Origin: an uncultured Prochlorococcus sp.
GTDB taxonomy: Bacteria > Cyanobacteriota > Cyanobacteriia > PCC-6307 > Cyanobiaceae
Length of the DNA stretch: 64,000 bases
Assembly: GCA_902536455.1 (NCBI GenBank)
Contig: CACAXN010000006.1
Coordinates: 1 to 64,000 of the forward strand
Direction: 5' to 3'
The notes under the pieces were generated by a model. The model saw only the letters and a program-made list of their open reading frames with translations. It did no database searches and had not been told where the DNA came from. Below are positions 1 through 64,000 of the stretch, one piece after another (position 1 is the stretch's first letter; each line of letters begins with the position of its first letter). The position numbers were made by a program, and so were the translations under genes.

Positions 1-1278
1 TGTAGTATCAGGCTTAAATTCGCTTATCTGATTCTTTCTATTAATTATATTTATTAACTCTTTTTCACCAGCTCTATATTGTTTATCTTTTCTAGTTCCA
101 ATCTCTCTTTGGAGAATAGGATTGATATTCATTTTTACTTCTATATCCGGAATAATTCCAGATTTGTTTATATCAGTGCCGTTCGGAGTTAAATACTTAG
201 CGACTGTAACAGTTAGACCTGAACCATCAACTAATGTTCTCATAGATTGAACTAGACCTTTACCAAACGTTTTCTTCCCAACTAATTTTCCTCTTTTGTT
301 ATCTTTTATTGCACCTGAGACTATTTCACTAGCACTGGCAGAACCCTCATTAACTAGGACAACTAGGGGCTTTTTTGTTAGAGCTAGACCGTTTCCTTTT
401 TTTGTTTCTTTTAAACCATCTTTACTTACTGTACTTACTATTACTCCTTTGTTAATGAAGTGCCTTGAGATATCAATGCTTGATTCTAATAAACCTCCTG
501 GATTACTTCTCAAGTCAAGAACATATCCTGCGACTTTTTTTGTTTCTAAATCCTTAATAGCATCTCTAGTCTCTTTTGATGCATTTGCATTAAATTGTTT
601 AATCCTTACATAGCCAATTAATAAACCGTTTTTGGTTTGATTAACTTTACTCGTTACAGATTTTATTTCAATTTTTTCTCTTGATAAAATCTTAAAAAAG
701 GATTTAGAACCTCTAAGAATTTCGAGCTTTACTTTAGTGCCTCTTTGTCCTCTTATTAATTTCACGGCATCCTCAATATTCATGCCTTCAGTAGAAATAT
801 CATCAATAGATAGTATTTTGTCTTTAGCTTTAATTCCAGCATCAAATGCAGGGGTGCCCTCTATGGGAGAAATAATTATTAAATCATCAGATTCTTTATC
901 TTTAACTATTTGGATACCAACTCCAGTTAATTCACCAGAGGTATCTATTCTCATTTGATTAAATTCCTTAGGTTCTAAAAATCTTGTATAAGAATCATCT
1001 AAGTTAGAAAGCATATCTCTAATCGCATCATATGCTTCATTACTGTCTGAATATGTTTTTGATAAAACTTCTTTTCTTAGATTAATCCAATTAGACTTTT
1101 GAAATTTACCGCTTGAATCAAGAAAATCTCTATATACAATTTGCCAAACATGATCAATTACTTCTTTATAACTATTATTTAAAACTGTAGCCTCTGCAAA
1201 ATTATTTAAAAATAAACCAGAAAAGGTTGTCGCAAAAAGAATTATGAATTTTTTTTTAAGCAATTTTCTTATCTTCAA
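1..1278 (-). CDS. ctpA: Carboxyl-terminal processing protease (S41, CtpA-like), nearly complete
   Basis: Serine protease of the tail-specific/C-terminal processing family. In cyanobacteria CtpA matures the D1 protein of photosystem II on the lumenal side. Read on the minus strand it has an N-terminal signal peptide (basic start, hydrophobic core, cut after AEA near residue 29), a PDZ domain around residues 100-190, and the S41 core with GSASASEI (nucleophile Ser) and KKTFGKG (general-base Lys), the family's Ser-Lys dyad. The 3' end runs off the window; about 426 codons are visible, so probably only a few C-terminal residues are missing. No ATG lies near the start. A TTG at 1278 gives a better basic n-region (MKIRKLLKKK) than the TTG at 1263, and an in-frame stop lies just upstream of 1278. 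Its exact substrate (D1 versus other proteins; cyanobacteria carry several paralogues) is not fixed by sequence. Confidence 0.9.
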   Translation of the reverse strand, partial: MKIRKLLKKKFIILFATTFSGLFLNNFAEATVLNNSYKEVIDHVWQIVYRDFLDSSGKFQKSNWINLRKEVLSKTYSDSNEAYDAIRDMLSNLDDSYTRFLEPKEFNQMRIDTSGELTGVGIQIVKDKESDDLIIISPIEGTPAFDAGIKAKDKILSIDDISTEGMNIEDAVKLIRGQRGTKVKLEILRGSKSFFKILSREKIEIKSVTSKVNQTKNGLLIGYVRIKQFNANASKETRDAIKDLETKKVAGYVLDLRSNPGGLLESSIDISRHFINKGVIVSTVSKDGLKETKKGNGLALTKKPLVVLVNEGSASASEIVSGAIKDNKRGKLVGKKTFGKGLVQSMRTLVDGSGLTVTVAKYLTPNGTDINKSGIIPDIEVKMNINPILQREIGTRKDKQYRAGEKELINIINRKNQISEFKPDTT

Positions 1279-1340
1279 AGAATTCGATATTTCTAATTAT
1301 AAAAAGATTTTTTTTATAATTTCAAAAATTTGACAAATCC

Positions 1341-2558
1341 TTAAGGATCAATCCACTTCCCATCATCCTTAATAAGTTGGATTAAAGCATTTACCCCCTC
1401 ATCTTCAGGTACTCTTTTTATCTCTTCTTTCCTTCTATATAAGGCAATAGTTCCTTTACCTTTGCCAACATAACCATAATCAGCGTCTGCCATTTCTCCT
1501 GGCCCATTAACAATACATCCCATTATTGCTATATCTAGACCCGTCAAATGTGAAGTGGCGTTCCTAACTTTGTCTACAACTTCTTCTAGATTAAAAAGTG
1601 TTCTCCCACAACTAGGGCAACTGATGTATTCAACCATTGTTTTTCTTAATCCTAAAGATTGCAAAATTGAATAGCAAACTGGTATTTCCTTTTCTGGGGC
1701 TTCTGTTAAAGAAACCCTGATGGTATCCCCTAATCCCTCTGCTAAAAGCGTTCCAATTCCAGCAGTACTTTTAATCCTTCCATAATCACCATCTCCAGCT
1801 TCAGTCACTCCTAGATGTAAGGGATAGTTATATCCTTCAGAGTCAAGCCTATCTGCGATCATTCTGTAAGCTGCCATCATGACAGGGGCCCTGGAAGCTT
1901 TCATAGAAATAATTATGTTATGAAAATCAAGCTCATCACAAATTTTGACGAACTCCATCGCAGATTCTGTCATTCCCAATGGAGTATCTCCATAAGTAAA
2001 AAGCATCCTCTCAGATAGAGACCCATGGTTAACTCCAATCCTGAGAGCTTTGTTTTCAGACTTTAAAACTTCAACTAAAGGGGTAAATCTTTTAAGTATT
2101 GTTTGTTTAATAGTTTCAAATTCCTCATCTGTATATTCAGTTCTTGTAGGGTCTGATTTTTCAAACACAAACAATCCGGGATTAATTCTTACTTTGTCAA
2201 CATGTTTTGCAACCTCCATTGCAATTTTCATACCATTATGGTGAACATCAGCTACCAAGGGGGTTTTGATATTATTCTCTAATAATTTTGCTTTAATATC
2301 TCCTACTGCTTTTGCGTGCGCTAAGGAAGGGACAGTTAACCTTACTATTTCACAACCTACATCATGAAGTCTTTTGATAGCTAAGTAAGCATTTTCGACA
2401 TCCATAGTATCTTCATTTATCATCGATTGAACTCTTACTGGATAATCACTACCAATAGCTACATCACCAACCATTACAGTTCTAGTTATCCTTCTCTCAA
2501 TATAAGTTGAATATCTTTTGGAGAGACTATTAACCTCTTTTGATTTAGTTAATGACAT
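1341..2558 (-). CDS. ispG: 4-hydroxy-3-methylbut-2-enyl diphosphate synthase
   Basis: IspG/GcpE, the penultimate step of the MEP isoprenoid pathway, turning MEcPP into HMBPP with a 4Fe-4S cluster; in phototrophs electrons normally come from ferredoxin. The 405-residue protein has the TIM-barrel-like N-terminal half (SMINEDTMD near residue 45, VADVHHNG near 102) and the C-terminal cluster motifs SCPSCGR (C314, C317) and [10 protein letters not shown] (C348, with E355 as the family's conserved Glu), giving the expected three Cys and one Glu. Length is normal for the cyanobacterial form. It lies 62 bases upstream of ctpA on the same strand and 34 bases downstream of the glycosylase gene, so the three may share transcription. 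The products feed the chlorophyll phytol tail, carotenoids and plastoquinone. Confidence 0.97.
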
Positions 2559-2592
2559 TAAAATTCTTGATATTCAAAAAGGATTCACTAAA

Positions 2593-3096
2593 TTATACGG
2601 CATATAGTTTACCACTTACATTCTCTAGGTCTTTCAAAGTTAAATGGAAGGGTTTATTGATTTCCTTTGAAGGAAATCTCAACAAATAAGATGGATGAAA
2701 AATTACCATAATTTCTCTACCATCTTTTTTAATCCATTGACCCCTTAAATTACTTATAGGATCTTTAACTTCTAAAATAGCTCTCATAGCAGTTGAACCA
2801 GTAAGTAATATAAATTTTGGATCAACTAGCTTTATTTGCTGTAATAACCAAGGTTTATGAATATTAATTTCTCTAGCAGTGGGTTTTCTATTATTTGGTG
2901 GACGACATTTAATTACATTGCAAAAATAAACATCCTCCTTATAGTCAATCCCTGCTTTTATTAATAATTCGTTTAATAACTTACCGGATTTACCTACATA
3001 TGGTTTTCCTTCAAAGTCTTCCTGTGCTCCAGGTGCCTCACCAACTATTAACAAATCTGCGAATACACTTCCTCTACCAATAACTAACCTTTTCAC
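2593..3096 (-). CDS. Type-4-like uracil-DNA glycosylase lacking most Fe-S ligands
   Basis: Uracil-DNA glycosylase superfamily, family 4 by motifs: GEAPGAQEDFEGKPYVG (residues 19-35, uracil pocket and water activation), NVIKCRPPNNRKPT (60-73) and HPSYLLR (134-140, the intercalation-loop region). It would remove uracil from DNA in base-excision repair. At 167 residues it is about 30 shorter than usual. Family-4 enzymes carry four Cys ligands to a 4Fe-4S cluster; here the N-terminal C-x2-C is absent, the third is kept as C64, and the fourth (before the conserved WL) is replaced, with His80 at or next to that place. The start is a GTG; an in-frame TGA lies 39 bases upstream and there is no Cys codon in the stretch between, so the missing N-terminus is not a start-site error. 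The cluster was probably lost while the fold was kept. Confidence 0.85.
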   Translation of the reverse strand: MKRLVIGRGSVFADLLIVGEAPGAQEDFEGKPYVGKSGKLLNELLIKAGIDYKEDVYFCNVIKCRPPNNRKPTAREINIHKPWLLQQIKLVDPKFILLTGSTAMRAILEVKDPISNLRGQWIKKDGREIMVIFHPSYLLRFPSKEINKPFHLTLKDLENVSGKLYAV

Positions 3097-3257
3097 CGAA
3101 AATAAAACTTTATATACTTTTATCTTAAGAACTCAAAAAATGAAAATAAAATAGATTAAGAAAATAAACGAAATTAAACCATTATGTGATACTTTTATTT
3201 ATTGTTAATTTATGCATTTGCCATTATTAAAAGTCATATTCGAAAAGCTATAAGTCA

Positions 3258-4436
3258 ATGAGTCAAGTTAATTTATCTGAACGGGCACTCTCAATTGAGC
3301 CTTCTCTTACATTGCAGATAAGTGCTAAAGCAAATCAATTATCTGCTGAAGGAGTAGATATTTGCAATTTAAGTGCAGGAGAACCTGATTTTGATGCCCC
3401 AAGAGAAGTTATAGAGGCTACAAGTAAAGCTATATTTGATGGATTTACAAAGTACGGTCCCGCAGCGGGAAATTTAGATCTCCGAAAAGCAATTGCTAAT
3501 AAACTTCAAATTCAAAACAATTTAAATATTGAATTTGAAAATGTAATGGTCACAAATGGAGCCAAGCAAGCAATATATAATCTTTTCCAAGTTTTGTTAA
3601 ATACTGGAGACGAAGTTATTATCCCTTCTCCATACTGGCTAAGTTATCCCCAGATGGTTAGATTGGCTGGTGGGAAGCCAATCTTTACAAATTCTTCTGC
3701 TGAAGATGGATTTAAAATAAATATAAAAGATTTGAAATCTAAAATATCTTCAAAAACTAAATTTATAATTATCAATTCTCCCAATAACCCTACTGGAAGA
3801 GTTATGTCAAAGGAAGAATTATTGCAAATAGCTGATTTAGCCAGAGAAAATCCAAATATTAATATTCTTTCTGATGAGATTTACGAACTAATCCTTAAAA
3901 AAGGATTAATACACTATAGTTTATCTTCATTAGCAAATGACTTAAAAGATAGGATTTTTATAATAAATGGCTTTGCAAAAGGATGGGCTATGACTGGCTG
4001 GAGGATAGGTTATTTAGTAGGTCCCAAAGATGTAATCAAAGCATCCTCAGCATTACAAAGTCAAAGTACTAGTAATGTTTGCTCTTTTGTTCAAAAAGGG
4101 GCTTTGGAGGCTTTAAAAATTAATAATGAATTTTTTTCAATGATAAATAGCCATTATGATCAAAGAAGAAGTCTTCTCTATGAGGGCCTTAAGAATATAA
4201 ATGGAATTTTTATTGAAGAACCTAATGGAGCATTTTACGCATTTCCAAGATTACCTAACTCCTCAATTACTTCTTTTGATTTCTGCGATAAAGCTCTTCA
4301 AGATTATGGATTAGTTGTCATACCTGGAAAAGCTTTTGGGGATGATCAATGCATCAGGATATCTTGTGCGGCTTCAGAGATTAAAATAAAAGATGGACTA
4401 GAAAGAATCGCAAAAGCAATTTCTGAATATTACTAA
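3258..4436 (+). CDS. aspC: Aspartate aminotransferase family, class I PLP enzyme
   Basis: Fold-type I aminotransferase of subgroup I-gamma, most likely making aspartate from oxaloacetate and glutamate, possibly also serving prephenate. In the 392-residue protein the PLP Lys is K241 within NGFAKGWAMTGWRIGY, with SPNNPTGR at 174-181, the ring-nitrogen Asp D206 in SDEIYE, and the C-terminal carboxylate-binding Arg in IRISCAAS. The residue before the PLP Lys is Ala where Ser is common. It starts on ATG after a 160-base gap and is followed after 13 bases by phnD, so read-through into the transporter operon is possible. The family assignment is sure; substrate range is inferred. Confidence 0.92.
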   Translation: MSQVNLSERALSIEPSLTLQISAKANQLSAEGVDICNLSAGEPDFDAPREVIEATSKAIFDGFTKYGPAAGNLDLRKAIANKLQIQNNLNIEFENVMVTNGAKQAIYNLFQVLLNTGDEVIIPSPYWLSYPQMVRLAGGKPIFTNSSAEDGFKINIKDLKSKISSKTKFIIINSPNNPTGRVMSKEELLQIADLARENPNINILSDEIYELILKKGLIHYSLSSLANDLKDRIFIINGFAKGWAMTGWRIGYLVGPKDVIKASSALQSQSTSNVCSFVQKGALEALKINNEFFSMINSHYDQRRSLLYEGLKNINGIFIEEPNGAFYAFPRLPNSSITSFDFCDKALQDYGLVVIPGKAFGDDQCIRISCAASEIKIKDGLERIAKAISEYY

Positions 4437-4449
4437 TTTAAAATCAAAC

Positions 4450-5343
4450 ATGTTAAAATTAATAAATTTTTTACTAAGTTCATCTCTATTATTTTCTATT
4501 TTTTCATCACCTGTATTTTCAAATCCCAAAGTTTTAAAAGTTGGAGCAATACCTGATCAAAACCAAGATATTTTAAACAAAAGATTTAATTTATTTTCAG
4601 AAGAATTATCAAAGCAGTTATTTGTAGAGGTTAAATACACTCCTGTTATTAATTATGTTGCATCAGTAACTGGATTTAGGACTAAAGATTTAGATTTAGT
4701 TTGGTTTGGCGGTTTATCAGGAGTTCAAGCAAGATTACAAACTCCTAATTCAATTGTAATAGCTCAAAGAGATATCGATAAGGAATTTAAAAGTGTTTTT
4801 ATAGTAAACAAAAATTCAGAACTTAAATCAATTTCAAACATTAAAGGACTTAAAAAACTAAAGAATTTAAGATTTACTTTTGGCTCTGAAAACTCAACTT
4901 CTGGAAGATTGATGCCAGAATATTTCTTAAATCAAGCAGGGGTAGAAATTAAACACTTCAAAGGAAAAAAAGCAGGTTTTAGTGGGAGTCATGATGCCAC
5001 TATAGCTTTAGTTAATAGTGGGGCATTTGATGCTGGAGCTTTAAATAAACAAGTTTGGGAAAACAATCTTAAAAATAATCCCAAAAGAACAAGTAATTTA
5101 GAATTATTCTGGATCACCCCAGAATATGTTGACTATCATTGGGTAGCTCAAGGGAATCTTGATAATAGATTCGGGGAAGGGTTTACAAAACAACTAAAAT
5201 CAGTAATTCTAAATTTAGATATAAAGCAAAAATCACATAAACAGATATTAGATATGTTCAATGCAAAAAGGTTTATTCATGCAGAAGCAAAACAATATAA
5301 AAATATAGAGGACATCGGAAGGAAATTAAATAAAATTAGATGA
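4450..5343 (+). CDS. phnD: Phosphite/phosphonate ABC transporter, periplasmic binding protein
   Basis: Solute-binding protein of the PhnD/PtxB family. A signal peptide covers residues 1 to about 24 (hydrophobic core, cut after VFS). The mature part begins with VLKVGAIPDQNQD and carries the family's WFGGLSGVQAR segment (about 80-90) and a ligand-loop SENSTSGRLMPEYF (about 150-163), typical of oxyanion-binding PhnD proteins. Prochlorococcus PhnD1 proteins are known to bind phosphite and methylphosphonate, so these are the likely ligands. It is first of a three-gene unit, sharing an ATGA overlap with phnC. No phosphite dehydrogenase or C-P lyase gene lies in the window, so how the substrate would be used is not shown here. 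Confidence 0.9.
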   Translation: MLKLINFLLSSSLLFSIFSSPVFSNPKVLKVGAIPDQNQDILNKRFNLFSEELSKQLFVEVKYTPVINYVASVTGFRTKDLDLVWFGGLSGVQARLQTPNSIVIAQRDIDKEFKSVFIVNKNSELKSISNIKGLKKLKNLRFTFGSENSTSGRLMPEYFLNQAGVEIKHFKGKKAGFSGSHDATIALVNSGAFDAGALNKQVWENNLKNNPKRTSNLELFWITPEYVDYHWVAQGNLDNRFGEGFTKQLKSVILNLDIKQKSHKQILDMFNAKRFIHAEAKQYKNIEDIGRKLNKIR

Positions 5344-6080
5344 ATAATACTCTCTTAGAATTAAAAAATATTTCTTATAAATACAAAAATAACCTGATTC
5401 TAAATAAAGTAAATTTAAAAATAAATTCAGGGGAGAAAATTGCACTTTTAGGTAAAAGCGGTTCAGGAAAAACTACTCTTTTATCAGTGCTTAATGGCAC
5501 TATCAAGCCAACTCAGGGTGAGGTTAAATTATTCAATAAAAGTTTCGATGAATTAGATAGAAAGCAGAAACGAAAGATAACAACTATTTGGCAGGATTTA
5601 AGATTAATAGATGATCTCTCAGCAGAACAAAATGTTAATTGTGGACTACTAGCGGAAAACAATTTTTATTTCGCTTTTAAAAATTTGCTTAATATAAGTT
5701 CTTTTAAGAAGGCACATAAATATATGCAATTATGTAGACTTCATAATTCTATTTACGACAAAAATATCAGAAACCTATCTGGGGGGCAAAAACAAAGGGT
5801 AGCTATAGCTAGGTCATTAATTCAAGGGTCAGATATATTACTTGCAGATGAGCCTTTTAATAATTTAGATCCAAAATTGATAACAACAATTAAAAAACTG
5901 CTGCTAGAAAATGTAGATAGAAATAATACAAAAAAATCTCCAAAGACAACATTAGTTGCATTACATAGATTGGATTTGCTGAACGATTTCGATAAAGTTA
6001 TTGGAATAAGGGATGGTAAGATTTTTTTCAATATTAAAAGAAACGACTTAAAGACGCTTCATTTGGACAAAATATATTAA
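5340..6080 (+). CDS. phnC: Phosphite/phosphonate ABC transporter ATPase
   Basis: ABC-type ATP-binding subunit, 246 residues. Walker A GKSGSGKTT (about 38-46), Q-loop in TTIWQDLRLI, signature LSGGQKQR, Walker B DILLADEP and the switch His in VALHRLD are all in place, so it should be an active ATPase. The start codon overlaps the phnD stop (ATGA) and the permease gene follows 4 bases later, which ties it to this importer. The long segment between Q-loop and signature (roughly residues 95-135) is typical of PhnC-like ATPases. Confidence 0.92.
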   Translation: MNNTLLELKNISYKYKNNLILNKVNLKINSGEKIALLGKSGSGKTTLLSVLNGTIKPTQGEVKLFNKSFDELDRKQKRKITTIWQDLRLIDDLSAEQNVNCGLLAENNFYFAFKNLLNISSFKKAHKYMQLCRLHNSIYDKNIRNLSGGQKQRVAIARSLIQGSDILLADEPFNNLDPKLITTIKKLLLENVDRNNTKKSPKTTLVALHRLDLLNDFDKVIGIRDGKIFFNIKRNDLKTLHLDKIY

Positions 6081-6084
6081 TTAG

Positions 6085-7587
6085 TTGAATAAATTAAAAT
6101 TAAACTATACCTCATTATCTTTTCTTCCAATTTTGGTTTGCATACCTTTAGGGCATCAATTAATAACCAATATTCATTTTGGAGGATTTAAATTATTCCA
6201 AGAATTCTTAATTTCTGCATTTAATCCCAAGATCGATAATGAAATTATTCTTACCGTGATTAATCGATTAAATGAAACTTTATTCATTGGTTTTTTTAGT
6301 TGGTTAATAAGTATTATTTTTGGGGCAATTTTTGGTACATTATCCTCAAATATTTTTTATAAAATTTTTAATATTCCAAATTTTTTCCAAAGCATAATAA
6401 GGTTTTTTCTAACAATAATTAGATCAATTCATGAAGTGGTTTGGGGAATAATATTAATGCAAATATATGGCATAAATTTTTCAATAGGAATAATAGCTAT
6501 ATGTATTCCTTATACTGCAGTAAATTCAAAAGTTTTTACTGAACAATTAGAAACTATTGACTACAAAAATTTTGAATCTATTAATCAAATAAATGCGCCT
6601 AAATTTTCTTCTTTATTAACATTAATATGGAATCCAATAATAAATACATTTAAAAACTTTGGTTTATATCGATTAGAGTGTTCAATAAGAAGTACGGTGA
6701 TTTTAGGACTTTTTGGGATTGGAGGAATAGGTACTAGTATTTTTTTATCTTTCCAAACTTTAAATTTTAGAGAGTTATGGACTTATTTATGGTCCTTAGC
6801 ACTTTTGATAATTCTTCCTGGATTAATATTCAAAAAAATAAAATTTAAGAATAAAAATAAGATCCTATCTATTTTTTTTATTACAGTTTTTTTTATAACA
6901 ATTTTATTATCTTTTTCATATTTTATTAATTTTATTTTTAATAATAATTTTGAAAATTTTAATTCTTTAATTTATTTATTTAAATCAAGCTCAGATTTAG
7001 GATTATTTGATTTCTTAAAACTTATATTAGAAACAATAATTTTAAGTCTTTTATCAACAGGAATCGCAATAAGTTTGCCTCCATTACTAATAGGAATTTT
7101 TAACAACAGTACTTCTAAAATTTTTATAAAACTTTTTGCATTTTTTTTTCGTTTAATACCTACACCTGTAATACTTCTAACTCTATTAACTTTTAATAAT
7201 CCTTCTTTATCTTTAGCAGCTTTAACATTAGGTCTTCATAACGCTGGCATTACAAGCAAATTACTTTTTACAAATCTAGATAGCCAAGACAAAAGGAATT
7301 ATATTGCAATGAAATCTCTAGGAATCTCAAAAAAGACTAGTTGGCTTTTAGGTTTGTTTTCACAACAAGCAAAAAGTTACTTAGCATATTGCGCTTATAG
7401 ATCTGACATCATTATTAGAGAAACTTCAATTGTTGGGGTTATTGGAAGTATTGGTCTAGGTTGGCAACTGCAAGAATCACTGAGTTCCTTCGCATGGCAA
7501 GAAGTTACAATTGTTTTGACAGCTTATAGCTCCATCGCAATAGTTGGCGAATTAATAAATGGTAAAATCAGAAATAGTTTAACTTGA
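6085..7587 (+). CDS. phnE: Phosphite/phosphonate ABC transporter permease, tandem-domain PhnE
   Basis: Inner-membrane permease of the importer. At 500 residues it is about twice the usual PhnE length and reads as two permease units in one chain: the first has the inner-membrane loop near residues 155-215 (ending in FGIGGIGTSIFLSF), the second near 375-460 (ending in GVIGSIGLGWQLQESL). Both contain the EAA-type coupling region that docks on the ATPase. Many hydrophobic segments support an integral-membrane protein. A single fused chain would replace a PhnE homodimer. It starts on TTG, 4 bases after phnC; no better start exists nearby. An AT-rich hairpin with a T-run follows the stop. Confidence 0.9.
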   Translation: MNKLKLNYTSLSFLPILVCIPLGHQLITNIHFGGFKLFQEFLISAFNPKIDNEIILTVINRLNETLFIGFFSWLISIIFGAIFGTLSSNIFYKIFNIPNFFQSIIRFFLTIIRSIHEVVWGIILMQIYGINFSIGIIAICIPYTAVNSKVFTEQLETIDYKNFESINQINAPKFSSLLTLIWNPIINTFKNFGLYRLECSIRSTVILGLFGIGGIGTSIFLSFQTLNFRELWTYLWSLALLIILPGLIFKKIKFKNKNKILSIFFITVFFITILLSFSYFINFIFNNNFENFNSLIYLFKSSSDLGLFDFLKLILETIILSLLSTGIAISLPPLLIGIFNNSTSKIFIKLFAFFFRLIPTPVILLTLLTFNNPSLSLAALTLGLHNAGITSKLLFTNLDSQDKRNYIAMKSLGISKKTSWLLGLFSQQAKSYLAYCAYRSDIIIRETSIVGVIGSIGLGWQLQESLSSFAWQEVTIVLTAYSSIAIVGELINGKIRNSLT

Positions 7588-7627
7588 TTTGTAAGAATAA
7601 TTTGTTGAATCAAGTAATTATTTTTTT
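7582..7627 (+). terminator. Candidate intrinsic terminator after phnE
   Basis: An 8-bp perfect inverted repeat ACTTGATT/AATCAAGT (7582-7589 and 7608-7615) overlaps the phnE stop and is followed by AATTATTTTTTT. It fits a Rho-independent stop for the phn operon, though the stem is weak and AT-rich. Confidence 0.45.
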
Positions 7628-7636
7628 CCGATTATA

Positions 7637-8281
7637 GTGATTAGTTTACCTAAACAGCTAGTTGTAATTGGAGATAGCTCAGTTTATGGATGGGGAGATA
7701 ATGAAGGTGGCGGATGGTGTGAGAGGCTTAGAAAAGATTGGTGCAATAACCAAAATGGGCCAGTAATTTATCAACTTGGCGTGAGGGGAGATGGTATAGA
7801 AAAAGTTTCATCTAGATGGGAAAAAGAATGGTCATCTAGAGGAGAAACGAGAAGAAATAAACCTAAAGCAATCCTGCTTAATATTGGTCTTAACGACAGT
7901 GCAGCAATTGGTCAGAAAAACGGAAGACATCAATTAGATATAGATGGATTTGAATATGGATTAGAGAGACTAATTCATGAAATGAACTCTCAAACAAATG
8001 TCTTTGTTATTGGTCTAACACCTGTTGACGAAAGCAAGATGCCGTTCGCAGGATGTCTATGGTACTCAAATGATTTTTGTAATTCTTATGAAAGGAGAAT
8101 GGAGGAAGTATGCCTCAATCAGAATGTCCCATTTCTTCCTACTTTTAGAGAAATGTACTCTGATAAAAGGAGTAAAAATTGGATTACGCATGATGGAATT
8201 CATCTAAATTCCGAAGGTCATTTCTGGCTTTTCCAAAGACTGAAGAGCTGGCAGATCCTTACAAAATGGAAGGAATCCTAG
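7637..8281 (+). CDS. SGNH/GDSL-family hydrolase
   Basis: Esterase/acylhydrolase of the SGNH fold, 214 residues with no signal peptide, so probably cytoplasmic. Block I is VVIGDSSVYGWG near residues 10-21 (nucleophile Ser in GDS), block III is NIGLNDSA near 84 (Asn), and block V is HDGIHLNSEGH near 183-193 (catalytic Asp and His). The likely reaction is hydrolysis of an ester bond in a lipid or acylated small molecule; the substrate is unknown. It starts on GTG at 7637, behind the candidate phnE terminator, so it may be transcribed on its own. The next gene faces it tail to tail. Confidence 0.85.
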   Translation: MISLPKQLVVIGDSSVYGWGDNEGGGWCERLRKDWCNNQNGPVIYQLGVRGDGIEKVSSRWEKEWSSRGETRRNKPKAILLNIGLNDSAAIGQKNGRHQLDIDGFEYGLERLIHEMNSQTNVFVIGLTPVDESKMPFAGCLWYSNDFCNSYERRMEEVCLNQNVPFLPTFREMYSDKRSKNWITHDGIHLNSEGHFWLFQRLKSWQILTKWKES

Positions 8282-8297
8282 GTCTTTCCAAATATTT

Positions 8298-9041
8298 TTA
8301 ATTGAAAAAATATGAATATAAAATAAGAGCAAAGATAGCAAAAACAGAAGCAATACTTGTCTGAATTGCATTTACCAATTCATTACTTAATTTATGTTTG
8401 TTTTGAAATTTAGCACCAATAATACTTTCAAAAAGTGTTGCCAAGAATCCAGAAACTATAACGACTATAAAATGATATTTTGTAGAAATAATAGATAAAT
8501 GAAGCATTATAAAAGCCATAAATATTGATCCCAGAAAACTAGCTAATGTTCCTTCAATACTTATTCCTCCTTCAGTTCCTCTCTCAACCTTTTTAAGTGA
8601 AGTAATTAAATATGTATCTTTACCAAATCTTTTTCCAATTTCACTGCCAAATGTATCTGCCAACTTTGCAGCAAAACTTGCAGCAAAACCTACTTTAAAC
8701 ATCACTACGTTGGCAGCATTAAATTTGGTCATAATGGCAAGAAATAATCCTGTAGCTGCAGAGCCCCATACATTCTCAGGGCCTCTTCTCCCACCTCTTT
8801 TTTCAGCTATTCCTCGTTCTTTTTTAAATTTAAAACCTATTTTGGTAACGAGAGATCCAAATAATAAATAAATTACAACTGACATCCATCCCTGCCAAGA
8901 CAAACATCCCCACAAAATTGTGCCTAAAATCCCTGCACTTATCCAACCACTTTTTGTCATCAAAGGGATCTTACAAAATATAAAAATCAAAATAAAGTTA
9001 ATGCAAAAACCTATAAAAAATTGATTTCCAATTAAATCCAT
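8298..9041 (-). CDS. DUF92 membrane protein (phytyl-phosphate kinase-like, VTE6 family)
   Basis: Integral membrane protein of 247 residues with about six hydrophobic segments, the DUF92/TIGR00297 family. Its plant member VTE6 is a phytyl-phosphate kinase that recycles phytol from chlorophyll into phytyl diphosphate for tocopherol, and cyanobacterial members are taken as orthologues. Family hallmarks seen here are GGRRGPENVWGSAATG (about 82-97), AAKLADTFGSEIGK (about 123-136) and the VERGTEGGISIEGT segment (about 151-164). It is last in a minus-strand operon with rsmE 6 bases upstream. The membership is clear; the precise substrate in this organism is inferred. Confidence 0.82.
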   Translation of the reverse strand: MDLIGNQFFIGFCINFILIFIFCKIPLMTKSGWISAGILGTILWGCLSWQGWMSVVIYLLFGSLVTKIGFKFKKERGIAEKRGGRRGPENVWGSAATGLFLAIMTKFNAANVVMFKVGFAASFAAKLADTFGSEIGKRFGKDTYLITSLKKVERGTEGGISIEGTLASFLGSIFMAFIMLHLSIISTKYHFIVVIVSGFLATLFESIIGAKFQNKHKLSNELVNAIQTSIASVFAIFALILYSYFFN

Positions 9042-9047
9042 ATTTAT

Positions 9048-9818
9048 CTAATTCCTTAATTTCAAATCAATTCTCCACTGATTTAGAATTGATGATGCGT
9101 TAATACTAGCCGTTGAAGTTCTTAAGATAGTATCGGAAAGTTTAACAAAGGTAATATTATTTTTATTAAATAAATCAATTTCTTTAGAAGACCAACCCCC
9201 TTCAGGGCCAATTACATTCCAAAAAATACCTCCTTTTTTATTTACAAATTCTTGTTTTCTTAACCAATGATTTAAGTCATAACAAGTATCGTCTCTAGTT
9301 ATAGAAATTGAAACTCTTTCTTGATTATCTCTACTTTTTAGCCATTCAATAATATCCATACCATTTAAAATAGATGGTTTCCATAATCTTTCACTTTGCT
9401 CAACTGCTTCTTTGATAATTGAATTCCATCTCAAAAGTTTTCTAGAAAAATTTAAATTCTTGTTTACCTGTCTTTCAGAAAATAATGGCTGTATAAAATC
9501 AATTCCGATTTCAGTACACATTTTCAAAATATCCTCAAAACCACTTTTTGGGATAACAACAGCTATGCCTAATAAGTAAATTTCTTGTTCTTGAAATAAG
9601 TAAGGTTTTTTTAATTGATTTATTTCTAAACAACCATTTTTAACTTTTATAGCTTTCCATAATGAGCCCTTTCCATTAGCTATAAATACTTTTTTACCAT
9701 CTTTTATCCGCATTACTTTATTTATGTAATGAGCCTCTTCTTTAGAAAGTTCTAAACTATTATTCTTAATATTTTCAATTCTTTCATGGGAAATAATTAA
9801 TCTTGTTAAGTCTTCCAT
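9048..9818 (-). CDS. rsmE: 16S rRNA m3U1498 methyltransferase
   Basis: SPOUT-class methyltransferase RsmE, which makes 3-methyluridine at position 1498 of 16S rRNA in assembled 30S subunits. The 256-residue chain has an N-terminal PUA-like half (HYINKVMRIKDGKKV near residues 30-44) and the C-terminal knotted SAM site with VIGPEGGWSSKEIDLF (about 202-217) and LSDTILRTSTASINA (about 227-241; the usual family form is ILRTETA). It is the middle gene of an operon, 9 bases after the DUF3531 gene and 6 before the DUF92 gene. Confidence 0.93.
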   Translation of the reverse strand: MEDLTRLIISHERIENIKNNSLELSKEEAHYINKVMRIKDGKKVFIANGKGSLWKAIKVKNGCLEINQLKKPYLFQEQEIYLLGIAVVIPKSGFEDILKMCTEIGIDFIQPLFSERQVNKNLNFSRKLLRWNSIIKEAVEQSERLWKPSILNGMDIIEWLKSRDNQERVSISITRDDTCYDLNHWLRKQEFVNKKGGIFWNVIGPEGGWSSKEIDLFNKNNITFVKLSDTILRTSTASINASSILNQWRIDLKLRN

Positions 9819-9827
9819 CTAAAACAC

Positions 9828-10271
9828 TTAATCTTTGAAAACTAAATCTTCATGTTCTTCAATTTCCCAATCATTATTTTCACCCCCAATAATTAACTCT
9901 TCAATTTTTACATAATTATTTGATATCTCATTCAAAGAATTAATTAATATATCTATTGAAATGGAGTCTGAAGTTCCAAAATCAACCCAACATCTTCCCC
10001 ACAGGTTTTGATATTCCATAATTCCTAAATTATGCATTAAGGATGGAAGAGATGCATTTTTTTGGTCATTATCGTAGGACATCCAACTTATATCGGAACC
10101 CTCTTCATGAGTTTGCAAATTTTCAGAATTAAATCCACCTAACCTTCCTAAAACGTACCAACTATCAAAAACACCATCTAAATAATTTTTTTCATCTTGA
10201 GTTGGTGATTCTGAAAACCTGATCCATATCCAACAATTAAAAGGATCAACTTCCCTAAAAATAATATTCAT
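9828..10271 (-). CDS. DUF3531 family protein
   Basis: A 147-residue soluble acidic protein of the DUF3531 family, found in cyanobacteria and chloroplasts. It shows the family core: REVDPFNCWIWIRF (about 6-19), FDSWYVLGRLGGFN near 36-49 and ISWMSYDND near 61. No catalytic motif or membrane segment is visible and its role is unknown. First gene of the operon with rsmE and the DUF92 gene; a link to translation or thylakoid biogenesis would be guesswork. Confidence 0.85.
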   Translation of the reverse strand: MNIIFREVDPFNCWIWIRFSESPTQDEKNYLDGVFDSWYVLGRLGGFNSENLQTHEEGSDISWMSYDNDQKNASLPSLMHNLGIMEYQNLWGRCWVDFGTSDSISIDILINSLNEISNNYVKIEELIIGGENNDWEIEEHEDLVFKD

Positions 10272-10278
10272 ATTGACT

Positions 10279-10304
10279 AATAGCTTTTTAGATCTACAGC
10301 TATT
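10279..10304. promoter_or_regulatory. Inverted repeat in a divergent intergenic region
   Basis: AATAGCT (10279-10285) and AGCTATT (10298-10304) form a perfect 7-bp inverted repeat in the 83-base gap between the divergent DUF3531 operon and the ABC ATPase gene. It could be an operator serving both, or a chance palindrome in AT-rich DNA. Confidence 0.25.
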
Positions 10305-10354
10305 ATAAGTAAGTTATTACTAGATTAAAATTCATACCAATAACTTAATTAATA

Positions 10355-11002
10355 ATGCTTGATTTAAAAGAAATATCTTATCAACCCCAAACTGGTGAAA
10401 GAAAAATAATAGACAATTTAAATTTAAAAGTTCATGAAAATGAAATCATTTTAATTTGCGGCAATAGTGGTTCTGGGAAAACAACACTACTCGAAATAAT
10501 AAGCGGATTAACAAATCCACAAAAAGGAAAAATTGTTTGGAAGAATAAAATTTTATCTCCTAGACAAAGAAGATGGTTTTGTGGAATAGTATTCCAATTT
10601 CCTGAAAGATACTTCATAGGTACAACCATTGGGAAAGAATTAAAAATAGGGCATAAATCTTTAAGAGAAAAAAATATAGAAATAGTTTTAAATAAAGTTG
10701 GTTTAAAAAAAATTAATCTCACCCAACCACCAGAACAACTAAGTGGCGGGCAACAAAGAAGATTAGCTGTAGCAGTACAACTACTTAGAAACCCCTCAAT
10801 TCTTTTACTTGACGAACCAACTGCTGGATTAGACTATTCAATGAGAAATGATGTGAAGAATTTAATTCTTGATTTAAAAAATAAAAATACAATTATTATT
10901 GTTACTCATGAACCTGCCTTATTTGAAGGAATTCCTTCTAGGATATTATTCTTGGAAAAAGGGAAAATCAAAAATTTTATGAAAGAAAATCATGCACGAT
11001 AG
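10355..11002 (+). CDS. ECF/CbiO-like ABC transporter ATPase without adjacent permease
   Basis: ABC ATP-binding protein of 215 residues. Walker [13 protein letters not shown] (about 34-45), signature [12 protein letters not shown] (about 128-139), Walker B SILLLDEP and switch His in VTHEP are present. The Q-loop reads [11 protein letters not shown], the form usual for energy-coupling-factor (CbiO/EcfA) ATPases of cofactor and metal-ion importers. No membrane or substrate-binding subunit lies nearby, so the partner must be coded elsewhere. Its 3' end overlaps hslO by 11 bases, which suggests translational coupling with the chaperone. Confidence 0.85.
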
Positions 11003-11900
11003 GATAGTTCGGGCTACTGCAGCAAATGGAGGAATAAGATTAGTTGCAGTTTTAACAACAGAATCTTCTTTAGAAGCTAAAAAAAGACACAATCTGTCTT
11101 ATTTAACTACCTGTATCTTAGGAAGAGCATTTAGTGCTTCACTACTTTTAGCAAGCTCGATGAAGATAATGCATGGGAGAGTTACTTTAAGAGTTAGATC
11201 TGACGGACCTTTAAAAGGATTACTAGTTGATGCAGGTAGAGACGGAAAAGTTAGGGGTTATGTAGGGAATCCTAATTTAGAATTAGACCTAGTCAAAATA
11301 GGGGATAATAAATATTCTTTTGATTTTACAAAAGCATTAGGCACTGGATATTTAAATGTTATTAGAGATAGTGGATTTGGAGAACCTTTTACAAGCACTG
11401 TTGAATTAGTAAATGGAAATATTGCTGAAGACTTAGCTTCATATTTATATCATTCAGAGCAAACCCCCTCTGCTGTTTTTATTGGAGAAAAAATTCAAAA
11501 TAAAAGTGTTATTTGTAGTGGTGGCTTATTAGCTCAAGTCCTACCAAAAAAAGATACTGACCCTCTACTTGTCTCACTACTTGAAGGAAGATGTAAAGAA
11601 ATTAATTCTTTCAGTGAAGACCTATTTAAGTCAAAAGACAATCTTCTTTCGTTAATTAGAAATATATTTCCTGATATTGACGATAAATCAATCTCGGAAA
11701 AAGCTCGTTCCCAAGAAGTTAGTTTTAAATGCAAGTGTTCCAAAAAAAGAAGTTTAAATGCAATGAAAATGCTTGATAAGATCGAGTTGGAGGACATCCT
11801 AAAGAAAGATGGAAAAGCAGAGTTGGTTTGTGAATTCTGTAAGAATAAATATCTTATAAATTATGAAGAAATTAGATCGATGATAGAAAATCAATCATAA
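10992..11900 (+). CDS. hslO: Hsp33 redox-regulated chaperone
   Basis: Hsp33, a holdase chaperone switched on by oxidative unfolding. In the 302-residue chain the N-terminal domain shows the family start ([18 protein letters not shown], 3-20) and the GYLNVIRD strand near 118. The C-terminal zinc switch has the four Cys as CKC (residues about 247-249) and CEFC (about 280-283), the CXC...CXXC pattern that binds Zn in the reduced state. Translation probably re-initiates from the overlapping ATPase gene. In an oxygenic phototroph a role under photo-oxidative stress is likely. Confidence 0.95.
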
Positions 11901-12569
11901 AAAAATTACGCCTAACCATAAAATAATCATGGCTGGAATACTTTGAATTTTTTGTACTGATAAAGAGTTGTTTGATACTTCCTGAATGAAAGAATTATTT
12001 TCAAGCAATCCACCAAATATTAATCCTATAGAGAGAAAGGTAACACTCCACCCCAGAGAACCTATAAATCTTTTCCCCGATTTAATTTGAGTATAGGTAA
12101 GTATTAACGTTGAGATAGAGAGTAAAAGTCTATTATTAGAGTCTGGACTGATAAGTAAAAGAATTAAAAACAATAGCCCAACAGATATTTTTATTGAAAG
12201 ATTATCAAATGAGGGGGTAGTTATTTTTGGCAGACTATACTGACTTGTATTCTTAGAATTGTTATTTAAATTTTTTATCTTAGAAAGCAGTGGGAAATTA
12301 TTATCGGTAAATTGATTAATTTGTTTTTCTTTTTTTGAGGCACTCACAGCTTCATAGCTTACATTTCCTGATTGCCTGGCTTTCAAACTCCCCATGAGTA
12401 ATTGATCAAAGGAAGATTCTATTTTCGCTTTTAAAATTAAATCTTCACCAGCTTCTTTAACTTTAATATCTCTAGCCTTCTGAATATCCTCAAAAGCAGC
12501 ACCTTTTTTTACACCTAAAATTTCATAAGGTGATTTTTCGTTATTGTTTTTACTACTGTTTGAATCCAA
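11895..12569 (-). CDS. CPP1-like J-domain-like membrane protein
   Basis: A 224-residue protein with an N-terminal degenerate J-like domain ([20 protein letters not shown] near residues 13-32, without an HPD motif) and a C-terminal half with about four hydrophobic segments. This matches the CPP1/DUF3353 family; plant CPP1 is a chaperone-like protein that protects protochlorophyllide oxidoreductase. A thylakoid or inner-membrane chaperone role is inferred. The stop overlaps the hslO end by 6 bases, tail to tail. It lies 51 bases downstream of prfC on the same strand. Confidence 0.82.
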
Positions 12570-12620
12570 AATTTTTTACCAATACTAACAGATTAACTAA
12601 TTTTATAATCCATTAAGACT

Positions 12621-14258
12621 TTATAAAACAATTGGTTCGACTCCACTAACAACAGGAGCAACTTTGTTTAAATTTAATTGATTATTGTCTTCAACAAATT
12701 GATTTAAATTCCACTCATTTTTGAAAAGAATAACTGGTCTATTCCAACAATCTTTAACTACTTTACAATTGAATATTCTGCCTAATTTTTGAATGGCTGG
12801 CCATCCATCAGAAATCCATCTAGCCAATTGATATGGCATTGCTTCAAGATTTGCATCTACACCATATTCACTCTTTAATCTGTGGGTTACTACCTCCAAC
12901 TGCAATTGACCAACAGCTGCGAGTATAGGGTCTCTTTTGCTCTCATCAAAGTCATAAAGAATCTGAACAGCACCTTCTTCTCGAAGTTCATTAACACCCT
13001 TTCTAAAGTTTTTAAATGCTGAGGGATTTGGATTTCTTAGCCAGCTGAATATTTCAGGACTAAAGGATGGTATGCCCTCATATTCCAGATGAGCACCGGT
13101 ATAAAGAGTATCTCCAATAGAAAACATACCTGGATTATTTAAACCAATAACATCTCCAGGATAGGCATCATCAACTACTTCTCTATCTTGCCCAAATATT
13201 TTTTGTGGTCTTGATAATCTGATTGTTTTCCCAGTTCTGGAATGTTTAACTGACATATCCTTTTCAAATTTGCCACTACAAACTCTTATAAAAGCAACCC
13301 TATCTCTGTGCTTTGGATCCATATTTGCCTGAAGCTTAAAAACAAACCCACTAAATTCATCGCTTGCAGGTTCAATATCCCCTTTATTACTATTTCTTGA
13401 AGTTGGTTTTTGTGCCATTTTTAAAAAACTATCTAAAAATGGTCTTACACCAAAATTAGTCATGGCAGATCCAAAGAAAACTGGGGTTAAAGAGCCATTA
13501 AAAACTTTTTCTTTTTCAAATTTCGATCCTGCCTCATCAAGAACCTCCAATTCTTCAAGTGAGTTTTCAAGTAAATCTCTCTCTACATATTTTGATAGCT
13601 CTTTATCTTCAAGACTTAATCTTTTCTCATTCGATTGTTTCCCTCTCACGGCTTTATCAAATAAAATCACCTCTCTCGAAAATCTTTCAATAACCCCTCT
13701 AAATTCCTCGCCACTTCCAATTGGCCAGTTAATAGGTAAAGTATTTAATCCAAGTTCTGATTCAATTTCATCAAGTAAAGAAAATGGCTCTCTTCCTGGT
13801 CTATCCATTTTATTTATGAAAGTAAATATTGGTATTTTTCGCATCTTGCAAACTTCAAATAATTTTCTAGTTTGAGGTTCTAGTCCTTTAGCAGCATCTT
13901 CCAACATAACTGCATTATCAGCAGCAGCTAATGTTCTATAAGTATCTTCGGAGAAATCTTGGTGTCCTGGTGTATCTAATAGATTGATTACTGATCTTTC
14001 ATATTCAAATTGCAATACAGTTGATGTAATAGAAATACCTCTTTGTTTCTCAAGTTCCATCCAGTCTGAGGTAGCTTTTCTCTGATTACCCCTAGCTTTT
14101 ACTGCTCCTGCCTGTTGAATGGCTCCTCCGTACAAAAGAAGTTTCTCAGTAAGAGTCGTTTTCCCAGCATCTGGATGTGAAATAATAGCAAAATTTCTTC
14201 TTTTATTTACCTCATCCAGTATTTCTTTGTTATTAAGAATTTTAGTACCTAAGCTCAT
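12621..14258 (-). CDS. prfC: Peptide chain release factor 3
   Basis: RF3, the GTPase that ejects RF1/RF2 from the ribosome after termination. The 545-residue chain has G1 [15 protein letters not shown] (about 27-41), the effector region [10 protein letters not shown]3 [16 protein letters not shown] (about 93-108) and G4 INKMDRPG, followed by RF3-specific domains II and III. Length is slightly above the E. coli form. It starts on ATG and sits 31 bases behind the methyltransferase gene, probably in one unit with it and the CPP1-like gene. Confidence 0.96.
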
Positions 14259-14289
14259 TTATATAATATAAGCGCCTTTCACTTATTTC

Positions 14290-14985
14290 TTAAACATTAC
14301 CATAGACTATTAAATAATTATCACCTTCTTCAAACACATCTAAAGAGGATAGATCATTCTCTAAAGTGAAATTTTTTAACTCTTTAAAAGTATAAGAAGC
14401 TTTCAAAGATGCATAATAATCTTTTGTTAAGATCTCATTATATTTTTTTGAACATTGTGCTTTGAGTTCTAAAGCAGACTTTTCATCTAATGGCCTTTTT
14501 AAGTCCTTATGAAAATTTACAGTGATATCACTTGACAAACTTCTTATGGTGTTGAAGAAATCTTCAAGATTGGTAATGTGATGAATCAAACTGTTGCTTA
14601 CAAGCAAACTAATTCTTTTTTTAAGTAAGAGATTATTTGATTTAATGTCTTTGATGTCAGAACAAACGTAACGTAAATTTTTTAATTTTTTTTGATTAGT
14701 AGAAATACTTTTATTATATTCTGCTCTCAAAATCATCTCTTTAGAACCATCTATTCCAACAACTTCAGTATTAGGCCATTTTATTGCTAACTTTTCCGAA
14801 ACATTTCCTGGGCCGCATCCTAAATCAACTATTAAATCTTTTTCATCTAAAGATATATTTTTTCTCAAAAGATAATAATTTATTTGATTAATTAGATTAA
14901 CTTCCCCTTCTGAAAAATCAGCTTCGTCATAAGAAATGACCTGCTCTTTTTCTACCATTAATTCAGTTTCAGGGATTCTTTCCAT
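14290..14985 (-). CDS. Class I SAM-dependent methyltransferase
   Basis: A 231-residue protein with a Rossmann-fold methyltransferase core: motif I LIVDLGCGPGNVSE (about 46-59), motif II acidic residue in VVGIDGS, and LLVSNSLIHHI as motif IV (about 126-136). The overall form resembles ubiquinone/trans-aconitate-type small-molecule methyltransferases. No substrate can be named. The gene starts on ATG and is divergent from nrdJ; it is co-directional with prfC 31 bases downstream. Confidence 0.8.
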   Translation of the reverse strand: MERIPETELMVEKEQVISYDEADFSEGEVNLINQINYYLLRKNISLDEKDLIVDLGCGPGNVSEKLAIKWPNTEVVGIDGSKEMILRAEYNKSISTNQKKLKNLRYVCSDIKDIKSNNLLLKKRISLLVSNSLIHHITNLEDFFNTIRSLSSDITVNFHKDLKRPLDEKSALELKAQCSKKYNEILTKDYYASLKASYTFKELKNFTLENDLSSLDVFEEGDNYLIVYGNV

Positions 14986-15118
14986 ATCCTTTATTGAAAC
15001 AAAGATTTCATATTAAACATAATTCTACACAAACCGTTAAATAGTGGTAAGAATGGTTGCAGACGCCACAGGTAGAGTTATTCTTCCAGTACGGGTTATT
15101 TACATACGTTTTTTTATC

Positions 15119-17452
15119 GTGACTATTGCACCAAATAAAGCTTCTTCAGAGAGCAATTCCAATAATCTTAAAAAAGATGATTTTCCAAAGACTGCGCCAG
15201 CTGCTTATCCAGTTTTTTTCAGATCATACAGTAGAAAAACTTCATCTGGCAAAAGGGAGAACTGGAGCGAAGTAGGCGAAAGGAATTTATCGGGATTAAA
15301 AGAATTAGGAAAACTTTCTGATGAAGAATTGATCCTAATGAGAGAGATGCAAAGTAACCAAAAAGCCCAACCTTCAGGAAGATGGTTATGGATAGGCGGA
15401 ACCCCTTGGATTAATAAGAACCAAAATTTCTCAGGAGCATACAACTGTACCTCAACAAACTTAATTGATTGGGAAGCATTCGCATTAATGATGGACTTAG
15501 CAATGATGGGATGTGGAACAGGTGCAATAATTGAGCCTCATTTTATAAATAATCTACCTACGGTAATTAACAAAATAAATATTAAATCAGTCAGTGAAGT
15601 TGGAATAACAACTAAAAATCAAAGAGAAGAAAAGTCGTCATTGGAAATCAAAGGAAAAGATCTTCACATCAAAGTTGGAGATAGCAGAAGAGGCTGGGTA
15701 GATAGCTATAAATATCTTCTTGAGGCATCAAGTAATGTGAATCTTGAAAGAGAAATTGATGTTTATATAAATTTAGAAGATATTAGACCTGCTGGAGAAT
15801 CATTAAAAGGTTTTGGTGGGATGGCAAATCCTATTAAATTGAAAGATCTCTACTCGAGAGTCGCATCACTTCTTGGAAAGGCAATAGGCAGGAAATTAAA
15901 TACAGTAGAGTGTTGTTTGTTAATTGATGAAGCTGCGGTAACTATAGTTGCTGGGAATATAAGAAGAAGCGCTGGAATGAGACAATTTGCTTCAGATGAT
16001 CAGGAGGCGGCATCTGCAAAAGAAAATCTATGGAGTCAAGATGCAAATGGTAATTGGAGAATAGATCCTGAAAAAGATGCCCTAAGGATGGCTAATCATA
16101 CAAGGGTTTACCATACAAAACCTACTTACCAAACTGTTTTAGATGCTGTAACAAAACAATTCCATTCAGGTGAAGGAGCTATTCAATTTGCTCCAGAAGC
16201 AATCGCAAGGTCAAATGCAGATATTCTCAAAGATGATGAATTGAAGAAGGAATTTATTGAAATCTACTCAGAGCAGGGTAAGGATGAAGCGAGAAGTTGG
16301 ATTAATAGTAGTTATGGTCCATTTTCTGAAGAGGAATTAGACCACAGGATGAGCCGATATGGACTTAACCCCTGTGGGGAGATCTTGGGAAATGATTTCC
16401 ACTGCAATTTAGCTGAAGTTCATTTAAATCAGATTGATCCAGGAAATTTTGAAGAGCAAAAAAAAGCTTTTAAAGCAGCAGCTCTTTCTGTAGCATGCTT
16501 ACTTAATCATGAATTTGAAGTTGAGCGTTACAGAAAAAGTAGGGAATATGACCCTATTGTAGGGGTAAGTTTCACTGGATTATTTGATTTTTGTGTCCAT
16601 GCTTTTGGGACACCATGGTTGAAGTGGTGGGAAGCAGGAAGGCCAAATACTAATGAAGGAAAGGATTTCAAGGAGAAGGAAGCTAAATTCCTAGATTCCT
16701 GGAGAAAAATAGTAAAAGAAACTGTCTGGGAATATTGTGATAAACATAATCTAAGAAGACCAAATCGATGTACAACTGTTCAGCCTGCTGGCACTAAAAG
16801 TCTTCTAACAGGAGCAGCGCCAGGATGGCATCCACCAAAAGCTCAAAGATTCATCAGAAGAATTACTTTCAGGAAAAATGATCCAATCGCTTTAGCTTGT
16901 ATGGATTATGGTTACTCAGTTGTTCCATCTCAATCTGATAAAGATGAAAATGGCTGCCTACTTGATAATCCATTTGATCCAAGATGTACAGAATGGTTGG
17001 TTGAAATCCCTACAGAAGTTAGTTGGGCAAATATAGAGGGCGCAGACCAAATAGACATAAATAACTTCTCAGCACTAGCCCAATTTGATTTTTATATGCA
17101 GGTGCAGAAATTTTACACAGAGCATAACACCTCTGCAACCGTAGAATTTAGAGAAAATGAAATCGAGGATTTAGCTAAAGCTATTCATAATGCAATAGAA
17201 AATAACGAAGGATATATTTCAGCAGCATTACTAGCTCGATTTAGTGCCAACGCAACTTTCCCGAGATTACCTTTTGAACCAATAAGTAAAGAGGAATATA
17301 TATCATTGCAAAATAAAGTAATAGAGAGAAAAGTTAACAACGATTTCTTTGACGCTCTCAATAAATATGATGTTGGAGAACTATCTGAAGCTGGTCCAGC
17401 TGGGTGTGATTCAGATAAGTGCCTTCTTCCTCTGGCTAAACCAAAAGATTAA
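15119..17452 (+). CDS. nrdJ: Adenosylcobalamin-dependent ribonucleotide reductase (class II)
   Basis: Class II RNR, which makes deoxyribonucleotides with coenzyme B12 and needs no oxygen or di-iron cofactor; the usual sole RNR of Prochlorococcus. Seen are AYNCTSTNLIDWEAF (substrate-disulfide Cys), the long insert of the monomeric triphosphate-reductase type, GLNPCGEILGNDFHC (thiyl-radical Cys in NPCGE, with loop-2 region) and a C-terminal redox pair region CDSDKC. From GTG at 15119 the protein is 777 residues and begins MTIAPNKASS. A longer in-frame reading from 15044 exists, but those 25 residues are unlike the rest and probably belong to the leader. It makes growth depend on the cell's own B12-type cofactor. 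Confidence 0.93.
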   Translation: MTIAPNKASSESNSNNLKKDDFPKTAPAAYPVFFRSYSRKTSSGKRENWSEVGERNLSGLKELGKLSDEELILMREMQSNQKAQPSGRWLWIGGTPWINKNQNFSGAYNCTSTNLIDWEAFALMMDLAMMGCGTGAIIEPHFINNLPTVINKINIKSVSEVGITTKNQREEKSSLEIKGKDLHIKVGDSRRGWVDSYKYLLEASSNVNLEREIDVYINLEDIRPAGESLKGFGGMANPIKLKDLYSRVASLLGKAIGRKLNTVECCLLIDEAAVTIVAGNIRRSAGMRQFASDDQEAASAKENLWSQDANGNWRIDPEKDALRMANHTRVYHTKPTYQTVLDAVTKQFHSGEGAIQFAPEAIARSNADILKDDELKKEFIEIYSEQGKDEARSWINSSYGPFSEEELDHRMSRYGLNPCGEILGNDFHCNLAEVHLNQIDPGNFEEQKKAFKAAALSVACLLNHEFEVERYRKSREYDPIVGVSFTGLFDFCVHAFGTPWLKWWEAGRPNTNEGKDFKEKEAKFLDSWRKIVKETVWEYCDKHNLRRPNRCTTVQPAGTKSLLTGAAPGWHPPKAQRFIRRITFRKNDPIALACMDYGYSVVPSQSDKDENGCLLDNPFDPRCTEWLVEIPTEVSWANIEGADQIDINNFSALAQFDFYMQVQKFYTEHNTSATVEFRENEIEDLAKAIHNAIENNEGYISAALLARFSANATFPRLPFEPISKEEYISLQNKVIERKVNNDFFDALNKYDVGELSEAGPAGCDSDKCLLPLAKPKD

Positions 17453-17540
17453 ATTTTGAATTATTTGTAAATAAAAAATATAAATTAGTTTTTAAAAATT
17501 TAATTTATGGCTACCTCTTTAATAGGGACATAAATTATTT

Positions 17541-17807
17541 ATGACATTAAGCTTAAATATTGGGAACTTATTTAATGATTCCTCTAGCCATGCATTAGTA
17601 GATGAGCTAAGAAAAAGAATATCAGAAGAGGATATATTAGATTTTGAGGAAAAATTTAACTCCAAGAACGAAAAAAATCTACATGTTTATATATGTAGAT
17701 TTCTAAAGAATAGATCAATATCTAGAGGGTTAGCCTCTAGATGGTTAATAACCATAATTAAAAACAAGGAATCAAAAATTGATGCTTTGCAAAAATTAGA
17801 TAATTAG
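17541..17807 (+). CDS. Small conserved-looking protein, unknown function
   Basis: An 88-residue protein, not recognised. It is mostly helical by composition, with charged segments (ELRKRISEEDILDFEEKF near residues 23-40) and a basic C-terminal half (RSISRGLASRWLITIIKNK, about 53-71). No membrane segment or signal peptide. Its stop overlaps by 4 bases the end of the facing gene. Clean ATG start, codon use like its neighbours. Confidence 0.6.
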   Translation: MTLSLNIGNLFNDSSSHALVDELRKRISEEDILDFEEKFNSKNEKNLHVYICRFLKNRSISRGLASRWLITIIKNKESKIDALQKLDN

Positions 17808-17998
17808 GTCAATCCTGATAGTTTCCATAGAGCAATTCCAAAAATTGAGAATCCCATAATAAAAGTAAACGCCAAAGCATTTACCAATTGAACCTTATCA
17901 TTCATTCTGTTTGCGAATGGTAATAATTGAGCAAATAATGGAGTCTCTTCAACTATTGCAGATTTTTTTACTGTAGGTTTTTTGCTTCTAGAAAACAT
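17804..17998 (-). CDS. Small single-pass membrane protein
   Basis: A 64-residue protein with a basic N-terminus (SRSKKPTVKKS) and one C-terminal membrane helix (about residues 40-62, ALAFTFIMGFSIFGIALWKL). No chlorophyll-binding HLIP motif (ExxNGRxAMxG) is seen, so it is not a plain high-light-inducible protein. It could be a small thylakoid subunit; function is unknown. A TATAAA-like element lies within 30 bases upstream of the start on the minus strand. Confidence 0.6.
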   Translation of the reverse strand: MFSRSKKPTVKKSAIVEETPLFAQLLPFANRMNDKVQLVNALAFTFIMGFSIFGIALWKLSGLT

Positions 17999-18125
17999 AA
18001 AACAAATTTTATAATCTTAAGAATTTTACATTTAAAAGTTCATTAAATAAAAAATACTTCTCAAAAACGAACAAAATGTAACCTGTAAGCAATTACGCTG
18101 GGATTATGATAAATATTTTTATCAG

Positions 18126-18156
18126 AAACCTAATCTATCATTAATATATTAGGTTT
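18126..18156. repeat. Stem-loop AAACCTAAT/ATTAGGTTT
   Basis: A perfect 9-bp inverted repeat (18126-18134 and 18148-18156) with further pairing inside, in the 305-base gap between the 64-residue gene and the DUF4278 gene. A second small hairpin, TGATAAA/TTTATCA, lies just before it near 18107. It is followed on the plus strand by ATTTATT. It may end a short transcript or fold within a leader; there is no clear T-run. Confidence 0.4.
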
Positions 18157-18225
18157 ATTTATTAAAAACCTAGACAAATAATTTTAATGGATGTTATTAT
18201 ATATTTGTAGCAACCGCTACCAAAA

Positions 18226-18286
18226 CGTTCAACTTGCGTTTAGCAAGCCGCAAATCGACTTAAGCCATGGAACGGGGACTTAAGCG
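18226..18286 (+). promoter_or_regulatory. Structured leader resembling a glutamine (Downstream-peptide) riboswitch
   Basis: Helix P1 pairs CGTTC (18226-18230) with GAACG (18270-18274). It encloses hairpin P2 CTTGC/GCAAG (18233-18237 and 18243-18247). A pseudoknot then pairs CTTAAG at 18259-18264 with CTTAAG at 18279-18284, 3' of P1, which can extend as CG/CG around a bulged A. The ribosome-binding site CGGAG (18291-18295) follows at once. This P1/P2/pseudoknot plan before a very short coding sequence is what is described for Downstream-peptide RNAs of marine Synechococcus and Prochlorococcus, relatives of the glnA glutamine aptamer. The core bases CGCAAATCG differ from the glnA form CGGAAGTA as recalled, so ligand binding is inferred. 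Confidence 0.6.
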
Positions 18287-18303
18287 AAACCGGAGCTTAG
18301 AAA

Positions 18304-18405
18304 ATGACTCTAATTTACAGAGGACAAAAGTACGTCCAGAACAAAGAAGCAGCTAAAAAGCAGCACAATGAACTAACTTATAGAGGAAAAGCTTACACAA
18401 GCTAG
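18304..18405 (+). CDS. DUF4278 small protein
   Basis: A 33-residue protein beginning MTLIYRGQKY. It carries two copies of the Y-R-G-x-x-Y motif (YRGQKY at 5-10 and YRGKAY at 26-31) flanking a basic linker NKEAAKKQH, the layout of the cyanobacterial DUF4278 family. A good Shine-Dalgarno CGGAG stands 8 bases before the ATG, right behind the structured leader, and a strong terminator follows, so it forms its own short transcription unit. If the leader is a glutamine sensor the peptide would belong to nitrogen-status control; its molecular role is not known. Confidence 0.82.
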   Translation: MTLIYRGQKYVQNKEAAKKQHNELTYRGKAYTS

Positions 18406-18423
18406 TTTATTTAATGGTTAAAT

Positions 18424-18450
18424 AAAAAAGCCACTTTTAGTGGCTTTTTT
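18424..18450 (+). terminator. Intrinsic terminator after the DUF4278 gene
   Basis: Perfect 12-bp stem AAAAAAGCCACT/AGTGGCTTTTTT with a TTT loop, ending in six T. This is the clearest plus-strand Rho-independent terminator seen in the window; it could also work on the minus strand. Confidence 0.88.
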
Positions 18451-18540
18451 ATTGTCCATTCCTAGACTAAAAAATAACTTAATACTTCTCAGAAGCATTA
18501 AAATAATATGATTCAATTGCATTTATATATTTAGATAACC

Positions 18541-18690
18541 ATGGCAGACCAAAAACCTTTATTTAAAGCACCTTATGACATAAAAGATGTTAGTGCTCTT
18601 TTCGCCATAGTTGCCTTCGTTTTAATAATTGCTGCCATAGTTGGGAATAACTTATTTGGTTTATTTCAACAAAATATTAACTTTGGGTGA
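18541..18690 (+). CDS. 49-residue single-pass membrane protein
   Basis: Short reading frame from ATG to TGA giving MADQKPLFKAPYDIKDVSAL followed by one strongly hydrophobic helix (about residues 20-42) and a short polar tail. The clean start, high membrane score and position after a terminator argue for a real gene. It is like the small thylakoid or cytoplasmic-membrane proteins common in picocyanobacteria. Function is unknown. Confidence 0.6.
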   Translation: MADQKPLFKAPYDIKDVSALFAIVAFVLIIAAIVGNNLFGLFQQNINFG

Positions 18691-18713
18691 TTTTTTTGAA
18701 AGCAGACTAGATT

Positions 18714-18737
18714 TTTTGTGGACTCATTTTGTGGACT
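18714..18737. repeat. Tandem direct repeat TTTTGTGGACT
   Basis: Two perfect copies of an 11-mer with a 13-base period (18714-18724 and 18727-18737), about 165 bases before the truncated tRNA-Ser. It lies in the 533-base gap from 18691 to 19223, whose other contents are listed separately. It may be a recombinase arm site or a remnant; only two copies exist, so it is no CRISPR. Confidence 0.5.
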
Positions 18738-18901
18738 AAATTTGACCAAAGATAGATTGTTATAACGATTTAACGCATCATTATTAATAAATTCTTATCT
18801 CAAACTAGTTTCTTGAAATAATTTTTAAATCTTTGAATTTATAGACTGTGACAAATTTCTTATGTTATAGTATCAAGTTCTATAAAACTCAAAAACCCTT
18901 T

Positions 18902-18945
18902 GGAGGGGTGGTCGAGTGGTTTAAGGCTCTAGTCTTGAAAGCTAG
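18902..18945 (+). pseudogene. Truncated tRNA-Ser(UGA), 5' half (integration scar)
   Basis: The first 39 bases (18902-18940) are identical to the first 39 of the complete tRNA-Ser at 19069. After one mismatch CTAG also matches, then homology stops in the 3' side of the anticodon stem. D arm and anticodon loop are present; variable arm, T arm and 3' acceptor strand are missing, so it cannot be a working tRNA. It keeps a promoter-like TATAGT (18866-18871) 30 bases upstream, so it probably is the original 5' end of the tRNA gene, displaced when an element recombined at the anticodon region. Confidence 0.85.
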
Positions 18946-19068
18946 ATTTACGGTTAGTCATGGCAATAGCTTTCATATCTAACTTGACATACGTTTCCGA
19001 ACTGTTTCCGAAAAAATCAACCACCTTTTGTTATAATTAAAAAGCTAAAAATTTAATAATTTTTGCCT
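18946..19068. mobile_element. Short remnant between tRNA-Ser copies
   Basis: About 120 bases lie between the two tRNA copies. They contain GAAAGCTA (18938-18945) and TAGCTTTC (near 18967-18974) as an 8-bp inverted repeat, and GTTTCCGAA twice in direct order (18993-19001, 19004-19012; period 11). Repeats of this kind are usual at recombinase arm sites. On the minus strand 31 codons stay open from GTG at 19024 to a TAG inside the truncated tRNA (18929), with a segment (SSETYVKLDMKAIAM) weakly like the Tyr-containing end of tyrosine recombinases. The stretch is read as the collapsed remains of a tRNA-targeting integrative element. Confidence 0.5.
19032..19037 (+). promoter_or_regulatory. Candidate -10 box of the complete tRNA-Ser gene
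   Basis: A consensus TATAAT ends 31 bases before the mature tRNA 5' end. The truncated copy has TATAGT at almost the same distance, so each copy carries its own promoter. No good -35 element is seen at normal spacing. Confidence 0.45.
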
Positions 19069-19155
19069 GGAGGGGTGGTCGAGTGGTTTAAGGCTCTAGT
19101 CTTGAAAACTAGCGTGTCTGCAAGGGCACCGTGGGTTCGAATCCCACCCCCTCCG
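19069..19155 (+). tRNA. tRNA-Ser (anticodon UGA)
   Basis: Complete 87-base serine tRNA. The acceptor stem pairs GGAGGGG with CCCCTCC and has discriminator G. The D arm, the anticodon loop CTTGAAA with anticodon TGA, a long variable arm (GTGTCTGCAAGGGCAC region, typical of Ser) and the T loop GGTTCGAATCC are all present. CCA is not encoded. It reads UCA and other UCN codons. Its 5' half was probably donated by an integrated element, see the truncated copy at 18902. Confidence 0.97.
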
Positions 19156-19223
19156 TCCTAAGAATAAATTTTTTAAACCTTAAAATTTAAGAACTTTTAT
19201 AACTTATTTCTCGATTCCAATTC

Positions 19224-19973
19224 TTGAATAATATTTTCGAAGTTAAAAAAATGCCAAATAAAGGTGAAATAATTACAGTACATAGAATCGGTTTCGAAAA
19301 ATCTAATAGAGCATTAGGTTTTATTTATAAGGAATGGTATGAACTAATTTCAAAGTTTCTTTCTGAAATAGATGGGATTAATATTGAATTGGGTTGCGGT
19401 GCAAGCTTTATAGATCAGATAAACAAAAGTATTAAAAAAACAGATGTTTTTTTAAATTCAAATACTGATTTCAAACTTAATGCAATGGATATAGGAAAAA
19501 ACTTTGAAAACAAAATATCAAATTTAATCCTAGTTAATGTTTTTCATCATATAAGCGATCCAGAATTATTTTTGAAATCGGCAGAAAAGTCTCTTTTGAT
19601 TGGAGGAAGAATAATTATGATTGAACCAAGCAATAATTACTGGAGTAGGTTGGTTTATAAACTTATAGGACACGAGCCCTTTGATACAAGACAAATTGAA
19701 TGGAAATTTGAATCAAAAGATCCACTGTTAGACTCAAATCAAGCACTTTCATGGATAATTTTTGAGAGGGATTATGAAAAATTCAAGAATTTATTCCCTA
19801 TGTTTTCTCTAATTCAAAAAAAGAATATGATGCCATTTTCTTATTTATTAAGCGGAGGGCACTCTTTCAATACAAGAATTGGTAAGTTTATTAAAATAAC
19901 GAGAAGTTTTGAAAAATTCTTCTTTGATAAATATTTAGGGATGTTTAATTTAATATGTTTAGAAAAAATTTAA
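19224..19973 (+). CDS. Class I methyltransferase-like protein in the post-tRNA block
   Basis: A 249-residue protein with a SAM-binding core: motif I NIELGCGAS (about 53-61), VNVFHHISDPELFLKS as motif IV with the following helix (about 103-118), and IGGRIIMIEPSNNYWSR (about 126-142). The form is that of Methyltransf_11-type enzymes found in glycan, lipid and small-molecule clusters. ATG at 19251 is an alternative start. It overlaps the next gene by 19 bases. It lies just behind the tRNA integration site, so it may have been acquired. Substrate unknown. Confidence 0.72.
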   Translation: MNNIFEVKKMPNKGEIITVHRIGFEKSNRALGFIYKEWYELISKFLSEIDGINIELGCGASFIDQINKSIKKTDVFLNSNTDFKLNAMDIGKNFENKISNLILVNVFHHISDPELFLKSAEKSLLIGGRIIMIEPSNNYWSRLVYKLIGHEPFDTRQIEWKFESKDPLLDSNQALSWIIFERDYEKFKNLFPMFSLIQKKNMMPFSYLLSGGHSFNTRIGKFIKITRSFEKFFFDKYLGMFNLICLEKI

Positions 19974-20503
19974 ATTTAAAATCAACAATTTTTAAAATTT
20001 TTATTTTTTATATAATCATTTATTTAATTGCTCTTTTTCTTAGATACGACAATGGCTTAGAGAATTTAATTATTGACATTGAATATAGGTATTTGGTTTT
20101 AATAAATATTATTTCTATCTTTCTAGGTCTCCCTTTATCCATCGTATTTGACTCTATATTGATAAAGTATTTCGGTTTGAAATATATTATTTTTTTTGCA
20201 CCAATCTTAACTTTTTTAGGGATTGCTCAAATCATATTACTCAGAAAAACAAACTTTAGATTTTCAAAAAACAACCCTTTCATAAAAAATATAAGAAATC
20301 ATCGACTAAAACATATATTTGAAAATATTACTTTCAAACCAATTTTCATATTAATAATACGCACTTTCCCAATATTGCCTTTCTCCTTAGGAAGCTATTT
20401 CATTGCATCATCGGAAATAAATAAAAAAATGACCATAGTCTATTCACTTTTTGGAGCATACTTTTACTATTTTTCGCTTTTCTTTATTATCAAAAGTGCT
20501 TAG
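19955..20503 (+). CDS. VTT/DedA-like membrane protein
   Basis: A 182-residue protein with about five hydrophobic segments. It shows features of VTT (SNARE-associated/DedA) proteins: a re-entrant segment SIFLGLPLSIVFDSILIKYF (about 53-72) and an Arg-Pro segment RTFPILPFSLGSYF (about 143-156), near the family's R-x-x-P-x-x-P pattern. Such proteins flip or scramble lipids, including lipid-linked sugar carriers. The start overlaps the methyltransferase gene, so the two are probably translated together. The match is by pattern only and the chain is short for the family. Confidence 0.55.
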   Translation: MFRKNLNLKSTIFKIFIFYIIIYLIALFLRYDNGLENLIIDIEYRYLVLINIISIFLGLPLSIVFDSILIKYFGLKYIIFFAPILTFLGIAQIILLRKTNFRFSKNNPFIKNIRNHRLKHIFENITFKPIFILIIRTFPILPFSLGSYFIASSEINKKMTIVYSLFGAYFYYFSLFFIIKSA

Positions 20504-20611
20504 TACAAAAAGATATTTTTTTTTATAAATTATTTTGCTTGTAAAAAGATCTTTATTATTTTCCCCTCTCAGGATTGTTATAGAATATTTTCATAAAATA
20601 TTAATTAAATT

Positions 20612-21292
20612 TTGAAATTAATTAAAACCCCCTGGGGTGCAGTCTCTCCGGAAGTTAACTTATTCCCCATTTATTACATTCTATTTATTTATGGATTTGT
20701 TTATATTCTTCCTTATGGTGAAAATATTATTGGTTTAACCTGGTTTAATTTATTAAAACTTGAAGACGGTCCTTTGGAGTGGCTTCAATTTGCTGAATAC
20801 TTTGTTTCATCAATATTTGGCATTTTTATCTATTTAAAAAGTAAAAATAAAAAAACAATAAATTCATTTATTTGGTTGATTCTCAGCGCTTTTTGCTTTT
20901 TCGTTGCAGCTGAGGAAATAAGTTGGGGAGAGAGAATAACGGGCTTCTCACTTAATTCTTTAACAGAAATAAGTATTCAAAATGAAACTAATTTACATAA
21001 CCTTCCGTTTTTTCATGATTTCTTTCTTGATCCTATTTTGATTGCAATTTGTATTTTATTTGGTTGGATAGGTTGGAGAAAATGGCCATATTTGAATTCA
21101 ATACCCGATAAAAAATTAAGCTTATTTTTCTTGATAACAGCTTTATATATTTTCTATTACGAGATATCGTGGGCTTCTACAGTTGAACACATAAGAAATG
21201 ATTTAGAAATTTATGAATTTTTACTTTCAACTGGGATATTTCTACATTTTTGGAACAACTTCAAATTATTTATTAATGGAAATTCTCAATAA
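20612..21292 (+). CDS. Multi-pass membrane protein with AEEISWGER motif
   Basis: A 226-residue membrane protein with about six hydrophobic segments. It carries the conserved block VAAEEISWGERITGF (about residues 98-112) and QNETNLHNLPF (about 123-133), a pattern I associate with a widespread uncharacterised membrane family often next to glycan genes. The acidic and His residues inside membrane regions hint at a metal-binding or hydrolytic site, but that is inference. It starts on TTG at 20612, with no ATG near. Same strand as the methyltransferase/VTT pair, 108 bases behind. Confidence 0.65.
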   Translation: MKLIKTPWGAVSPEVNLFPIYYILFIYGFVYILPYGENIIGLTWFNLLKLEDGPLEWLQFAEYFVSSIFGIFIYLKSKNKKTINSFIWLILSAFCFFVAAEEISWGERITGFSLNSLTEISIQNETNLHNLPFFHDFFLDPILIAICILFGWIGWRKWPYLNSIPDKKLSLFFLITALYIFYYEISWASTVEHIRNDLEIYEFLLSTGIFLHFWNNFKLFINGNSQ

Positions 21293-21471
21293 TTTCAAAT
21301 AAACTTAAATGGTTTAATTCAGAATTTCTTCTTAAAAGCCAAGCTTCGACTACACTACCTTTCATGAATAATTAGCAGCATTAAAGCTCTGGTTATCAAA
21401 ATTTATCAGCAAAATTATTACACTCTTCTTTTTTATTCTTGTTATTATTTAATTTTAATTTTAAAAAGATA

Positions 21472-21672
21472 ATGAGTAAGGGATTTTCAGATATTTCCTA
21501 TAAGTCTCCCAAAAAAAAAGAATTAACTTCTTTTGATAAACCTCAAGGTAGATTAATATCTTGGTCTCCTTGGCCACCTGCAAATTTTCAAACAAGATAT
21601 CCTGCTTTTCCTTTTGTTCTTACAGTATTAATTATTGTGGTTGGAAAATGGTATTTTTCTCTACTCAGATAA
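21472..21672 (+). CDS. 66-residue single-pass membrane protein
   Basis: From ATG at 21472 the protein begins MSKGFSDISYKSPKKKELTS and has one C-terminal membrane helix (about 44-64). The middle holds WSPWPPANFQTRYPAFPF, rich in Trp, Pro and aromatic residues. An 11-residue longer reading from 21439 is possible but lacks polar sequence and is less likely. Function unknown. Confidence 0.55.
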   Translation: MSKGFSDISYKSPKKKELTSFDKPQGRLISWSPWPPANFQTRYPAFPFVLTVLIIVVGKWYFSLLR

Positions 21673-21727
21673 CGTGGAAATGTCTTTTTTTTTTTAGATT
21701 TAAGATGAATTTAATTTAAAATTTATT

Positions 21728-22312
21728 TTGTTTTTTTCAATTTTATTATTAGCCCATTTTCAAGCAGCAGTTATTCCACTAATATTAGGAATTAAATCGA
21801 TAAATAAATTCAAACACTTAAGTAAATACAAATTGATACCTTTTGGTTTTATTTTTTTGGGATTAGCCTCAATCTCTGAAATGATAGATCATACCCAAAC
21901 ATCTTGGATTTATGTAAATCATTCCTCTTTATTTAATTGGTTATTTTATTCTTTTCTATCTTTAGGACTAACATTTTTATCAATATCAGTTATAAAAAAT
22001 AAATTTATTCAAAAAACTAATATTTGCATTTCTTTATGTTCAATAATCTCATATTTTTTATTTGATAAAACTATTGCTCTCCTTTTTCAGGTAATAATAA
22101 GTATCCTTCTAATTATAAATTGGCAAAGAGTTTTTAAAGATTGGCTTTTTATTCTTTATCCAATATTTGGTATTATTTTTACGACTTTCTTTGGCACAAT
22201 ACTCTCAATTAGTGGCGATCAATTTTGGCATGTTTTAATAGGCCCATCTGGAACAATTAGCGTTCTTACCTTTTATTTAGTATTGAAGAGATCGAAAAAA
22301 AAATTTACTTAA
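21728..22312 (+). CDS. Multi-pass membrane protein with D-H and GDQFWH motifs
   Basis: A 194-residue protein with about seven hydrophobic segments, starting on TTG. Conserved-looking polar residues sit inside helices: SEMIDHTQTSWIYVNHSSLF (about 49-68) and GDQFWHVLIGPSG (about 166-178). Ser, Asp and paired His residues at these places recall the layout of CREST-superfamily membrane hydrolases, but the match is weak and is offered only as a lead. It is followed 7 bases later by a secreted-protein gene on the same strand. Confidence 0.6.
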   Translation: MFFSILLLAHFQAAVIPLILGIKSINKFKHLSKYKLIPFGFIFLGLASISEMIDHTQTSWIYVNHSSLFNWLFYSFLSLGLTFLSISVIKNKFIQKTNICISLCSIISYFLFDKTIALLFQVIISILLIINWQRVFKDWLFILYPIFGIIFTTFFGTILSISGDQFWHVLIGPSGTISVLTFYLVLKRSKKKFT

Positions 22313-22319
22313 GATTCTT

Positions 22320-22649
22320 ATGAAAATATTTGTATTTGTAAGTTTTATAGTGTGCTTAGTCACAATAATCTCTCCAGTTGAAATCTTTGCTGATACGGCA
22401 CTTGATGTTTACATGAATGATTTTTATTCTAAATCGAATGAAGCTAGCCAGATTCTTAAAGAAATCGAAAATAGTCTAAAAGAGGGATCAAGAAAAAAAG
22501 TATGTTCTAGGCAAAGAGAGGCAGCAAGATTAGGTCTATTAGCTAATAAATCATTAATTAAAGCCTTTGAAATAGAAGGAGCTAATCCACCAATGCAAGC
22601 AATAAAGGCAAGTCAACAAAGATGGGAATCTATTCTGAATGAGTGCTGA
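22320..22649 (+). CDS. Secreted/periplasmic small protein, unknown function
   Basis: A 109-residue protein with a signal peptide (residues 1 to about 24, cut after IFA). The mature part is helical and charged and has two Cys (in KKVCSRQR near residue 61 and at the C-terminus), which could form a disulfide. Helices such as RQREAARLGLLANKSLIKAF (about 64-83) suggest a small helical bundle. Probably co-transcribed with the preceding membrane protein. Confidence 0.65.
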   Translation: MKIFVFVSFIVCLVTIISPVEIFADTALDVYMNDFYSKSNEASQILKEIENSLKEGSRKKVCSRQREAARLGLLANKSLIKAFEIEGANPPMQAIKASQQRWESILNEC

Positions 22650-22655
22650 AGAAAG

Positions 22656-22705
22656 TTAGTAAATCTATAATTCTTTTTAAATTTGCATTCTTACAGATTT
22701 ACTAA
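22656..22705. repeat. Inverted repeat between convergent genes
   Basis: TTAGTAAATCT (22656-22666) and AGATTTACTAA (22695-22705) form a perfect 11-bp inverted repeat with a 28-base loop. It spans the convergent 3' ends of the secreted-protein gene and the Tic20-like gene, reaching into the latter's last codons. It may be a two-way terminator or 3'-end processing signal; there is no long T-run. Confidence 0.45.
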
Positions 22706-23111
22706 TTAAGGGAATTTCAGGTTCAACTCCATAAATACATTGAGAAATCGAATAAATAAAAATACATAGTGTAAATATAAAAATTATTGAGCCTAATTCA
22801 ACTACGGGAAATATTCTCAAGAGATATGAAATTATTATTAAAGCAATATCAATTAATAAAGCTTGGCATGCGTTATATCTAACGAAATAGGGAACATTTG
22901 GATTTCTTACTAATCCAGCAAACAAAATTATAAATAATAAAAAACTACCAAAAGGCAAAGATTTTTCAATTATTGCTATCGGAAAAGTTAGTAATAATAG
23001 TATTTTTAAAAATGAATATTTATAGAACAAATAATATCCAAAAGGTATTGATGCCTTTAATGGCAAAGTATACAAAAATACTGATGAGAGTCTTTGGAAT
23101 ATCTGATTCAA
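22677..23111 (-). CDS. Tic20-family (Ycf60) membrane protein
   Basis: A 144-residue protein with four hydrophobic helices and the family block GLVRNPNVPYFVRYNACQAL (about residues 66-85). It belongs to the Tic20/Ycf60 family, whose plastid member is a core part of the inner-envelope protein import channel. In cyanobacteria the role is not settled. Starts on ATG and ends inside the inverted repeat noted above. Confidence 0.85.
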   Translation of the reverse strand: MNQIFQRLSSVFLYTLPLKASIPFGYYLFYKYSFLKILLLLTFPIAIIEKSLPFGSFLLFIILFAGLVRNPNVPYFVRYNACQALLIDIALIIISYLLRIFPVVELGSIIFIFTLCIFIYSISQCIYGVEPEIPLISKSVRMQI

Positions 23112-23244
23112 TATATTAGTAAAATTTCTTATTTATATTTTAACCTAATTTTTTGAACTTAATAAAAAGACTTACTTTCGAAAAAATCAACTTTGGCAGA
23201 TGGTTATTAAATATAAGATAATTGTTTAAGGTTCATAATTCAAA

Positions 23245-23634
23245 ATGCGTATCCTACATACAATGTTGAGGGTTGGAGATTTAGATAAATCCATTGATTT
23301 CTACGTCAATAGATTAGGAATGAATTTATTGCGAAAAAAGGATTACCCTCATGGAAAATTCACTTTGGCATTTGTTGGTTATGGCTCAGAAAAAGAAAAC
23401 TCAGTAATTGAATTAACTTATAACTGGGACAAAAAGTCTGAAGACTATGAGCTTGGAGATAAATATGGTCATATAGCTATTGGAGTAAAAGATATTCATC
23501 TAATTTGCCATGGATTAGAAAAAAATGGTTGTAAAATAACAACCAAACCTAAAACAATGAAAAACAGTACTACTATCTTGGCTTTTGTTGAGGATCCTGA
23601 TGGTTATAAAATTGAACTTATTGAAAGAGATTAA
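23245..23634 (+). CDS. gloA: Lactoylglutathione lyase (glyoxalase I)
   Basis: Converts the hemithioacetal of methylglyoxal and glutathione to S-lactoylglutathione. The 129-residue chain has the two beta-alpha-beta-beta-beta modules of the family and all four metal ligands: H5, E56, H76 (DKYGHIAI) and E124 (YKIELIE). VEDPDGYKIEL near the end is the family signature. Length suits the small Ni/Co-type bacterial enzyme. It stands alone with its own upstream gap. Confidence 0.94.
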   Translation: MRILHTMLRVGDLDKSIDFYVNRLGMNLLRKKDYPHGKFTLAFVGYGSEKENSVIELTYNWDKKSEDYELGDKYGHIAIGVKDIHLICHGLEKNGCKITTKPKTMKNSTTILAFVEDPDGYKIELIERD

Positions 23635-23856
23635 AAGCTCAGAATTTTTTAATTAAATAAACAAATAACTAAAATTTAAAAAGATTGAATTATCAAATAT
23701 ATCGTTTTCAATTAGCGAAAAAATACCTCTAAGATCACATTAGATGGATTCTGCAGTTTCAATTATTGCAAAAGATTATTTCTAAGATGAGGAATTATTA
23801 AAAATAAAATTAAAACTTTAAACAATCTATACTAATTCTATTTAGATATTATAGAC

Positions 23857-23870
23857 AATCTATATAGATT
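23857..23870. promoter_or_regulatory. Perfect 14-bp palindrome upstream of the RHH-like gene
   Basis: AATCTATATAGATT reads the same on both strands and ends 30 bases before the next ATG. A related half, CAATCTATA, occurs again at 23823-23831. Ribbon-helix-helix proteins often bind short palindromes or tandem half-sites in their own promoters, so this is a candidate self-regulatory operator. The rest of the 266-base gap from 23635 shows no gene. Confidence 0.4.
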
Positions 23871-23900
23871 TATATATCATAGAATTATCTTATAAAGCTT

Positions 23901-24398
23901 ATGCCTAGTAATTGGTCAAAAATAAGAGATGAATGGCTTGATAGAACCGCGATTGCGAAAGATGATGCTAAATGGGCATTAGAAGCGTTAATTAATTCTG
24001 AAGAAGAGTTATTTGAAATAGAACAAAAAATAAAGAATAAAGAGGACGCTTTAAGCCAAGTAAAATTTTTGAAGAAAAAGGTTAAAGAAACTATTTCCTC
24101 TAAAGAAATTAGTCTCGATGATATTGCATTAAATACTTCAAATTCAAACAAAGTACAGATCTCAGTACCGTCAAATCTTACTTATCTTTTGAAAGTTTGG
24201 GCCGCAGCAGAAGGAAGAGATCTATCAAGTGTTGCTTTTCAATGTTTAGAAACTGGTATAAGGGAAATGAAAAGCAAAGGTTCAATACCTTCAATAGCAG
24301 TAAATAGATATGACTCGGCCTGTCAAAAGAGGATTGCACTAGCAGAAGTAAACAATCTATTGGAGAAATACGAATTAGCTCAGGATGAAATCAAATAA
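23901..24398 (+). CDS. Coiled-coil protein with ribbon-helix-helix-like domain
   Basis: A 165-residue protein, not recognised as a named family. Residues about 26-66 are strongly charged and helical, likely a coiled coil. Residues 84-124 (VQISVPSNLTYLLKVWAAAE, then GRDLSSVAFQCLETGI) fit the ribbon-helix-helix pattern of CopG-type repressors: a short strand, a helix, a G-x-x-L-S turn and a second helix. It would be a dimeric DNA-binding protein. It is followed after 2 bases by the next gene and preceded by a perfect palindrome, which suggests a self-regulated two-gene operon. Confidence 0.62.
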   Translation: MPSNWSKIRDEWLDRTAIAKDDAKWALEALINSEEELFEIEQKIKNKEDALSQVKFLKKKVKETISSKEISLDDIALNTSNSNKVQISVPSNLTYLLKVWAAAEGRDLSSVAFQCLETGIREMKSKGSIPSIAVNRYDSACQKRIALAEVNNLLEKYELAQDEIK

Positions 24399-24400
24399 TT

Positions 24401-24793
24401 ATGAATAACAGAAAAATCATTAAAGGATACAAAACATTAATATCATCAAAATTTAATGTAGATACTTCTGCAGATAAATCTAAAGATGGAATAATTTATA
24501 CTCTTTATTCTGATGCATTTAATTCACTTAAAGTTGGTTTTGCTGAAAATGATAAGGTACTAGAAAAAAAATTATCAAGTCAAGCATTGATATTATTGGA
24601 TATGAAAAAAGGCAAAAAGAAAGATCTATATTTATTAATAACCACTCTAAATGAACTTGGCATTAAATATTCAGACAATTTTTATTTCAAATACTCAGGT
24701 TCTTTAATGAAACATTTATCTACTTTAGGTTGGCCTGTTGGAAGATCACTTTATAAACAAAGAAAGATTAAAAAAGAACTTGTATGTGCATAA
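24401..24793 (+). CDS. Small protein with possible GIY-YIG-like core
   Basis: A 130-residue protein. The N-terminal part, IIYTLYSDAFNSLKVGFAEN (about 31-50), resembles the strands and Gly turn of GIY-YIG/T5orf172 proteins, but the catalytic Arg and Glu cannot be placed with confidence. The C-terminal part SGSLMKHLSTLGWPVGRSLY (about 99-118) is distinctive. It is coupled to the RHH-like gene (2-base gap) and faces the pentapeptide gene. Function unknown; a nuclease or nucleic-acid-binding role is only a possibility. Confidence 0.55.
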   Translation: MNNRKIIKGYKTLISSKFNVDTSADKSKDGIIYTLYSDAFNSLKVGFAENDKVLEKKLSSQALILLDMKKGKKKDLYLLITTLNELGIKYSDNFYFKYSGSLMKHLSTLGWPVGRSLYKQRKIKKELVCA

Positions 24794-24795
24794 AT

Positions 24796-25269
24796 TTAAA
24801 TGTAATCGCACTCTAAAGTTTCTCTGGTTTCTCTATTTGTAATTGGATTAGTTCCAGTAGCACTTTCACAAAATTTCCTAATAATATCTTTTGGCAAAAA
24901 AACATTTGTGAAGTCTGCGCCTTGTATTTTTACATTTTCAAACTGGGTACTATAAGCAAAAGAATCCTCCAAGTTAGTATTTGATAAATCTGTTCCATCT
25001 AAAACAGCAGAGTCTAAAGTTACTTCTCTTAAGTTGGAGTTACTTAAATTAGTATCTTTCAATTTTGCTCCATAAAGAGTCGCATTTTGGAGCTCACAAC
25101 CTGACAAATTTGCGTCTTGTAAATCAGTCAAATAGAATGTTGCTCCTTTTAAATCAGATCCAGAAAAATCAGCCCCTACCAAAGATTGTTTACCATAATC
25201 CAATGCAGCGAAGCTTCCAGAAGGGAGGGTTAAAACAACTATTAAAAAAGTTAAAATTATAAATCTCAT
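24796..25269 (-). CDS. Secreted pentapeptide-repeat protein
   Basis: A 157-residue protein with a signal peptide (cut after SFA, about residue 21), then roughly 15 pentapeptide repeats of the A(D/N)LXX type (GADFSGSDLKGATF, DANLSGCELQNATLYGAKL) from about 33 to 122. These build a right-handed quadrilateral beta-helix. The C-terminal tail has two Cys (KFCES and LECDY) that may pair. Cyanobacterial proteins of this build are found in the thylakoid lumen; function here unknown. Confidence 0.87.
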   Translation of the reverse strand: MRFIILTFLIVVLTLPSGSFAALDYGKQSLVGADFSGSDLKGATFYLTDLQDANLSGCELQNATLYGAKLKDTNLSNSNLREVTLDSAVLDGTDLSNTNLEDSFAYSTQFENVKIQGADFTNVFLPKDIIRKFCESATGTNPITNRETRETLECDYI

Positions 25270-25376
25270 TTGTTAGGGTAATATTTCTATAAATTCTAAC
25301 TTCTTAAGCTGAAATCTAAAAATTAATTATTTACTGAATGCTATATTTATTGAAATAGCAAATCACGAAATAGGTT

Positions 25377-27017
25377 TTGTATATAAGTCCTTATGATGCA
25401 ATTGTTGTTGGTTCTGGAGCTACAGGAGGAATAGCAGCACTTACATTAGCAGAACAAGGGATCAAAGTTTTAGTAATAGAAGCAGGGCCACAAGTTAAAA
25501 GGGATGAAGCTAGTAATCATGAGCCAAAAAGTACATTAAAAAGATTATCAGGAGTAATAACAAAAAAACATGCCAACCAGTGTCAACATCCTGGTTATTG
25601 GAAAAATAATCCTGACTTATATTCAAATGAATTGAAGCATCCTTATGACTTCCCAAAAAAAAAGCCATTTCTTTGGACACAAGGTAAACAATATGGGGGG
25701 AGATCATTAACTTGGGGAGGCATAACATTAAGACTTTCTTCAGAAGACTTTCATCCGGCTAAAAAAGACGGATTCGGGCCAAACTGGCCTATTTCATACG
25801 AAGAAATTTCCCCGCACTATGATTTTATTGAAAATTTCTGCGGAATTTATGGACGAAAAGATGATATCAAGGAGGTCCCAAACGGTAAATATATTGGTGA
25901 AATTCCTCTTACAGAAAACGAAAATGTTTTTGGCAGCAAAGTTAAATCAAAATTAAACTATCCATTTATCCAATCAAGAGGATTTGACCGTAATTCATCT
26001 GTAAAAGAAAAAAATTGGCCCAAGTCCTCTAGCGTAGGAAGCTCTTTAAAAAAAGCTTTAGATACTGGAAATGTACAAATAATCTCTAATTACCTTGTGG
26101 AGTCTTTTGAGATTAACAAGATTACAGAGCTTGCCTCAAAACTAACGATTGTAAACCTAGAAAATGGACACAAAGAATTATTGAATTGTGATTTGATTCT
26201 TCTTTGCGCATCAACAATTTCAACACTGAGAATACTACTGAACTCAGAATACAAATCAAATTCCTCAGGGTTTAAAGATAATTCTGGGAAATTAGGAAAA
26301 TACCTAATGGATCATATATCTATCTGTAGATTTTTTTCAGTCCCAAAAGCAAAAAACTCAGATAAATCACTAGATAATCCTCCCGATCTTTCTGGAGCAG
26401 GCAGCTTCTTTATTCCTTTTGGTTCAAATTTACCAGAAATTGACGAGATAAATTTCCATAGAGGTTATGGAATCTGGGGGGCAATTGATAGATTAGGGAT
26501 ACCTAAATTTTTACAAAAAGACGCAAATAAATCCATTGGCTTTCTTATCGCCCATGGTGAAGTACTTCCTAGAGAGAAAAACTCAGTTTCTCTCTCAAGA
26601 AAAACAGATGAATGGGGAATACCAATTCCCTATATTGAATTCGAATGGAGCGAGAATGAGTTAAATATGGCAAAACATATGGAAAAAACAATACAAAAAT
26701 CAGTCAAAGCTGCAAATGGGAAAATAAAAAATATTGATGAACTAATGAATATTCCATTAGGGAGTTTATTTACAAAAAATTTGATAGCACTTTCAGATAG
26801 TCCTCCTCCTCCTGGATATTATATTCATGAGGTAGGGGGAGCACCAATGGGGTTAAATGAAGAAAATAGCGTAGTTGATAAATTTAACAGATTATGGAGA
26901 TGTAAGAATGTACTGGTACTAGATGGATCATGCTGGCCCACATCATCTTGGCAAAGCCCCACACTTACAATGATGGCCTTGAGTAGAAGAGCCTGTTTAA
27001 ATATTAAAAAGACTTAG
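25377..27017 (+). CDS. GMC-family FAD-dependent oxidoreductase
   Basis: Glucose-methanol-choline type oxidoreductase, 546 residues. The N-terminal dinucleotide-binding motif is VVGSGATGGIAALTLAEQG (about 10-28). The GMC signature region GGRSLTWGGITLRLSSEDF lies near 109-127. The C-terminal FAD end VLVLDGSCWPTSSWQSPTLT (about 513-532) has the family's Asp-Gly and Pro residues, and HEVGGAPMG is the active-site segment. No signal peptide, so cytoplasmic. Substrate, probably an alcohol or sugar-like compound, is not known. Starts on TTG. Overlaps the facing DUF2811 gene by 14 bases. Confidence 0.87.
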   Translation: MYISPYDAIVVGSGATGGIAALTLAEQGIKVLVIEAGPQVKRDEASNHEPKSTLKRLSGVITKKHANQCQHPGYWKNNPDLYSNELKHPYDFPKKKPFLWTQGKQYGGRSLTWGGITLRLSSEDFHPAKKDGFGPNWPISYEEISPHYDFIENFCGIYGRKDDIKEVPNGKYIGEIPLTENENVFGSKVKSKLNYPFIQSRGFDRNSSVKEKNWPKSSSVGSSLKKALDTGNVQIISNYLVESFEINKITELASKLTIVNLENGHKELLNCDLILLCASTISTLRILLNSEYKSNSSGFKDNSGKLGKYLMDHISICRFFSVPKAKNSDKSLDNPPDLSGAGSFFIPFGSNLPEIDEINFHRGYGIWGAIDRLGIPKFLQKDANKSIGFLIAHGEVLPREKNSVSLSRKTDEWGIPIPYIEFEWSENELNMAKHMEKTIQKSVKAANGKIKNIDELMNIPLGSLFTKNLIALSDSPPPPGYYIHEVGGAPMGLNEENSVVDKFNRLWRCKNVLVLDGSCWPTSSWQSPTLTMMALSRRACLNIKKT

Positions 27018-27261
27018 AGGGTGTAAATAATTGATTTAAATAAATTTCTGAGACAGAATTATCTGTACAACCGTTTTGAACGAGAAAAGTAGCTAATGCT
27101 GAATTTATAAGCTTATATTGATCCCAAGTCGGGTTACTTAATACGAAATCTTTCATAGTGTTATAAAGAGTTTCTGAAAGCTCTGTTTCTAGTGAGACTT
27201 TATTTGAAGAGCACTCCATAGGTTTCTTATCAGTTAAATTTGTTTGGTTGATTTGATCCAT
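27004..27261 (-). CDS. DUF2811 family protein
   Basis: An 85-residue protein with the family core VSLETELSETLYNTMKDFVL (about 23-42), then NPTWDQYKLINSALATFLVQ (about 44-63) and NGCTDN. DUF2811 proteins are small and confined to cyanobacteria. No catalytic motif. Convergent with the GMC oxidoreductase gene. Function unknown. Confidence 0.78.
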   Translation of the reverse strand: MDQINQTNLTDKKPMECSSNKVSLETELSETLYNTMKDFVLSNPTWDQYKLINSALATFLVQNGCTDNSVSEIYLNQLFTPSKSF

Positions 27262-27641
27262 AAATTTATATTTTCTACATCAATATAATGATATTTTTCT
27301 CTAGAAATATCAAGAAAAATCTTCTGGTAAACTTTTCAAATTATCAAATAAGACTCATGTTATAAGTCGGTTTTTAAAAAACTTCTTTTTCAAATAAGGA
27401 AATTGAATAGATCTTAAAAAAAAGTCAACAATAATGTTGAAGTCCTGTTTTTTTTGAAAAATACTGCCATTTCTAATCCAGTGTGGATTTGGACGTGGAA
27501 AACAACCTTCAAATTGTGGAAAATCTAGCTCAAAATACTTTCACGATTTTATATTAAGAATACTTATATATACTGAGTCTATTAAGACTAACTCGAGAAA
27601 GAGACAGGTGATTCATTGATTTCAAAGGATTTTCTTAAGAT
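27262..27641. other. 380-base gene-free gap
   Basis: No convincing gene is seen. It holds the minus-strand terminator at 27416-27440, a compact hairpin AATCCA-GTG-TGGATT near 27476-27490, and AGTCT/AGACT near 27577-27590. The distance from the cbiX stop to the terminator (about 200 bases) is long for a 3' UTR, so a small RNA on the minus strand is possible. Confidence 0.35.
27416..27440 (-). terminator. Candidate intrinsic terminator, minus strand
   Basis: Read on the minus strand, TCAACA-TTAT-TGTTGA forms a 6-bp hairpin, then C and a run of eight T. On the plus strand an eight-T run also follows after seven bases, so it may act weakly both ways. It would end the cbiX transcript or a small RNA. 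Confidence 0.55.
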
Positions 27642-28772
27642 TTAGTCTTTATTAGGCAAGCGAAGCGTGACAGGTCCTAAAGGGTGTTTTGAATTTGGAT
27701 AAATACTGTGGTGATGGTGATGGTGATTATGTTCATGTTGATGAGCCTCTACATGTTCATGTTCTAAATAATCCCCTCCTCCTGTGTCTGAATTTTCTTG
27801 ATTATGAGTTGGTATTTGATTTTGTATTTCACAAGCACCATTACATTCAGGATCACATAAATCACAGCTGATACCCAAGCCCTCTACATGGTCATGATGA
27901 CTTTCTTGGACCATTCCAACTTCTTTTTCAAAACCAAATAAATTTGATCTATATTTACAAGTTGAGCAATTCATAAAATTATTACCTTCGTTATTAAGAA
28001 TCTCTTCAATCCTTTCTACAAAAGTGTCGACCACATAAGACTGTGACGAAAGATATTTTGCATGTATAAATGAAATATTTGGATTATTAATCGCAACTAA
28101 ATCACTTTGCCTTTTTATTCTTGTAACAAGGACACCTGAGAAAAGGAAATAAGGGAAAACAATTATATTTTTATAACCAAGTCTCACAACATTTTTCAAG
28201 CCAGGTTCAACAAGGGGGAAAGTTACTCCAGAAAAAACTGTTTCCCCCCACCCTAAACCAATACCCTCTACGATCATTCTCGTAATTTTTGAAACATTGG
28301 AATTCGCATCTGGGTCAGAAGAGCCTCTACCCACAACAACTAATAATGATTCTTCAGGTTGGAGATTATTATTTTGTTTAAATACATCTTTTACTCTTTC
28401 ACAAGCTGCGCTAATCATTAAATTATTAATACCTAATTCTCTTCCATAAATTATTTCAATTCCTGTTTTACTTGAATAATTCATAAGCAGGCTAGGAATA
28501 TCATTTTTTACATGGCCAGCAGCGAAAAGCATTGCAGGTATTGCAATTACTTTTTTTATAGAAAGATCTTTTAATTTGTCTAAAGCATCAACAATCGAAG
28601 GTTTAGCAAATTCCAAGAAACCATATTCAACTAAAAAGTTTGGATATCTTTTTTGGATGAAATTAGTTAATTCTTGAAATTCAGTGATGGCTAGTTTATT
28701 TCTACTCCCATGTCCACAGATAAGTATCGCAACTTGATTATTTAACTTCAAATCTAAATTATCCAAATTCAA
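27642..28772 (-). CDS. cbiX: CbiX-type sirohydrochlorin chelatase with His-rich tail
   Basis: Metal insertion into sirohydrochlorin (cobalt for B12, or iron for siroheme). Two CbiX modules are seen: the first begins AILICGHGSRN with the metal-binding His and has AMLFAAGHVKND; the second begins VVVGRGSSDPDANSN. A C-terminal extension of about 110 residues holds STCKY, CDLCDPEC and a His-rich end (HEHVEAHQHEHNHHHHHH) that could store or deliver metal. A TTG at 28772 places the start just before the first strand; a longer reading from 28847 would overlap the divergent gene. The cell needs B12 for nrdJ, so the cobalt role is plausible. Confidence 0.87.
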   Translation of the reverse strand: MNLDNLDLKLNNQVAILICGHGSRNKLAITEFQELTNFIQKRYPNFLVEYGFLEFAKPSIVDALDKLKDLSIKKVIAIPAMLFAAGHVKNDIPSLLMNYSSKTGIEIIYGRELGINNLMISAACERVKDVFKQNNNLQPEESLLVVVGRGSSDPDANSNVSKITRMIVEGIGLGWGETVFSGVTFPLVEPGLKNVVRLGYKNIIVFPYFLFSGVLVTRIKRQSDLVAINNPNISFIHAKYLSSQSYVVDTFVERIEEILNNEGNNFMNCSTCKYRSNLFGFEKEVGMVQESHHDHVEGLGISCDLCDPECNGACEIQNQIPTHNQENSDTGGGDYLEHEHVEAHQHEHNHHHHHHSIYPNSKHPLGPVTLRLPNKD

Positions 28773-28813
28773 AATATTACTTATACCATAATAGTAAAGA
28801 ACAATATTATGTA

Positions 28814-30094
28814 GTGAAAAATAATAAAAACTTGCTTGAAGTTCCAAATATCAACTCAAAGGATGCAAAATTAAAGAAATTAATTTATGACGTGGATGAA
28901 TCCTTATTTAATGAGGATAACTATTCTTACGAAAAATTCGAACACCTTTGCGTATGTAGTGGAGGTACAACTTCTAGCTGTGCAAAAAATGGTTTTACAA
29001 CTCTTGATCTAAGAAAAAATCACAGCAAAATTCATCTAGATAGAAAAACCAATTTAGTAACAATTGGAGGTGGTGTAATAATGGGGGATCTATTAAATCA
29101 TTTACAAAAATATAATCGAAGTTTTCCAATCGGACTTTCTAAACTTCCTGGAGCAGGCTATATACTTACTGGTGGAGTAAGCCCGCTCAGTAGAGCCTAC
29201 GGATTAGCAATTGATAATATTGAATCAATTAAAGGTTTCTTGGGTAATGGCACATTTATTTCTTTAAAAAAAAATCAAATAAATACAGAAGAACAATTAA
29301 TTTGGGAAGGTATTAAAGGCGCAGCACCCTTCTTTTCAATTATTACCGAAATAGAACTTAAGACTATCCAATCTAATTCAATTAAGGTTATTGAAGGATT
29401 TGTAAATCTAAATGAACTTACAGAAATAATAAAACTATCAGAGGAATTTCCAGAAAATATTAGTCTTCAATGGATTTATGCCCAAAAAATTTACATATAT
29501 ATTTTTGCTGAACTCAAAAATAACTTAGAGGATAAAAGAACAGAAGAATGCCTAATGCTTCTAGACAAATTCCCTACGCTAGAAAAACAATTTTATGAAA
29601 ACTTTAACAAAATAAATTTCTTCCCTAAGGAATTGAATTTATATGAGCTGAATGCAAATAACCATTCTGAGGTAATTAGTCTTCTTGGAGAAGATTTAAA
29701 AAATGATGTCCCAATTTTTATAAAATGTTTGAATGAAATAATGGATAGTAAACCTAATGATTCCTGTTATGTTGCTTCTCAACAACTAGGTTGCAAAACT
29801 AAAAAGTTAAATCATGGCTCAAGCTTTTTTGTTCATAGAAAAAGTACTTGGAAACCATGGATATATGCATCTTGGAAAAAAAATGATCTTCAAGAAAAAG
29901 AAGTAGCTTTGGACTGGATTTATAAATCGTGGAGTAACCTAAAAAGGTTTTATCCAAATATTCACTTAGCCCAATTGCATAATCATTTAAATTCTCATGA
30001 AGAAGAAATCATATTAGCCTTTGGGAATAGAATTAATGAATTAAAAACTTTAAAGAATATTTTTGACCCACAAGGTATTTTGCCTCCTTTATGA
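28814..30094 (+). CDS. FAD-binding oxidoreductase (PCMH-type, FAD_binding_4)
   Basis: A 426-residue flavoprotein. The PCMH-type FAD domain shows CSGGTTSSCAKNGFTTLDL (about 49-67), VTIGGGVIMGDLLNHLQK (about 82-99) and the LPGAGYILTGGVSPLSRAYG segment (about 112-131). The C-terminal end HLAQLHNHLN then LKNIFDPQGILPP is the berberine-bridge-type cap with its usual NIFDP ending. Bicovalent FAD attachment cannot be judged. Substrate unknown, likely a sugar or hydroxy acid. Starts on GTG, divergent from cbiX. Confidence 0.83.
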   Translation: MKNNKNLLEVPNINSKDAKLKKLIYDVDESLFNEDNYSYEKFEHLCVCSGGTTSSCAKNGFTTLDLRKNHSKIHLDRKTNLVTIGGGVIMGDLLNHLQKYNRSFPIGLSKLPGAGYILTGGVSPLSRAYGLAIDNIESIKGFLGNGTFISLKKNQINTEEQLIWEGIKGAAPFFSIITEIELKTIQSNSIKVIEGFVNLNELTEIIKLSEEFPENISLQWIYAQKIYIYIFAELKNNLEDKRTEECLMLLDKFPTLEKQFYENFNKINFFPKELNLYELNANNHSEVISLLGEDLKNDVPIFIKCLNEIMDSKPNDSCYVASQQLGCKTKKLNHGSSFFVHRKSTWKPWIYASWKKNDLQEKEVALDWIYKSWSNLKRFYPNIHLAQLHNHLNSHEEEIILAFGNRINELKTLKNIFDPQGILPPL

Positions 30095-30124
30095 GGTAAC
30101 TTCTTAATTATAAAAAAACTTAAA

Positions 30125-31690
30125 ATGTCAAATTTCTCGAGATATTTATCTAAAAATTGGTTAGATGATCCAAAGTCAAATATTCTCTCTGGCTTAGTAG
30201 TTGCTTTTGCAATGATCCCAGAAGCAATTGCTTTTTCAGGGATAGCTGGAGTAGATCCTAAAGTTGGCCTTTTTGGTTCATTTTGCTTATCTATAACAAT
30301 TGCGATTGTTGGAGGAAGAAAGGGTATGATCACTTCAGCCACAGGTTCAACAGCTCTTTTAATGACTGGACTTGTTGCTTATGGAGAATCACAAGCTCCT
30401 GGATTAGGGGTCCCATATCTTATTGCAGCTGGAATATTAACTGGAATATTCCAAATTCTTTGGGGATATTTAAGACTTGCCTACCAAATGCGATTCGTAC
30501 CAACTGGAGTATTAAGTGGATTTGTAAATGCACTGGCACTTTTAATATTTCAAGCACAACTACCTCAGTTAGGAATAGGTATTAAAGAATCAAAAGGATT
30601 AATTGAACAAACTATAAGTCGATATCCAGTTAACTCTCAGATTCCAGTAGTTTGGATTCTTGTAATCCTAGGATTAGTAATTATCTATGGGCTTCCAAAA
30701 ATCACAAAAGTAGTCCCATCTCAACTTATCGCAATAGTAGTAATTACTCTTATAAGCATATTCTTTAATCTAGATGTCCCAACAGTTAGCGATTTGGGTA
30801 GATTACCTGATGGATTACCAAGTATTTCTCTTCCTTTTGGATCAATAGAAAATGGAAAAGTACCTTTTAGCCTTGAAACATTAGGTATAATTTTACCGAC
30901 CTCACTTGCAATATCTCTCGTGGGTTTAATGGAAACCTTTTTAACTCAAGATATTTTAGACGATATAACTGATACAAGTTCTAATAAAAATAAAGAAGCA
31001 AGAGGACAAGGAATTGCAAATATTGTGGCATCCTTATTTGGTGGAATGGCAGGATGTGCTCTAGTTGGGCAATCTGTTATGAATACCGAAAATGGTGGGA
31101 AATCTAGATTATCAACCCTCTCCTCAGGTTTATCTCTACTAATTATGATTATTCTCTTAAAGTCTTGGATTGGAGCAATACCAATGGCTGCTTTAGTAGC
31201 AATCATGATAACGATCGCAATAAGTACAGCAGATATAAATGGATTAAAAAATATTAGAAAGATACCTAAAAGCGATACTGCAGTAATGCTCATGACTTTT
31301 GCAGTTACGATGCTTACAAAACCTCATAATCTTGCACTTGGAGTTATTGCAGGAGTTGCATTAGCAGCAATTCTTTTCAGCAGAAAAGTCGCAAAAGTTA
31401 TAACTGTATCGAGAGCGAAAGAAAATAATTTGACTACCTACAAAGTAAAAGGACAATTATTTTTTGTAAGTAAAATTTATTTTTTACAAGGATTTGATAT
31501 TCATGAACATCCAGAAAATATTAAAATTGATATGTCTTTAGCTCATATTTGGGATCAAAGTGGCGTTGTTGCTCTTGAGCAAATTATTAGAAAATTCCAG
31601 AATGGTGGTTCTAAAGTTGAAATTGTAGGATTAAATAAAGAAAGTCTTAACTTATTTGAAAGACTAGGTGGCATAGAAAGCGCTCATTAA
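30125..31690 (+). CDS. SulP-family anion transporter with STAS domain
   Basis: A 521-residue membrane transporter of the SLC26/SulP type, with about 12-14 membrane segments (residues 15-420), the N-terminal AFAMIPEAIAFSGIAGVDP signature (about 28-46), and a C-terminal STAS domain (about 435-521, with IKIDMSLAHIWDQSGVVALE). Cyanobacterial members include the Na-dependent bicarbonate importer BicA and sulfate carriers; reading alone cannot tell which this is. 30 bases behind the FAD oxidoreductase gene, on the same strand. Confidence 0.9.
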   Translation: MSNFSRYLSKNWLDDPKSNILSGLVVAFAMIPEAIAFSGIAGVDPKVGLFGSFCLSITIAIVGGRKGMITSATGSTALLMTGLVAYGESQAPGLGVPYLIAAGILTGIFQILWGYLRLAYQMRFVPTGVLSGFVNALALLIFQAQLPQLGIGIKESKGLIEQTISRYPVNSQIPVVWILVILGLVIIYGLPKITKVVPSQLIAIVVITLISIFFNLDVPTVSDLGRLPDGLPSISLPFGSIENGKVPFSLETLGIILPTSLAISLVGLMETFLTQDILDDITDTSSNKNKEARGQGIANIVASLFGGMAGCALVGQSVMNTENGGKSRLSTLSSGLSLLIMIILLKSWIGAIPMAALVAIMITIAISTADINGLKNIRKIPKSDTAVMLMTFAVTMLTKPHNLALGVIAGVALAAILFSRKVAKVITVSRAKENNLTTYKVKGQLFFVSKIYFLQGFDIHEHPENIKIDMSLAHIWDQSGVVALEQIIRKFQNGGSKVEIVGLNKESLNLFERLGGIESAH

Positions 31691-31695
31691 AAAAG

Positions 31696-33943
<2,248 letters not shown>

Positions 33944-33997
33944 CTATTATCTATTTAACTTAAAAAAGTCCCAAAAAAAACAAAAAAAGAAAAAAAT

Positions 33998-34657
33998 TTA
34001 TAAATCCTTTTTTAATGAAGGGTAATTATCCTTCATATATAAACTTAAATCCTCTTTTATAGCGGATCTGAGTTTCTCAATATTTGCAGAATCTATTATT
34101 GGAAAAGTTTTATTAGCTTCAGGATCTTTTTCTGTAATTGATTTCCAATTCTTACCAACATTTTTTTCAGAGTTGTTTAAAACATCATCAAAATTGAAAA
34201 CCTTATCGTTGTTTTTAGCGTCAAATTCACTTAAAGCTTTATTTATGAGCTCCTTTCTATTCTCAAATAGATTTTTGGCTTTTAAAGTATCTGGAAGACC
34301 CATAACTGGTTGTAATTCCTTAAGAAGTTTAATTTCCTCTTCAATTAAAAGTGTCCAAACACCATATTTATTTTTTGGAAGATTAGAGTTACAAAAAATA
34401 TTAACTTCATCAAGGTAAAAATTTAACCATAAATAATATGATTTTTCTTCAATAGTTTTTTTAACTGATGTTTTTTTATTTTGTATCTTTGGGAGTAACT
34501 TTTCTGCTTTCTTTAAAAACTGTCTATCTTCTCTTTCTAAATTTATTAATCCCCATCTTTGACTGTAGTCCCATAAATCTTCGTATCTTGTTAAATCTTC
34601 TTGATTCCAACCAAGAGCTTTCAGCTCATGAGAACGATGTGATAATTCCTTTTTCAA
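33998..34657 (-). CDS. Conserved-looking picocyanobacterial protein, unknown
   Basis: A 219-residue soluble protein, not recognised. Charged and helix-rich with several Trp-containing segments (LGWNQEDLTRYEDLWDYSQR, about 15-34; NKYGVWTLLIEEEIKLLKEL, about 96-115). No signal peptide or membrane segment. Downstream of metY no gene continues on this strand for 69 bases, and that gap is almost pure A/T tracts. Confidence 0.65.
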   Translation of the reverse strand: MKKELSHRSHELKALGWNQEDLTRYEDLWDYSQRWGLINLEREDRQFLKKAEKLLPKIQNKKTSVKKTIEEKSYYLWLNFYLDEVNIFCNSNLPKNKYGVWTLLIEEEIKLLKELQPVMGLPDTLKAKNLFENRKELINKALSEFDAKNNDKVFNFDDVLNNSEKNVGKNWKSITEKDPEANKTFPIIDSANIEKLRSAIKEDLSLYMKDNYPSLKKDL

Positions 34658-34749
34658 AAAAACCTTTTAAAACCATAATAATTCTAACCCCGCAATCAAG
34701 ATTAGTAAATAAATGATGAAATTAGCTTTTTAGTAAATTTAATAAATAA

Positions 34750-36258
34750 TCAATTATTAAAATAATTATTGATAATTTTCATTACATTTATATAGCTTGG
34801 ATATTTTTTAGAAATGTGATTACTATATTCATTTTTTTTAATATCATTTTTCTCTTTATTAATAAACAATTCTTTGTAAAGGTTTTCAATATCATGAAAA
34901 AGATATTCTCCTTTTAATTTTTCATTTAGTTCTAAAGATAATTCAGATTTAACAGATTCTTGGCAAAAATTAGTTATCTCTTCTGAACTAATTAAAACCT
35001 TATAAATTTCTTTTTTTTCTTCTGAATTAGCATTAAAACATAAATAAATAAGATTAATCATTGAACAATTATTATTTTTGATTTTGAATTCTTTATAAAT
35101 GTCTGGCCAAAATTTTAAAGATTTTAGTCCTTCTAAACCTCCTTGACTGAGAGAGTATTTATTACACCAATTTACAAATTCTGAAACATCTTTTGGACAT
35201 CTATTGAGTTGCAAAAGCATATCTGATAAAACTTGTCCTGCTTGAAAATTCCGTGTTGGTTTTCCTTCAGTTGGTAGAGTCATACTGCCTAAGACATCAG
35301 CCTTAACAGCATTTAATTGTGAAAAAGTATAATCTCCTTTTTCACAAAATTTATCATTAATTATTTCCTTTGCACTGATTATTTCTTCACCATAACCAAG
35401 TTCTTTTAATGAAAGATATTTATTTTCTAATTTATTTTCTTTTCTAACTTTTAATGATACTGATGCGGCCTGATCTAAACATTGAGTTAACAAAATCGTG
35501 TTAATGCTAGGCAGCATTCCTGGCTTATCGGAATGAAAGTTATTTACAAAACCTGCAAATATGGATGAGATATTTTTTATTGATTTTATATATTGACATT
35601 CAATATTATGAACTCCAGGAGAAACTTGAATTTTCGGGGACAATTGATTCAAAATGCGAGCTCCTATTAATGCAGTTAGTGGATCAGGATGGCAGAAATT
35701 TGCAGTAAAACTATCATTAGGATTTCGCAAAGCTCCGTGACGATGAAATCCCGTAAAAAAAGCTAAATTTGGATATTTATTACAGAGAATAAAAGGGTTT
35801 TTACTTTTATTGTCAACGCAAAAAGATCCGACGAGACAGCCAAGAACCACATTTTCTCTTTTTAAAGTTTTTCTGAGTTCTAAAGCATGTTTAACATCAT
35901 CTTTTATGTGATTACTGTTTGAAGCAAGAATTACTATCTCACATTCCAAGAGAAGATTTTTAAGATCATAAGCCTTTCTTTTTCCCTCTGAAGAATAATG
36001 TCCCATTGTCTTAATTTTTTCAATAATTTCATTATCCATATCAGAAAGGACATCATTTGAGAAAGCACCTAACAAATCTCTATCTTCCCTAGGAGCTAAG
36101 AGAATATTATTTGATTTTCCATGCATAGCACAGTTGTATGCTAATGATGCAGGATATAAACCAACACTGTAGAATCCAACTTTGCTGTTCTCTATATCTT
36201 CAATCAATGAATAAAAATATTTTTCATCATTTATGTTTTCTATGAAATTATTCTTCAT
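34750..36258 (-). CDS. Divergent glycerol-3-phosphate-dehydrogenase-like protein
   Basis: A 502-residue protein with an N-terminal Rossmann-like nucleotide site (VGFYSVGLYPASLAY, about 27-41), a second strand-helix with CEIVILASNSNHIKDDV near 110-126, and a helical region SPGVHNIECQYIKSIKNISS (about 222-241) followed by IFAGFVN. That last part resembles the GpsA segment where a conserved Lys binds G3P. The nucleotide motif is not a clean GxGxxG (it reads SVGLYPA). The chain is about 160 residues longer than GpsA. It is divergent from the GgpP gene with a 161-base gap. A role in making or using glycerol phosphate for the neighbouring pathway is inferred. Confidence 0.6.
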   Translation of the reverse strand: MKNNFIENINDEKYFYSLIEDIENSKVGFYSVGLYPASLAYNCAMHGKSNNILLAPREDRDLLGAFSNDVLSDMDNEIIEKIKTMGHYSSEGKRKAYDLKNLLLECEIVILASNSNHIKDDVKHALELRKTLKRENVVLGCLVGSFCVDNKSKNPFILCNKYPNLAFFTGFHRHGALRNPNDSFTANFCHPDPLTALIGARILNQLSPKIQVSPGVHNIECQYIKSIKNISSIFAGFVNNFHSDKPGMLPSINTILLTQCLDQAASVSLKVRKENKLENKYLSLKELGYGEEIISAKEIINDKFCEKGDYTFSQLNAVKADVLGSMTLPTEGKPTRNFQAGQVLSDMLLQLNRCPKDVSEFVNWCNKYSLSQGGLEGLKSLKFWPDIYKEFKIKNNNCSMINLIYLCFNANSEEKKEIYKVLISSEEITNFCQESVKSELSLELNEKLKGEYLFHDIENLYKELFINKEKNDIKKNEYSNHISKKYPSYINVMKIINNYFNN

Positions 36259-36419
36259 TTTTGGAAATTCTTGATAATTTTTTTAATTTCTTATCCTTAA
36301 CAACATTTTTCTACATTAAGGCAATTTTTGACCATAGCAAATTATTTATTGTAAATATTGAATTTTTTAATTTATAATTTCTTAAAAAAGAAATTAATAA
36401 AAGAGAAATAGTTTTAAAC

Positions 36420-37640
36420 ATGGAATATAAAGCAAGTAATTTAAAGGTACAAAAACAATTAATTTCTTCTAAAAATATCTTATTTATTCAAGACATTGAC
36501 GGAGTTTGTATCCCTTTAGTTAAAGATCCAATGACTAGAGAGTTAGAATCAAAATACATTTATGCAGTAAAAAAATTTGCCGAGGAATTCTTTGTATTAA
36601 CATGCGGTGAACATGAAGGTCCAAGAGGAGTTAATAGAATAATAGAAAGAAGTTTAGGGAGCACTACTGAGCCTAAAAACAAAGAGCTATATTTAAGAGG
36701 TTTAGCTGCCTGTGGAGTAGAGTATCAAGACACCAACGGTGAAATAAGTTTTGAAGGAGTCTCAGAAAAAGAACTAAATTTTTTATCAAAAGTACCTAGT
36801 TTAATAGGACCAAAATTTAATTTCATAGTTAAGAATATTTTTCCTGAACTTAGTCAAGAAGATATCAATTTTCACGCAGTAAAATCAATATGTGAAACAC
36901 GCTTCTCGCCAACCATTAATTTTAATAGTCTATTTGATTTAGTACAAAAAGATTCTGATAAAAGAAGACTTATTCAAATAAGTTTTGAAAAGATGATGAA
37001 TGAAATCATCTTAAAAGCTGAATCCGAAGGCCTCAAAAACTCATTTTTCCTTCATATTTCACCAAATTTAGGTAAAAAAAATGGTAGAGAAACAATTAAA
37101 CTCTCTTCAAAAGATGATATTGGATCAACAGATATACAATTACTTATCAAAGGAGCAGTTAAAGATTCTGGAGTTTTATTTCTATTAAATAAATTTATTG
37201 AGATTAAAACTGGCAGAGCTCCTTTTGGAACTAATTTTAATTTTAGAAATTCGCCAAAATCTTTCAAAGATAAGATTGATTTATGCAAAAGATCTATTTA
37301 TATAGATGATATGCCTTTAATAGTGGGAGTTGGAGACACAGTAACATCAAAAAAAAATAATGATGAGAAAAGTTATTCAAGAGGAGGAAGTGATAGGTCT
37401 TTTCTAGAATTTATACAAATATTAGGTAATGAATTTGGTATTGATAATAAAATCATTTTTGTGGATAGTAGTTCTGGTGAAGTTGAGAGACCTTCTACAA
37501 AAAAAACTGGTTTAATAGGAATTAGTGATATTTATGACAACTTAAAGTTTGATATAGTTTTTAAAAATGGTCCCAAAGAATATATAAGTTGGTTCATTGA
37601 ACTTGCTAATAAGAGATCAAACTTTAAAAAAAATAGTTGA
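36420..37640 (+). CDS. ggpP: Glucosylglycerol-phosphate phosphatase (GgpP/StpA-like)
   Basis: A 406-residue HAD-like phosphatase that matches from memory the Synechocystis salt-tolerance protein StpA, which dephosphorylates glucosylglycerol 3-phosphate to the osmolyte glucosylglycerol. Shared blocks: FIQDIDGVCIPLVKDP (about 22-37, nucleophile D25 and D27), FFVLTCGEHEGPRGVNRIIE (about 56-75), SFFLHISPNLG, IVGVGDTVTSKKN and GGSDRSFLEFIQ. No glucosylglycerol-phosphate synthase (ggpS) is in the window, and Prochlorococcus is generally thought to lack this osmolyte, so its true substrate deserves a check. The radical SAM gene follows after 38 bases. Confidence 0.85.
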   Translation: MEYKASNLKVQKQLISSKNILFIQDIDGVCIPLVKDPMTRELESKYIYAVKKFAEEFFVLTCGEHEGPRGVNRIIERSLGSTTEPKNKELYLRGLAACGVEYQDTNGEISFEGVSEKELNFLSKVPSLIGPKFNFIVKNIFPELSQEDINFHAVKSICETRFSPTINFNSLFDLVQKDSDKRRLIQISFEKMMNEIILKAESEGLKNSFFLHISPNLGKKNGRETIKLSSKDDIGSTDIQLLIKGAVKDSGVLFLLNKFIEIKTGRAPFGTNFNFRNSPKSFKDKIDLCKRSIYIDDMPLIVGVGDTVTSKKNNDEKSYSRGGSDRSFLEFIQILGNEFGIDNKIIFVDSSSGEVERPSTKKTGLIGISDIYDNLKFDIVFKNGPKEYISWFIELANKRSNFKKNS

Positions 37641-37678
37641 CTTTTTAATTTTCGAATGAAAATTTATAAATTATATAT

Positions 37679-38611
37679 ATGAAAGAAAAATTCCCCTCAA
37701 TATATAAAGAACCTATAGAAACCTTGCAAATTAATATAGGTTATAAATGCAACCAGGCTTGTAAGCATTGTCATGTCAATTCAAGTCCACTAAGGACTGA
37801 AAAGATGTCAAATGAAATCATATCTCTTATTCCAAAAATAATTGAAAAATACAAAATCAAGACTTTAGATATTACTGGTGGTGCGCCAGAACTTCACCCA
37901 GAGTTTAAAAACCTTATAAATAGTTTGAGCACAAAAAAAGTTGATATTATTGACAGGTGTAATTTGACAATTTTTTTTGAAGAAGGTTATGAAGATCTTC
38001 CACAATTTCTTGCAAAGAATAAAGTGATAGTTACGGCTTCGCTACCATGTTACGAAAAAAATAATGTTGAGTTTCAAAGGGGTCTTGGGGTTTTTGAAAA
38101 AAGTATTAATGCCATAAAAATTCTTAATGATTTAGGCTATGGAAAGAAAGAAAATGGATTACAATTAAATCTTGTTTATAATCCTGTAAACCCAATTCTT
38201 CCTCCTTCTCAGGAAATACTGGAGAAGGATTATAAGAAAATACTATTCGAAAAATATAATATCGTTTTTAATAATTTATACACAATAACTAATATGCCAA
38301 TAAATAGATATGAAGAATCTCTTAGAAGAGAAGGGAAACTAAATACTTATTACAAATTACTAAAAGAAAATTTTAATGAAAAAAACTTAGAAAATCTAAT
38401 GTGTAAAAAAACAATTAGCGTAAATTGGCTAGGAGAAATTTATGATTGTGACTTTAACCAACAGATAAATTTCCGAGAGAATAAAGGACCAAAGACACTT
38501 TTTGATCTATTGGATGAATCATTTACTTTTGACTACGGGGTAGCTGTAAAAGAACATTGTTTTGCTTGCACTGCAGGTGCAGGGTCAAGTTGTGGAGGAA
38601 CTTTAAGTTAA
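37679..38611 (+). CDS. arsS: ArsS-type radical SAM/Cys-rich protein
   Basis: A 310-residue radical SAM enzyme. The cluster motif is CNQACKHC (C24, C28, C31), in NIGYKCNQACKHCHVNSSP, with ITGGAPELHPEF near 65-76. The C-terminal Cys-rich domain ends CFACTAGAGSSCGG, the mark of the family holding ArsS, which with ArsM makes arsenosugar precursors (adding a deoxyadenosyl group to dimethylarsenic) in Synechocystis. No arsM is in the window. It follows ggpP by 38 bases on the same strand and faces a Fur-family regulator gene. Family is clear; the arsenic substrate is inferred. Confidence 0.88.
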   Translation: MKEKFPSIYKEPIETLQINIGYKCNQACKHCHVNSSPLRTEKMSNEIISLIPKIIEKYKIKTLDITGGAPELHPEFKNLINSLSTKKVDIIDRCNLTIFFEEGYEDLPQFLAKNKVIVTASLPCYEKNNVEFQRGLGVFEKSINAIKILNDLGYGKKENGLQLNLVYNPVNPILPPSQEILEKDYKKILFEKYNIVFNNLYTITNMPINRYEESLRREGKLNTYYKLLKENFNEKNLENLMCKKTISVNWLGEIYDCDFNQQINFRENKGPKTLFDLLDESFTFDYGVAVKEHCFACTAGAGSSCGGTLS

Positions 38612-38617
38612 AAACTG

Positions 38618-39073
38618 CTACATGCAATTAGGACAAATAGCTCTTACATTTAAAGAGGATTCAATTAGTTTAAAACCATTAACTTTTGCTGCAACTTTGC
38701 CTGCTTCTAAAACTTCTTCATTTTCGAATTCTTCTGTTCTTCCACACCTAATACAAATCAAATGATGATGGTCCGGCGTGTCGTTACTAAGCAATTCATA
38801 TCTGTGTCCGCCCTCACTGAGTTCTAATTCATGAAGCAAACCCATTTGTACTAAAAGTCTTAAAGTTCTATAAATTGTTGCTAGTGAAACTTTGGAGCTT
38901 GTTTTAACTAACTTTTCATGTACCTCTTCAGCACTAAGATGCTTTCCAGAACCAATATTTTCAAATAAATTAAGAACCTTAAGCCTTTGAGGAGTTAACC
39001 TCTTCCCATCTTTATGTAAACCGTCTCCAAGAGGAGATGTGATGACATTGTATTGAGAGGATAATGACAACAA
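38618..39073 (-). CDS. Fur-family metal/peroxide-responsive regulator
   Basis: A 151-residue regulator. The winged-helix part has RLTPQRLKVLNLF (about 25-37) and the recognition helix VSLATIYRTLRLL (about 62-74). The metal/dimer part has DHHHLICIRCG (about 100-110) and a C-terminal CPNC, two CxxC pairs of a structural Zn site. Fur, Zur and PerR cannot be told apart by eye; picocyanobacteria carry several. It starts on TTG. It is convergent with the ArsS-type gene (6 bases) and divergent from the isochorismatase gene. Confidence 0.9.
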   Translation of the reverse strand: MLSLSSQYNVITSPLGDGLHKDGKRLTPQRLKVLNLFENIGSGKHLSAEEVHEKLVKTSSKVSLATIYRTLRLLVQMGLLHELELSEGGHRYELLSNDTPDHHHLICIRCGRTEEFENEEVLEAGKVAAKVNGFKLIESSLNVRAICPNCM

Positions 39074-39187
39074 TTAACCCACAGCTATTCTCAATAATAA
39101 CTCTAGATGAGAGTAAAACAACTTTTTGATTTAAAATGTTTACTAAAGTTGTTCAAAATACTATGTTGAATATATCTTTAATTACAA

Positions 39188-39757
39188 ATGATGAATGGGC
39201 ATGAAAAATATTCTGACAAACTATCACCAAAAGTGAATGCTTTACTAATCGTAGATGTTCAGGAAAAAATTATAAGAGCAATATTTAAAAAGGATTCAAT
39301 AACCAAAAACATCAAAAAGCTAATAGATGCTTACCAAATTTTAGAAGAAAACATTTTTTTATCTGAACAGAACCCATTAAAATTGGGTGCAACGATACCT
39401 GAATTATTGCCCAAAAATGGATTTAGAAAATTTGAAAAAATGGAATTTAGTCTAGCTAAATTAGAAGAATTTTTAAAAGAACTTAAAGATAAGAAAATAA
39501 GTAATTTGATAGTTTGTGGGATCGAAACGCATATTTGTATTCAACAAACAGTCTTAGATTGTTTACAAAAAGGATTTGAAGTTATTCTCATATCAGATGC
39601 CATGGGGAGTCGAAATAGGGTAGATCATGAAATAGGATTACAAAGAATGACTAAGAGTGGGGCGATCTTAACAACAACTGAATCAATAATTTTTGAATTA
39701 TGCAAAACTGCGGATAGAAAAGAATTTAAAGAAATTAGAAATATAATTATGAGTTAA
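39188..39757 (+). CDS. Isochorismatase-family cysteine hydrolase
   Basis: A 189-residue hydrolase of the nicotinamidase/isochorismatase fold: catalytic Asp in ALLIVDVQEK (D23), a Lys in FRKFEKMEFS (about 80-89), and the nucleophile Cys in VCGIETHICIQQT, with the family's cis-peptide region just before it. ISDAMGSR follows. Likely an amide or enol-ether hydrolase; substrate not known. Divergent from the Fur-family gene; the channel gene follows after 62 bases. Confidence 0.85.
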   Translation: MMNGHEKYSDKLSPKVNALLIVDVQEKIIRAIFKKDSITKNIKKLIDAYQILEENIFLSEQNPLKLGATIPELLPKNGFRKFEKMEFSLAKLEEFLKELKDKKISNLIVCGIETHICIQQTVLDCLQKGFEVILISDAMGSRNRVDHEIGLQRMTKSGAILTTTESIIFELCKTADRKEFKEIRNIIMS

Positions 39758-39819
39758 AGAAAAATAAATACTGGTTTGTTGTTGAGAGATAATTTAAAAT
39801 TTTATTAGAGATAAATTTT

Positions 39820-40866
39820 ATGGTTTATTTGAATATGAAATTAGTTACTGAAAACTTCCTTCTAGCAATATCTATTTTTTTTATTGGAACTTTATTGTCG
39901 ATAATAATTTCTAAACTTTCAAAAATATTTTTTAAAAAGATTTCCAAAAGAACAAAAACAAATTTCGATGATTTTATTTTTGAGGTAATCTCTGGAGTTA
40001 TAAAACCTATAGGTTTACTCCTTTCATTTTATTTTTCAATTGACTATTTTTTTGCTGATGAAATAACTTTCATCTCTGTCTTATTGAATATTCTGAAATT
40101 ATTTATATTAATAATCATCATAAAAGCTCTCAACAAAGTTTTAATAAGATCTTTAACAGAATCGACCTCGAAAATTAATGATTCCTCAATTAGTTCAATG
40201 GTATCTTCACTAACTCCATTGATAAAAGCATTAACATGGACTATTGGTTCAATATTTTTCTTACAAAATATAGGTGTTCAAATGACTGCTATATGGGCTT
40301 TACTAAGTGCAGGAGGTATTGGAGCAGGATTAGCTTTGAAAGATCCAGTTCAGGAGTTTTTTGAATATATAACAATTTTGCTTGATAAACCTTTTCAAAA
40401 AGGTGAGTTTATAAAATCTGATGGAGTCCTCGGAATGGTTGAGAGGGTCGGAGTAAGATCCTCAAGGATAAGAAGTATTAATGGAGAAGTAATAGTAATG
40501 AGCAACAGCGCCCTAACAAATGGAATAATTTCAAATTACGCACAAATGGAAAAAAGGAGGTTAGTGCATAAATTAGGAGTTGTTTATGAAACCTCTCCAA
40601 AACTTATGAAATTGATTCCAATAATAATTGAAAAAATAGTTGAAGAGACAAAAGATGCGTCTTTTGATAGATGTCATTTCACAGATTTCGGCGACTTCAG
40701 TCTTAATTTCGAACTTGTTTATTACATCCCAACAAATAATTATCTCGCTGCAATGGAAGCTCAACAATCTATAAATTTAAGAATTATTGAGGAATTTGCG
40801 GTTAATAATATAGAGTTTGCATTCCCAACACAAACCTTAAATATTGAAAGTAACAAAGCCAAATGA
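39820..40866 (+). CDS. MscS-type mechanosensitive channel
   Basis: A 348-residue membrane protein with four or five hydrophobic helices. The pore helix and its following segment read AIWALLSAGGIGAGLALKDP (about 157-176), with the small-residue pattern of MscS TM3, then EFFEYITILLDKPFQKGEFI of the beta domain and the EVIVMSNSALTNGIISNY segment. It would release solutes on hypo-osmotic shock. The 3' end overlaps the facing SDR gene by 30 bases. Confidence 0.9.
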   Translation: MVYLNMKLVTENFLLAISIFFIGTLLSIIISKLSKIFFKKISKRTKTNFDDFIFEVISGVIKPIGLLLSFYFSIDYFFADEITFISVLLNILKLFILIIIIKALNKVLIRSLTESTSKINDSSISSMVSSLTPLIKALTWTIGSIFFLQNIGVQMTAIWALLSAGGIGAGLALKDPVQEFFEYITILLDKPFQKGEFIKSDGVLGMVERVGVRSSRIRSINGEVIVMSNSALTNGIISNYAQMEKRRLVHKLGVVYETSPKLMKLIPIIIEKIVEETKDASFDRCHFTDFGDFSLNFELVYYIPTNNYLAAMEAQQSINLRIIEEFAVNNIEFAFPTQTLNIESNKAK

Positions 40867-41838
40867 TCTACAAATCTCTTCACTTAAAATCCAGAGTTTT
40901 GAAGCCAACTCAGAATTATTTGCCTCATCACTAACCTCACTTTCAACTAATTTATGTTTTTTAAAAGATATAAGTTTATTACTTAAATGAACGTAACTAA
41001 TATTATTAAAATTTGAATCGAAAACAATTTCAGAAAGTATTTTACCAGCATTTTCAATACTTTCAGAAATTCCTAAAATATTTTTTGCAGCTTTAGAAAA
41101 AATTAAATATCCAAAGAGATTAAAACGTTTACTATATCTAAAAAAACCGGAATCATCATTTGGTATTACTAGACCAGGAGCCCAAGTAATTACAGAAATT
41201 TTACTGGAGGAAATTTTTAATTTTTTTTCAAGTTCTTTAGCAAACAAAATATTACATAACTTACTATTTTTATAAGCTTCATCAGCATTAAAATTTAAAA
41301 ATTGCCCAGTTACTTTTTTTCTAAAATCAACTAGTTTGTTAAGTCCCGCTTTCTTTCCTACATTGCCACCTGAACTTTTGGGGTCGTGAACATCTGATGA
41401 TGTAATAATGATTCTAGATTCTTCTTTATCTCTTACAAAATCTTTTAGGATATTCACCAAGTAAAAATGTGCAAGATGATTTACTGCAAAAGTTAGTTCT
41501 ATGCATTGTTTTGATACTTTAGGGTAAAAAGAGCCTGTATATTGTAATCCTGCATTTAAAACAACTACATCTAAAAATATCTTTTTAGTAATAAAGTAAT
41601 CTTTAATTTTTTTAATGTTCTCTAGATCAGAAAGATCACAATTTTCAATAATATTTAAATATTTACTGAAGTAATTTTTATCAAAATATTTCTCAATTGT
41701 TTTAAGAAATTCATTCTTTCTTAATTCAGATTTTATTACAACGTATAAATTATTTTTCGTCTTTAGTAAATTAATGGTGGCAAAAAGCCCTATGCCCGAA
41801 TTACCTCCAGTAATTAAAATATTTTTATTTTTAATCAT
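40837..41838 (-). CDS. Protochlorophyllide-reductase-like short-chain dehydrogenase
   Basis: A 333-residue SDR with ILITGGNSGIGLFA (about 7-20, NADPH site), VVLNAGLQYTG (about 92-102), FAVNHLAHFYL and the catalytic AYKNSKLCNILFAKEL (Tyr and Lys in YxxxK with the Cys after it, as in light-dependent POR). The C-terminal SELASKLWILSEEICRSFGF resembles the POR end. It differs from true POR in its glycine-motif region (GGNSGIG) and in insertions, so it is more likely a POR-like paralogue than the chlorophyll enzyme itself. Confidence 0.78.
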   Translation of the reverse strand: MIKNKNILITGGNSGIGLFATINLLKTKNNLYVVIKSELRKNEFLKTIEKYFDKNYFSKYLNIIENCDLSDLENIKKIKDYFITKKIFLDVVVLNAGLQYTGSFYPKVSKQCIELTFAVNHLAHFYLVNILKDFVRDKEESRIIITSSDVHDPKSSGGNVGKKAGLNKLVDFRKKVTGQFLNFNADEAYKNSKLCNILFAKELEKKLKISSSKISVITWAPGLVIPNDDSGFFRYSKRFNLFGYLIFSKAAKNILGISESIENAGKILSEIVFDSNFNNISYVHLSNKLISFKKHKLVESEVSDEANNSELASKLWILSEEICRSFGFVTFNI

Positions 41839-42061
41839 TTAACTTGCTATATTTTTTTATAATAAAAAAAATAAATAAAGTTTTTTTGTTTTGTAATCTT
41901 ATAAATTATTGTTAAAACACTGAAAACTTAGTCACTAGTAATTGAGTAATTTGATTATTATTAATCTACTCTCATTACAAGTATTGGATGAACTATATAA
42001 TCCTAAACGAAGAAGTAATATTTTGTTCCGTAAATTTCCTTAATCATAAGATTTATATTTA

Positions 42062-43345
42062 ATGTCAAAAGGAAACATGCCAGATGTTCTTGTTTTGGGT
42101 GCAGGGCCTGCAGGTATGGCAATTGCATCAGCTTTAGGGAAGGAAAAATTAGATGTTGAAGTGCTTTCTCCAAATGGACCAGATGAACCTTGGCCAAACA
42201 CATATGGCATTTGGGGGAAAGAAGTTGATCAACTCGGGCTTCAGGATTTACTTGAATATAGATGGAAGAATACTGTAAGTTTTTTTGGTCATGGCGCTTT
42301 AGAAGAACAGGACGACGAGAATAAAGCCACAGAACATTCACTAGATTATGGACTATTTGATAAGAAGAAACTCCACAATTTTTGGTTTAATGAATGTAAC
42401 AAGTCTTTTATTAAATGGCATCAAGGCTTTGCAAGCAAAATAAATTATGAAAAATATAAAAGTACAGTAACCACGAAAGATGGCGAGACTTATTCTGCAA
42501 GATTAGTAGTAGATGCGACAGGATATGATCCTGTTTTTCTTAAATTAAAATCGTGTGGTCCTTTAGCTGTACAAACTTGTTATGGGATAGTGGGTAATTT
42601 TAGTAAACCTCCACTGAAAAAAGGGCAGTTTGTATTAATGGACTATAGAAATGACCATCTTAATGAAGAGCAAAGAAAAGAACCGCCCACTTTTCTTTAT
42701 GCCATGGATATGGGAAATGGGAAATATTTTCTTGAAGAGACATCTCTTGGTTTGGTAAATCCTCTAACAATGGAAAATTTAAAAGAGAGACTAGAGAAGA
42801 GGCTCTCTTATAGAGATATATCAATCACAAGCATGCAACACGAAGAGCTGGGTTTGTTTTTACCAATGAATATGCCAATACCAGATTTCAAACAACAAAT
42901 ACTCGGATATGGTGGTGCTGCTTCAATGGTACATCCTGCATCCGGATATTTAATAGGAAATGTTTTAAGAAGAGCTCCACTTGTCGCAAAAGCAGTTTCA
43001 GAAGCAATTAAAAACAAAAATCTTAGTACCTACCAAATTGCTAGAAAAGGTTGGGAAACTTTATGGTCAAAAGAATTAATTAGAAAGAAATCACTTTACC
43101 AATTTGGATTAGAAAAACTCATGAGGTTTGATGAAAAACTATTGAGAGAATTTTTTGGCAGTTTTTTCCAACTACCTAAAAATCAATGGTATGGTTTTCT
43201 AACTGATACCCTTTCCCTAAGAGAGATTGTATATGCGATGTGGATAATGTTTATAAAGGCTCCATGGAGTGTAAAGAAAGGTCTTATGATTATGCATGGT
43301 AGAGAATTTAAAATGTTACTTAGGATAATATTTCCAAATATATAG
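42062..43345 (+). CDS. crtL: Lycopene cyclase, CrtL family (probably epsilon-type)
   Basis: FAD/NAD(P)-binding carotenoid cyclase, 427 residues. It has VLVLGAGPAGMAIASAL (about 9-25), PWPNTYGIWGKEVDQLGL (about 43-60), LVVDATGYDP (about 147-156) and YFLEETSLGLVNPLTMENLK (about 228-247) with the catalytic FLEETS motif, then GGAASMVHPASGY near 295. Prochlorococcus has both a beta- and an epsilon-type CrtL and makes alpha- and zeaxanthin-type carotenoids from them. The epsilon call rests on gene context as I recall it and is not proven by residues. The SDR gene follows after 7 bases. Confidence 0.88.
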   Translation: MSKGNMPDVLVLGAGPAGMAIASALGKEKLDVEVLSPNGPDEPWPNTYGIWGKEVDQLGLQDLLEYRWKNTVSFFGHGALEEQDDENKATEHSLDYGLFDKKKLHNFWFNECNKSFIKWHQGFASKINYEKYKSTVTTKDGETYSARLVVDATGYDPVFLKLKSCGPLAVQTCYGIVGNFSKPPLKKGQFVLMDYRNDHLNEEQRKEPPTFLYAMDMGNGKYFLEETSLGLVNPLTMENLKERLEKRLSYRDISITSMQHEELGLFLPMNMPIPDFKQQILGYGGAASMVHPASGYLIGNVLRRAPLVAKAVSEAIKNKNLSTYQIARKGWETLWSKELIRKKSLYQFGLEKLMRFDEKLLREFFGSFFQLPKNQWYGFLTDTLSLREIVYAMWIMFIKAPWSVKKGLMIMHGREFKMLLRIIFPNI

Positions 43346-43352
43346 TTTAAAA

Positions 43353-44060
43353 ATGAGAACCATACTAATAAGTGGAGCCAATAGAGGTATTGGACTAAAT
43401 ATTGCACATAAAGAATTAAAAGAAGGAAATAGAATTAGTGTCGGGATAAGAGATTTAGAAGCATTAAAAGGAAGTATTATTGATCCACATAAATGGCCAA
43501 AAGGAAGAATTTTAGTCAACCAATATGATGCATTGAAAAAAATTACTGCCGAAAATTGGATAAAAAATACATTAAATGAATTTGGAGGATTTGATTCAAT
43601 AATAAATTGTTCTGGAGTATTATCTAAAGTTCCTTTTTTATTCAAAGATGGTGATGAAGAAGATATTTTAAATACACTAAATATCAACTTTTTGGCAATT
43701 TGGAATTTATGTAGGCTTTCTTGGGATCATTTATGTACCTCAGGGAGAGGAAGAATTATTGTTTTAGTTTCAATGAGTGGGAAAAGATCTAAAGGGGATT
43801 TAGCAGCTTATTCTTCTTCAAAGTTTGCTTTGATGGGATTATGCCAAACAATGAGAAATAAAGGTTGGGATAAAAATATAAGGATTTCGGCAATTTGCCC
43901 AAGTTGGGTTAATACAGAAATGGCCCAAAACATCTCTTCCCTAGACAAATCAAGCATGACACAGCCTGAAGATATTGCTGAAATATGCTCAACGATTCTG
44001 AAGTTGCCTACCCAATCAGTACCATTTGAAATAGCCTTAAATTGTAATTATGAAATTTAA
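43353..44060 (+). CDS. Short-chain dehydrogenase/reductase
   Basis: A 235-residue classical SDR: ILISGANRGIGLNIA (about 4-18, cofactor site), INCSGVLSK near 85, VSMSGKRSKGDLAAYSSSK (about 137-155, with Ser, Tyr and Lys of the triad) and ICPSWVNTEM. NADP or NAD choice and substrate unknown. It sits 7 bases behind the lycopene cyclase gene and is probably co-transcribed, so a role in carotenoid or lipid metabolism is possible. Confidence 0.87.
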   Translation: MRTILISGANRGIGLNIAHKELKEGNRISVGIRDLEALKGSIIDPHKWPKGRILVNQYDALKKITAENWIKNTLNEFGGFDSIINCSGVLSKVPFLFKDGDEEDILNTLNINFLAIWNLCRLSWDHLCTSGRGRIIVLVSMSGKRSKGDLAAYSSSKFALMGLCQTMRNKGWDKNIRISAICPSWVNTEMAQNISSLDKSSMTQPEDIAEICSTILKLPTQSVPFEIALNCNYEI

Positions 44061-44599
44061 CCTAATTTGAAAATTAAGTAAGCCATTGAGAGCATTGCAA
44101 TTGCAATAAATAAACCTTTTATTCGATTAGTTAACAATGAAAAAAGAGATAAATCTTCAGAAAAGTATCCCCCAAAACTACCTGTAATAAATAATACAAC
44201 CATTGGAAGAGAGGCCATTCCAAAAGAATATGATATAACTTTTGCAAATCCAAAATTTAAATAATTAAAAATAAAGAAACTTAATGAAAACAATAAAAAA
44301 GATGCAAATAGAGTAATGGAAACTTCAGCATCTAAAGTGTGAGGTAAGCTTCCCTTTAATTCAAATTGCTTTTTGCATTCTCTAATTTGTCTTTTAGAAA
44401 GCTTTAAATAACCTGTTTCAGGAATTCTTTCGGACTTATATTTTCTTAGTAATCTTGCTTCAAGAGTTTCTGGCTCCTTTGTCATAATTGATGTTAATAA
44501 TTCATCTGGTTTTAATTTCTTAATTTTCTTCTCAAGATTATACGTTTTGCCAATTCTATATAGGTCTCCCACTCTAATAAGGTAAACATATCCTGACAT
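44057..44599 (-). CDS. GIY-YIG-like (T5orf172) domain fused to membrane helices
   Basis: A 180-residue protein. Residues 1-70 look like a GIY-YIG-type module: YVYLIRVGDLYRIGKTYNLE (about 4-23) with the two Gly-centred strands, a Lys-rich helix, and ETLEARLLRKYKSERIPETG with an Arg and Glu in fitting places. The C-terminal part (about 95-180) has three or four membrane helices. Such a fusion would tether a nuclease-like or DNA-binding module to the membrane. Its stop overlaps the SDR gene end by 4 bases. Confidence 0.68.
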   Translation of the reverse strand: MSGYVYLIRVGDLYRIGKTYNLEKKIKKLKPDELLTSIMTKEPETLEARLLRKYKSERIPETGYLKLSKRQIRECKKQFELKGSLPHTLDAEVSITLFASFLLFSLSFFIFNYLNFGFAKVISYSFGMASLPMVVLFITGSFGGYFSEDLSLFSLLTNRIKGLFIAIAMLSMAYLIFKLG

Positions 44600-44673
44600 T
44601 TGCGTTGTAAAATTGATACTGTTCCTATTTAGATAATACTAAAAGAATCAGAGAAATTAAAAGTTTTTACAAA

Positions 44674-45333
44674 ATGAAAAACGATATTTTATATTCATTT
44701 CGAAGATGTCCATATGCAATTCGTGCTCGATGGGCTCTATTAATTTGTGAAATAAAAGTAGAGATAAGAGAAATTGATTTAAAAAATAAACCTCTTGATT
44801 TTCTTAATAAATCAAAGACAAAAACCGTTCCAATACTTATTAAAAAAGATAGTGAAGTTATTGAAGAAAGTCTTGAAATAATCCTATGGGCACTCTCAGA
44901 ATCAAAAAGAGGAAACATTAAATTAATTTATTTACCTGATAATAAAAAGAAAGATATTTTTGAAATAATTAATGAAAACGATAATGAATTCAAATATCAC
45001 TTAGATCGATTTAAATATTCGACAAGATATCACGATAATAATGAAGAATTTCATTTCACAAATGCGATTAAATTCATCAAGAGGTGTAACGAACTACTTG
45101 TAGAAAACAAATATTTTTTTGGAGATAGCCCCACAATCGCTGATTGGTCTATTTGGCCTTTTATAAGACAATTTAGAATCGCTTGTGAAAGTCAAAAAAG
45201 GACAGATTATTTCGAACCCTCAATAAAAAACTGGCTGGATTCTTTTGAAAATAATGGAAAATTTAAATCCTTAATGTATAAGTACGAATTATGGGAACCA
45301 AATTCTAGAAAGAATTATTTTCCTTCAAATTAG
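44674..45333 (+). CDS. Glutathione S-transferase family protein
   Basis: A 219-residue protein with a thioredoxin-fold N-terminal domain, beginning FRRCPYAIRARWALL (about 9-23, Cys14 as the likely thiol site) and TVPILIKKDSEVIEES (about 51-66, with the cis-Pro), and a helical C-terminal domain with SPTIADWSIWPFIRQFRI (about 150-167, the N-capping Asp). This is the layout of an omega-like or Grx-like GST, probably a thiol transferase or dehalogenation/reduction enzyme. Partner not known. Confidence 0.83.
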   Translation: MKNDILYSFRRCPYAIRARWALLICEIKVEIREIDLKNKPLDFLNKSKTKTVPILIKKDSEVIEESLEIILWALSESKRGNIKLIYLPDNKKKDIFEIINENDNEFKYHLDRFKYSTRYHDNNEEFHFTNAIKFIKRCNELLVENKYFFGDSPTIADWSIWPFIRQFRIACESQKRTDYFEPSIKNWLDSFENNGKFKSLMYKYELWEPNSRKNYFPSN

Positions 45334-45587
45334 CTTTCTAATAACTTCCTTTTCTCAATTATCCGTGCTAACTCCAAAAAATATCCTGCAGTTCTAAATT
45401 TACCAATATTCTTTTCTTTAAAATCAAGGTCGCTTCTTATTTCAGCAGTCTCAGCCATAAGCAAGTCCAAATCATTTGACCCAAGACTATATAATTCACC
45501 GAGTTCGATTTCCCTCCCAAGTAAATGACTCCTAAACCACTTCCCTTTATTTTCTTGAGGCGGAATATCGTAGGAAGCAAATGACAT
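45330..45587 (-). CDS. Small soluble protein, unknown
   Basis: An 85-residue protein with WFRSHLLGREIELGELYSLG (about 17-36) and a charged helical remainder. Not recognised; the many defined polar residues and clean ATG start suggest a real picocyanobacterial gene. Its stop overlaps the facing GST gene by 4 bases. Confidence 0.6.
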   Translation of the reverse strand: MSFASYDIPPQENKGKWFRSHLLGREIELGELYSLGSNDLDLLMAETAEIRSDLDFKEKNIGKFRTAGYFLELARIIEKRKLLES

Positions 45588-45628
45588 TTAAAAAAATAAA
45601 AAATTATTATAAGAATATTCTAGAGTTA

Positions 45629-47017
45629 TTAAAGAGATTTTTTCAATTCTCCTTTATTAAAAATATATGCAATAAGAAGAATTATAAATGTAATTACAGC
45701 ACAAATTTCTGTCCAATAATCTATTCCAATTTTTGCAATCATCAAAGGTGCCAAAACTGTGAAAAATCCCCCAGATAGAACTAATTGTGCGAATAGCTGT
45801 TTTGATGTAAAAATTGGAAGAGTTCTAGAAATATTTTTGGGATCTGCAAGCCTTAAGAGAAGTAATCCTGAAGCAACTACACCTGTAGAGTTTCCAAACT
45901 CTATCAAACTTTTTTCAAACCAGTAATCATCAAATATAAAGTATGCAAAATAAGCAATACAAATTAAATTCCAAAGTAACCCAAAAATAGTAAAAACTAA
46001 GATTATTTTCCAATTTTCAAAAACAATAGAAATATCTAAGCTTGCCATAGCCGAAAAAATCAATAGATCAGTAGATAAAATCCCAATCTCTCTTTGCAAA
46101 ATATTTGAAATAAATTCTGTATTTTTGGTTTTCTCTAAAATATATCTAATAAGGAGCGAACCTATTAGAATAAAGGGGAATACTGGAAGCGAAAAAATAA
46201 TTTCTCTAGAAAAGTCACCAAGCGGATTTGAGATATATTTTAAAAATTTAAGTAATAAAACACCAAAAGAAATTGCCAAACCAGAGAATCCAAGATTTAT
46301 TATCAAAATTCTTAAATCCGCAAAAATTCCTATCTTTGTATTTTCTTTTTGATTATCTTTTTTTTCGGAAATTTCCTCTGTATCTGAAATACCAAAAGTC
46401 CTTCCAAGGAAAATAAAAATGCTGCCCAATAACGAAGATGATAAAAGACCCATTGTTGCCATAGCCAGACCGAGATCTAAACCATTTGGGAAACCTAATC
46501 TATTAAAACTCTCTCCGATGATTGATGCCGCTCCATGCCCCCCCTCAAAACCAACCTCGATCAAACATCCCATTAGAGGATTAGTATCCATAGTTGGGGG
46601 CAAAAAATATTTAACAACTAAACCACCAACAAAAAATTGTCCGAAACCTAGGGAAAGAGCAAGTAAAAATTGATTAAAAATAGGTTTAACTAAACCACTT
46701 ATATTTGGGATAGGTCTGCCCATCATTAAAGTTGCGAAGACTAATGATAAAAGAGGAGTAGGAAAATTACTCCAAACATTAATTGTTTCTTTGGGCAAGA
46801 AGTGTATCGCTCCAAATGGACCTATAGATATGCCTAAAATTCCTGATATTACTGCTATTGGCAGTCCAAATCTCTCAAGCTGAACAGCCAGTTTTAATCT
46901 CCTCCCAAAAATCAAGAAAAAAATTATAATTAAAAATCCCAAAAAACTTATATATATAGAATTTGAAAAAATATTTTTATCCTGTAGAGAAATAATATTC
47001 AATGACTTCAATAACAT
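45629..47017 (-). CDS. gltS: GltS-like sodium/glutamate symporter
   Basis: A 462-residue carrier with about ten membrane helices in two repeats. The GltS signature with a Gly-Gly-His-Gly turn, IEVGFEGGHGAASIIGESF (about 154-172), and its counterpart in the second half, FGNSTGVVASGLLLLRLADP (about 375-394), are seen. This agrees with Na-coupled glutamate uptake. Substrate is inferred by family; some cyanobacterial members may carry other organic anions. It lies 93 bases downstream of pcb, behind the pcb terminator. Confidence 0.84.
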   Translation of the reverse strand: MLLKSLNIISLQDKNIFSNSIYISFLGFLIIIFFLIFGRRLKLAVQLERFGLPIAVISGILGISIGPFGAIHFLPKETINVWSNFPTPLLSLVFATLMMGRPIPNISGLVKPIFNQFLLALSLGFGQFFVGGLVVKYFLPPTMDTNPLMGCLIEVGFEGGHGAASIIGESFNRLGFPNGLDLGLAMATMGLLSSSLLGSIFIFLGRTFGISDTEEISEKKDNQKENTKIGIFADLRILIINLGFSGLAISFGVLLLKFLKYISNPLGDFSREIIFSLPVFPFILIGSLLIRYILEKTKNTEFISNILQREIGILSTDLLIFSAMASLDISIVFENWKIILVFTIFGLLWNLICIAYFAYFIFDDYWFEKSLIEFGNSTGVVASGLLLLRLADPKNISRTLPIFTSKQLFAQLVLSGGFFTVLAPLMIAKIGIDYWTEICAVITFIILLIAYIFNKGELKKSL

Positions 47018-47057
47018 ATACTAATAAATCTAAATTAATAAACAAAATTTTTCAAAT

Positions 47058-47086
47058 AAAAAAGGCTCCGGTTAGAGGAGCCTTTT
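47058..47086 (-). terminator. Intrinsic terminator of pcb
   Basis: On the minus strand AAAAGGCTCC-TCTAACC-GGAGCCTTTT forms a 10-bp stem and continues as TT. It sits 25 bases after the pcb stop, is GC-rich for this genome, and should separate pcb from the GltS-like gene. Confidence 0.88.
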
Positions 47087-47110
47087 GATATTAATAAAGA
47101 AATTTAGGAA

Positions 47111-48169
47111 TTAATCCTTAAGTGTAACTGTTGCGCTATCAATATTACTAATAGCATTTGTAACTCTCTTAAAGTCAAAGCCTAAAGCTCTTAAAGCGTG
47201 CCATAGGTGACCTTGAATAAAGAAAAATCCAAAGTAGTAGTGAACATTAGCTAACCAAGCTCTTGAGGTATAAGTACCATCAGGGAGGTCAACGGTATCA
47301 ACCCAATAAGGAGAAATACTAAACTTTAATTCAAGTGGTTCACCAAAAAACTCAACTGGATAAACAGTTGTATTAGATGCACTCCAGAAAGCAGCAATAA
47401 TTGCCATCCAACCTATACCTGCCAAGGACCATGAAAGTACCGCTTCTGCTGATAAAAGACCCTTACCTTTGAATTTGGTATATTCACCAACTTGCTTGGT
47501 TGCAATATGCCAGGAGCCTCCTGTTATTAAAACAAATGCTAAGAAAGCATGGCCTCCCATCACATCCTCTAAATCATCAATCAGAAGGAAATCTGTCTGG
47601 TGATTCCAAATCTCGGCTAGATTTAAATCATACTCAACTTGCCTTACTGCTCCAATTGCTGGGTCATAAACCCCGTGAACTCGAGCCCATTCAACAAGAA
47701 GAATAACTGCAAATCCAAGAATAATTAAATGGTGACCAAGAATAAATGTCAATTTATCAGGATTATCCCATTCGATATTGAATTTTCTTGCTCTTGCGAC
47801 TTCAGAATCTTCTAAATTTCCGGGAAGAAGAAGAGAATGTAAAAGTCCTCCAGCTGCTAAGACCATAGAGGAAACTAAGTGAACAATTGCTATCGCGAGG
47901 ACAGGCTTTGTATCTCCCATCATTACTCCATCAGCATCAAACCCAATTCCTAGGGTCGCCAAATGAGGAAGTGCGATAAGAGGTTGGTGTCCCATTGGAA
48001 CACTTGGGTCAAATCGTGAAAGTTCGAAAAGGGTGAAAGCACCGGCCCAGAAAACGATTAATCCTGCATGAGCTACATGAGCAGCAATGAATTTTCCTGA
48101 GCGATTTGCTACACCTGAATTACCAGCCCACCATCCATAGGTGGTATCTGGATTACCATAGGTTTGCAT
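47111..48169 (-). CDS. pcbA: Chlorophyll a2/b2-binding antenna protein Pcb
   Basis: A 352-residue antenna protein of the CP43/IsiA superfamily with six membrane helices, the main light-harvesting protein of Prochlorococcus. It binds divinyl chlorophyll a and b next to photosystem II. Seen are [20 protein letters not shown] (about 11-30), [20 protein letters not shown] in helix 1 with its paired His, and [20 protein letters not shown] near 313-332. It lacks the large lumenal loop E of CP43, as Pcb proteins do. Only one pcb occurs here; high-light strains usually have one. A GC-rich terminator follows and a 330-base gene-free gap precedes, as fits a highly expressed gene. Confidence 0.97.
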
Positions 48170-48499
48170 TTAGGAATTGATTAGCTTAAACGTTTTGAGA
48201 ATACTTTATATTTCACCAAACAGTTGAATTCATAACAAAATTGTAAAGGTTAGTAATCCTAGCTATCACTAAACAAAAAATCTTCATGAGGAAATCCAAG
48301 AGCAAAGAAGGTAGATTTAATGAAGAAATATTACTCTCAGAGATAAAAGTTTAATAAAATAAACCAACATTTTTCAATTTCAATAATTTTAATAAATTTC
48401 ATTTTGCTGACATTAAACGATTTTTTGTTTCATTAAACCATTATTTTTATTGCCTGATTCCTAAACAATTATTAAATATGGGATAAGACATCTAATATT
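48170..48499. other. Gene-free divergent region between pcb and a small gene
   Basis: 330 bases hold no convincing gene (a 22-codon reading near 48290 is not credible). It probably holds the pcb promoter and a 5' leader on the minus strand; TATAAAGT about 35 bases before the pcb ATG is a candidate -10 box. On the plus strand AT-rich elements precede the 58-residue gene. Confidence 0.4.
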
Positions 48500-48676
48500 A
48501 TGACTACTTTTCAAGAGTCTTCTAGAAAATTTTCACTAGAAATGAAATCGGAAGTTCATTACAAAAAGGCTGCAAAATCATACCGAAAATCAAAACAATA
48601 TATAAATATGATCAACTTGTATCCAACTTTGCAGAACACTCTAATTGAGTGTAAGGATGAAAATCTAATCGAATAG
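48500..48676 (+). CDS. Small basic helical protein (58 residues)
   Basis: Reading frame from ATG to TAG, MTTFQESSRKFSLEMKSEVH at the N-terminus, then a Lys/Tyr-rich helix and LYPTLQNTLIECKDENLIE at the end. Amphipathic, no membrane helix. Not recognised. Codon use and composition look natural and it fills a space otherwise empty, but a chance frame is not excluded. Confidence 0.5.
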   Translation: MTTFQESSRKFSLEMKSEVHYKKAAKSYRKSKQYINMINLYPTLQNTLIECKDENLIE

Positions 48677-48722
48677 AGATTTTATATATTTTTCCAAATC
48701 AATCAAAAAAAATATATTAATC

Positions 48723-48956
48723 TTAGGCAGCAATATTATAGTTTTCTTCAAAATAAAGTTTATTAATTATTTTTCTGCACATTTTTACATTATAAAGAGC
48801 TTTTGGATTCCAAGGTTTTTTCTGACCGAGTGGAGAGCTTTTCCAATGAATCCCAGGCTTAAGTATTCCATTTTCACGTAAAAAAGAAAGCTTAATTTCA
48901 TTTATTCCTAGCTGTTCCGCGGACAACTCAGATGAGCTCCATATATCCCCTAACAT
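48723..48956 (-). CDS. Small HTH/excisionase-like protein
   Basis: A 77-residue protein whose first half (WSSSELSAEQLGINEIKLSF, about 6-25, then LRENGILKPGIHWK) has the layout of a winged helix-turn-helix of excisionase or MerR N-terminal type: a helix, a turn at LGI and a recognition helix, then the wing LKPGIHW. Similar small proteins are common in picocyanobacteria. A DNA-binding role is inferred. No phage genes lie next to it. Confidence 0.65.
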   Translation of the reverse strand: MLGDIWSSSELSAEQLGINEIKLSFLRENGILKPGIHWKSSPLGQKKPWNPKALYNVKMCRKIINKLYFEENYNIAA

Positions 48957-49087
48957 TGAATTAAGTAATATTATTAATCCTTGATAACGTTATTTTTAAT
49001 TTTTTGAAAGGGGTAAAACTTTTAAATAATTATTAAGTAACAAAAAACCCATTATTTATAAAGGAGATTTAAAAGATTTATTTAAAA

Positions 49088-49387
49088 TTAAGAAATATTA
49101 AATAAAGAATCTTCATTAATAAATATCTCATCGATACTTTCTCCTTTTTTTAGGGATTTATAGTCAACATATTCTCGAGTTATCGATTGAATCTTTGGAA
49201 GATTGATCCAACCTTTATGCCAATTTCCACTATTTATTAATTCTTCGTAAGTAGTTTCTAAATTTATTTCAGAATCAACTACAGAAACCATTAAAAAAGT
49301 AATATTTCCTTTTTCTTTATTCTCATTTACTAAAACAAAATGTCTCAATCCATTTATGGATTTATTAGAAGTCCAGAAATTTTCCAT
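49088..49387 (-). CDS. Conserved-looking picocyanobacterial protein (99 residues)
   Basis: A 99-residue soluble protein beginning MENFWTSNKSINGLRHFVLV with a beta-rich centre (ITFLMVSVVDSEINLETTY). It resembles cyanobacterial proteins starting WWTSNQPI that I cannot name further. It is the third gene after hisS, 2 bases behind the 97-residue gene, so probably in the same operon. Function unknown. Confidence 0.62.
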   Translation of the reverse strand: MENFWTSNKSINGLRHFVLVNENKEKGNITFLMVSVVDSEINLETTYEELINSGNWHKGWINLPKIQSITREYVDYKSLKKGESIDEIFINEDSLFNIS

Positions 49388-49389
49388 AA

Positions 49390-49683
49390 TTATTTTTTCT
49401 TAATGTTCTCCTCAGAATTTTCTCTAGATATTTTTTTATATTCATTTCTAATTTCATCTAATAAAAGTTTTCTTCTATCCATATAGTTTACAGAATCTTT
49501 TTTTGATAAGTTATATCTTTCTTTTTTAGTTAAATTCATCCAATTATCAAGATTCTTCTTATTGAAAGTTGTTAATTTTTTAGCCTTAAAAACTTTTTGC
49601 TTTCTATTTAATTTAAGAAAATTCCTCAAATTAAAAAAAATAAATATAAAAAGAAGAATAATTACTAACTTTAAGAGCATCAC
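49390..49683 (-). CDS. Small basic membrane-anchored protein
   Basis: A 97-residue protein with one N-terminal hydrophobic helix (about residues 3-20) and a strongly basic, Lys-rich remainder containing WMNLTKKERYNLSKKDSVNY. It probably stays anchored with its charged tail in the cytoplasm. The start overlaps the hisS stop by 4 bases (ATGA form), so translation is coupled to hisS. Function unknown. Confidence 0.6.
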   Translation of the reverse strand: MMLLKLVIILLFIFIFFNLRNFLKLNRKQKVFKAKKLTTFNKKNLDNWMNLTKKERYNLSKKDSVNYMDRRKLLLDEIRNEYKKISRENSEENIKKK

Positions 49684-50960
49684 TTTGCAAGTAAGTTATT
49701 ATTTATCCACTTTTCTAATTCAAAATCATTCTCTAAAGAAATAACCTCTTCTTTATTTCTATTACCTGATTGATCAAAGAGCCTTATAATAAATTCCCTT
49801 TTAGTCGCCTCATCATCACCAATAACAATAATACTTTTAGATTTTAGTTTATTAGCCTTTTTAAATTGTTTAGAAAATGAAGATCCACTTAAATCTAACT
49901 CAACTAACAAATCATAATTTCTTAATTTCCTTGATAGATCCATAGCTAATGGTTCAGCAATGAGTCCCTGATTAATAATATAAATATCAGTATTTCTTTG
50001 GACTTCGAGCTCTTTTCCCGCTAGCAAAATTAATCTTTCTAAACCAATAGCGAATCCAATTGCTGGGGTATTTGGCCCTCCCATTTGTTTTATTAAATTG
50101 TCGTATCTTCCTCCTCCGCATACTGTAGCTTGGGAGCCTAGAGCGCCACTAGTAATTTCAAAGGCTGTATGAGTGTAATAATCTAAACCTCTCACTAGAT
50201 TAAAATTTTCCACGTAAGGTATTTTTAAAACCTCTAATTGTTTTTTAAAGTCTGAATACCTTTTATGACTTTTTTCAGACAAAAAATTGAATAATCTTGG
50301 AGCATTTTCAAGAATTTTTTTTGTTTGAATATCTTTAGAGTCCAAAATCCTTAAGGGATTTTTAGTAATCCTATTCTGAGAATCTAAATCTAGAGAATTT
50401 TTATTTACTTCTAGCCATTTTAAAAAGGATTCCTGAAAATTCAATCTATCACTTACATCACCCAATGTATTTATTTCAAGATTAAGTTCTTTTATTCCTA
50501 ATTTACTCAAGACATCCCAAGCTAAAGCAATAATTTCAACATCACTTCTAACTGAATCGTATCCTATAAACTCAACACCTAACTGATGAAACTGTCTTTG
50601 CCTGCCTGCTTGAGGTCTTTCATATCTAAACATAGGGCCCATGTACCAAAGTTTCTGGAGTGGGTTAGACGACATACCATTTTGAATTAACGCTCTTGCA
50701 ACTGAAGCGGTTCCTTCAGGCCTAAGAGTGCAGGATCTCCCCCCCCTATCAAGAAAAGTATACATTTCCTTACTAACAACATCTGTTCCTTCACCAATTC
50801 CTCTTATAAATAATTCGGTCATTTCCAATATTGGTGTTCTTATTTCTTTGATGGATGCTCTTGCAAGCTGCTCTAATAGAATTTTCTCAACGTTTTGCCA
50901 CTTTATTAATTGATCAGGCAATAGGTCGACTGTTCCTCTAAGATTTTTTAGGTTATTCAA
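49680..50960 (-). CDS. hisS: Histidyl-tRNA synthetase
   Basis: Class IIa aminoacyl-tRNA synthetase, 426 residues. Motif 2 is YMGPMFRYERPQAGRQRQFH (about 107-126), followed by QLGVEF. The His-specific motif is RGLDYYTHTAFEI near 261-273, and motif 3 is GFAIGLERL near 310-318. C-terminal anticodon domain from about 330. Starts on ATG. Two small genes of unknown role follow on the same strand with overlapping or 2-base spacing. Confidence 0.96.
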   Translation of the reverse strand: MNNLKNLRGTVDLLPDQLIKWQNVEKILLEQLARASIKEIRTPILEMTELFIRGIGEGTDVVSKEMYTFLDRGGRSCTLRPEGTASVARALIQNGMSSNPLQKLWYMGPMFRYERPQAGRQRQFHQLGVEFIGYDSVRSDVEIIALAWDVLSKLGIKELNLEINTLGDVSDRLNFQESFLKWLEVNKNSLDLDSQNRITKNPLRILDSKDIQTKKILENAPRLFNFLSEKSHKRYSDFKKQLEVLKIPYVENFNLVRGLDYYTHTAFEITSGALGSQATVCGGGRYDNLIKQMGGPNTPAIGFAIGLERLILLAGKELEVQRNTDIYIINQGLIAEPLAMDLSRKLRNYDLLVELDLSGSSFSKQFKKANKLKSKSIIVIGDDEATKREFIIRLFDQSGNRNKEEVISLENDFELEKWINNNLLAK

Positions 50961-51058
50961 AGTTCTAGAAAATAATTCAAAATTTTTAATTCAAGTAGAA
51001 ATTAATCTTTGATTGGTTGTTCTGTGAGACAATTTTAATTTAACATTTAGAAAAACTA

Positions 51059-51478
51059 TTGGAAATTAATAAAAATAAAGAGAATCAGCATTGCGGTACA
51101 AAACCAAAAAAAATTGCCTTTGGAATAGCACCACTAGGTATAGTTTCAATAGGAATAGTGCCAATGGGAGTAATAAGTATTGGAATAGTCCCAATGGGAG
51201 TATTTTCTTTTGGAGCAGTAGCAATGGGAATAGTTAATTTATCAGTAGTAGGGATGGGAATTATCTCAGCCGGTGTAACGACTATGGGGATATGGGAGTA
51301 TTCACCTAATTCTCAAAACAATCATCATAATTACAAACAAATTTCCAATTCAAGCAAAGAAAATATGATGTCAGATCTATTTAACACTAAACAAGAAGCT
51401 GAAAAGGCTGCCTTGAAATACGGATGTATTGGAGCACATAAAATGGGCAATAAATGGATGCCCTGTAAGATGCACTAG
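51059..51478 (+). CDS. Gly-repeat membrane protein with DUF3721 tail
   Basis: A 139-residue protein. Residues about 19-80 are a hydrophobic array of roughly 10-residue repeats of the form G-I-x-x-I/M-G-I/V (GIVSIGIVPMGVISIGIVPM), with DNA that also repeats (AATAGT(G/C)CCAATGGGAGTA). After a polar linker comes the DUF3721 block TKQEAEKAALKYGCIGAHKM (about 110-129), then GNKWMPC with two Cys that recall a small metal-binding domain. Starts on TTG. It may be a membrane-embedded protein with a cytoplasmic or periplasmic tail; function unknown. Confidence 0.72.
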   Translation: MEINKNKENQHCGTKPKKIAFGIAPLGIVSIGIVPMGVISIGIVPMGVFSFGAVAMGIVNLSVVGMGIISAGVTTMGIWEYSPNSQNNHHNYKQISNSSKENMMSDLFNTKQEAEKAALKYGCIGAHKMGNKWMPCKMH

Positions 51479-51508
51479 ATATTTTCTGAGTCAAAAATTT
51501 ATTGAATA

Positions 51509-52288
51509 TTAATTTAAAATCTCTACTCTAAAATCAAGATTTTTTGCCTCATCAGTAGTTAATTTTCTTGACCAAGCACCTTGCACAGGACTATTCCATC
51601 TGAACCCAGCATTTTTAGCTAAAGACCTATCATCGTAACTAATTAGTGCCTTGTATAAAAACCTCGGTTCGGTAGCTTTAAGTAGAAGTTCCTCTAAATT
51701 ATCACATTTTTTGAAGACCTCAGATATGTAAAAGCAATCAGATAAAGCTCTATGTAAATTCCAAACTGGTATTGAAAAAGATAAAGCTAAATCAGTTACT
51801 GAGGGTCTATTTTTAAGTGATTTTTGAAAAGACCAATTAATATCTTCTAAACTACATATCCATTTTTTATTAAGTTTAGGTAATCTTCCTTTCCCAAACC
51901 ATTTCTTATCAAACTCTACATTGTGCGCGACAATGAAATCCGAACAATCAACAAGTTTTAAAAAGAAATTCAATCCATCTTCCCAAGGTTGTGAGATATT
52001 AGTTACTTCTGCAGATATACCATTAACATATTCGGCTTCATTATTATTTACCGGTAATAAAAATGAAACCTGCGAAAGTACACATTTAAAAGATACATCA
52101 AACAAAATACAACCTATCTCTATCACTTCATCTTTATTTTCATCTAAACCTGTTGTTTCAGTATCAAGAATTAAAATTTTTTCAATTTTTTTATCTTGAT
52201 TAGTAACACTTTTTTCAGAGGGGTTACTAATAATTTGGTCCTGAAGAAAATCCAATTGATTCAATTCTTTTTTGTTAAATAGTTCCAA
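51509..52288 (-). CDS. DnaQ-like 3'-5' exonuclease (DEDDh)
   Basis: A 259-residue nuclease of the RNase T/DnaQ fold. Exo I is LILDTETTGLDENKDEVIEI (about 34-53, with Asp and Glu), Exo II is IVAHNVEFDKKWF near 118-130, and Exo III is HRALSDCFYISEVF near 178-191, with the DEDDh His and Asp. An N-terminal and a C-terminal extension flank it. Possible roles are proofreading, as an epsilon-like subunit, or RNA/DNA trimming; no other replication gene is beside it. Confidence 0.87.
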   Translation of the reverse strand: MELFNKKELNQLDFLQDQIISNPSEKSVTNQDKKIEKILILDTETTGLDENKDEVIEIGCILFDVSFKCVLSQVSFLLPVNNNEAEYVNGISAEVTNISQPWEDGLNFFLKLVDCSDFIVAHNVEFDKKWFGKGRLPKLNKKWICSLEDINWSFQKSLKNRPSVTDLALSFSIPVWNLHRALSDCFYISEVFKKCDNLEELLLKATEPRFLYKALISYDDRSLAKNAGFRWNSPVQGAWSRKLTTDEAKNLDFRVEILN

Positions 52289-52416
52289 TTATTTGAAAAC
52301 ACTTTTATTTATCTTGACGCAAATACCAAAAATTTCTTTTAAATTAATATTAATTAAACAAATTTGATAAAAATAGGTTTTAAAACCCTTTTAGATTTAG
52401 AAATAAATTCACTAAA

Positions 52417-53139
52417 ATGCCTTTTACAAAATATCAATTTAACAATTTTTGTTACTGGCCTTCAAATCCTAAAAAAGTTGTGGAATTTATCGGTGGCAGT
52501 TATCTAGCTTCTAAACCTGATTTAACTTATAGAAGATTCATAGAGAGCTTAATTAATAAAAACTATGCAGTGCATGCATTTAAGTACACACCACAATTTG
52601 ATCACCAACAACTTGCTATTAAAGCTTGGAAGGATTTTAAAAATTGTCGAATATCCTTATCTAAAAGGATAGGAGGATCAATTCCTTCAATAAGAATTGG
52701 TCATAGCTTGGGCTGTAAACTTCACTTAATTTCTCCTGATGGAGGAAGAAATTGCGAAAAATTTATATCAATTAGTTTCAATAACTTCAGTGCTAACAAA
52801 TCAATTCCATTATTAAGACAAATTGCTCAAAAATTGGAGTTTAATAGTGAATTCAGCCCCAGTCCTGAGAGAACTTTGCGAATTATTGAAAAAACTTATA
52901 ATCAAAAAAATAACTTCCTAATAAAATTCAACTCAGACGAATTAGATCAAACAGACAAATTATTATCTTGTCTTAAAGCACGAAAAGAAGATTTTTCAAA
53001 AGGTATAATGTTAAAGGGGACACACACCACAATTGCTAGTGCAGGATTAAGGGAAAATTTTTTGGGAGACTGGGCTGATGATGATTCTAAAAGAAAGACT
53101 ATAAAAAAAATTTGTAGTTTAATTGATGAAACTGATTAA
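52417..53139 (+). CDS. DUF1350 alpha/beta-hydrolase-like protein
   Basis: A 240-residue protein of the DUF1350 family of cyanobacteria and plastids. It has [20 protein letters not shown] (about 24-43) and a nucleophile-elbow-like [13 protein letters not shown] (about 91-103) with Ser between Gly and His, so it probably has an alpha/beta-hydrolase fold. Later His residues (KGTHTTIAS near 207) could complete a triad. Substrate unknown. Tail-to-tail with acs, overlapping by 4 bases. Confidence 0.82.
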
Positions 53140-55118
53140 GATGTTTTTTTCAACTTCTCCAAAACAGAACTATCTTCAAGAGTACTTATATCGCCACTAA
53201 TTTTTTCTCCGGCAGCCAAAGATCTCAAAATTCTCCGCATAATTTTTCCACTTCGTGTTTTGGGAAGTGAATCAGAGATTATAATTCTTTCGGGCTTTGC
53301 GATAATTCCAATTTCATTAACTACATGTTTCTTTAAGTCCTCTACTAATTCTAAAGAACTGTTCACATCTTTTTCTAAAGATACAAAAGCAACTACAACT
53401 TCACCTTTTAGGTCATCTCTTCTTCCCACAACAGCAGCTTCAGCAACTGATTTATGACTTACCAAAGCAGATTCAATTTCCATTGTTCCTAAACGATGTC
53501 CTGAGACACTTATAACATCATCGACTCTCCCCATAATCCATATGTATCCATCTTCGTCAATTCGTGCTCCATCTCCAGCGAAATAAACATTCTTTTCTCC
53601 TTTAAAAGAAATATATTCCCAATAACTCTCCAAGTATCTCTGCGAGTTCCCATGAATTGTTCTCATCATTCCTGGCCAAGGCTTCTTAATAATTAAATAA
53701 CCGCCCTCATTCTCCATTACCTTATGTCCATTCTTATCAACAACTTCAACTTCAATTCCAGGTAATGGGTAAGTAGCAGAACCTGGCTTTGTTGCAACTA
53801 CTCCTGGCAAGGGACTTATCATTACTCCTCCAGTCTCAGTTTGCCACCAAGTATCCACTATAGGACATTTATTTTTACCAATAACATCTTTGTACCACAT
53901 CCATGCTTCAGGATTGATTGGTTCTCCAACAGTACCCAAAAGTCTTAGACTATTCAGATTATATTTATCAGGAATTTCATGCCCAGACTTCATAAATGCT
54001 CTTATCGCAGTTGGTGCAGTATAAAAAATGGAAACCTTATATTTCTGAACAATTTCCCAAAAAGCTCCCAAATTAGAGGGCCTTGGTACTCCTTCAAACA
54101 TTAAGGTTGTAGCGCCATTAGATAAGGGTCCATATACTATATAACTATGGCCAGTAATCCAGCCAACATCAGCAGTACACCAGTAAATATCGTCATCTTT
54201 TAAATCAAAAATCCATTTAAAAGTCAAATGGGACCAGAGATTATAACCCCCTGTAGTGTGAACAACGCCTTTAGGTTTTCCAGTTGAGCCTGAAGTATAA
54301 AGAATAAAAAGTCTATCTTCGCTATTCATTATTTCAGGTTTGCACTCGTCTTTTTGATCTTTTAATAATTCGTGCCACCAAAAATCTCTTTCATAAAACA
54401 TAGAAATATTTTTTTTAGTTCTTTGAACAACAATTACTTTTTCAACAACTTTATTTGCCCCACTTTCAATTGCCGCATCAACTGCTTGCTTAAGCTCAAT
54501 CACCTTATCTTTTCTAAAACCACCATCTGCAGTAATAACGAATCTGGCATTTCCATCAATTAATCTATCTTTTAAAGCTTCTGAAGAAAATCCTCCAAAG
54601 ACAACAGAATGAGGCGCCCCAATTCTTGCACAAGCCAACATAGCAATCATTGCCTCAGGAATCATTGGCATATAGATACATACCAAATCTCCTTTTTTTA
54701 CTCCAATATTTTTTAATGCATTAGAAGCTTTACATACCTCTTTTAGAAGTTCTTCATAAGTGTATTTTTTGCTATCTCCAGGTTCACCTTCCCATATCAG
54801 TGCAGTTTTTCCTCCAAGTCCTCTACTAATGTGTCTATCTAGACAGTTATATGTAATATTAAGTTTTCCTTCTTTAAACCACTTAAAAAATGGTGCATTA
54901 TCGCTATCTAATACGGTTTGAAATGGTTCAAACCAATCTAGTTCAGATTTTGCGAAAGATTCCCAAAATTGAGTTGGATTATCTGATGCTTTTTTTTTAA
55001 GACTTAGTAATTCTTCTTTAGAGCTAATATTTGAGTTTTCTGCAAATTTTTTTGATGGGGGGAAAATTCTCTTTTCTTCGAGTATGTTATTGATTGAATG
55101 TTTTTTATCTAATGACAT
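53136..55118 (-). CDS. acs: Acetyl-CoA synthetase
   Basis: ANL-superfamily AMP-forming ligase, 660 residues, making acetyl-CoA from acetate, ATP and CoA. Motifs are [20 protein letters not shown] (about 272-291, A3), [10 protein letters not shown] (A5, about 419-428), [20 protein letters not shown] (A7/A8) and [11 protein letters not shown] with the catalytic Lys (A10). The N-terminal ACAS_N part is present. It is last in a six-gene minus-strand row, 95 bases behind the prenyl synthase. Confidence 0.97.
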
Positions 55119-55213
55119 TAAATAATTATATATTTAATAAAATTTAGTAGAAAAATTTATATTTTTCAAAAATTTTAATATTAATTTAGCTGAAAAATTT
55201 ATTTTTAAAAAAT

Positions 55214-56185
55214 CTAGTAAATACGACTGAGAACAAATTCCGGAAGTGCCAGTAATGCTCTCTTGTACTCTGAGTCTGGCAACCAGACTAAAGCCTCTTT
55301 AGAGAGCATTGCAAAATCTTCAGCTAGTTTTCTAGAACTTTCAATAGCTTTAGAATCCATAATAATATTAAGAGCATCATCTAAATCATCTTTTTCAGAA
55401 AGTTCTCTGTTTATAAGAACAGACAATTTCTTATTTTCTTCTAAAGCATATAAAACTGGCGCGGTGAGATAACCACTAGCAAGATCACTCACAGCAGGTT
55501 TTCCAAGTTGTTTATCGTTTCCAGTAAAATCAAGTATGTCATCTACAACTTGGAAAGCTAAACCAATATTTTTGCCAAAATCGTACAACGAGGTTAATTT
55601 TTCATCAGCAAGACCACTCAAAACTCCAGCTGCTTTGCAACTGTTTGCTATTAATGATGCCGTTTTACAATAGCTTTTATTGATGTATTTGGAAAAAGAT
55701 TGAGCCGAATCAAATCTATTTAAATTTTGTTTGATTTCACCTTCTGCTAAATCCATTATTACTCTACTAAGTAATTTAACTACATTTACATTATCAAGAT
55801 TTGCCAAGTGCCAACTAGCTTGAGCGAATAAAAAATCACCTGCTAAAACAGCTACTCTGGTATTGAATCTGCTATGTACTGTATCTACTCCTCTTCGTGT
55901 AGAAGCTTCATCAACAACATCATCATGTACTAATGATGCTGTATGAATCATTTCAGTTATTTCAGCAAGCCTTTTGTGTTTGTTTGTTAAATTAAAGTCA
56001 GATGATATTGCTTTAGAAATTAATAAAACTATGCCCGGCCTCAATCTTTTACCCCCAGCACTAAAAAGATGTTCTGCTGCAGCTTGAAGAATTGGATGAC
56101 CAGCTCCTATTAAATTTTTCAGTTCAAGAATGAGATCATCAAGATCATTTTCGACTGGTTGTAGTAGCTCTGTTACTGTATTCAT
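55214..56185 (-). CDS. sds: Long-chain polyprenyl diphosphate synthase (solanesyl-type)
   Basis: Trans-prenyltransferase. First Asp-rich motif DDVVDEASTRRG (near residue 85) and second QVVDDILDFTGN (near 213) are seen, with GGKRLRPGIV near 46. Cyanobacterial members of this length make the C45 side chain of plastoquinone; a shorter geranylgeranyl product is the alternative. ATG at 56185 is preferred to the one 4 codons upstream, since MNTVTELLQPV is the usual cyanobacterial start. It uses ispG-pathway precursors and sits 27 bases behind murI. Confidence 0.93.
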   Translation of the reverse strand: MNTVTELLQPVENDLDDLILELKNLIGAGHPILQAAAEHLFSAGGKRLRPGIVLLISKAISSDFNLTNKHKRLAEITEMIHTASLVHDDVVDEASTRRGVDTVHSRFNTRVAVLAGDFLFAQASWHLANLDNVNVVKLLSRVIMDLAEGEIKQNLNRFDSAQSFSKYINKSYCKTASLIANSCKAAGVLSGLADEKLTSLYDFGKNIGLAFQVVDDILDFTGNDKQLGKPAVSDLASGYLTAPVLYALEENKKLSVLINRELSEKDDLDDALNIIMDSKAIESSRKLAEDFAMLSKEALVWLPDSEYKRALLALPEFVLSRIY

Positions 56186-56212
56186 GATTATCCTCATTTA
56201 TATATTAAGGAA

Positions 56213-57007
56213 TCAAACATTACTTCGGAGGTTAACCAACCTAATTTCTTTATTAATTCCAAGCCATAATTTTACTTTTTTGGAAAAATCATCTTTATTT
56301 GAAGTGACATAGAATTTTATATTTTCGAATGAAAGACTTTCGTAGCGGTAAGTTTCTGGAATCGCAAAAGTTTCATTGAATTTTTTTATTAATGCTTTTG
56401 ATGGATCAATGACTTTTATATTTGAATCTATTTTTTTTCTTAAAAAGTCATAAATAAGAGGGTAATGACTACATCCAAGTATTAATTCTTCAATATTTTT
56501 ATTTAATAATGGTTTTAAATATAAATCCGTCAGTTTGTCTAGCTTAATAAAATCAAGCTTTTCTTTCTCAATTTCTGATACAAATTCTGGACATTCTTTT
56601 TGAAATATTTTTATATTTTCCTTTTTAGAACTTATAGCATTTATGTAATAAGAAGATTTAACTGTTGTTTGTGTTGCTAAGATACCTATCATTTTTTTAT
56701 TAACTATTTCTGATACTGAATTTATAAGATCAAAGCATGGGATTCTTAAGTTTTTTTCTAGGATATCAAGTGCACATGCATTTGTAGTATTACAAGCTAT
56801 TAAAAGGGCATCCAAATTCTTATTTTCAAAAAAGGTGCAAATCTCTTTTGCAATTAATCTGATTTCTCCAAATTTTTTATTCCCAAAAGGGATTTTTTGT
56901 GTATCTGCCAAATAAAAAACTTCAACATCTTTTCGTGTTTTTAGTAAAGAATTAAGGATAGTAAAACCACCTATTCCACTATCAAATATACCTATTTTAA
57001 GTTTCAC
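56213..57007 (-). CDS. murI: Glutamate racemase
   Basis: Makes D-glutamate for peptidoglycan. The 264-residue chain has the two catalytic Cys: C73 in LLIACNTTNACALD (about 69-82) and C183 in LILGCSHYPLIYD (about 179-191), plus the N-terminal IGIFDSGIGGFT (about 5-16) with D9. Starts on ATG and overlaps the amidase gene by 4 bases, so the two cell-wall genes are coupled. Confidence 0.96.
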   Translation of the reverse strand: MKLKIGIFDSGIGGFTILNSLLKTRKDVEVFYLADTQKIPFGNKKFGEIRLIAKEICTFFENKNLDALLIACNTTNACALDILEKNLRIPCFDLINSVSEIVNKKMIGILATQTTVKSSYYINAISSKKENIKIFQKECPEFVSEIEKEKLDFIKLDKLTDLYLKPLLNKNIEELILGCSHYPLIYDFLRKKIDSNIKVIDPSKALIKKFNETFAIPETYRYESLSFENIKFYVTSNKDDFSKKVKLWLGINKEIRLVNLRSNV

Positions 57008-58089
57008 CCTACTTTATATAAATATTCAAGGATGCCTTTTGCAATAGCATAAGCTAATCTTTTACGATGAGTTGTTTTTTCTAATCTTCTTGCGTCTAAT
57101 CTTCCTGTTAAAAATCCAATTTCTACCAGAACTGCAGGCATCCTTGTATTTTTAATTACGTAAAACCTGCCTTGTTTAACTCCTCGGTCAGGACTACCGG
57201 GTGAAACTTTCATAATTTGTTTTTGAATTCTTTTGGCGAGTAATCTACCTCTCCAACCTCTATAGTAAAAAGTTTCCAACCCATTAATATCCCTTCTTTT
57301 TCCTCTTGATGCATTTGCATGAATACTTACAAAGATATCTGCATCAATATTGTTAGCAAAGTTAGCTCGTGGACTTAAATCCAAATCAACTTCTGTTTTT
57401 CTAGTTAACCTTACTTTGACACCTTTTTCAGACAATAAATTTTTAACTATTTTGGAAACCTCTAATACAACATCAGTTTCCCTAATACCACCAATGCCTA
57501 TTGCTCCTGGATCAGGCCCTCCATGTCCTGGATCAATAACAACCAAAAATTTGTTTTGTTTTACTTCAGGTAATTTCAAATAACCATAGTCTTTTTTCTT
57601 CTTATAAGTTGAGTTTTTATTTGCTTGAATATTCCTTCTTCTCTTTTCAACTAAACCTTCTCTAATCTCCTTAAATGGATATTTTGGGTTAAAAAGTTTA
57701 ATTTTCCAACTATTTTGATCCAAGCCAACCATTCGCCAAGTTAAAGGTTTTAAATAAGTTTCCTCCTTAAATTCAATTACTAGTCTTGTTTTTCCCTCCT
57801 TTGGTTTACCTAATCTAATTTCTTTTATTGGACCATTACCTTTAATTGTTCTGGGATTATTTAATTCTCCTGGGAAATCAACCCAGAATCTATCGCCATA
57901 TATTTTATTAGCCTTCTGAAAGTATGTTTTTAAATTTGAATTTGTTTTAGTTCTTAATTCTAAAGCCCCATTAGTTCTCAAAGCCCATGCTGCAAGGTCA
58001 CTTGAAGATTTAACTGGGAGGATTGCAGAATTTAAAAATAAAAAAAAAGATAAATAATAAAAAAGTTTATTATCTAAAAACCTTATCAT
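57004..58089 (-). CDS. N-acetylmuramoyl-L-alanine amidase (AmiC-like)
   Basis: Zn-dependent Amidase_3 enzyme, cutting the bond between muramic acid and the peptide stem in septum splitting and wall remodelling. It has a signal peptide (about 1-27), an AMIN-like wall-targeting region (about 35-140) and the catalytic domain (about 175-361), with VVIDPGHGGPDPGAIG (Zn His), a Glu in the ETDVVLEV segment, SIHANAS (Zn His) and a catalytic Glu in LVEIGFLTG. 361 residues. It overlaps murI by 4 bases and the nitrilase gene by 1. Confidence 0.93.
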   Translation of the reverse strand: MIRFLDNKLFYYLSFFLFLNSAILPVKSSSDLAAWALRTNGALELRTKTNSNLKTYFQKANKIYGDRFWVDFPGELNNPRTIKGNGPIKEIRLGKPKEGKTRLVIEFKEETYLKPLTWRMVGLDQNSWKIKLFNPKYPFKEIREGLVEKRRRNIQANKNSTYKKKKDYGYLKLPEVKQNKFLVVIDPGHGGPDPGAIGIGGIRETDVVLEVSKIVKNLLSEKGVKVRLTRKTEVDLDLSPRANFANNIDADIFVSIHANASRGKRRDINGLETFYYRGWRGRLLAKRIQKQIMKVSPGSPDRGVKQGRFYVIKNTRMPAVLVEIGFLTGRLDARRLEKTTHRKRLAYAIAKGILEYLYKVG

Positions 58090-58916
58090 TAATTTGGAAA
58101 CAAATTGTTTTTTTTATGTTTAAGGCTTGGCATCTGCTCCCTAATTTTTTTTACTCTTTCTTTATCAGCTGGAGCTATCGCAGCTCCCTGAGTTTTTCCA
58201 GCATCAGATAAAACCGTGCCCCATGGGTCAATTACCATTGCATGTCCATGACTTTGCCTTCTCCCGTAATGAATCCCAGTTTGGGCTGGAGCTACTACAT
58301 ATGCTGTATTCTCAATCGCTCTTGCTTGTAAAAGGATTTGCCAATGATCTTTTCCAGTAAATGCTGTAAAAGCGGCGGGAATCATAATCAACTCTGCTCC
58401 ATTCGAAGACAAATATCTGTAAAGTTCAGGGAATCTAACGTCGTAACAAATCGATAATCCTATTTTACATAGTCCCGGAACATCTACAACAGGTGGATAC
58501 TCCTCCCCAGATAAAATAGTAGATGATTCCTTATATAAATTTCCATCTGGCAAATCAACATCAAATAAATGAATCTTGTCGTATTTTGCTAAAATCTGCC
58601 CGTCCTTATTAAAAAGCGCTGATCTATTAAAAGTATGACTGTCATCCCCAGCAGGCACAGGATACCCTCCTCCCAAAAGAAATACTTGATATCTTTGGGA
58701 CATTTTTTTGAGGAAATTTGAACACTTCACTGATAATTCAGAAGCTAATAAAAGTTTTTCATCATCATCACCTAAAAAAGCAAAATTCTCTGGCAATCCT
58801 ATTAACTCGGCACCTCTTCTAGCAGCTAATTCAATCTGTTCTTCTGCTTCAGTAAAATTTGCTTCAACATTTGAAGTACTTGTAATTTGCAATGCAGCTA
58901 CCAAAAAATCAGTCAA
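58089..58916 (-). CDS. Carbon-nitrogen hydrolase (Nit1/Nit2-type)
   Basis: A 275-residue nitrilase-superfamily amidase with the Glu-Lys-Cys triad: E in LIGLPENFAFLGDDDEK (about 38-54), K in LAKYDKIHLFDVD (about 109-121) and C in KIGLSICYDVRFPELYRYLS (about 149-168). VVAPAQTGIHYGRRQSHGHA near 210-229 is typical of Nit1/Nit2 (deaminated-glutathione or omega-amidase) proteins. So it is likely a repair or scavenging amidase, not a true nitrilase. Adjoins the amidase gene with 1-base overlap. Confidence 0.9.
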   Translation of the reverse strand: MTDFLVAALQITSTSNVEANFTEAEEQIELAARRGAELIGLPENFAFLGDDDEKLLLASELSVKCSNFLKKMSQRYQVFLLGGGYPVPAGDDSHTFNRSALFNKDGQILAKYDKIHLFDVDLPDGNLYKESSTILSGEEYPPVVDVPGLCKIGLSICYDVRFPELYRYLSSNGAELIMIPAAFTAFTGKDHWQILLQARAIENTAYVVAPAQTGIHYGRRQSHGHAMVIDPWGTVLSDAGKTQGAAIAPADKERVKKIREQMPSLKHKKNNLFPN

Positions 58917-58946
58917 GACTTTACTCCTAATGAACCAATTCGTAAA

Positions 58947-59681
58947 TCATGAGGCACGAATCACACCTCTTTCAACTTGAGCTGGAACAATATCTAAGCA
59001 ATCAAGTTCAGAGCAACATTTAAAATCATCATCATAATCTCCGAGACTTGTCAATCTTTTGCCATGGGTTGCTGTTTTTAAACATTTCAAAATATCATTT
59101 TTCCAGACATCCCAAAGTGCCAAAGCAGCCTGTAATTCGTCATTCAGAATATTAATTTCTAAATCACAGTTCTGTTTTAGGTATGAGACCAAAGCACCAG
59201 CAGCTAAAGAATCCTCAAGTGAATAAGAGCCTTCCCAACCACTACCAAGTATTAAAACATTTTCACTTTTTAATGAAATGATTTTTTCGGCAACTGCTTT
59301 TCTATTTGGGAGACCCATAGCAAATAAATGCTTAGCATTTTGAACTTTTTGCAATGATTTAGTCCCATTAGTCGTACTCATAAATAGTCTTTTACCATTA
59401 ACAACCTTTTTTGTAACTGATAAAGGAGAATTTCCTAAATCAAAGCCCTCAATCTTCTTTCCGCCTCTCTCTCCAAGCATTAGTCTCTTTTCAGCTTGCC
59501 ACTTAATTGCAGATTCTTTTAATAAATCTAAATCTGCAAAAACTTGTATTGAATCAGCTCCATTATTTAAAGCCCAAGAAATTGTGGTTGTAGCTCTTAA
59601 AACATCAATGACCACTGCGATGTCTGGACTATATTCAGGAACATCCTTTGCAACGTGATAATAAGTAAGATTAATAATCAA
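58947..59681 (-). CDS. comB: 2-phosphosulfolactate phosphatase-family protein (ComB-like)
   Basis: A 244-residue protein of the ComB family. It opens with the short strands INLTYYHVAKDVP then IAVVIDVLRATTTISWALNN (about 21-40) and carries GERGGKKIEGFDLGNSPLS (about 72-90) and MSTTNGTKSLQKV (about 101-113), all ComB hallmarks. In methanogens ComB serves coenzyme M synthesis; cyanobacteria lack that pathway, so the cyanobacterial substrate, possibly a related 2-hydroxy-acid phosphate, is unknown. First gene of the comB-acs row, divergent from aroA. Confidence 0.88.
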   Translation of the reverse strand: MIINLTYYHVAKDVPEYSPDIAVVIDVLRATTTISWALNNGADSIQVFADLDLLKESAIKWQAEKRLMLGERGGKKIEGFDLGNSPLSVTKKVVNGKRLFMSTTNGTKSLQKVQNAKHLFAMGLPNRKAVAEKIISLKSENVLILGSGWEGSYSLEDSLAAGALVSYLKQNCDLEINILNDELQAALALWDVWKNDILKCLKTATHGKRLTSLGDYDDDFKCCSELDCLDIVPAQVERGVIRAS

Positions 59682-59807
59682 ATCCTTTTTCTGAATTTAT
59701 TATAGAAAACAGTTACTTAATTTGATTATTTTTTTTTTAAAACAAACTTGTTGATAATATATAACTAATTGTTTTTACAGAAATCTTATCAAGTATTTAA
59801 TTTGAAA

Positions 59808-61118
59808 ATGAATCATATCCGCACAATAAAAGGTGGAGTTAATTTAAAAGGAAAAGTAAAAGTACCTGGAGATAAATCTATTTCTCATAGAGCTCTAATA
59901 ATAGGAAGTATTGCTAAGGGTGAGACGACTATTGAGGGGTTCTTACATTCTGAAGATCCACTTTCAACTGCTGATTGTCTTAGAAAGTTAGGTGTAAAAA
60001 TACCAGAAATAAAAAAAAATGAGCCTTTCACGATTTCAGGATTGGGTCTTGATGGATTTAAAGAGCCCAAAGAAATTTTAAATTGTGGGAATTCGGGAAC
60101 CACCATGAGATTATTAATGGGGTTACTTGCCGGTCAAGAAGGCAAGAATTTCATCTTAACAGGTGATATTTCTCTTAATGAAAGGCCAATGGGGAGAGTA
60201 GGCAAACCGTTATCGTTGATGGGTGGCAAAATTTTTGGTAGAGAAAAAGGAAACAAAGCTCCAATCTCAATTGATGGGAATAAATTAAAAGGGTGTGTTA
60301 TCGGAACCCCTGTAGCGAGTGCTCAAGTAAAATCTGCAATCTTATTGGCAGGCCTCAAAGCTTCTGGAACCACTTCTGTTATTGAACCGGCATCTTCAAG
60401 AGATCATACTGAAAGAATGTTAAAAGCATTTGGAGCAGACATCAGTATTAGAGGAGAATTAGGAAGGAATGTAGTTATCAAGTCAGGGAGCGACTTAATT
60501 GGCCAGAGAATATTGATTCCTGGAGACATAAGCTCTGCTTCTTTTTGGATGATTGCTGCATCTATTGTTCCAAATTCAGAGGTTTTAATTCAGAATGTAG
60601 GACTAAATCCCACTAGAACAGGGATTTTAAATGTAATGGATTCAATGGGGTGCAATTATGAGATTTTAGATAAATCGACTATTGCAGGTGAACCTATTGG
60701 ATCTATTAAAGTAAAGACTTCAAATAATTTGAGATCATTCACTATTGAAGGAGATATTCTCCCAAAACTTATAGATGAAATTCCTATCCTTACTGTGGCT
60801 GCCTGCTTTTGTAATGGAGTTTCTGAAATTAAGGATGCACAAGAATTAAGAGTTAAGGAGACAGATCGATTAAAAGTCATGGCACGACAGTTACAAAAAT
60901 TCGGTGCTGAATTAACGGAAAAAAAGGATGGGTTAATTATTAATGGGCAATCAAAATTTCATTCTGCGGAAGTCGACAGTGAGACAGATCATCGAGTGGC
61001 AATGAGTCTTGCTATTGCTTCACTTCTTGCCAATGGCACCTCAAAAATCATGAGAGCAGATGCAGCTAGCGTCTCGTACCCCACTTTTTGGGAAGAGCTG
61101 GCCAAACTAACTAACTAG
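59808..61118 (+). CDS. aroA: 3-phosphoshikimate 1-carboxyvinyltransferase (EPSP synthase)
   Basis: Sixth step of the shikimate pathway, joining PEP to shikimate-3-phosphate; target of glyphosate in many organisms. The protein has [32 protein letters not shown] (the sensitivity-linked GNSGT loop), [18 protein letters not shown] and the late [16 protein letters not shown] at 59808 gives 436 residues starting [14 protein letters not shown]; the reading from TTG at 59769 adds 13 residues not typical of the family. The Gly in the GNSGT loop places it with the class II-like bacterial type, but that is inferred. Confidence 0.95.
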
Positions 61119-61130
61119 CCTAAAAAGTTT

Positions 61131-62036
61131 TTGACTGAATTAATAGAAATTTTAACTAAAGATGGTAGTTACTCTTTAAGAAGTACGTTTTTTCAAGAGA
61201 ACTTCCATAGTTTATTGGGAGCATTGGAGGAAACAAAGTCAAAGTTTACAGCTACTTCTAATTTGCAAAGATTTAATGGAAAATCTCTTAATGTTTTGGA
61301 TATATGTTTTGGTTTAGGATACAATTCCGCTTCTTTATTAAATGAATTAATCACACAAAAATCGTATTTAAATTTGTATGCGTTGGAGATTGATAAAAAG
61401 CCTCTTGAATATTCGCTTAGAAACAAATCTTTTTTAAAATTATGGGCTCCAAAAGTTAGAACAATATTTGAATCACTTTATCGAAAAGATTACTTTGAGG
61501 ATCAATTTTTTAAGTGCAGTGTTTTGTGGGGTGATGCTAGAGAAAAAATCAACATTATTCCTTCATCTATTAAATTTGATCTGATTTATTTAGATGGTTT
61601 TTCTCCTCAAAAATGCCCACAAGTATGGACAATTGAATTTTTATCTAAAGTCGCAGAAAATCTTAATTCTCAGGGTTATTTAATAACTTATTCTTCTTCA
61701 GCGGCAGTAAGAAAAACTTTAAGAAATCTTGGATTAGAAATTTTTACTATTAAGCCAAGTTTGAAAAACAGAACTTTTTGGAGTCAGGGAACTGTTGCAA
61801 TATCGAAATTTGATAAGAATAAATTGAAAACTAATTTAAATTTTGAAAAGTTATCTTTAATGGAAGAGGAACATCTCTTAACTAAAGCTAGTATTCCATA
61901 TAGAGATCAAGATTTAAACTCAAGTAAAGACGACATAATAAAAAGGAGATTAGATGAGCAATTATTCTCAAATCTATTATCGACAAATAAATGGAGAGAG
62001 AAGTGGGGAATGACGAAGTTATCCATTAAGAGTTAG
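61131..62036 (+). CDS. MnmC-like tRNA methyltransferase domain protein
   Basis: A 301-residue protein of the MnmC methyltransferase-domain family (DUF752). Motif I is VLDICFGLGYNSASLLNEL (about 54-72), with YLDGFSPQKCPQVWTIEFL (about 158-176) as the family's characteristic segment. E. coli MnmC fuses this to an oxidase domain; here the methyltransferase stands alone and would finish the mnm5(s2)U tRNA modification. It starts on TTG, 12 bases behind aroA and 26 before glmU. Confidence 0.88.
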   Translation: MTELIEILTKDGSYSLRSTFFQENFHSLLGALEETKSKFTATSNLQRFNGKSLNVLDICFGLGYNSASLLNELITQKSYLNLYALEIDKKPLEYSLRNKSFLKLWAPKVRTIFESLYRKDYFEDQFFKCSVLWGDAREKINIIPSSIKFDLIYLDGFSPQKCPQVWTIEFLSKVAENLNSQGYLITYSSSAAVRKTLRNLGLEIFTIKPSLKNRTFWSQGTVAISKFDKNKLKTNLNFEKLSLMEEEHLLTKASIPYRDQDLNSSKDDIIKRRLDEQLFSNLLSTNKWREKWGMTKLSIKS

Positions 62037-62061
62037 ATTTAAATAAGGATTTCAAAAAAAC

Positions 62062-63411
62062 ATGTTAAGTGTTGCGATATTAGCGGCAGGCAAGGGCACT
62101 AGGATGGAAAGCTCATTGCCAAAAGTTTTACATAAAATTTCTGGCAAAAGTCTTCTACAAAGAGTAATTGATTCATGTGTCGAATTAAAACCTGATCAAA
62201 TTTTCGTAATTACTGGACACAAATCAAAAGAAGTACAAAAGTCGATCCCAAACGATAAAAAAATCCATTTTGTTATTCAAGAACCTCAATCCGGAACCGG
62301 TCATGCTATTCAGGTACTTTGTAGAGAAGTAAAAAATCATGAAGGCAACCTATTGGTACTTAACGGAGATGTGCCACTTATTAGGACTAGCACTTTAAAA
62401 AGACTTTTGTATTTACACGATTCAAAAAATGCTAATGTTTCTTTAATTACTACAAAGAAAACAAATCCTCATGGATATGGAAGAGTTTTTTTGAAGGGTG
62501 ATTTTATAGAGAGAATTGTTGAGGAAAAAGATTGCAATGATATAGAAAGAGAAAATCCATTAATAAATGCAGGTGTTTACTGTTTTAACTGGAGAAACTT
62601 GTCAGCAATAATTAATACCTTGCAAAGCAATAATAATCAAAAAGAGATTTACTTAACAGATACGGTATCTTTGCTAAAAAATTCCTTAGGCCTCGAGGTA
62701 GAGGATAATGGAGAGCTTCAAGGAATTAATAACAGAATTCAACTTTCAGAGTGCGAGGAAATTATTCAGAATTCAATTAAAGAAAAGCATATGCTGAATG
62801 GTGTAACTTTTATAAATAAAGCAACTTGTTCAATTAGTGAAGAAGCTGAAATTGGTAAGGATGTGATTATAGAGGCTAATACACATATAAGAGGAAATAC
62901 CAAAATAAATAGTCATTGCATTATCGGACCAAATACTTTTATTGAGAATTCTAATGTGGGATTAAATTGTGAAATTTCAAACTCTACTGTTTATGCTTCT
63001 CAGATAATAGATTCTATAAAAATTGGCCCTTATAGTCATATAAGACCTAATTCCAAAATATCTTCCTTTAGCAAAATAGGTAATTTTGTTGAAATCAAAA
63101 ATAGCCAATTAGAGGAAGAATCTAAAGTAAATCATTTAAGTTATATTGGCGATTCTATTATTGGAAGCTCTACAAATATTGGAGCGGGTACTATTACTGC
63201 AAATTTTGATGGTCAGAAAAAACATCAAACAAAAATTGGTAAAAATTCCAGTATTGGTGCAAATACAGTTTTTGTTGCGCCAATTAATCTCGGAGAATCA
63301 GTTACAACTGGCGCTGGTTCAGTGATCACAAAAGACTCCAAAGATAATTCATTAGCAATCTCAAGAACTAAGCAAGTAAATATAGAAAATTGGGAAAGAA
63401 AGAAATCCTGA
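62062..63411 (+). CDS. glmU: Bifunctional UDP-GlcNAc pyrophosphorylase / GlcN-1-P acetyltransferase
   Basis: Makes UDP-N-acetylglucosamine for peptidoglycan and LPS. The N-terminal uridyltransferase has [18 protein letters not shown] (about 7-24), [11 protein letters not shown] and LNGDVPLI. The C-terminal acetyltransferase is a left-handed beta-helix of hexapeptide repeats (about 250-449), with catalytic-region residues near [20 protein letters not shown]. 449 residues, normal length. Ends 2 bases before the facing murF stop. Confidence 0.97.
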
Positions 63412-63412
63412 T

Positions 63413-64000
63413 CTAATTAATTAATTTAATAATTTTTTCAAGTTGCCAACATCTGCTCCCTTTTATAAGAATAGAATCACCTTTTTTTGTAAATTTGTTT
63501 ATCTTTTTAGGTACATCTTTAATATCATTTAAAACTAAAAATTTTTTCTTATCTTCTAGATAATTTGTGTAAATTTTTTCATTTTTTTTATCGCAAATAA
63601 ATAAACACTTTTCTATGTCTGAATTATTTATTAAGTTTAATATCTCTTTATGATATTTTTCAGATTCTTCTCCCAATTCTTGCATACTTCCAAATATAAA
63701 AAATTTATTTCTCGGTTTTTCAATCAGGTTTTTGATGCATGCTTTTACCGACTCTGGCGAAGCATTATATGATTCATCATATATTGTTGTTTTTACTGAT
63801 TTAAGAATTTTATTTCTTCCACCTAAACTTACAAAATCAAATTTATTAAAACTTTCAAAATCAATACCTAGCTCTTTAGCAACTGTATAAGCAAATAAGA
63901 AATTTGAAGCATTATGAAATCCCTCAAATGAAATTTTGAAGGTATTTTCTTCAATTAAAATTGTTTTGTTCTTAGAATCATAAAATCCTTGTAAATTACC
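63413..64000 (-). CDS. murF: UDP-MurNAc-tripeptide--D-Ala-D-Ala ligase, partial
   Basis: C-terminal part of MurF, the last cytoplasmic ligase of the peptidoglycan monomer; the 5' end lies beyond the window. About 195 codons are visible on the minus strand. They hold FEGFHNASNFLFAYTVAKEL, the central-to-C-terminal transition, then LGGRNKI, YDESYNASPESVKACIKNL (the DSYNANP motif of the Mur ligases) and FGSMQELGEESEKYHKEI. The end IKGSRCWQLEKII matches the usual vKGSr. The frame is open throughout to base 64000. Confidence 0.88.
   Translation of the reverse strand, partial: GNLQGFYDSKNKTILIEENTFKISFEGFHNASNFLFAYTVAKELGIDFESFNKFDFVSLGGRNKILKSVKTTIYDESYNASPESVKACIKNLIEKPRNKFFIFGSMQELGEESEKYHKEILNLINNSDIEKCLFICDKKNEKIYTNYLEDKKKFLVLNDIKDVPKKINKFTKKGDSILIKGSRCWQLEKIIKLIN

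Follow-up and report, generated by a model that had tools for sequence, protein, structure and literature searches.

A conserved dehydrogenase-like protein as a candidate replacement of GpsA in marine picocyanobacteria

Introduction

Glycerol-3-phosphate (G3P) is the backbone of membrane glycerolipids, and Prochlorococcus are the commonest photosynthetic cells of the ocean. How such cells obtain G3P is the question raised by a locus in the window, the 64,000-nucleotide stretch of DNA from an uncultured Prochlorococcus sp. analysed here. The locus consists of a minus-strand gene (34750..36258) encoding a G3P-dehydrogenase-like protein of 502 amino acids, here named p34, a plus-strand gene for a phosphatase of the GgpP/StpA glucosylglycerol-3-phosphate phosphatase family (36420..37640, 406 amino acids) and a plus-strand gene for an ArsS-type radical SAM protein (37679..38611, 310 amino acids). 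The preliminary description of this DNA had called the first protein GpsA-like and had proposed that all three form one pathway, either for an arsenosugar-glycerol or for an osmolyte produced independently of a standard GgpS. In the available part of a survey from 2012, EC 1.1.1.94 was unannotated for Prochlorococcus and Synechococcus WH7803 (PMC3369817).

Results

The ORF coordinates agreed with the arrangement first described, a divergent minus/plus pair with arsS 38 bases behind the phosphatase gene. The p34 and ggpP genes are separated by an intergenic region of 161 bases (36259..36419), in which a promoter scan gave a sigma-70-like match at 36349-36378 pointing toward ggpP. Promoter-like sites in this region were not above shuffled sequences (10 versus 14.5 expected) and no terminators were found in the same scan. 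The divergent pair was present in all 80 Prochlorococcus-type loci kept for analysis. The p34 gene was under purifying selection (dN/dS 0.133) and GgpP had a median dN/dS of 0.149; these estimates used 77, 78 and 75 of the 80 loci, with gapless alignments, at least 90% cover and dS below 2. A scan of viral contigs yielded 7 pattern matches and no relatives, and a search of the window's own genome with PF02358 gave no matches.

The p34 protein of the window matched no family in Pfam or NCBIfam. The GpsA model was absent among 32 p34 members in Pfam and 22 members in NCBIfam, a PDB sequence search with a 32-row p34 profile gave no matches, and the HHalign comparison of p34 and GpsA profiles was non-significant (probability 0.1% and 0.5%). 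The structure of p34 was predicted with AlphaFold2 (pLDDT 80.3, pTM 0.80) and compared with PDB structures. The best 16 VIA rows were all G3P dehydrogenases (Z 21.4-26.6), followed by the next family at Z 13.4; GpsA 3k96 aligned over 310 residues with Z 26.6, an rmsd of 3.1 and 13% identity. A second AlphaFold2 model was built from a cyanobacterial homologue that is distant (44% identity); it matched 16 G3P dehydrogenase entries with Z 22.7-26.8 and the next family with 14.0. The overall two-domain fold of G3P dehydrogenases was present in both models. In the model of the window protein, region 171-180, which holds an invariant H-R-H, has a pLDDT of 56. The label GpsA-like was thus supported by predicted structure and not by the sequence models.

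Comparison of 32 p34 relatives revealed that K228, N229, D321, R336, N337 and L375-E376-G377 are invariant in all of them. In GpsA, Lys-Asn is catalytic and Arg-Asn binds phosphate. The non-significant HHalign alignment sets the K-N, D, R-N and L-E-G of p34 on the K-N, D, R-N and V-E-G of GpsA; the active-site register is one of sequence order. The nucleotide loop of the window protein reads S31-V-G33-L-Y-P36 in place of GxGxxG (pattern S31-x-G33-x-x-P36, with P in 29 of 32 relatives), and position 143, where the canonical "T/S-K-G" strand has its Lys, carries A, V or S in 32 of 32. Because of the altered Rossmann loop and the absent Lys, the cofactor or the chemistry of p34 may differ from those of GpsA. 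Both features would suit a protein of the same fold with another reaction, which would act as a reductase on a different phosphorylated ketone or sugar of salt metabolism, or serve as a regulator after losing its redox activity, G3P being made by an unrecognised enzyme. We consider this rather unlikely: the putative K-N and R-N motifs are retained, and in structure p34 specifically matches G3P dehydrogenases, which outscored ketopantoate reductases by about 8-13 Z units with both models.

The gene distribution bears on the same question. We surveyed 101 genomes and restricted the main counts to the 49 with at least 98% completeness, among which 24 had p34 only, 10 had both p34 and gpsA, 15 had gpsA only and none lacked both. 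That no near-complete genome lacks both genes speaks against another reaction for p34, although the 10 genomes with both, and the fact that p34 is tied more tightly to ggpP than to the absence of gpsA, speak for it. Across all 101 genomes neither gene was found in 19, of which 17 were 53-88% complete and the others 90% (G013) and 94% (G073). None of the 15 additional p34 carriers in the family had gpsA, and canonical gpsA was found in no Prochlorococcus-type genome searched. The genomes are not independent: on the p34 tree just 3 changes of the gpsA label suffice, and one of these depends on an assembly of 82% completeness.

Other sources of G3P were considered as well. According to the accessible part of PMC9361551, FAD glpA and glpK are reported in marine isolates. 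In our survey glpK and glpD were present in 14 of the 28 tested genomes with p34 and without gpsA, so that p34 need not be the sole source there; both were unfound in the other 14, and glpK/glpD was rejected as a general G3P source of marine strains. The glpK calls are full-length matches, with just 3 of 25 scoring at the curated threshold or higher. Among 50 genomes tested, all 14 with p34 and without ggpS also lacked gpsA, glpK and glpD, the gene of the FAD G3P dehydrogenase; 13 of these are near-complete and one is the window's own assembly (63% complete). The G3P acyltransferase PlsY was nevertheless present in all 29 genomes tested, including these 14. Uptake of external G3P was set aside as a source because axenic Prochlorococcus grows in inorganic medium.

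The 406-residue phosphatase scored 616.6 bits with TIGR02399 (cut-off 365.5) and 492.4 bits with PF09506. Its D-x-D-G, the motif of HAD-type phosphatases (D33, D35 and G36 in the numbering of the G017 protein), was invariant in 26 of 26 GgpPs. The preliminary description had noted the absence of ggpS from the window; the gene was equally unfound in the window's own assembly and in three congeners of 100% completeness, that is, in none of four genomes of the genus. Nevertheless, GgpP accompanied p34 in 33 of the 34 near-complete p34 carriers: both genes were present in 33 of the 49 near-complete genomes, neither in 15 and p34 alone in one. In the whole survey, p34 occurred without ggpP in G083 and in the partial G012, and ggpP without p34 in G013, G027, G057 and G073. 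In 7 of 52 genomes the two genes were not within 5 kb of each other on one contig; these 52 are the 53 having both genes less G069, whose mere fragments of p34, ggpP and ggpS were scored as presence of the first two and absence of the third. In five genomes p34 lies inside clusters of the order ggpS, ABC transporter, p34, ggpP, as judged from naively called ORFs. Joint presence and absence, together with this placement in some relatives, supported the suspected association of p34 with GgpP. A figure legend in the review PMC6753628 lists gpsA, glpD and glpK among the genes near ggpS in other cyanobacteria; p34 goes unmentioned for the glucosylglycerol pathway in the available part of that article.

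We compared 17 GgpPs from genomes with ggpS and nine from genomes without it. Of 90 columns invariant in the former, 71 were also invariant in the latter and none was changed in all nine, so that there is no sign of a switched specificity. GgpP is a conserved phosphatase kept without ggpS, and an osmolyte might be produced in the absence of a standard GgpS. The orphan GgpP might instead have taken over the dephosphorylation of sucrose-phosphate, its link to p34 being merely historical, which is conceivable, if doubtful, and would be compatible with p34 as the replacement of GpsA. The accessible part of PMC11505929 describes Prochlorococcus as having no separate spp, a mostly truncated spsA and frequent ggpP, and cites Klahn 2010 for strain MIT 9303, which has ggpP, lacks ggpS and makes no glucosylglycerol. 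However, a takeover of this kind would not explain why p34 and ggpP are missing together from 15 of 49 genomes, and the lack of a column changed in all orphans argues against it.

A quite different use of the pair is suggested by Dunaliella salina, in which DsGPDH combines a G3P dehydrogenase and a phosphatase domain in one fused protein. By analogy, p34 could make G3P and GgpP could dephosphorylate G3P, or a related ester, to a glycerol osmolyte. This would agree with the tight coupling of p34 and ggpP even without ggpS, with the conserved columns and the selection kept by GgpP in ggpS-lacking genomes, and with the presence of the Dunaliella enzyme (6iuy, Z 25.1) among the matches of the p34 model. 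It would also leave p34 its role as a GpsA, but we regard it as improbable, given that TIGR02399 is the glucosylglycerol-phosphate phosphatase family and that the published proposal, in the part of PMC11505929 available, is instead a sucrose-phosphate phosphatase.

The third protein of the locus matched TIGR04167 (ArsS) with 443.8 bits (cut-off 300) as well as PF12345 and PF04055, and its Cx3Cx2C cluster motif is present as C-N-Q-A-C-K-H-C. As had been stated, no arsM lies in the window; an ArsM-like gene was found on another contig of the same assembly, below the family cut-off, and that of G017 lies 209 kb away. No match to NF008823 exceeded its cut-off in 101 genomes, and the one Prochlorococcus-type protein scanned, that of G017, remained under all three cut-offs applied (NF040538, 256 bits against 500; NF008823, 176 against 263; NF038099, 103 against 400), so it is named ArsM-like only. 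Among the genomes with strong ArsM-like matches (58 matches, 53 with ArsS), the match lay within 1 kb of arsS in 7 of 53 and within 6 kb in 12 of 53.

The idea that p34, GgpP and ArsS jointly build an arsenosugar-glycerol draws on this ArsM-like gene and on synteny: the trio was joined by steps within 1 kb in 34 genomes, 78 of 80 Prochlorococcus-type loci contained all three genes, with arsS behind ggpP, and in G025 p34 and arsS are divergent neighbours while ggpP is on another contig. Nevertheless, ArsS was above cut-off in 49 of 49 near-complete genomes, including the 15 without p34 and ggpP, whereas the pair occurred in 33 of 49. The three genes are therefore not lost together, a point that the preliminary description had proposed to examine. 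In 14 of 56 genomes arsS and ggpP were on separate contigs or over 1 kb apart, the scattering that had been named as evidence against a common pathway, and in the five genomes with p34 and ggpP beside ggpS and transporter genes arsS was separated from them by more than 450 kb or lay on a different contig. A single arsenosugar pathway was rejected on these grounds and because ArsS is seldom near an ArsM-like gene; we hold it to be highly improbable. ArsS is probably a bystander in this neighbourhood that performs a function of its own.

Discussion

Predicted fold, residue invariance, gene distribution and synteny are directly established for p34. We infer its enzyme activity, reaction, cofactor and direction, as well as the order of events and its essentiality. 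In our opinion p34 is probably a highly divergent dihydroxyacetone-phosphate (DHAP) reductase (sn-G3P dehydrogenase) that fulfils the role of GpsA and replaced it in marine picocyanobacteria. The N-terminal Rossmann domain would bind NAD(P)H and the helical C-terminal domain DHAP, with the phosphate on R336-N337, and K228 would protonate the DHAP carbonyl during hydride transfer, yielding sn-G3P. In relatives with ggpS, p34 would belong with ggpS and ggpP, G3P serving as the acceptor for GgpS. After loss of canonical gpsA in marine lineages, p34 would have become the main source of G3P for PlsX/PlsY and thus for membrane glycerolipids, and, where ggpS, glpK and glpD are missing as well, as in the genus of the window, the sole recognisable one. 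GgpP would stay next to p34 as a conserved phosphatase and ArsS as a neighbour with its own job. One may go further and suppose that, besides this lipid supply, p34 (a salt-cluster dehydrogenase with altered cofactor loop that was swapped for GpsA) and GgpP also run a route from DHAP via G3P to a glycerol or glycerol-ester osmolyte in ggpS-less lineages, as the split counterpart of the fused Dunaliella enzyme, but this combination is unlikely.

If p34 does replace GpsA, a single conserved gene that none of the family models tried recognises would be the candidate for the missing G3P-making enzyme and would account for strains living without gpsA, glpK and glpD; an enzyme of an osmolyte cluster would then have assumed a housekeeping step as these lineages adapted to the sea.

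Among known systems, ArsM-ArsS arsenosugar biosynthesis resembles the locus in an ArsS above the curated cut-off and an ArsM-like gene elsewhere in the genome, but that gene is distant and nothing points to p34 or GgpP as part of this pathway. The GgpS/GgpP pathway of Synechocystis (PMC6753628) is similar in a GgpP above its curated cut-off and in p34 and ggpP near ggpS in five relatives, whereas ggpS, glpK and glpD were unfound in the four genus members tested. DsGPDH shares the G3P dehydrogenase fold and the pairing of dehydrogenase and phosphatase in a salt context; the window, in contrast, has two divergent genes and a phosphatase of the GgpP family. Compared with GpsA/GPD1 (PF01210 and PF07479), p34 is only 10-15% identical, falls outside the Pfam and NCBIfam models, exceeds most of the matched solved enzymes by about 150-175 residues, having a conserved insert (partly of low confidence) and a C-terminal extension, and lacks both the GxGxxG loop (S-x-G-x-x-P instead) and the Lys of "K-G". 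Yet it shares their two-domain fold over 297-333 aligned residues, has Lys-Asn, Asp and Arg-Asn residues that are invariant and, in the non-significant alignment, follow the same order as in GpsA, and is complementary to gpsA in its genomic distribution.

Organization of the p34 locus

ORF calling confirmed the three genes of the preliminary description in the window, whose assembly comprises 1.0 Mb in 41 contigs (63% completeness). The minus-strand gene at 34750-36258 encodes the 502-aa protein p34, a candidate divergent glycerol-3-phosphate (G3P) dehydrogenase. On the plus strand, 36420-37640 encodes the 406-aa phosphatase GgpP (TIGR02399, 616.6 bits; cut-off 365.5) and 37679-38611 the 310-aa ArsS (TIGR04167, 443.8 bits; cut-off 300). 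Among genome contigs 299 p34 relatives were found, and 80 loci of the Prochlorococcus type (Prochlorococcus or uncultured Synechococcaceae) were kept, the closest relative showing 97% identity. In all 80 loci p34 and ggpP were divergent, with their aligned parts 156-173 bases apart, and arsS lay behind ggpP in 78; in the remaining two, arsS was not found and the ggpP match was partial.

Further genes were seen around p34. The adjoining minus-strand gene at 33998-34657 encodes an uncharacterised protein of 219 aa, which matched no NCBIfam family and Pfam only below threshold; its homologues occurred at 16 of 34 p34 loci. The short-chain dehydrogenase encoded at 40837-41838 scored 113 bits to the protochlorophyllide reductase LPOR (cut-off 331) and is, judged by its sequence, a distant LPOR-like protein. 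At 12 of the 34 loci (L074:3817-4953, PF01636 49.6 bits, and 11 more) an APH-family kinase gene stood next to the p34 homologue, or shortly after it, in the same direction. This kinase, absent from the p34 loci of the window's own genus among the 34 compared, is a possible third partner.

ArsS is probably not tied to the p34/ggpP pair

The genes were surveyed in 101 genomes of one family, presumably the Cyanobiaceae: 55 carried p34 and 57 ggpP, ArsS exceeded its cut-off in 83 and the product of the synthase gene ggpS in 44, and GpsA, the canonical NAD(P)-dependent G3P dehydrogenase, was present in 38. The preliminary description had joined p34, GgpP and ArsS in a single sugar-glycerol-phosphate pathway; of this interpretation, only the association of the first two was supported. 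At 98% completeness or more (49 genomes), p34 and ggpP were both present in 33 genomes and both absent from 15, and one (G083) had p34 alone. The two genes were divergent and less than 1 kb apart in 41 of the 52 genomes where both were located, and more than 5 kb apart or on separate contigs in seven. ArsS exceeded its cut-off in 49/49 of these near-complete genomes, including the 15 without the pair. In 14 of 56 genomes it was either over 1 kb away from ggpP or placed on a different contig. The single pathway was therefore rejected, and the neighbourhood of arsS most likely reflects a shared location, not a shared pathway. A weak caveat comes from G025, in which arsS is the divergent neighbour of p34 and ggpP is located elsewhere.

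Among 53 genomes that have both ArsS and a strong ArsM-like match, the two were less than 1 kb apart in 7 and less than 6 kb apart in 12, some of them carrying p34. Outside the window, ArsM-like methyltransferases below curated cut-offs were found at L190:3319-4146 and, in the window's own assembly, at 10129-10713 on contig 1. The ArsM-like protein of a congener (G017) reached 256 bits with NF040538 (cut-off 500), its gene lying 209 kb from arsS. PMC6426599 describes methylation genes as ubiquitous across Prochlorococcus populations.

GgpP is retained without GgpS

ggpS was found in none of four members of the window's genus (0/4), three of them complete. For strain MIT 9303, PMC11505929 reports ggpP without ggpS and no glucosylglycerol formation, and proposes a sucrose-phosphate phosphatase activity for GgpP. 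Of 90 GgpP columns invariant in 17 proteins from ggpS-bearing genomes, 71 were likewise invariant in nine orphans and none was changed in all nine. Median dN/dS values for the window genes were 0.149 for ggpP (78 relatives), 0.133 for p34 (77) and 0.069 for arsS (75). The conserved columns and low dN/dS indicate, at the sequence level, that orphan GgpP is under maintained constraint and is not decaying.

p34 occurs in near-complete genomes that lack gpsA

Canonical GpsA was detected with PF07479, which matched 10 of 14 well-known genomes used as control. Among the 49 genomes at least 98% complete, 24 had p34 without gpsA, 10 had both, 15 had gpsA without p34 and none lacked both. At 90% completeness or more (n=63) two genomes lacked both, G013 (90%) and G073 (94%), as did another 17 that were 53-88% complete. 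Additional p34 carriers of the family lacked gpsA in 15/15 cases. Kinship among the genomes means that Fisher p-values overstate this complementarity: on the p34 tree the gpsA label requires three changes, one resting on G097 (82% complete). G054 (98%, one contig) also lacks gpsA and stands apart from the main group without it.

Of 50 genomes chosen for the purpose, the same 25 had glycerol kinase (glpK) and FAD G3P dehydrogenase (glpD); all 25 kinase matches were full-length, but only three reached the curated cut-off. Fourteen genomes, from the window's genus and presumably other Prochlorococcus lineages, carried p34 without gpsA, ggpS, glpK or glpD; 14 carried p34, ggpS and glpK/glpD, 10 carried all of these together with gpsA, 11 gpsA only, and G073 ggpS and glpK/glpD only. 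The G3P acyltransferase PlsY, which consumes G3P, was present in 29/29 genomes examined, including all 14 with p34 only. In 13 near-complete genomes (at least 99%) and the window's partial genome, the three G3P sources sought (gpsA, glpK and glpD) were not found and p34 and PlsY were present. p34 is quite probably the G3P dehydrogenase that has been missing in marine picocyanobacteria, and is the best candidate available. EC 1.1.1.94 is reported as unannotated for Synechococcus WH7803 and the Prochlorococcus strains of PMC3369817. PMC9361551 treats FAD glpA as the marine variant and gpsA as its freshwater counterpart, brackish SC5.2 isolates having both, and PMC12997750 reports that glpK and glpD are missing from anoxia-adapted and symbiotic Synechococcus. 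A literature search covering few subscription papers found, in the text accessible, no naming of p34 or of another NAD(P)H-dependent replacement.

p34 was found in 33 of 292 genomes of the phylum, 32 from the window's family plus G170. The G170 copy (L185, contig 126), the only one outside the family, is on a different contig from gpsA. On the p34 tree it groups with gpsA-bearing family members, though without strong support (92/79), which hints at lateral transfer. In five genomes (G009, G024, G064, G092, G097; L051-L055) p34 lies between ggpP and a block of ggpS and ABC transporter genes, the latter including two presumed permeases; a GH13 enzyme and then glpD follow beyond ggpP where the stretch reaches that far. 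This position and the co-occurrence with ggpP fit a start of p34 as G3P supplier for glucosylglycerol synthesis, from which it would have been promoted to housekeeping duty once gpsA was lost, if events took that order.

p34 has a predicted G3P dehydrogenase fold

The term GpsA-like, used in the preliminary description, suits the predicted fold of p34 but not its sequence. Window p34 matched no Pfam or NCBIfam family, the GpsA model was absent across 32 relatives (Pfam) and 22 (NCBIfam), and a search of PDB sequences with a profile of the 32 relatives gave no match up to E 10. An AlphaFold2 model from the 32-row alignment (pLDDT 80.3, pTM 0.80) gave G3P dehydrogenases as all of its best 15 Foldseek hits (E 6.7e-8 to 2.5e-6) and as all top 16 VIA-align rows (Z 21.4-26.6), several being one enzyme in different entries. 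The Coxiella GpsA 3k96 aligned over 310 residues (Z 26.6, rmsd 3.1, 13% identity); the next family was ketopantoate reductase (Z 13.4). A second model, built for the homologue in G170 (44% identical to window p34), which belongs to a different cyanobacterial family, likewise gave 16 G3P dehydrogenase rows (Z 22.7-26.8; next 14.0).

K228-N229, D321, R336-N337 and L375-E376-G377 were invariant in 32/32 p34 relatives, in the same order as Lys-Asn, Asp, Arg-Asn and V-E-G in the canonical enzymes, residues with recognised roles in G3P dehydrogenases. HHalign placed these motifs on the canonical GpsA ones, but the score was not significant (probability 0.5%) and the Lys-Asn pairing appeared only in a run without accuracy threshold. 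R57 and R60, invariant and directly past strand 2, suggest NADPH as cofactor. Residues ~271-310 form a conserved stretch between helices (consensus LTELGYGVQRIEAAL), of low confidence in the first model (271-310) and partly in the second (293-311). Canonical G3P dehydrogenases are far shorter, and the stretch may be a lid or interface.

p34 departs from simple membership of the G3P dehydrogenases in its nucleotide loop, S31-V-G33-L-Y-P36, and in the canonical "K-G" lysine, which is A, V or S in its relatives. With this altered loop and missing lysine, p34 is not placed in the Pfam-defined family. On the models, p34 is a separate, diverged family with a predicted G3P dehydrogenase fold, and most likely works as a G3P dehydrogenase.
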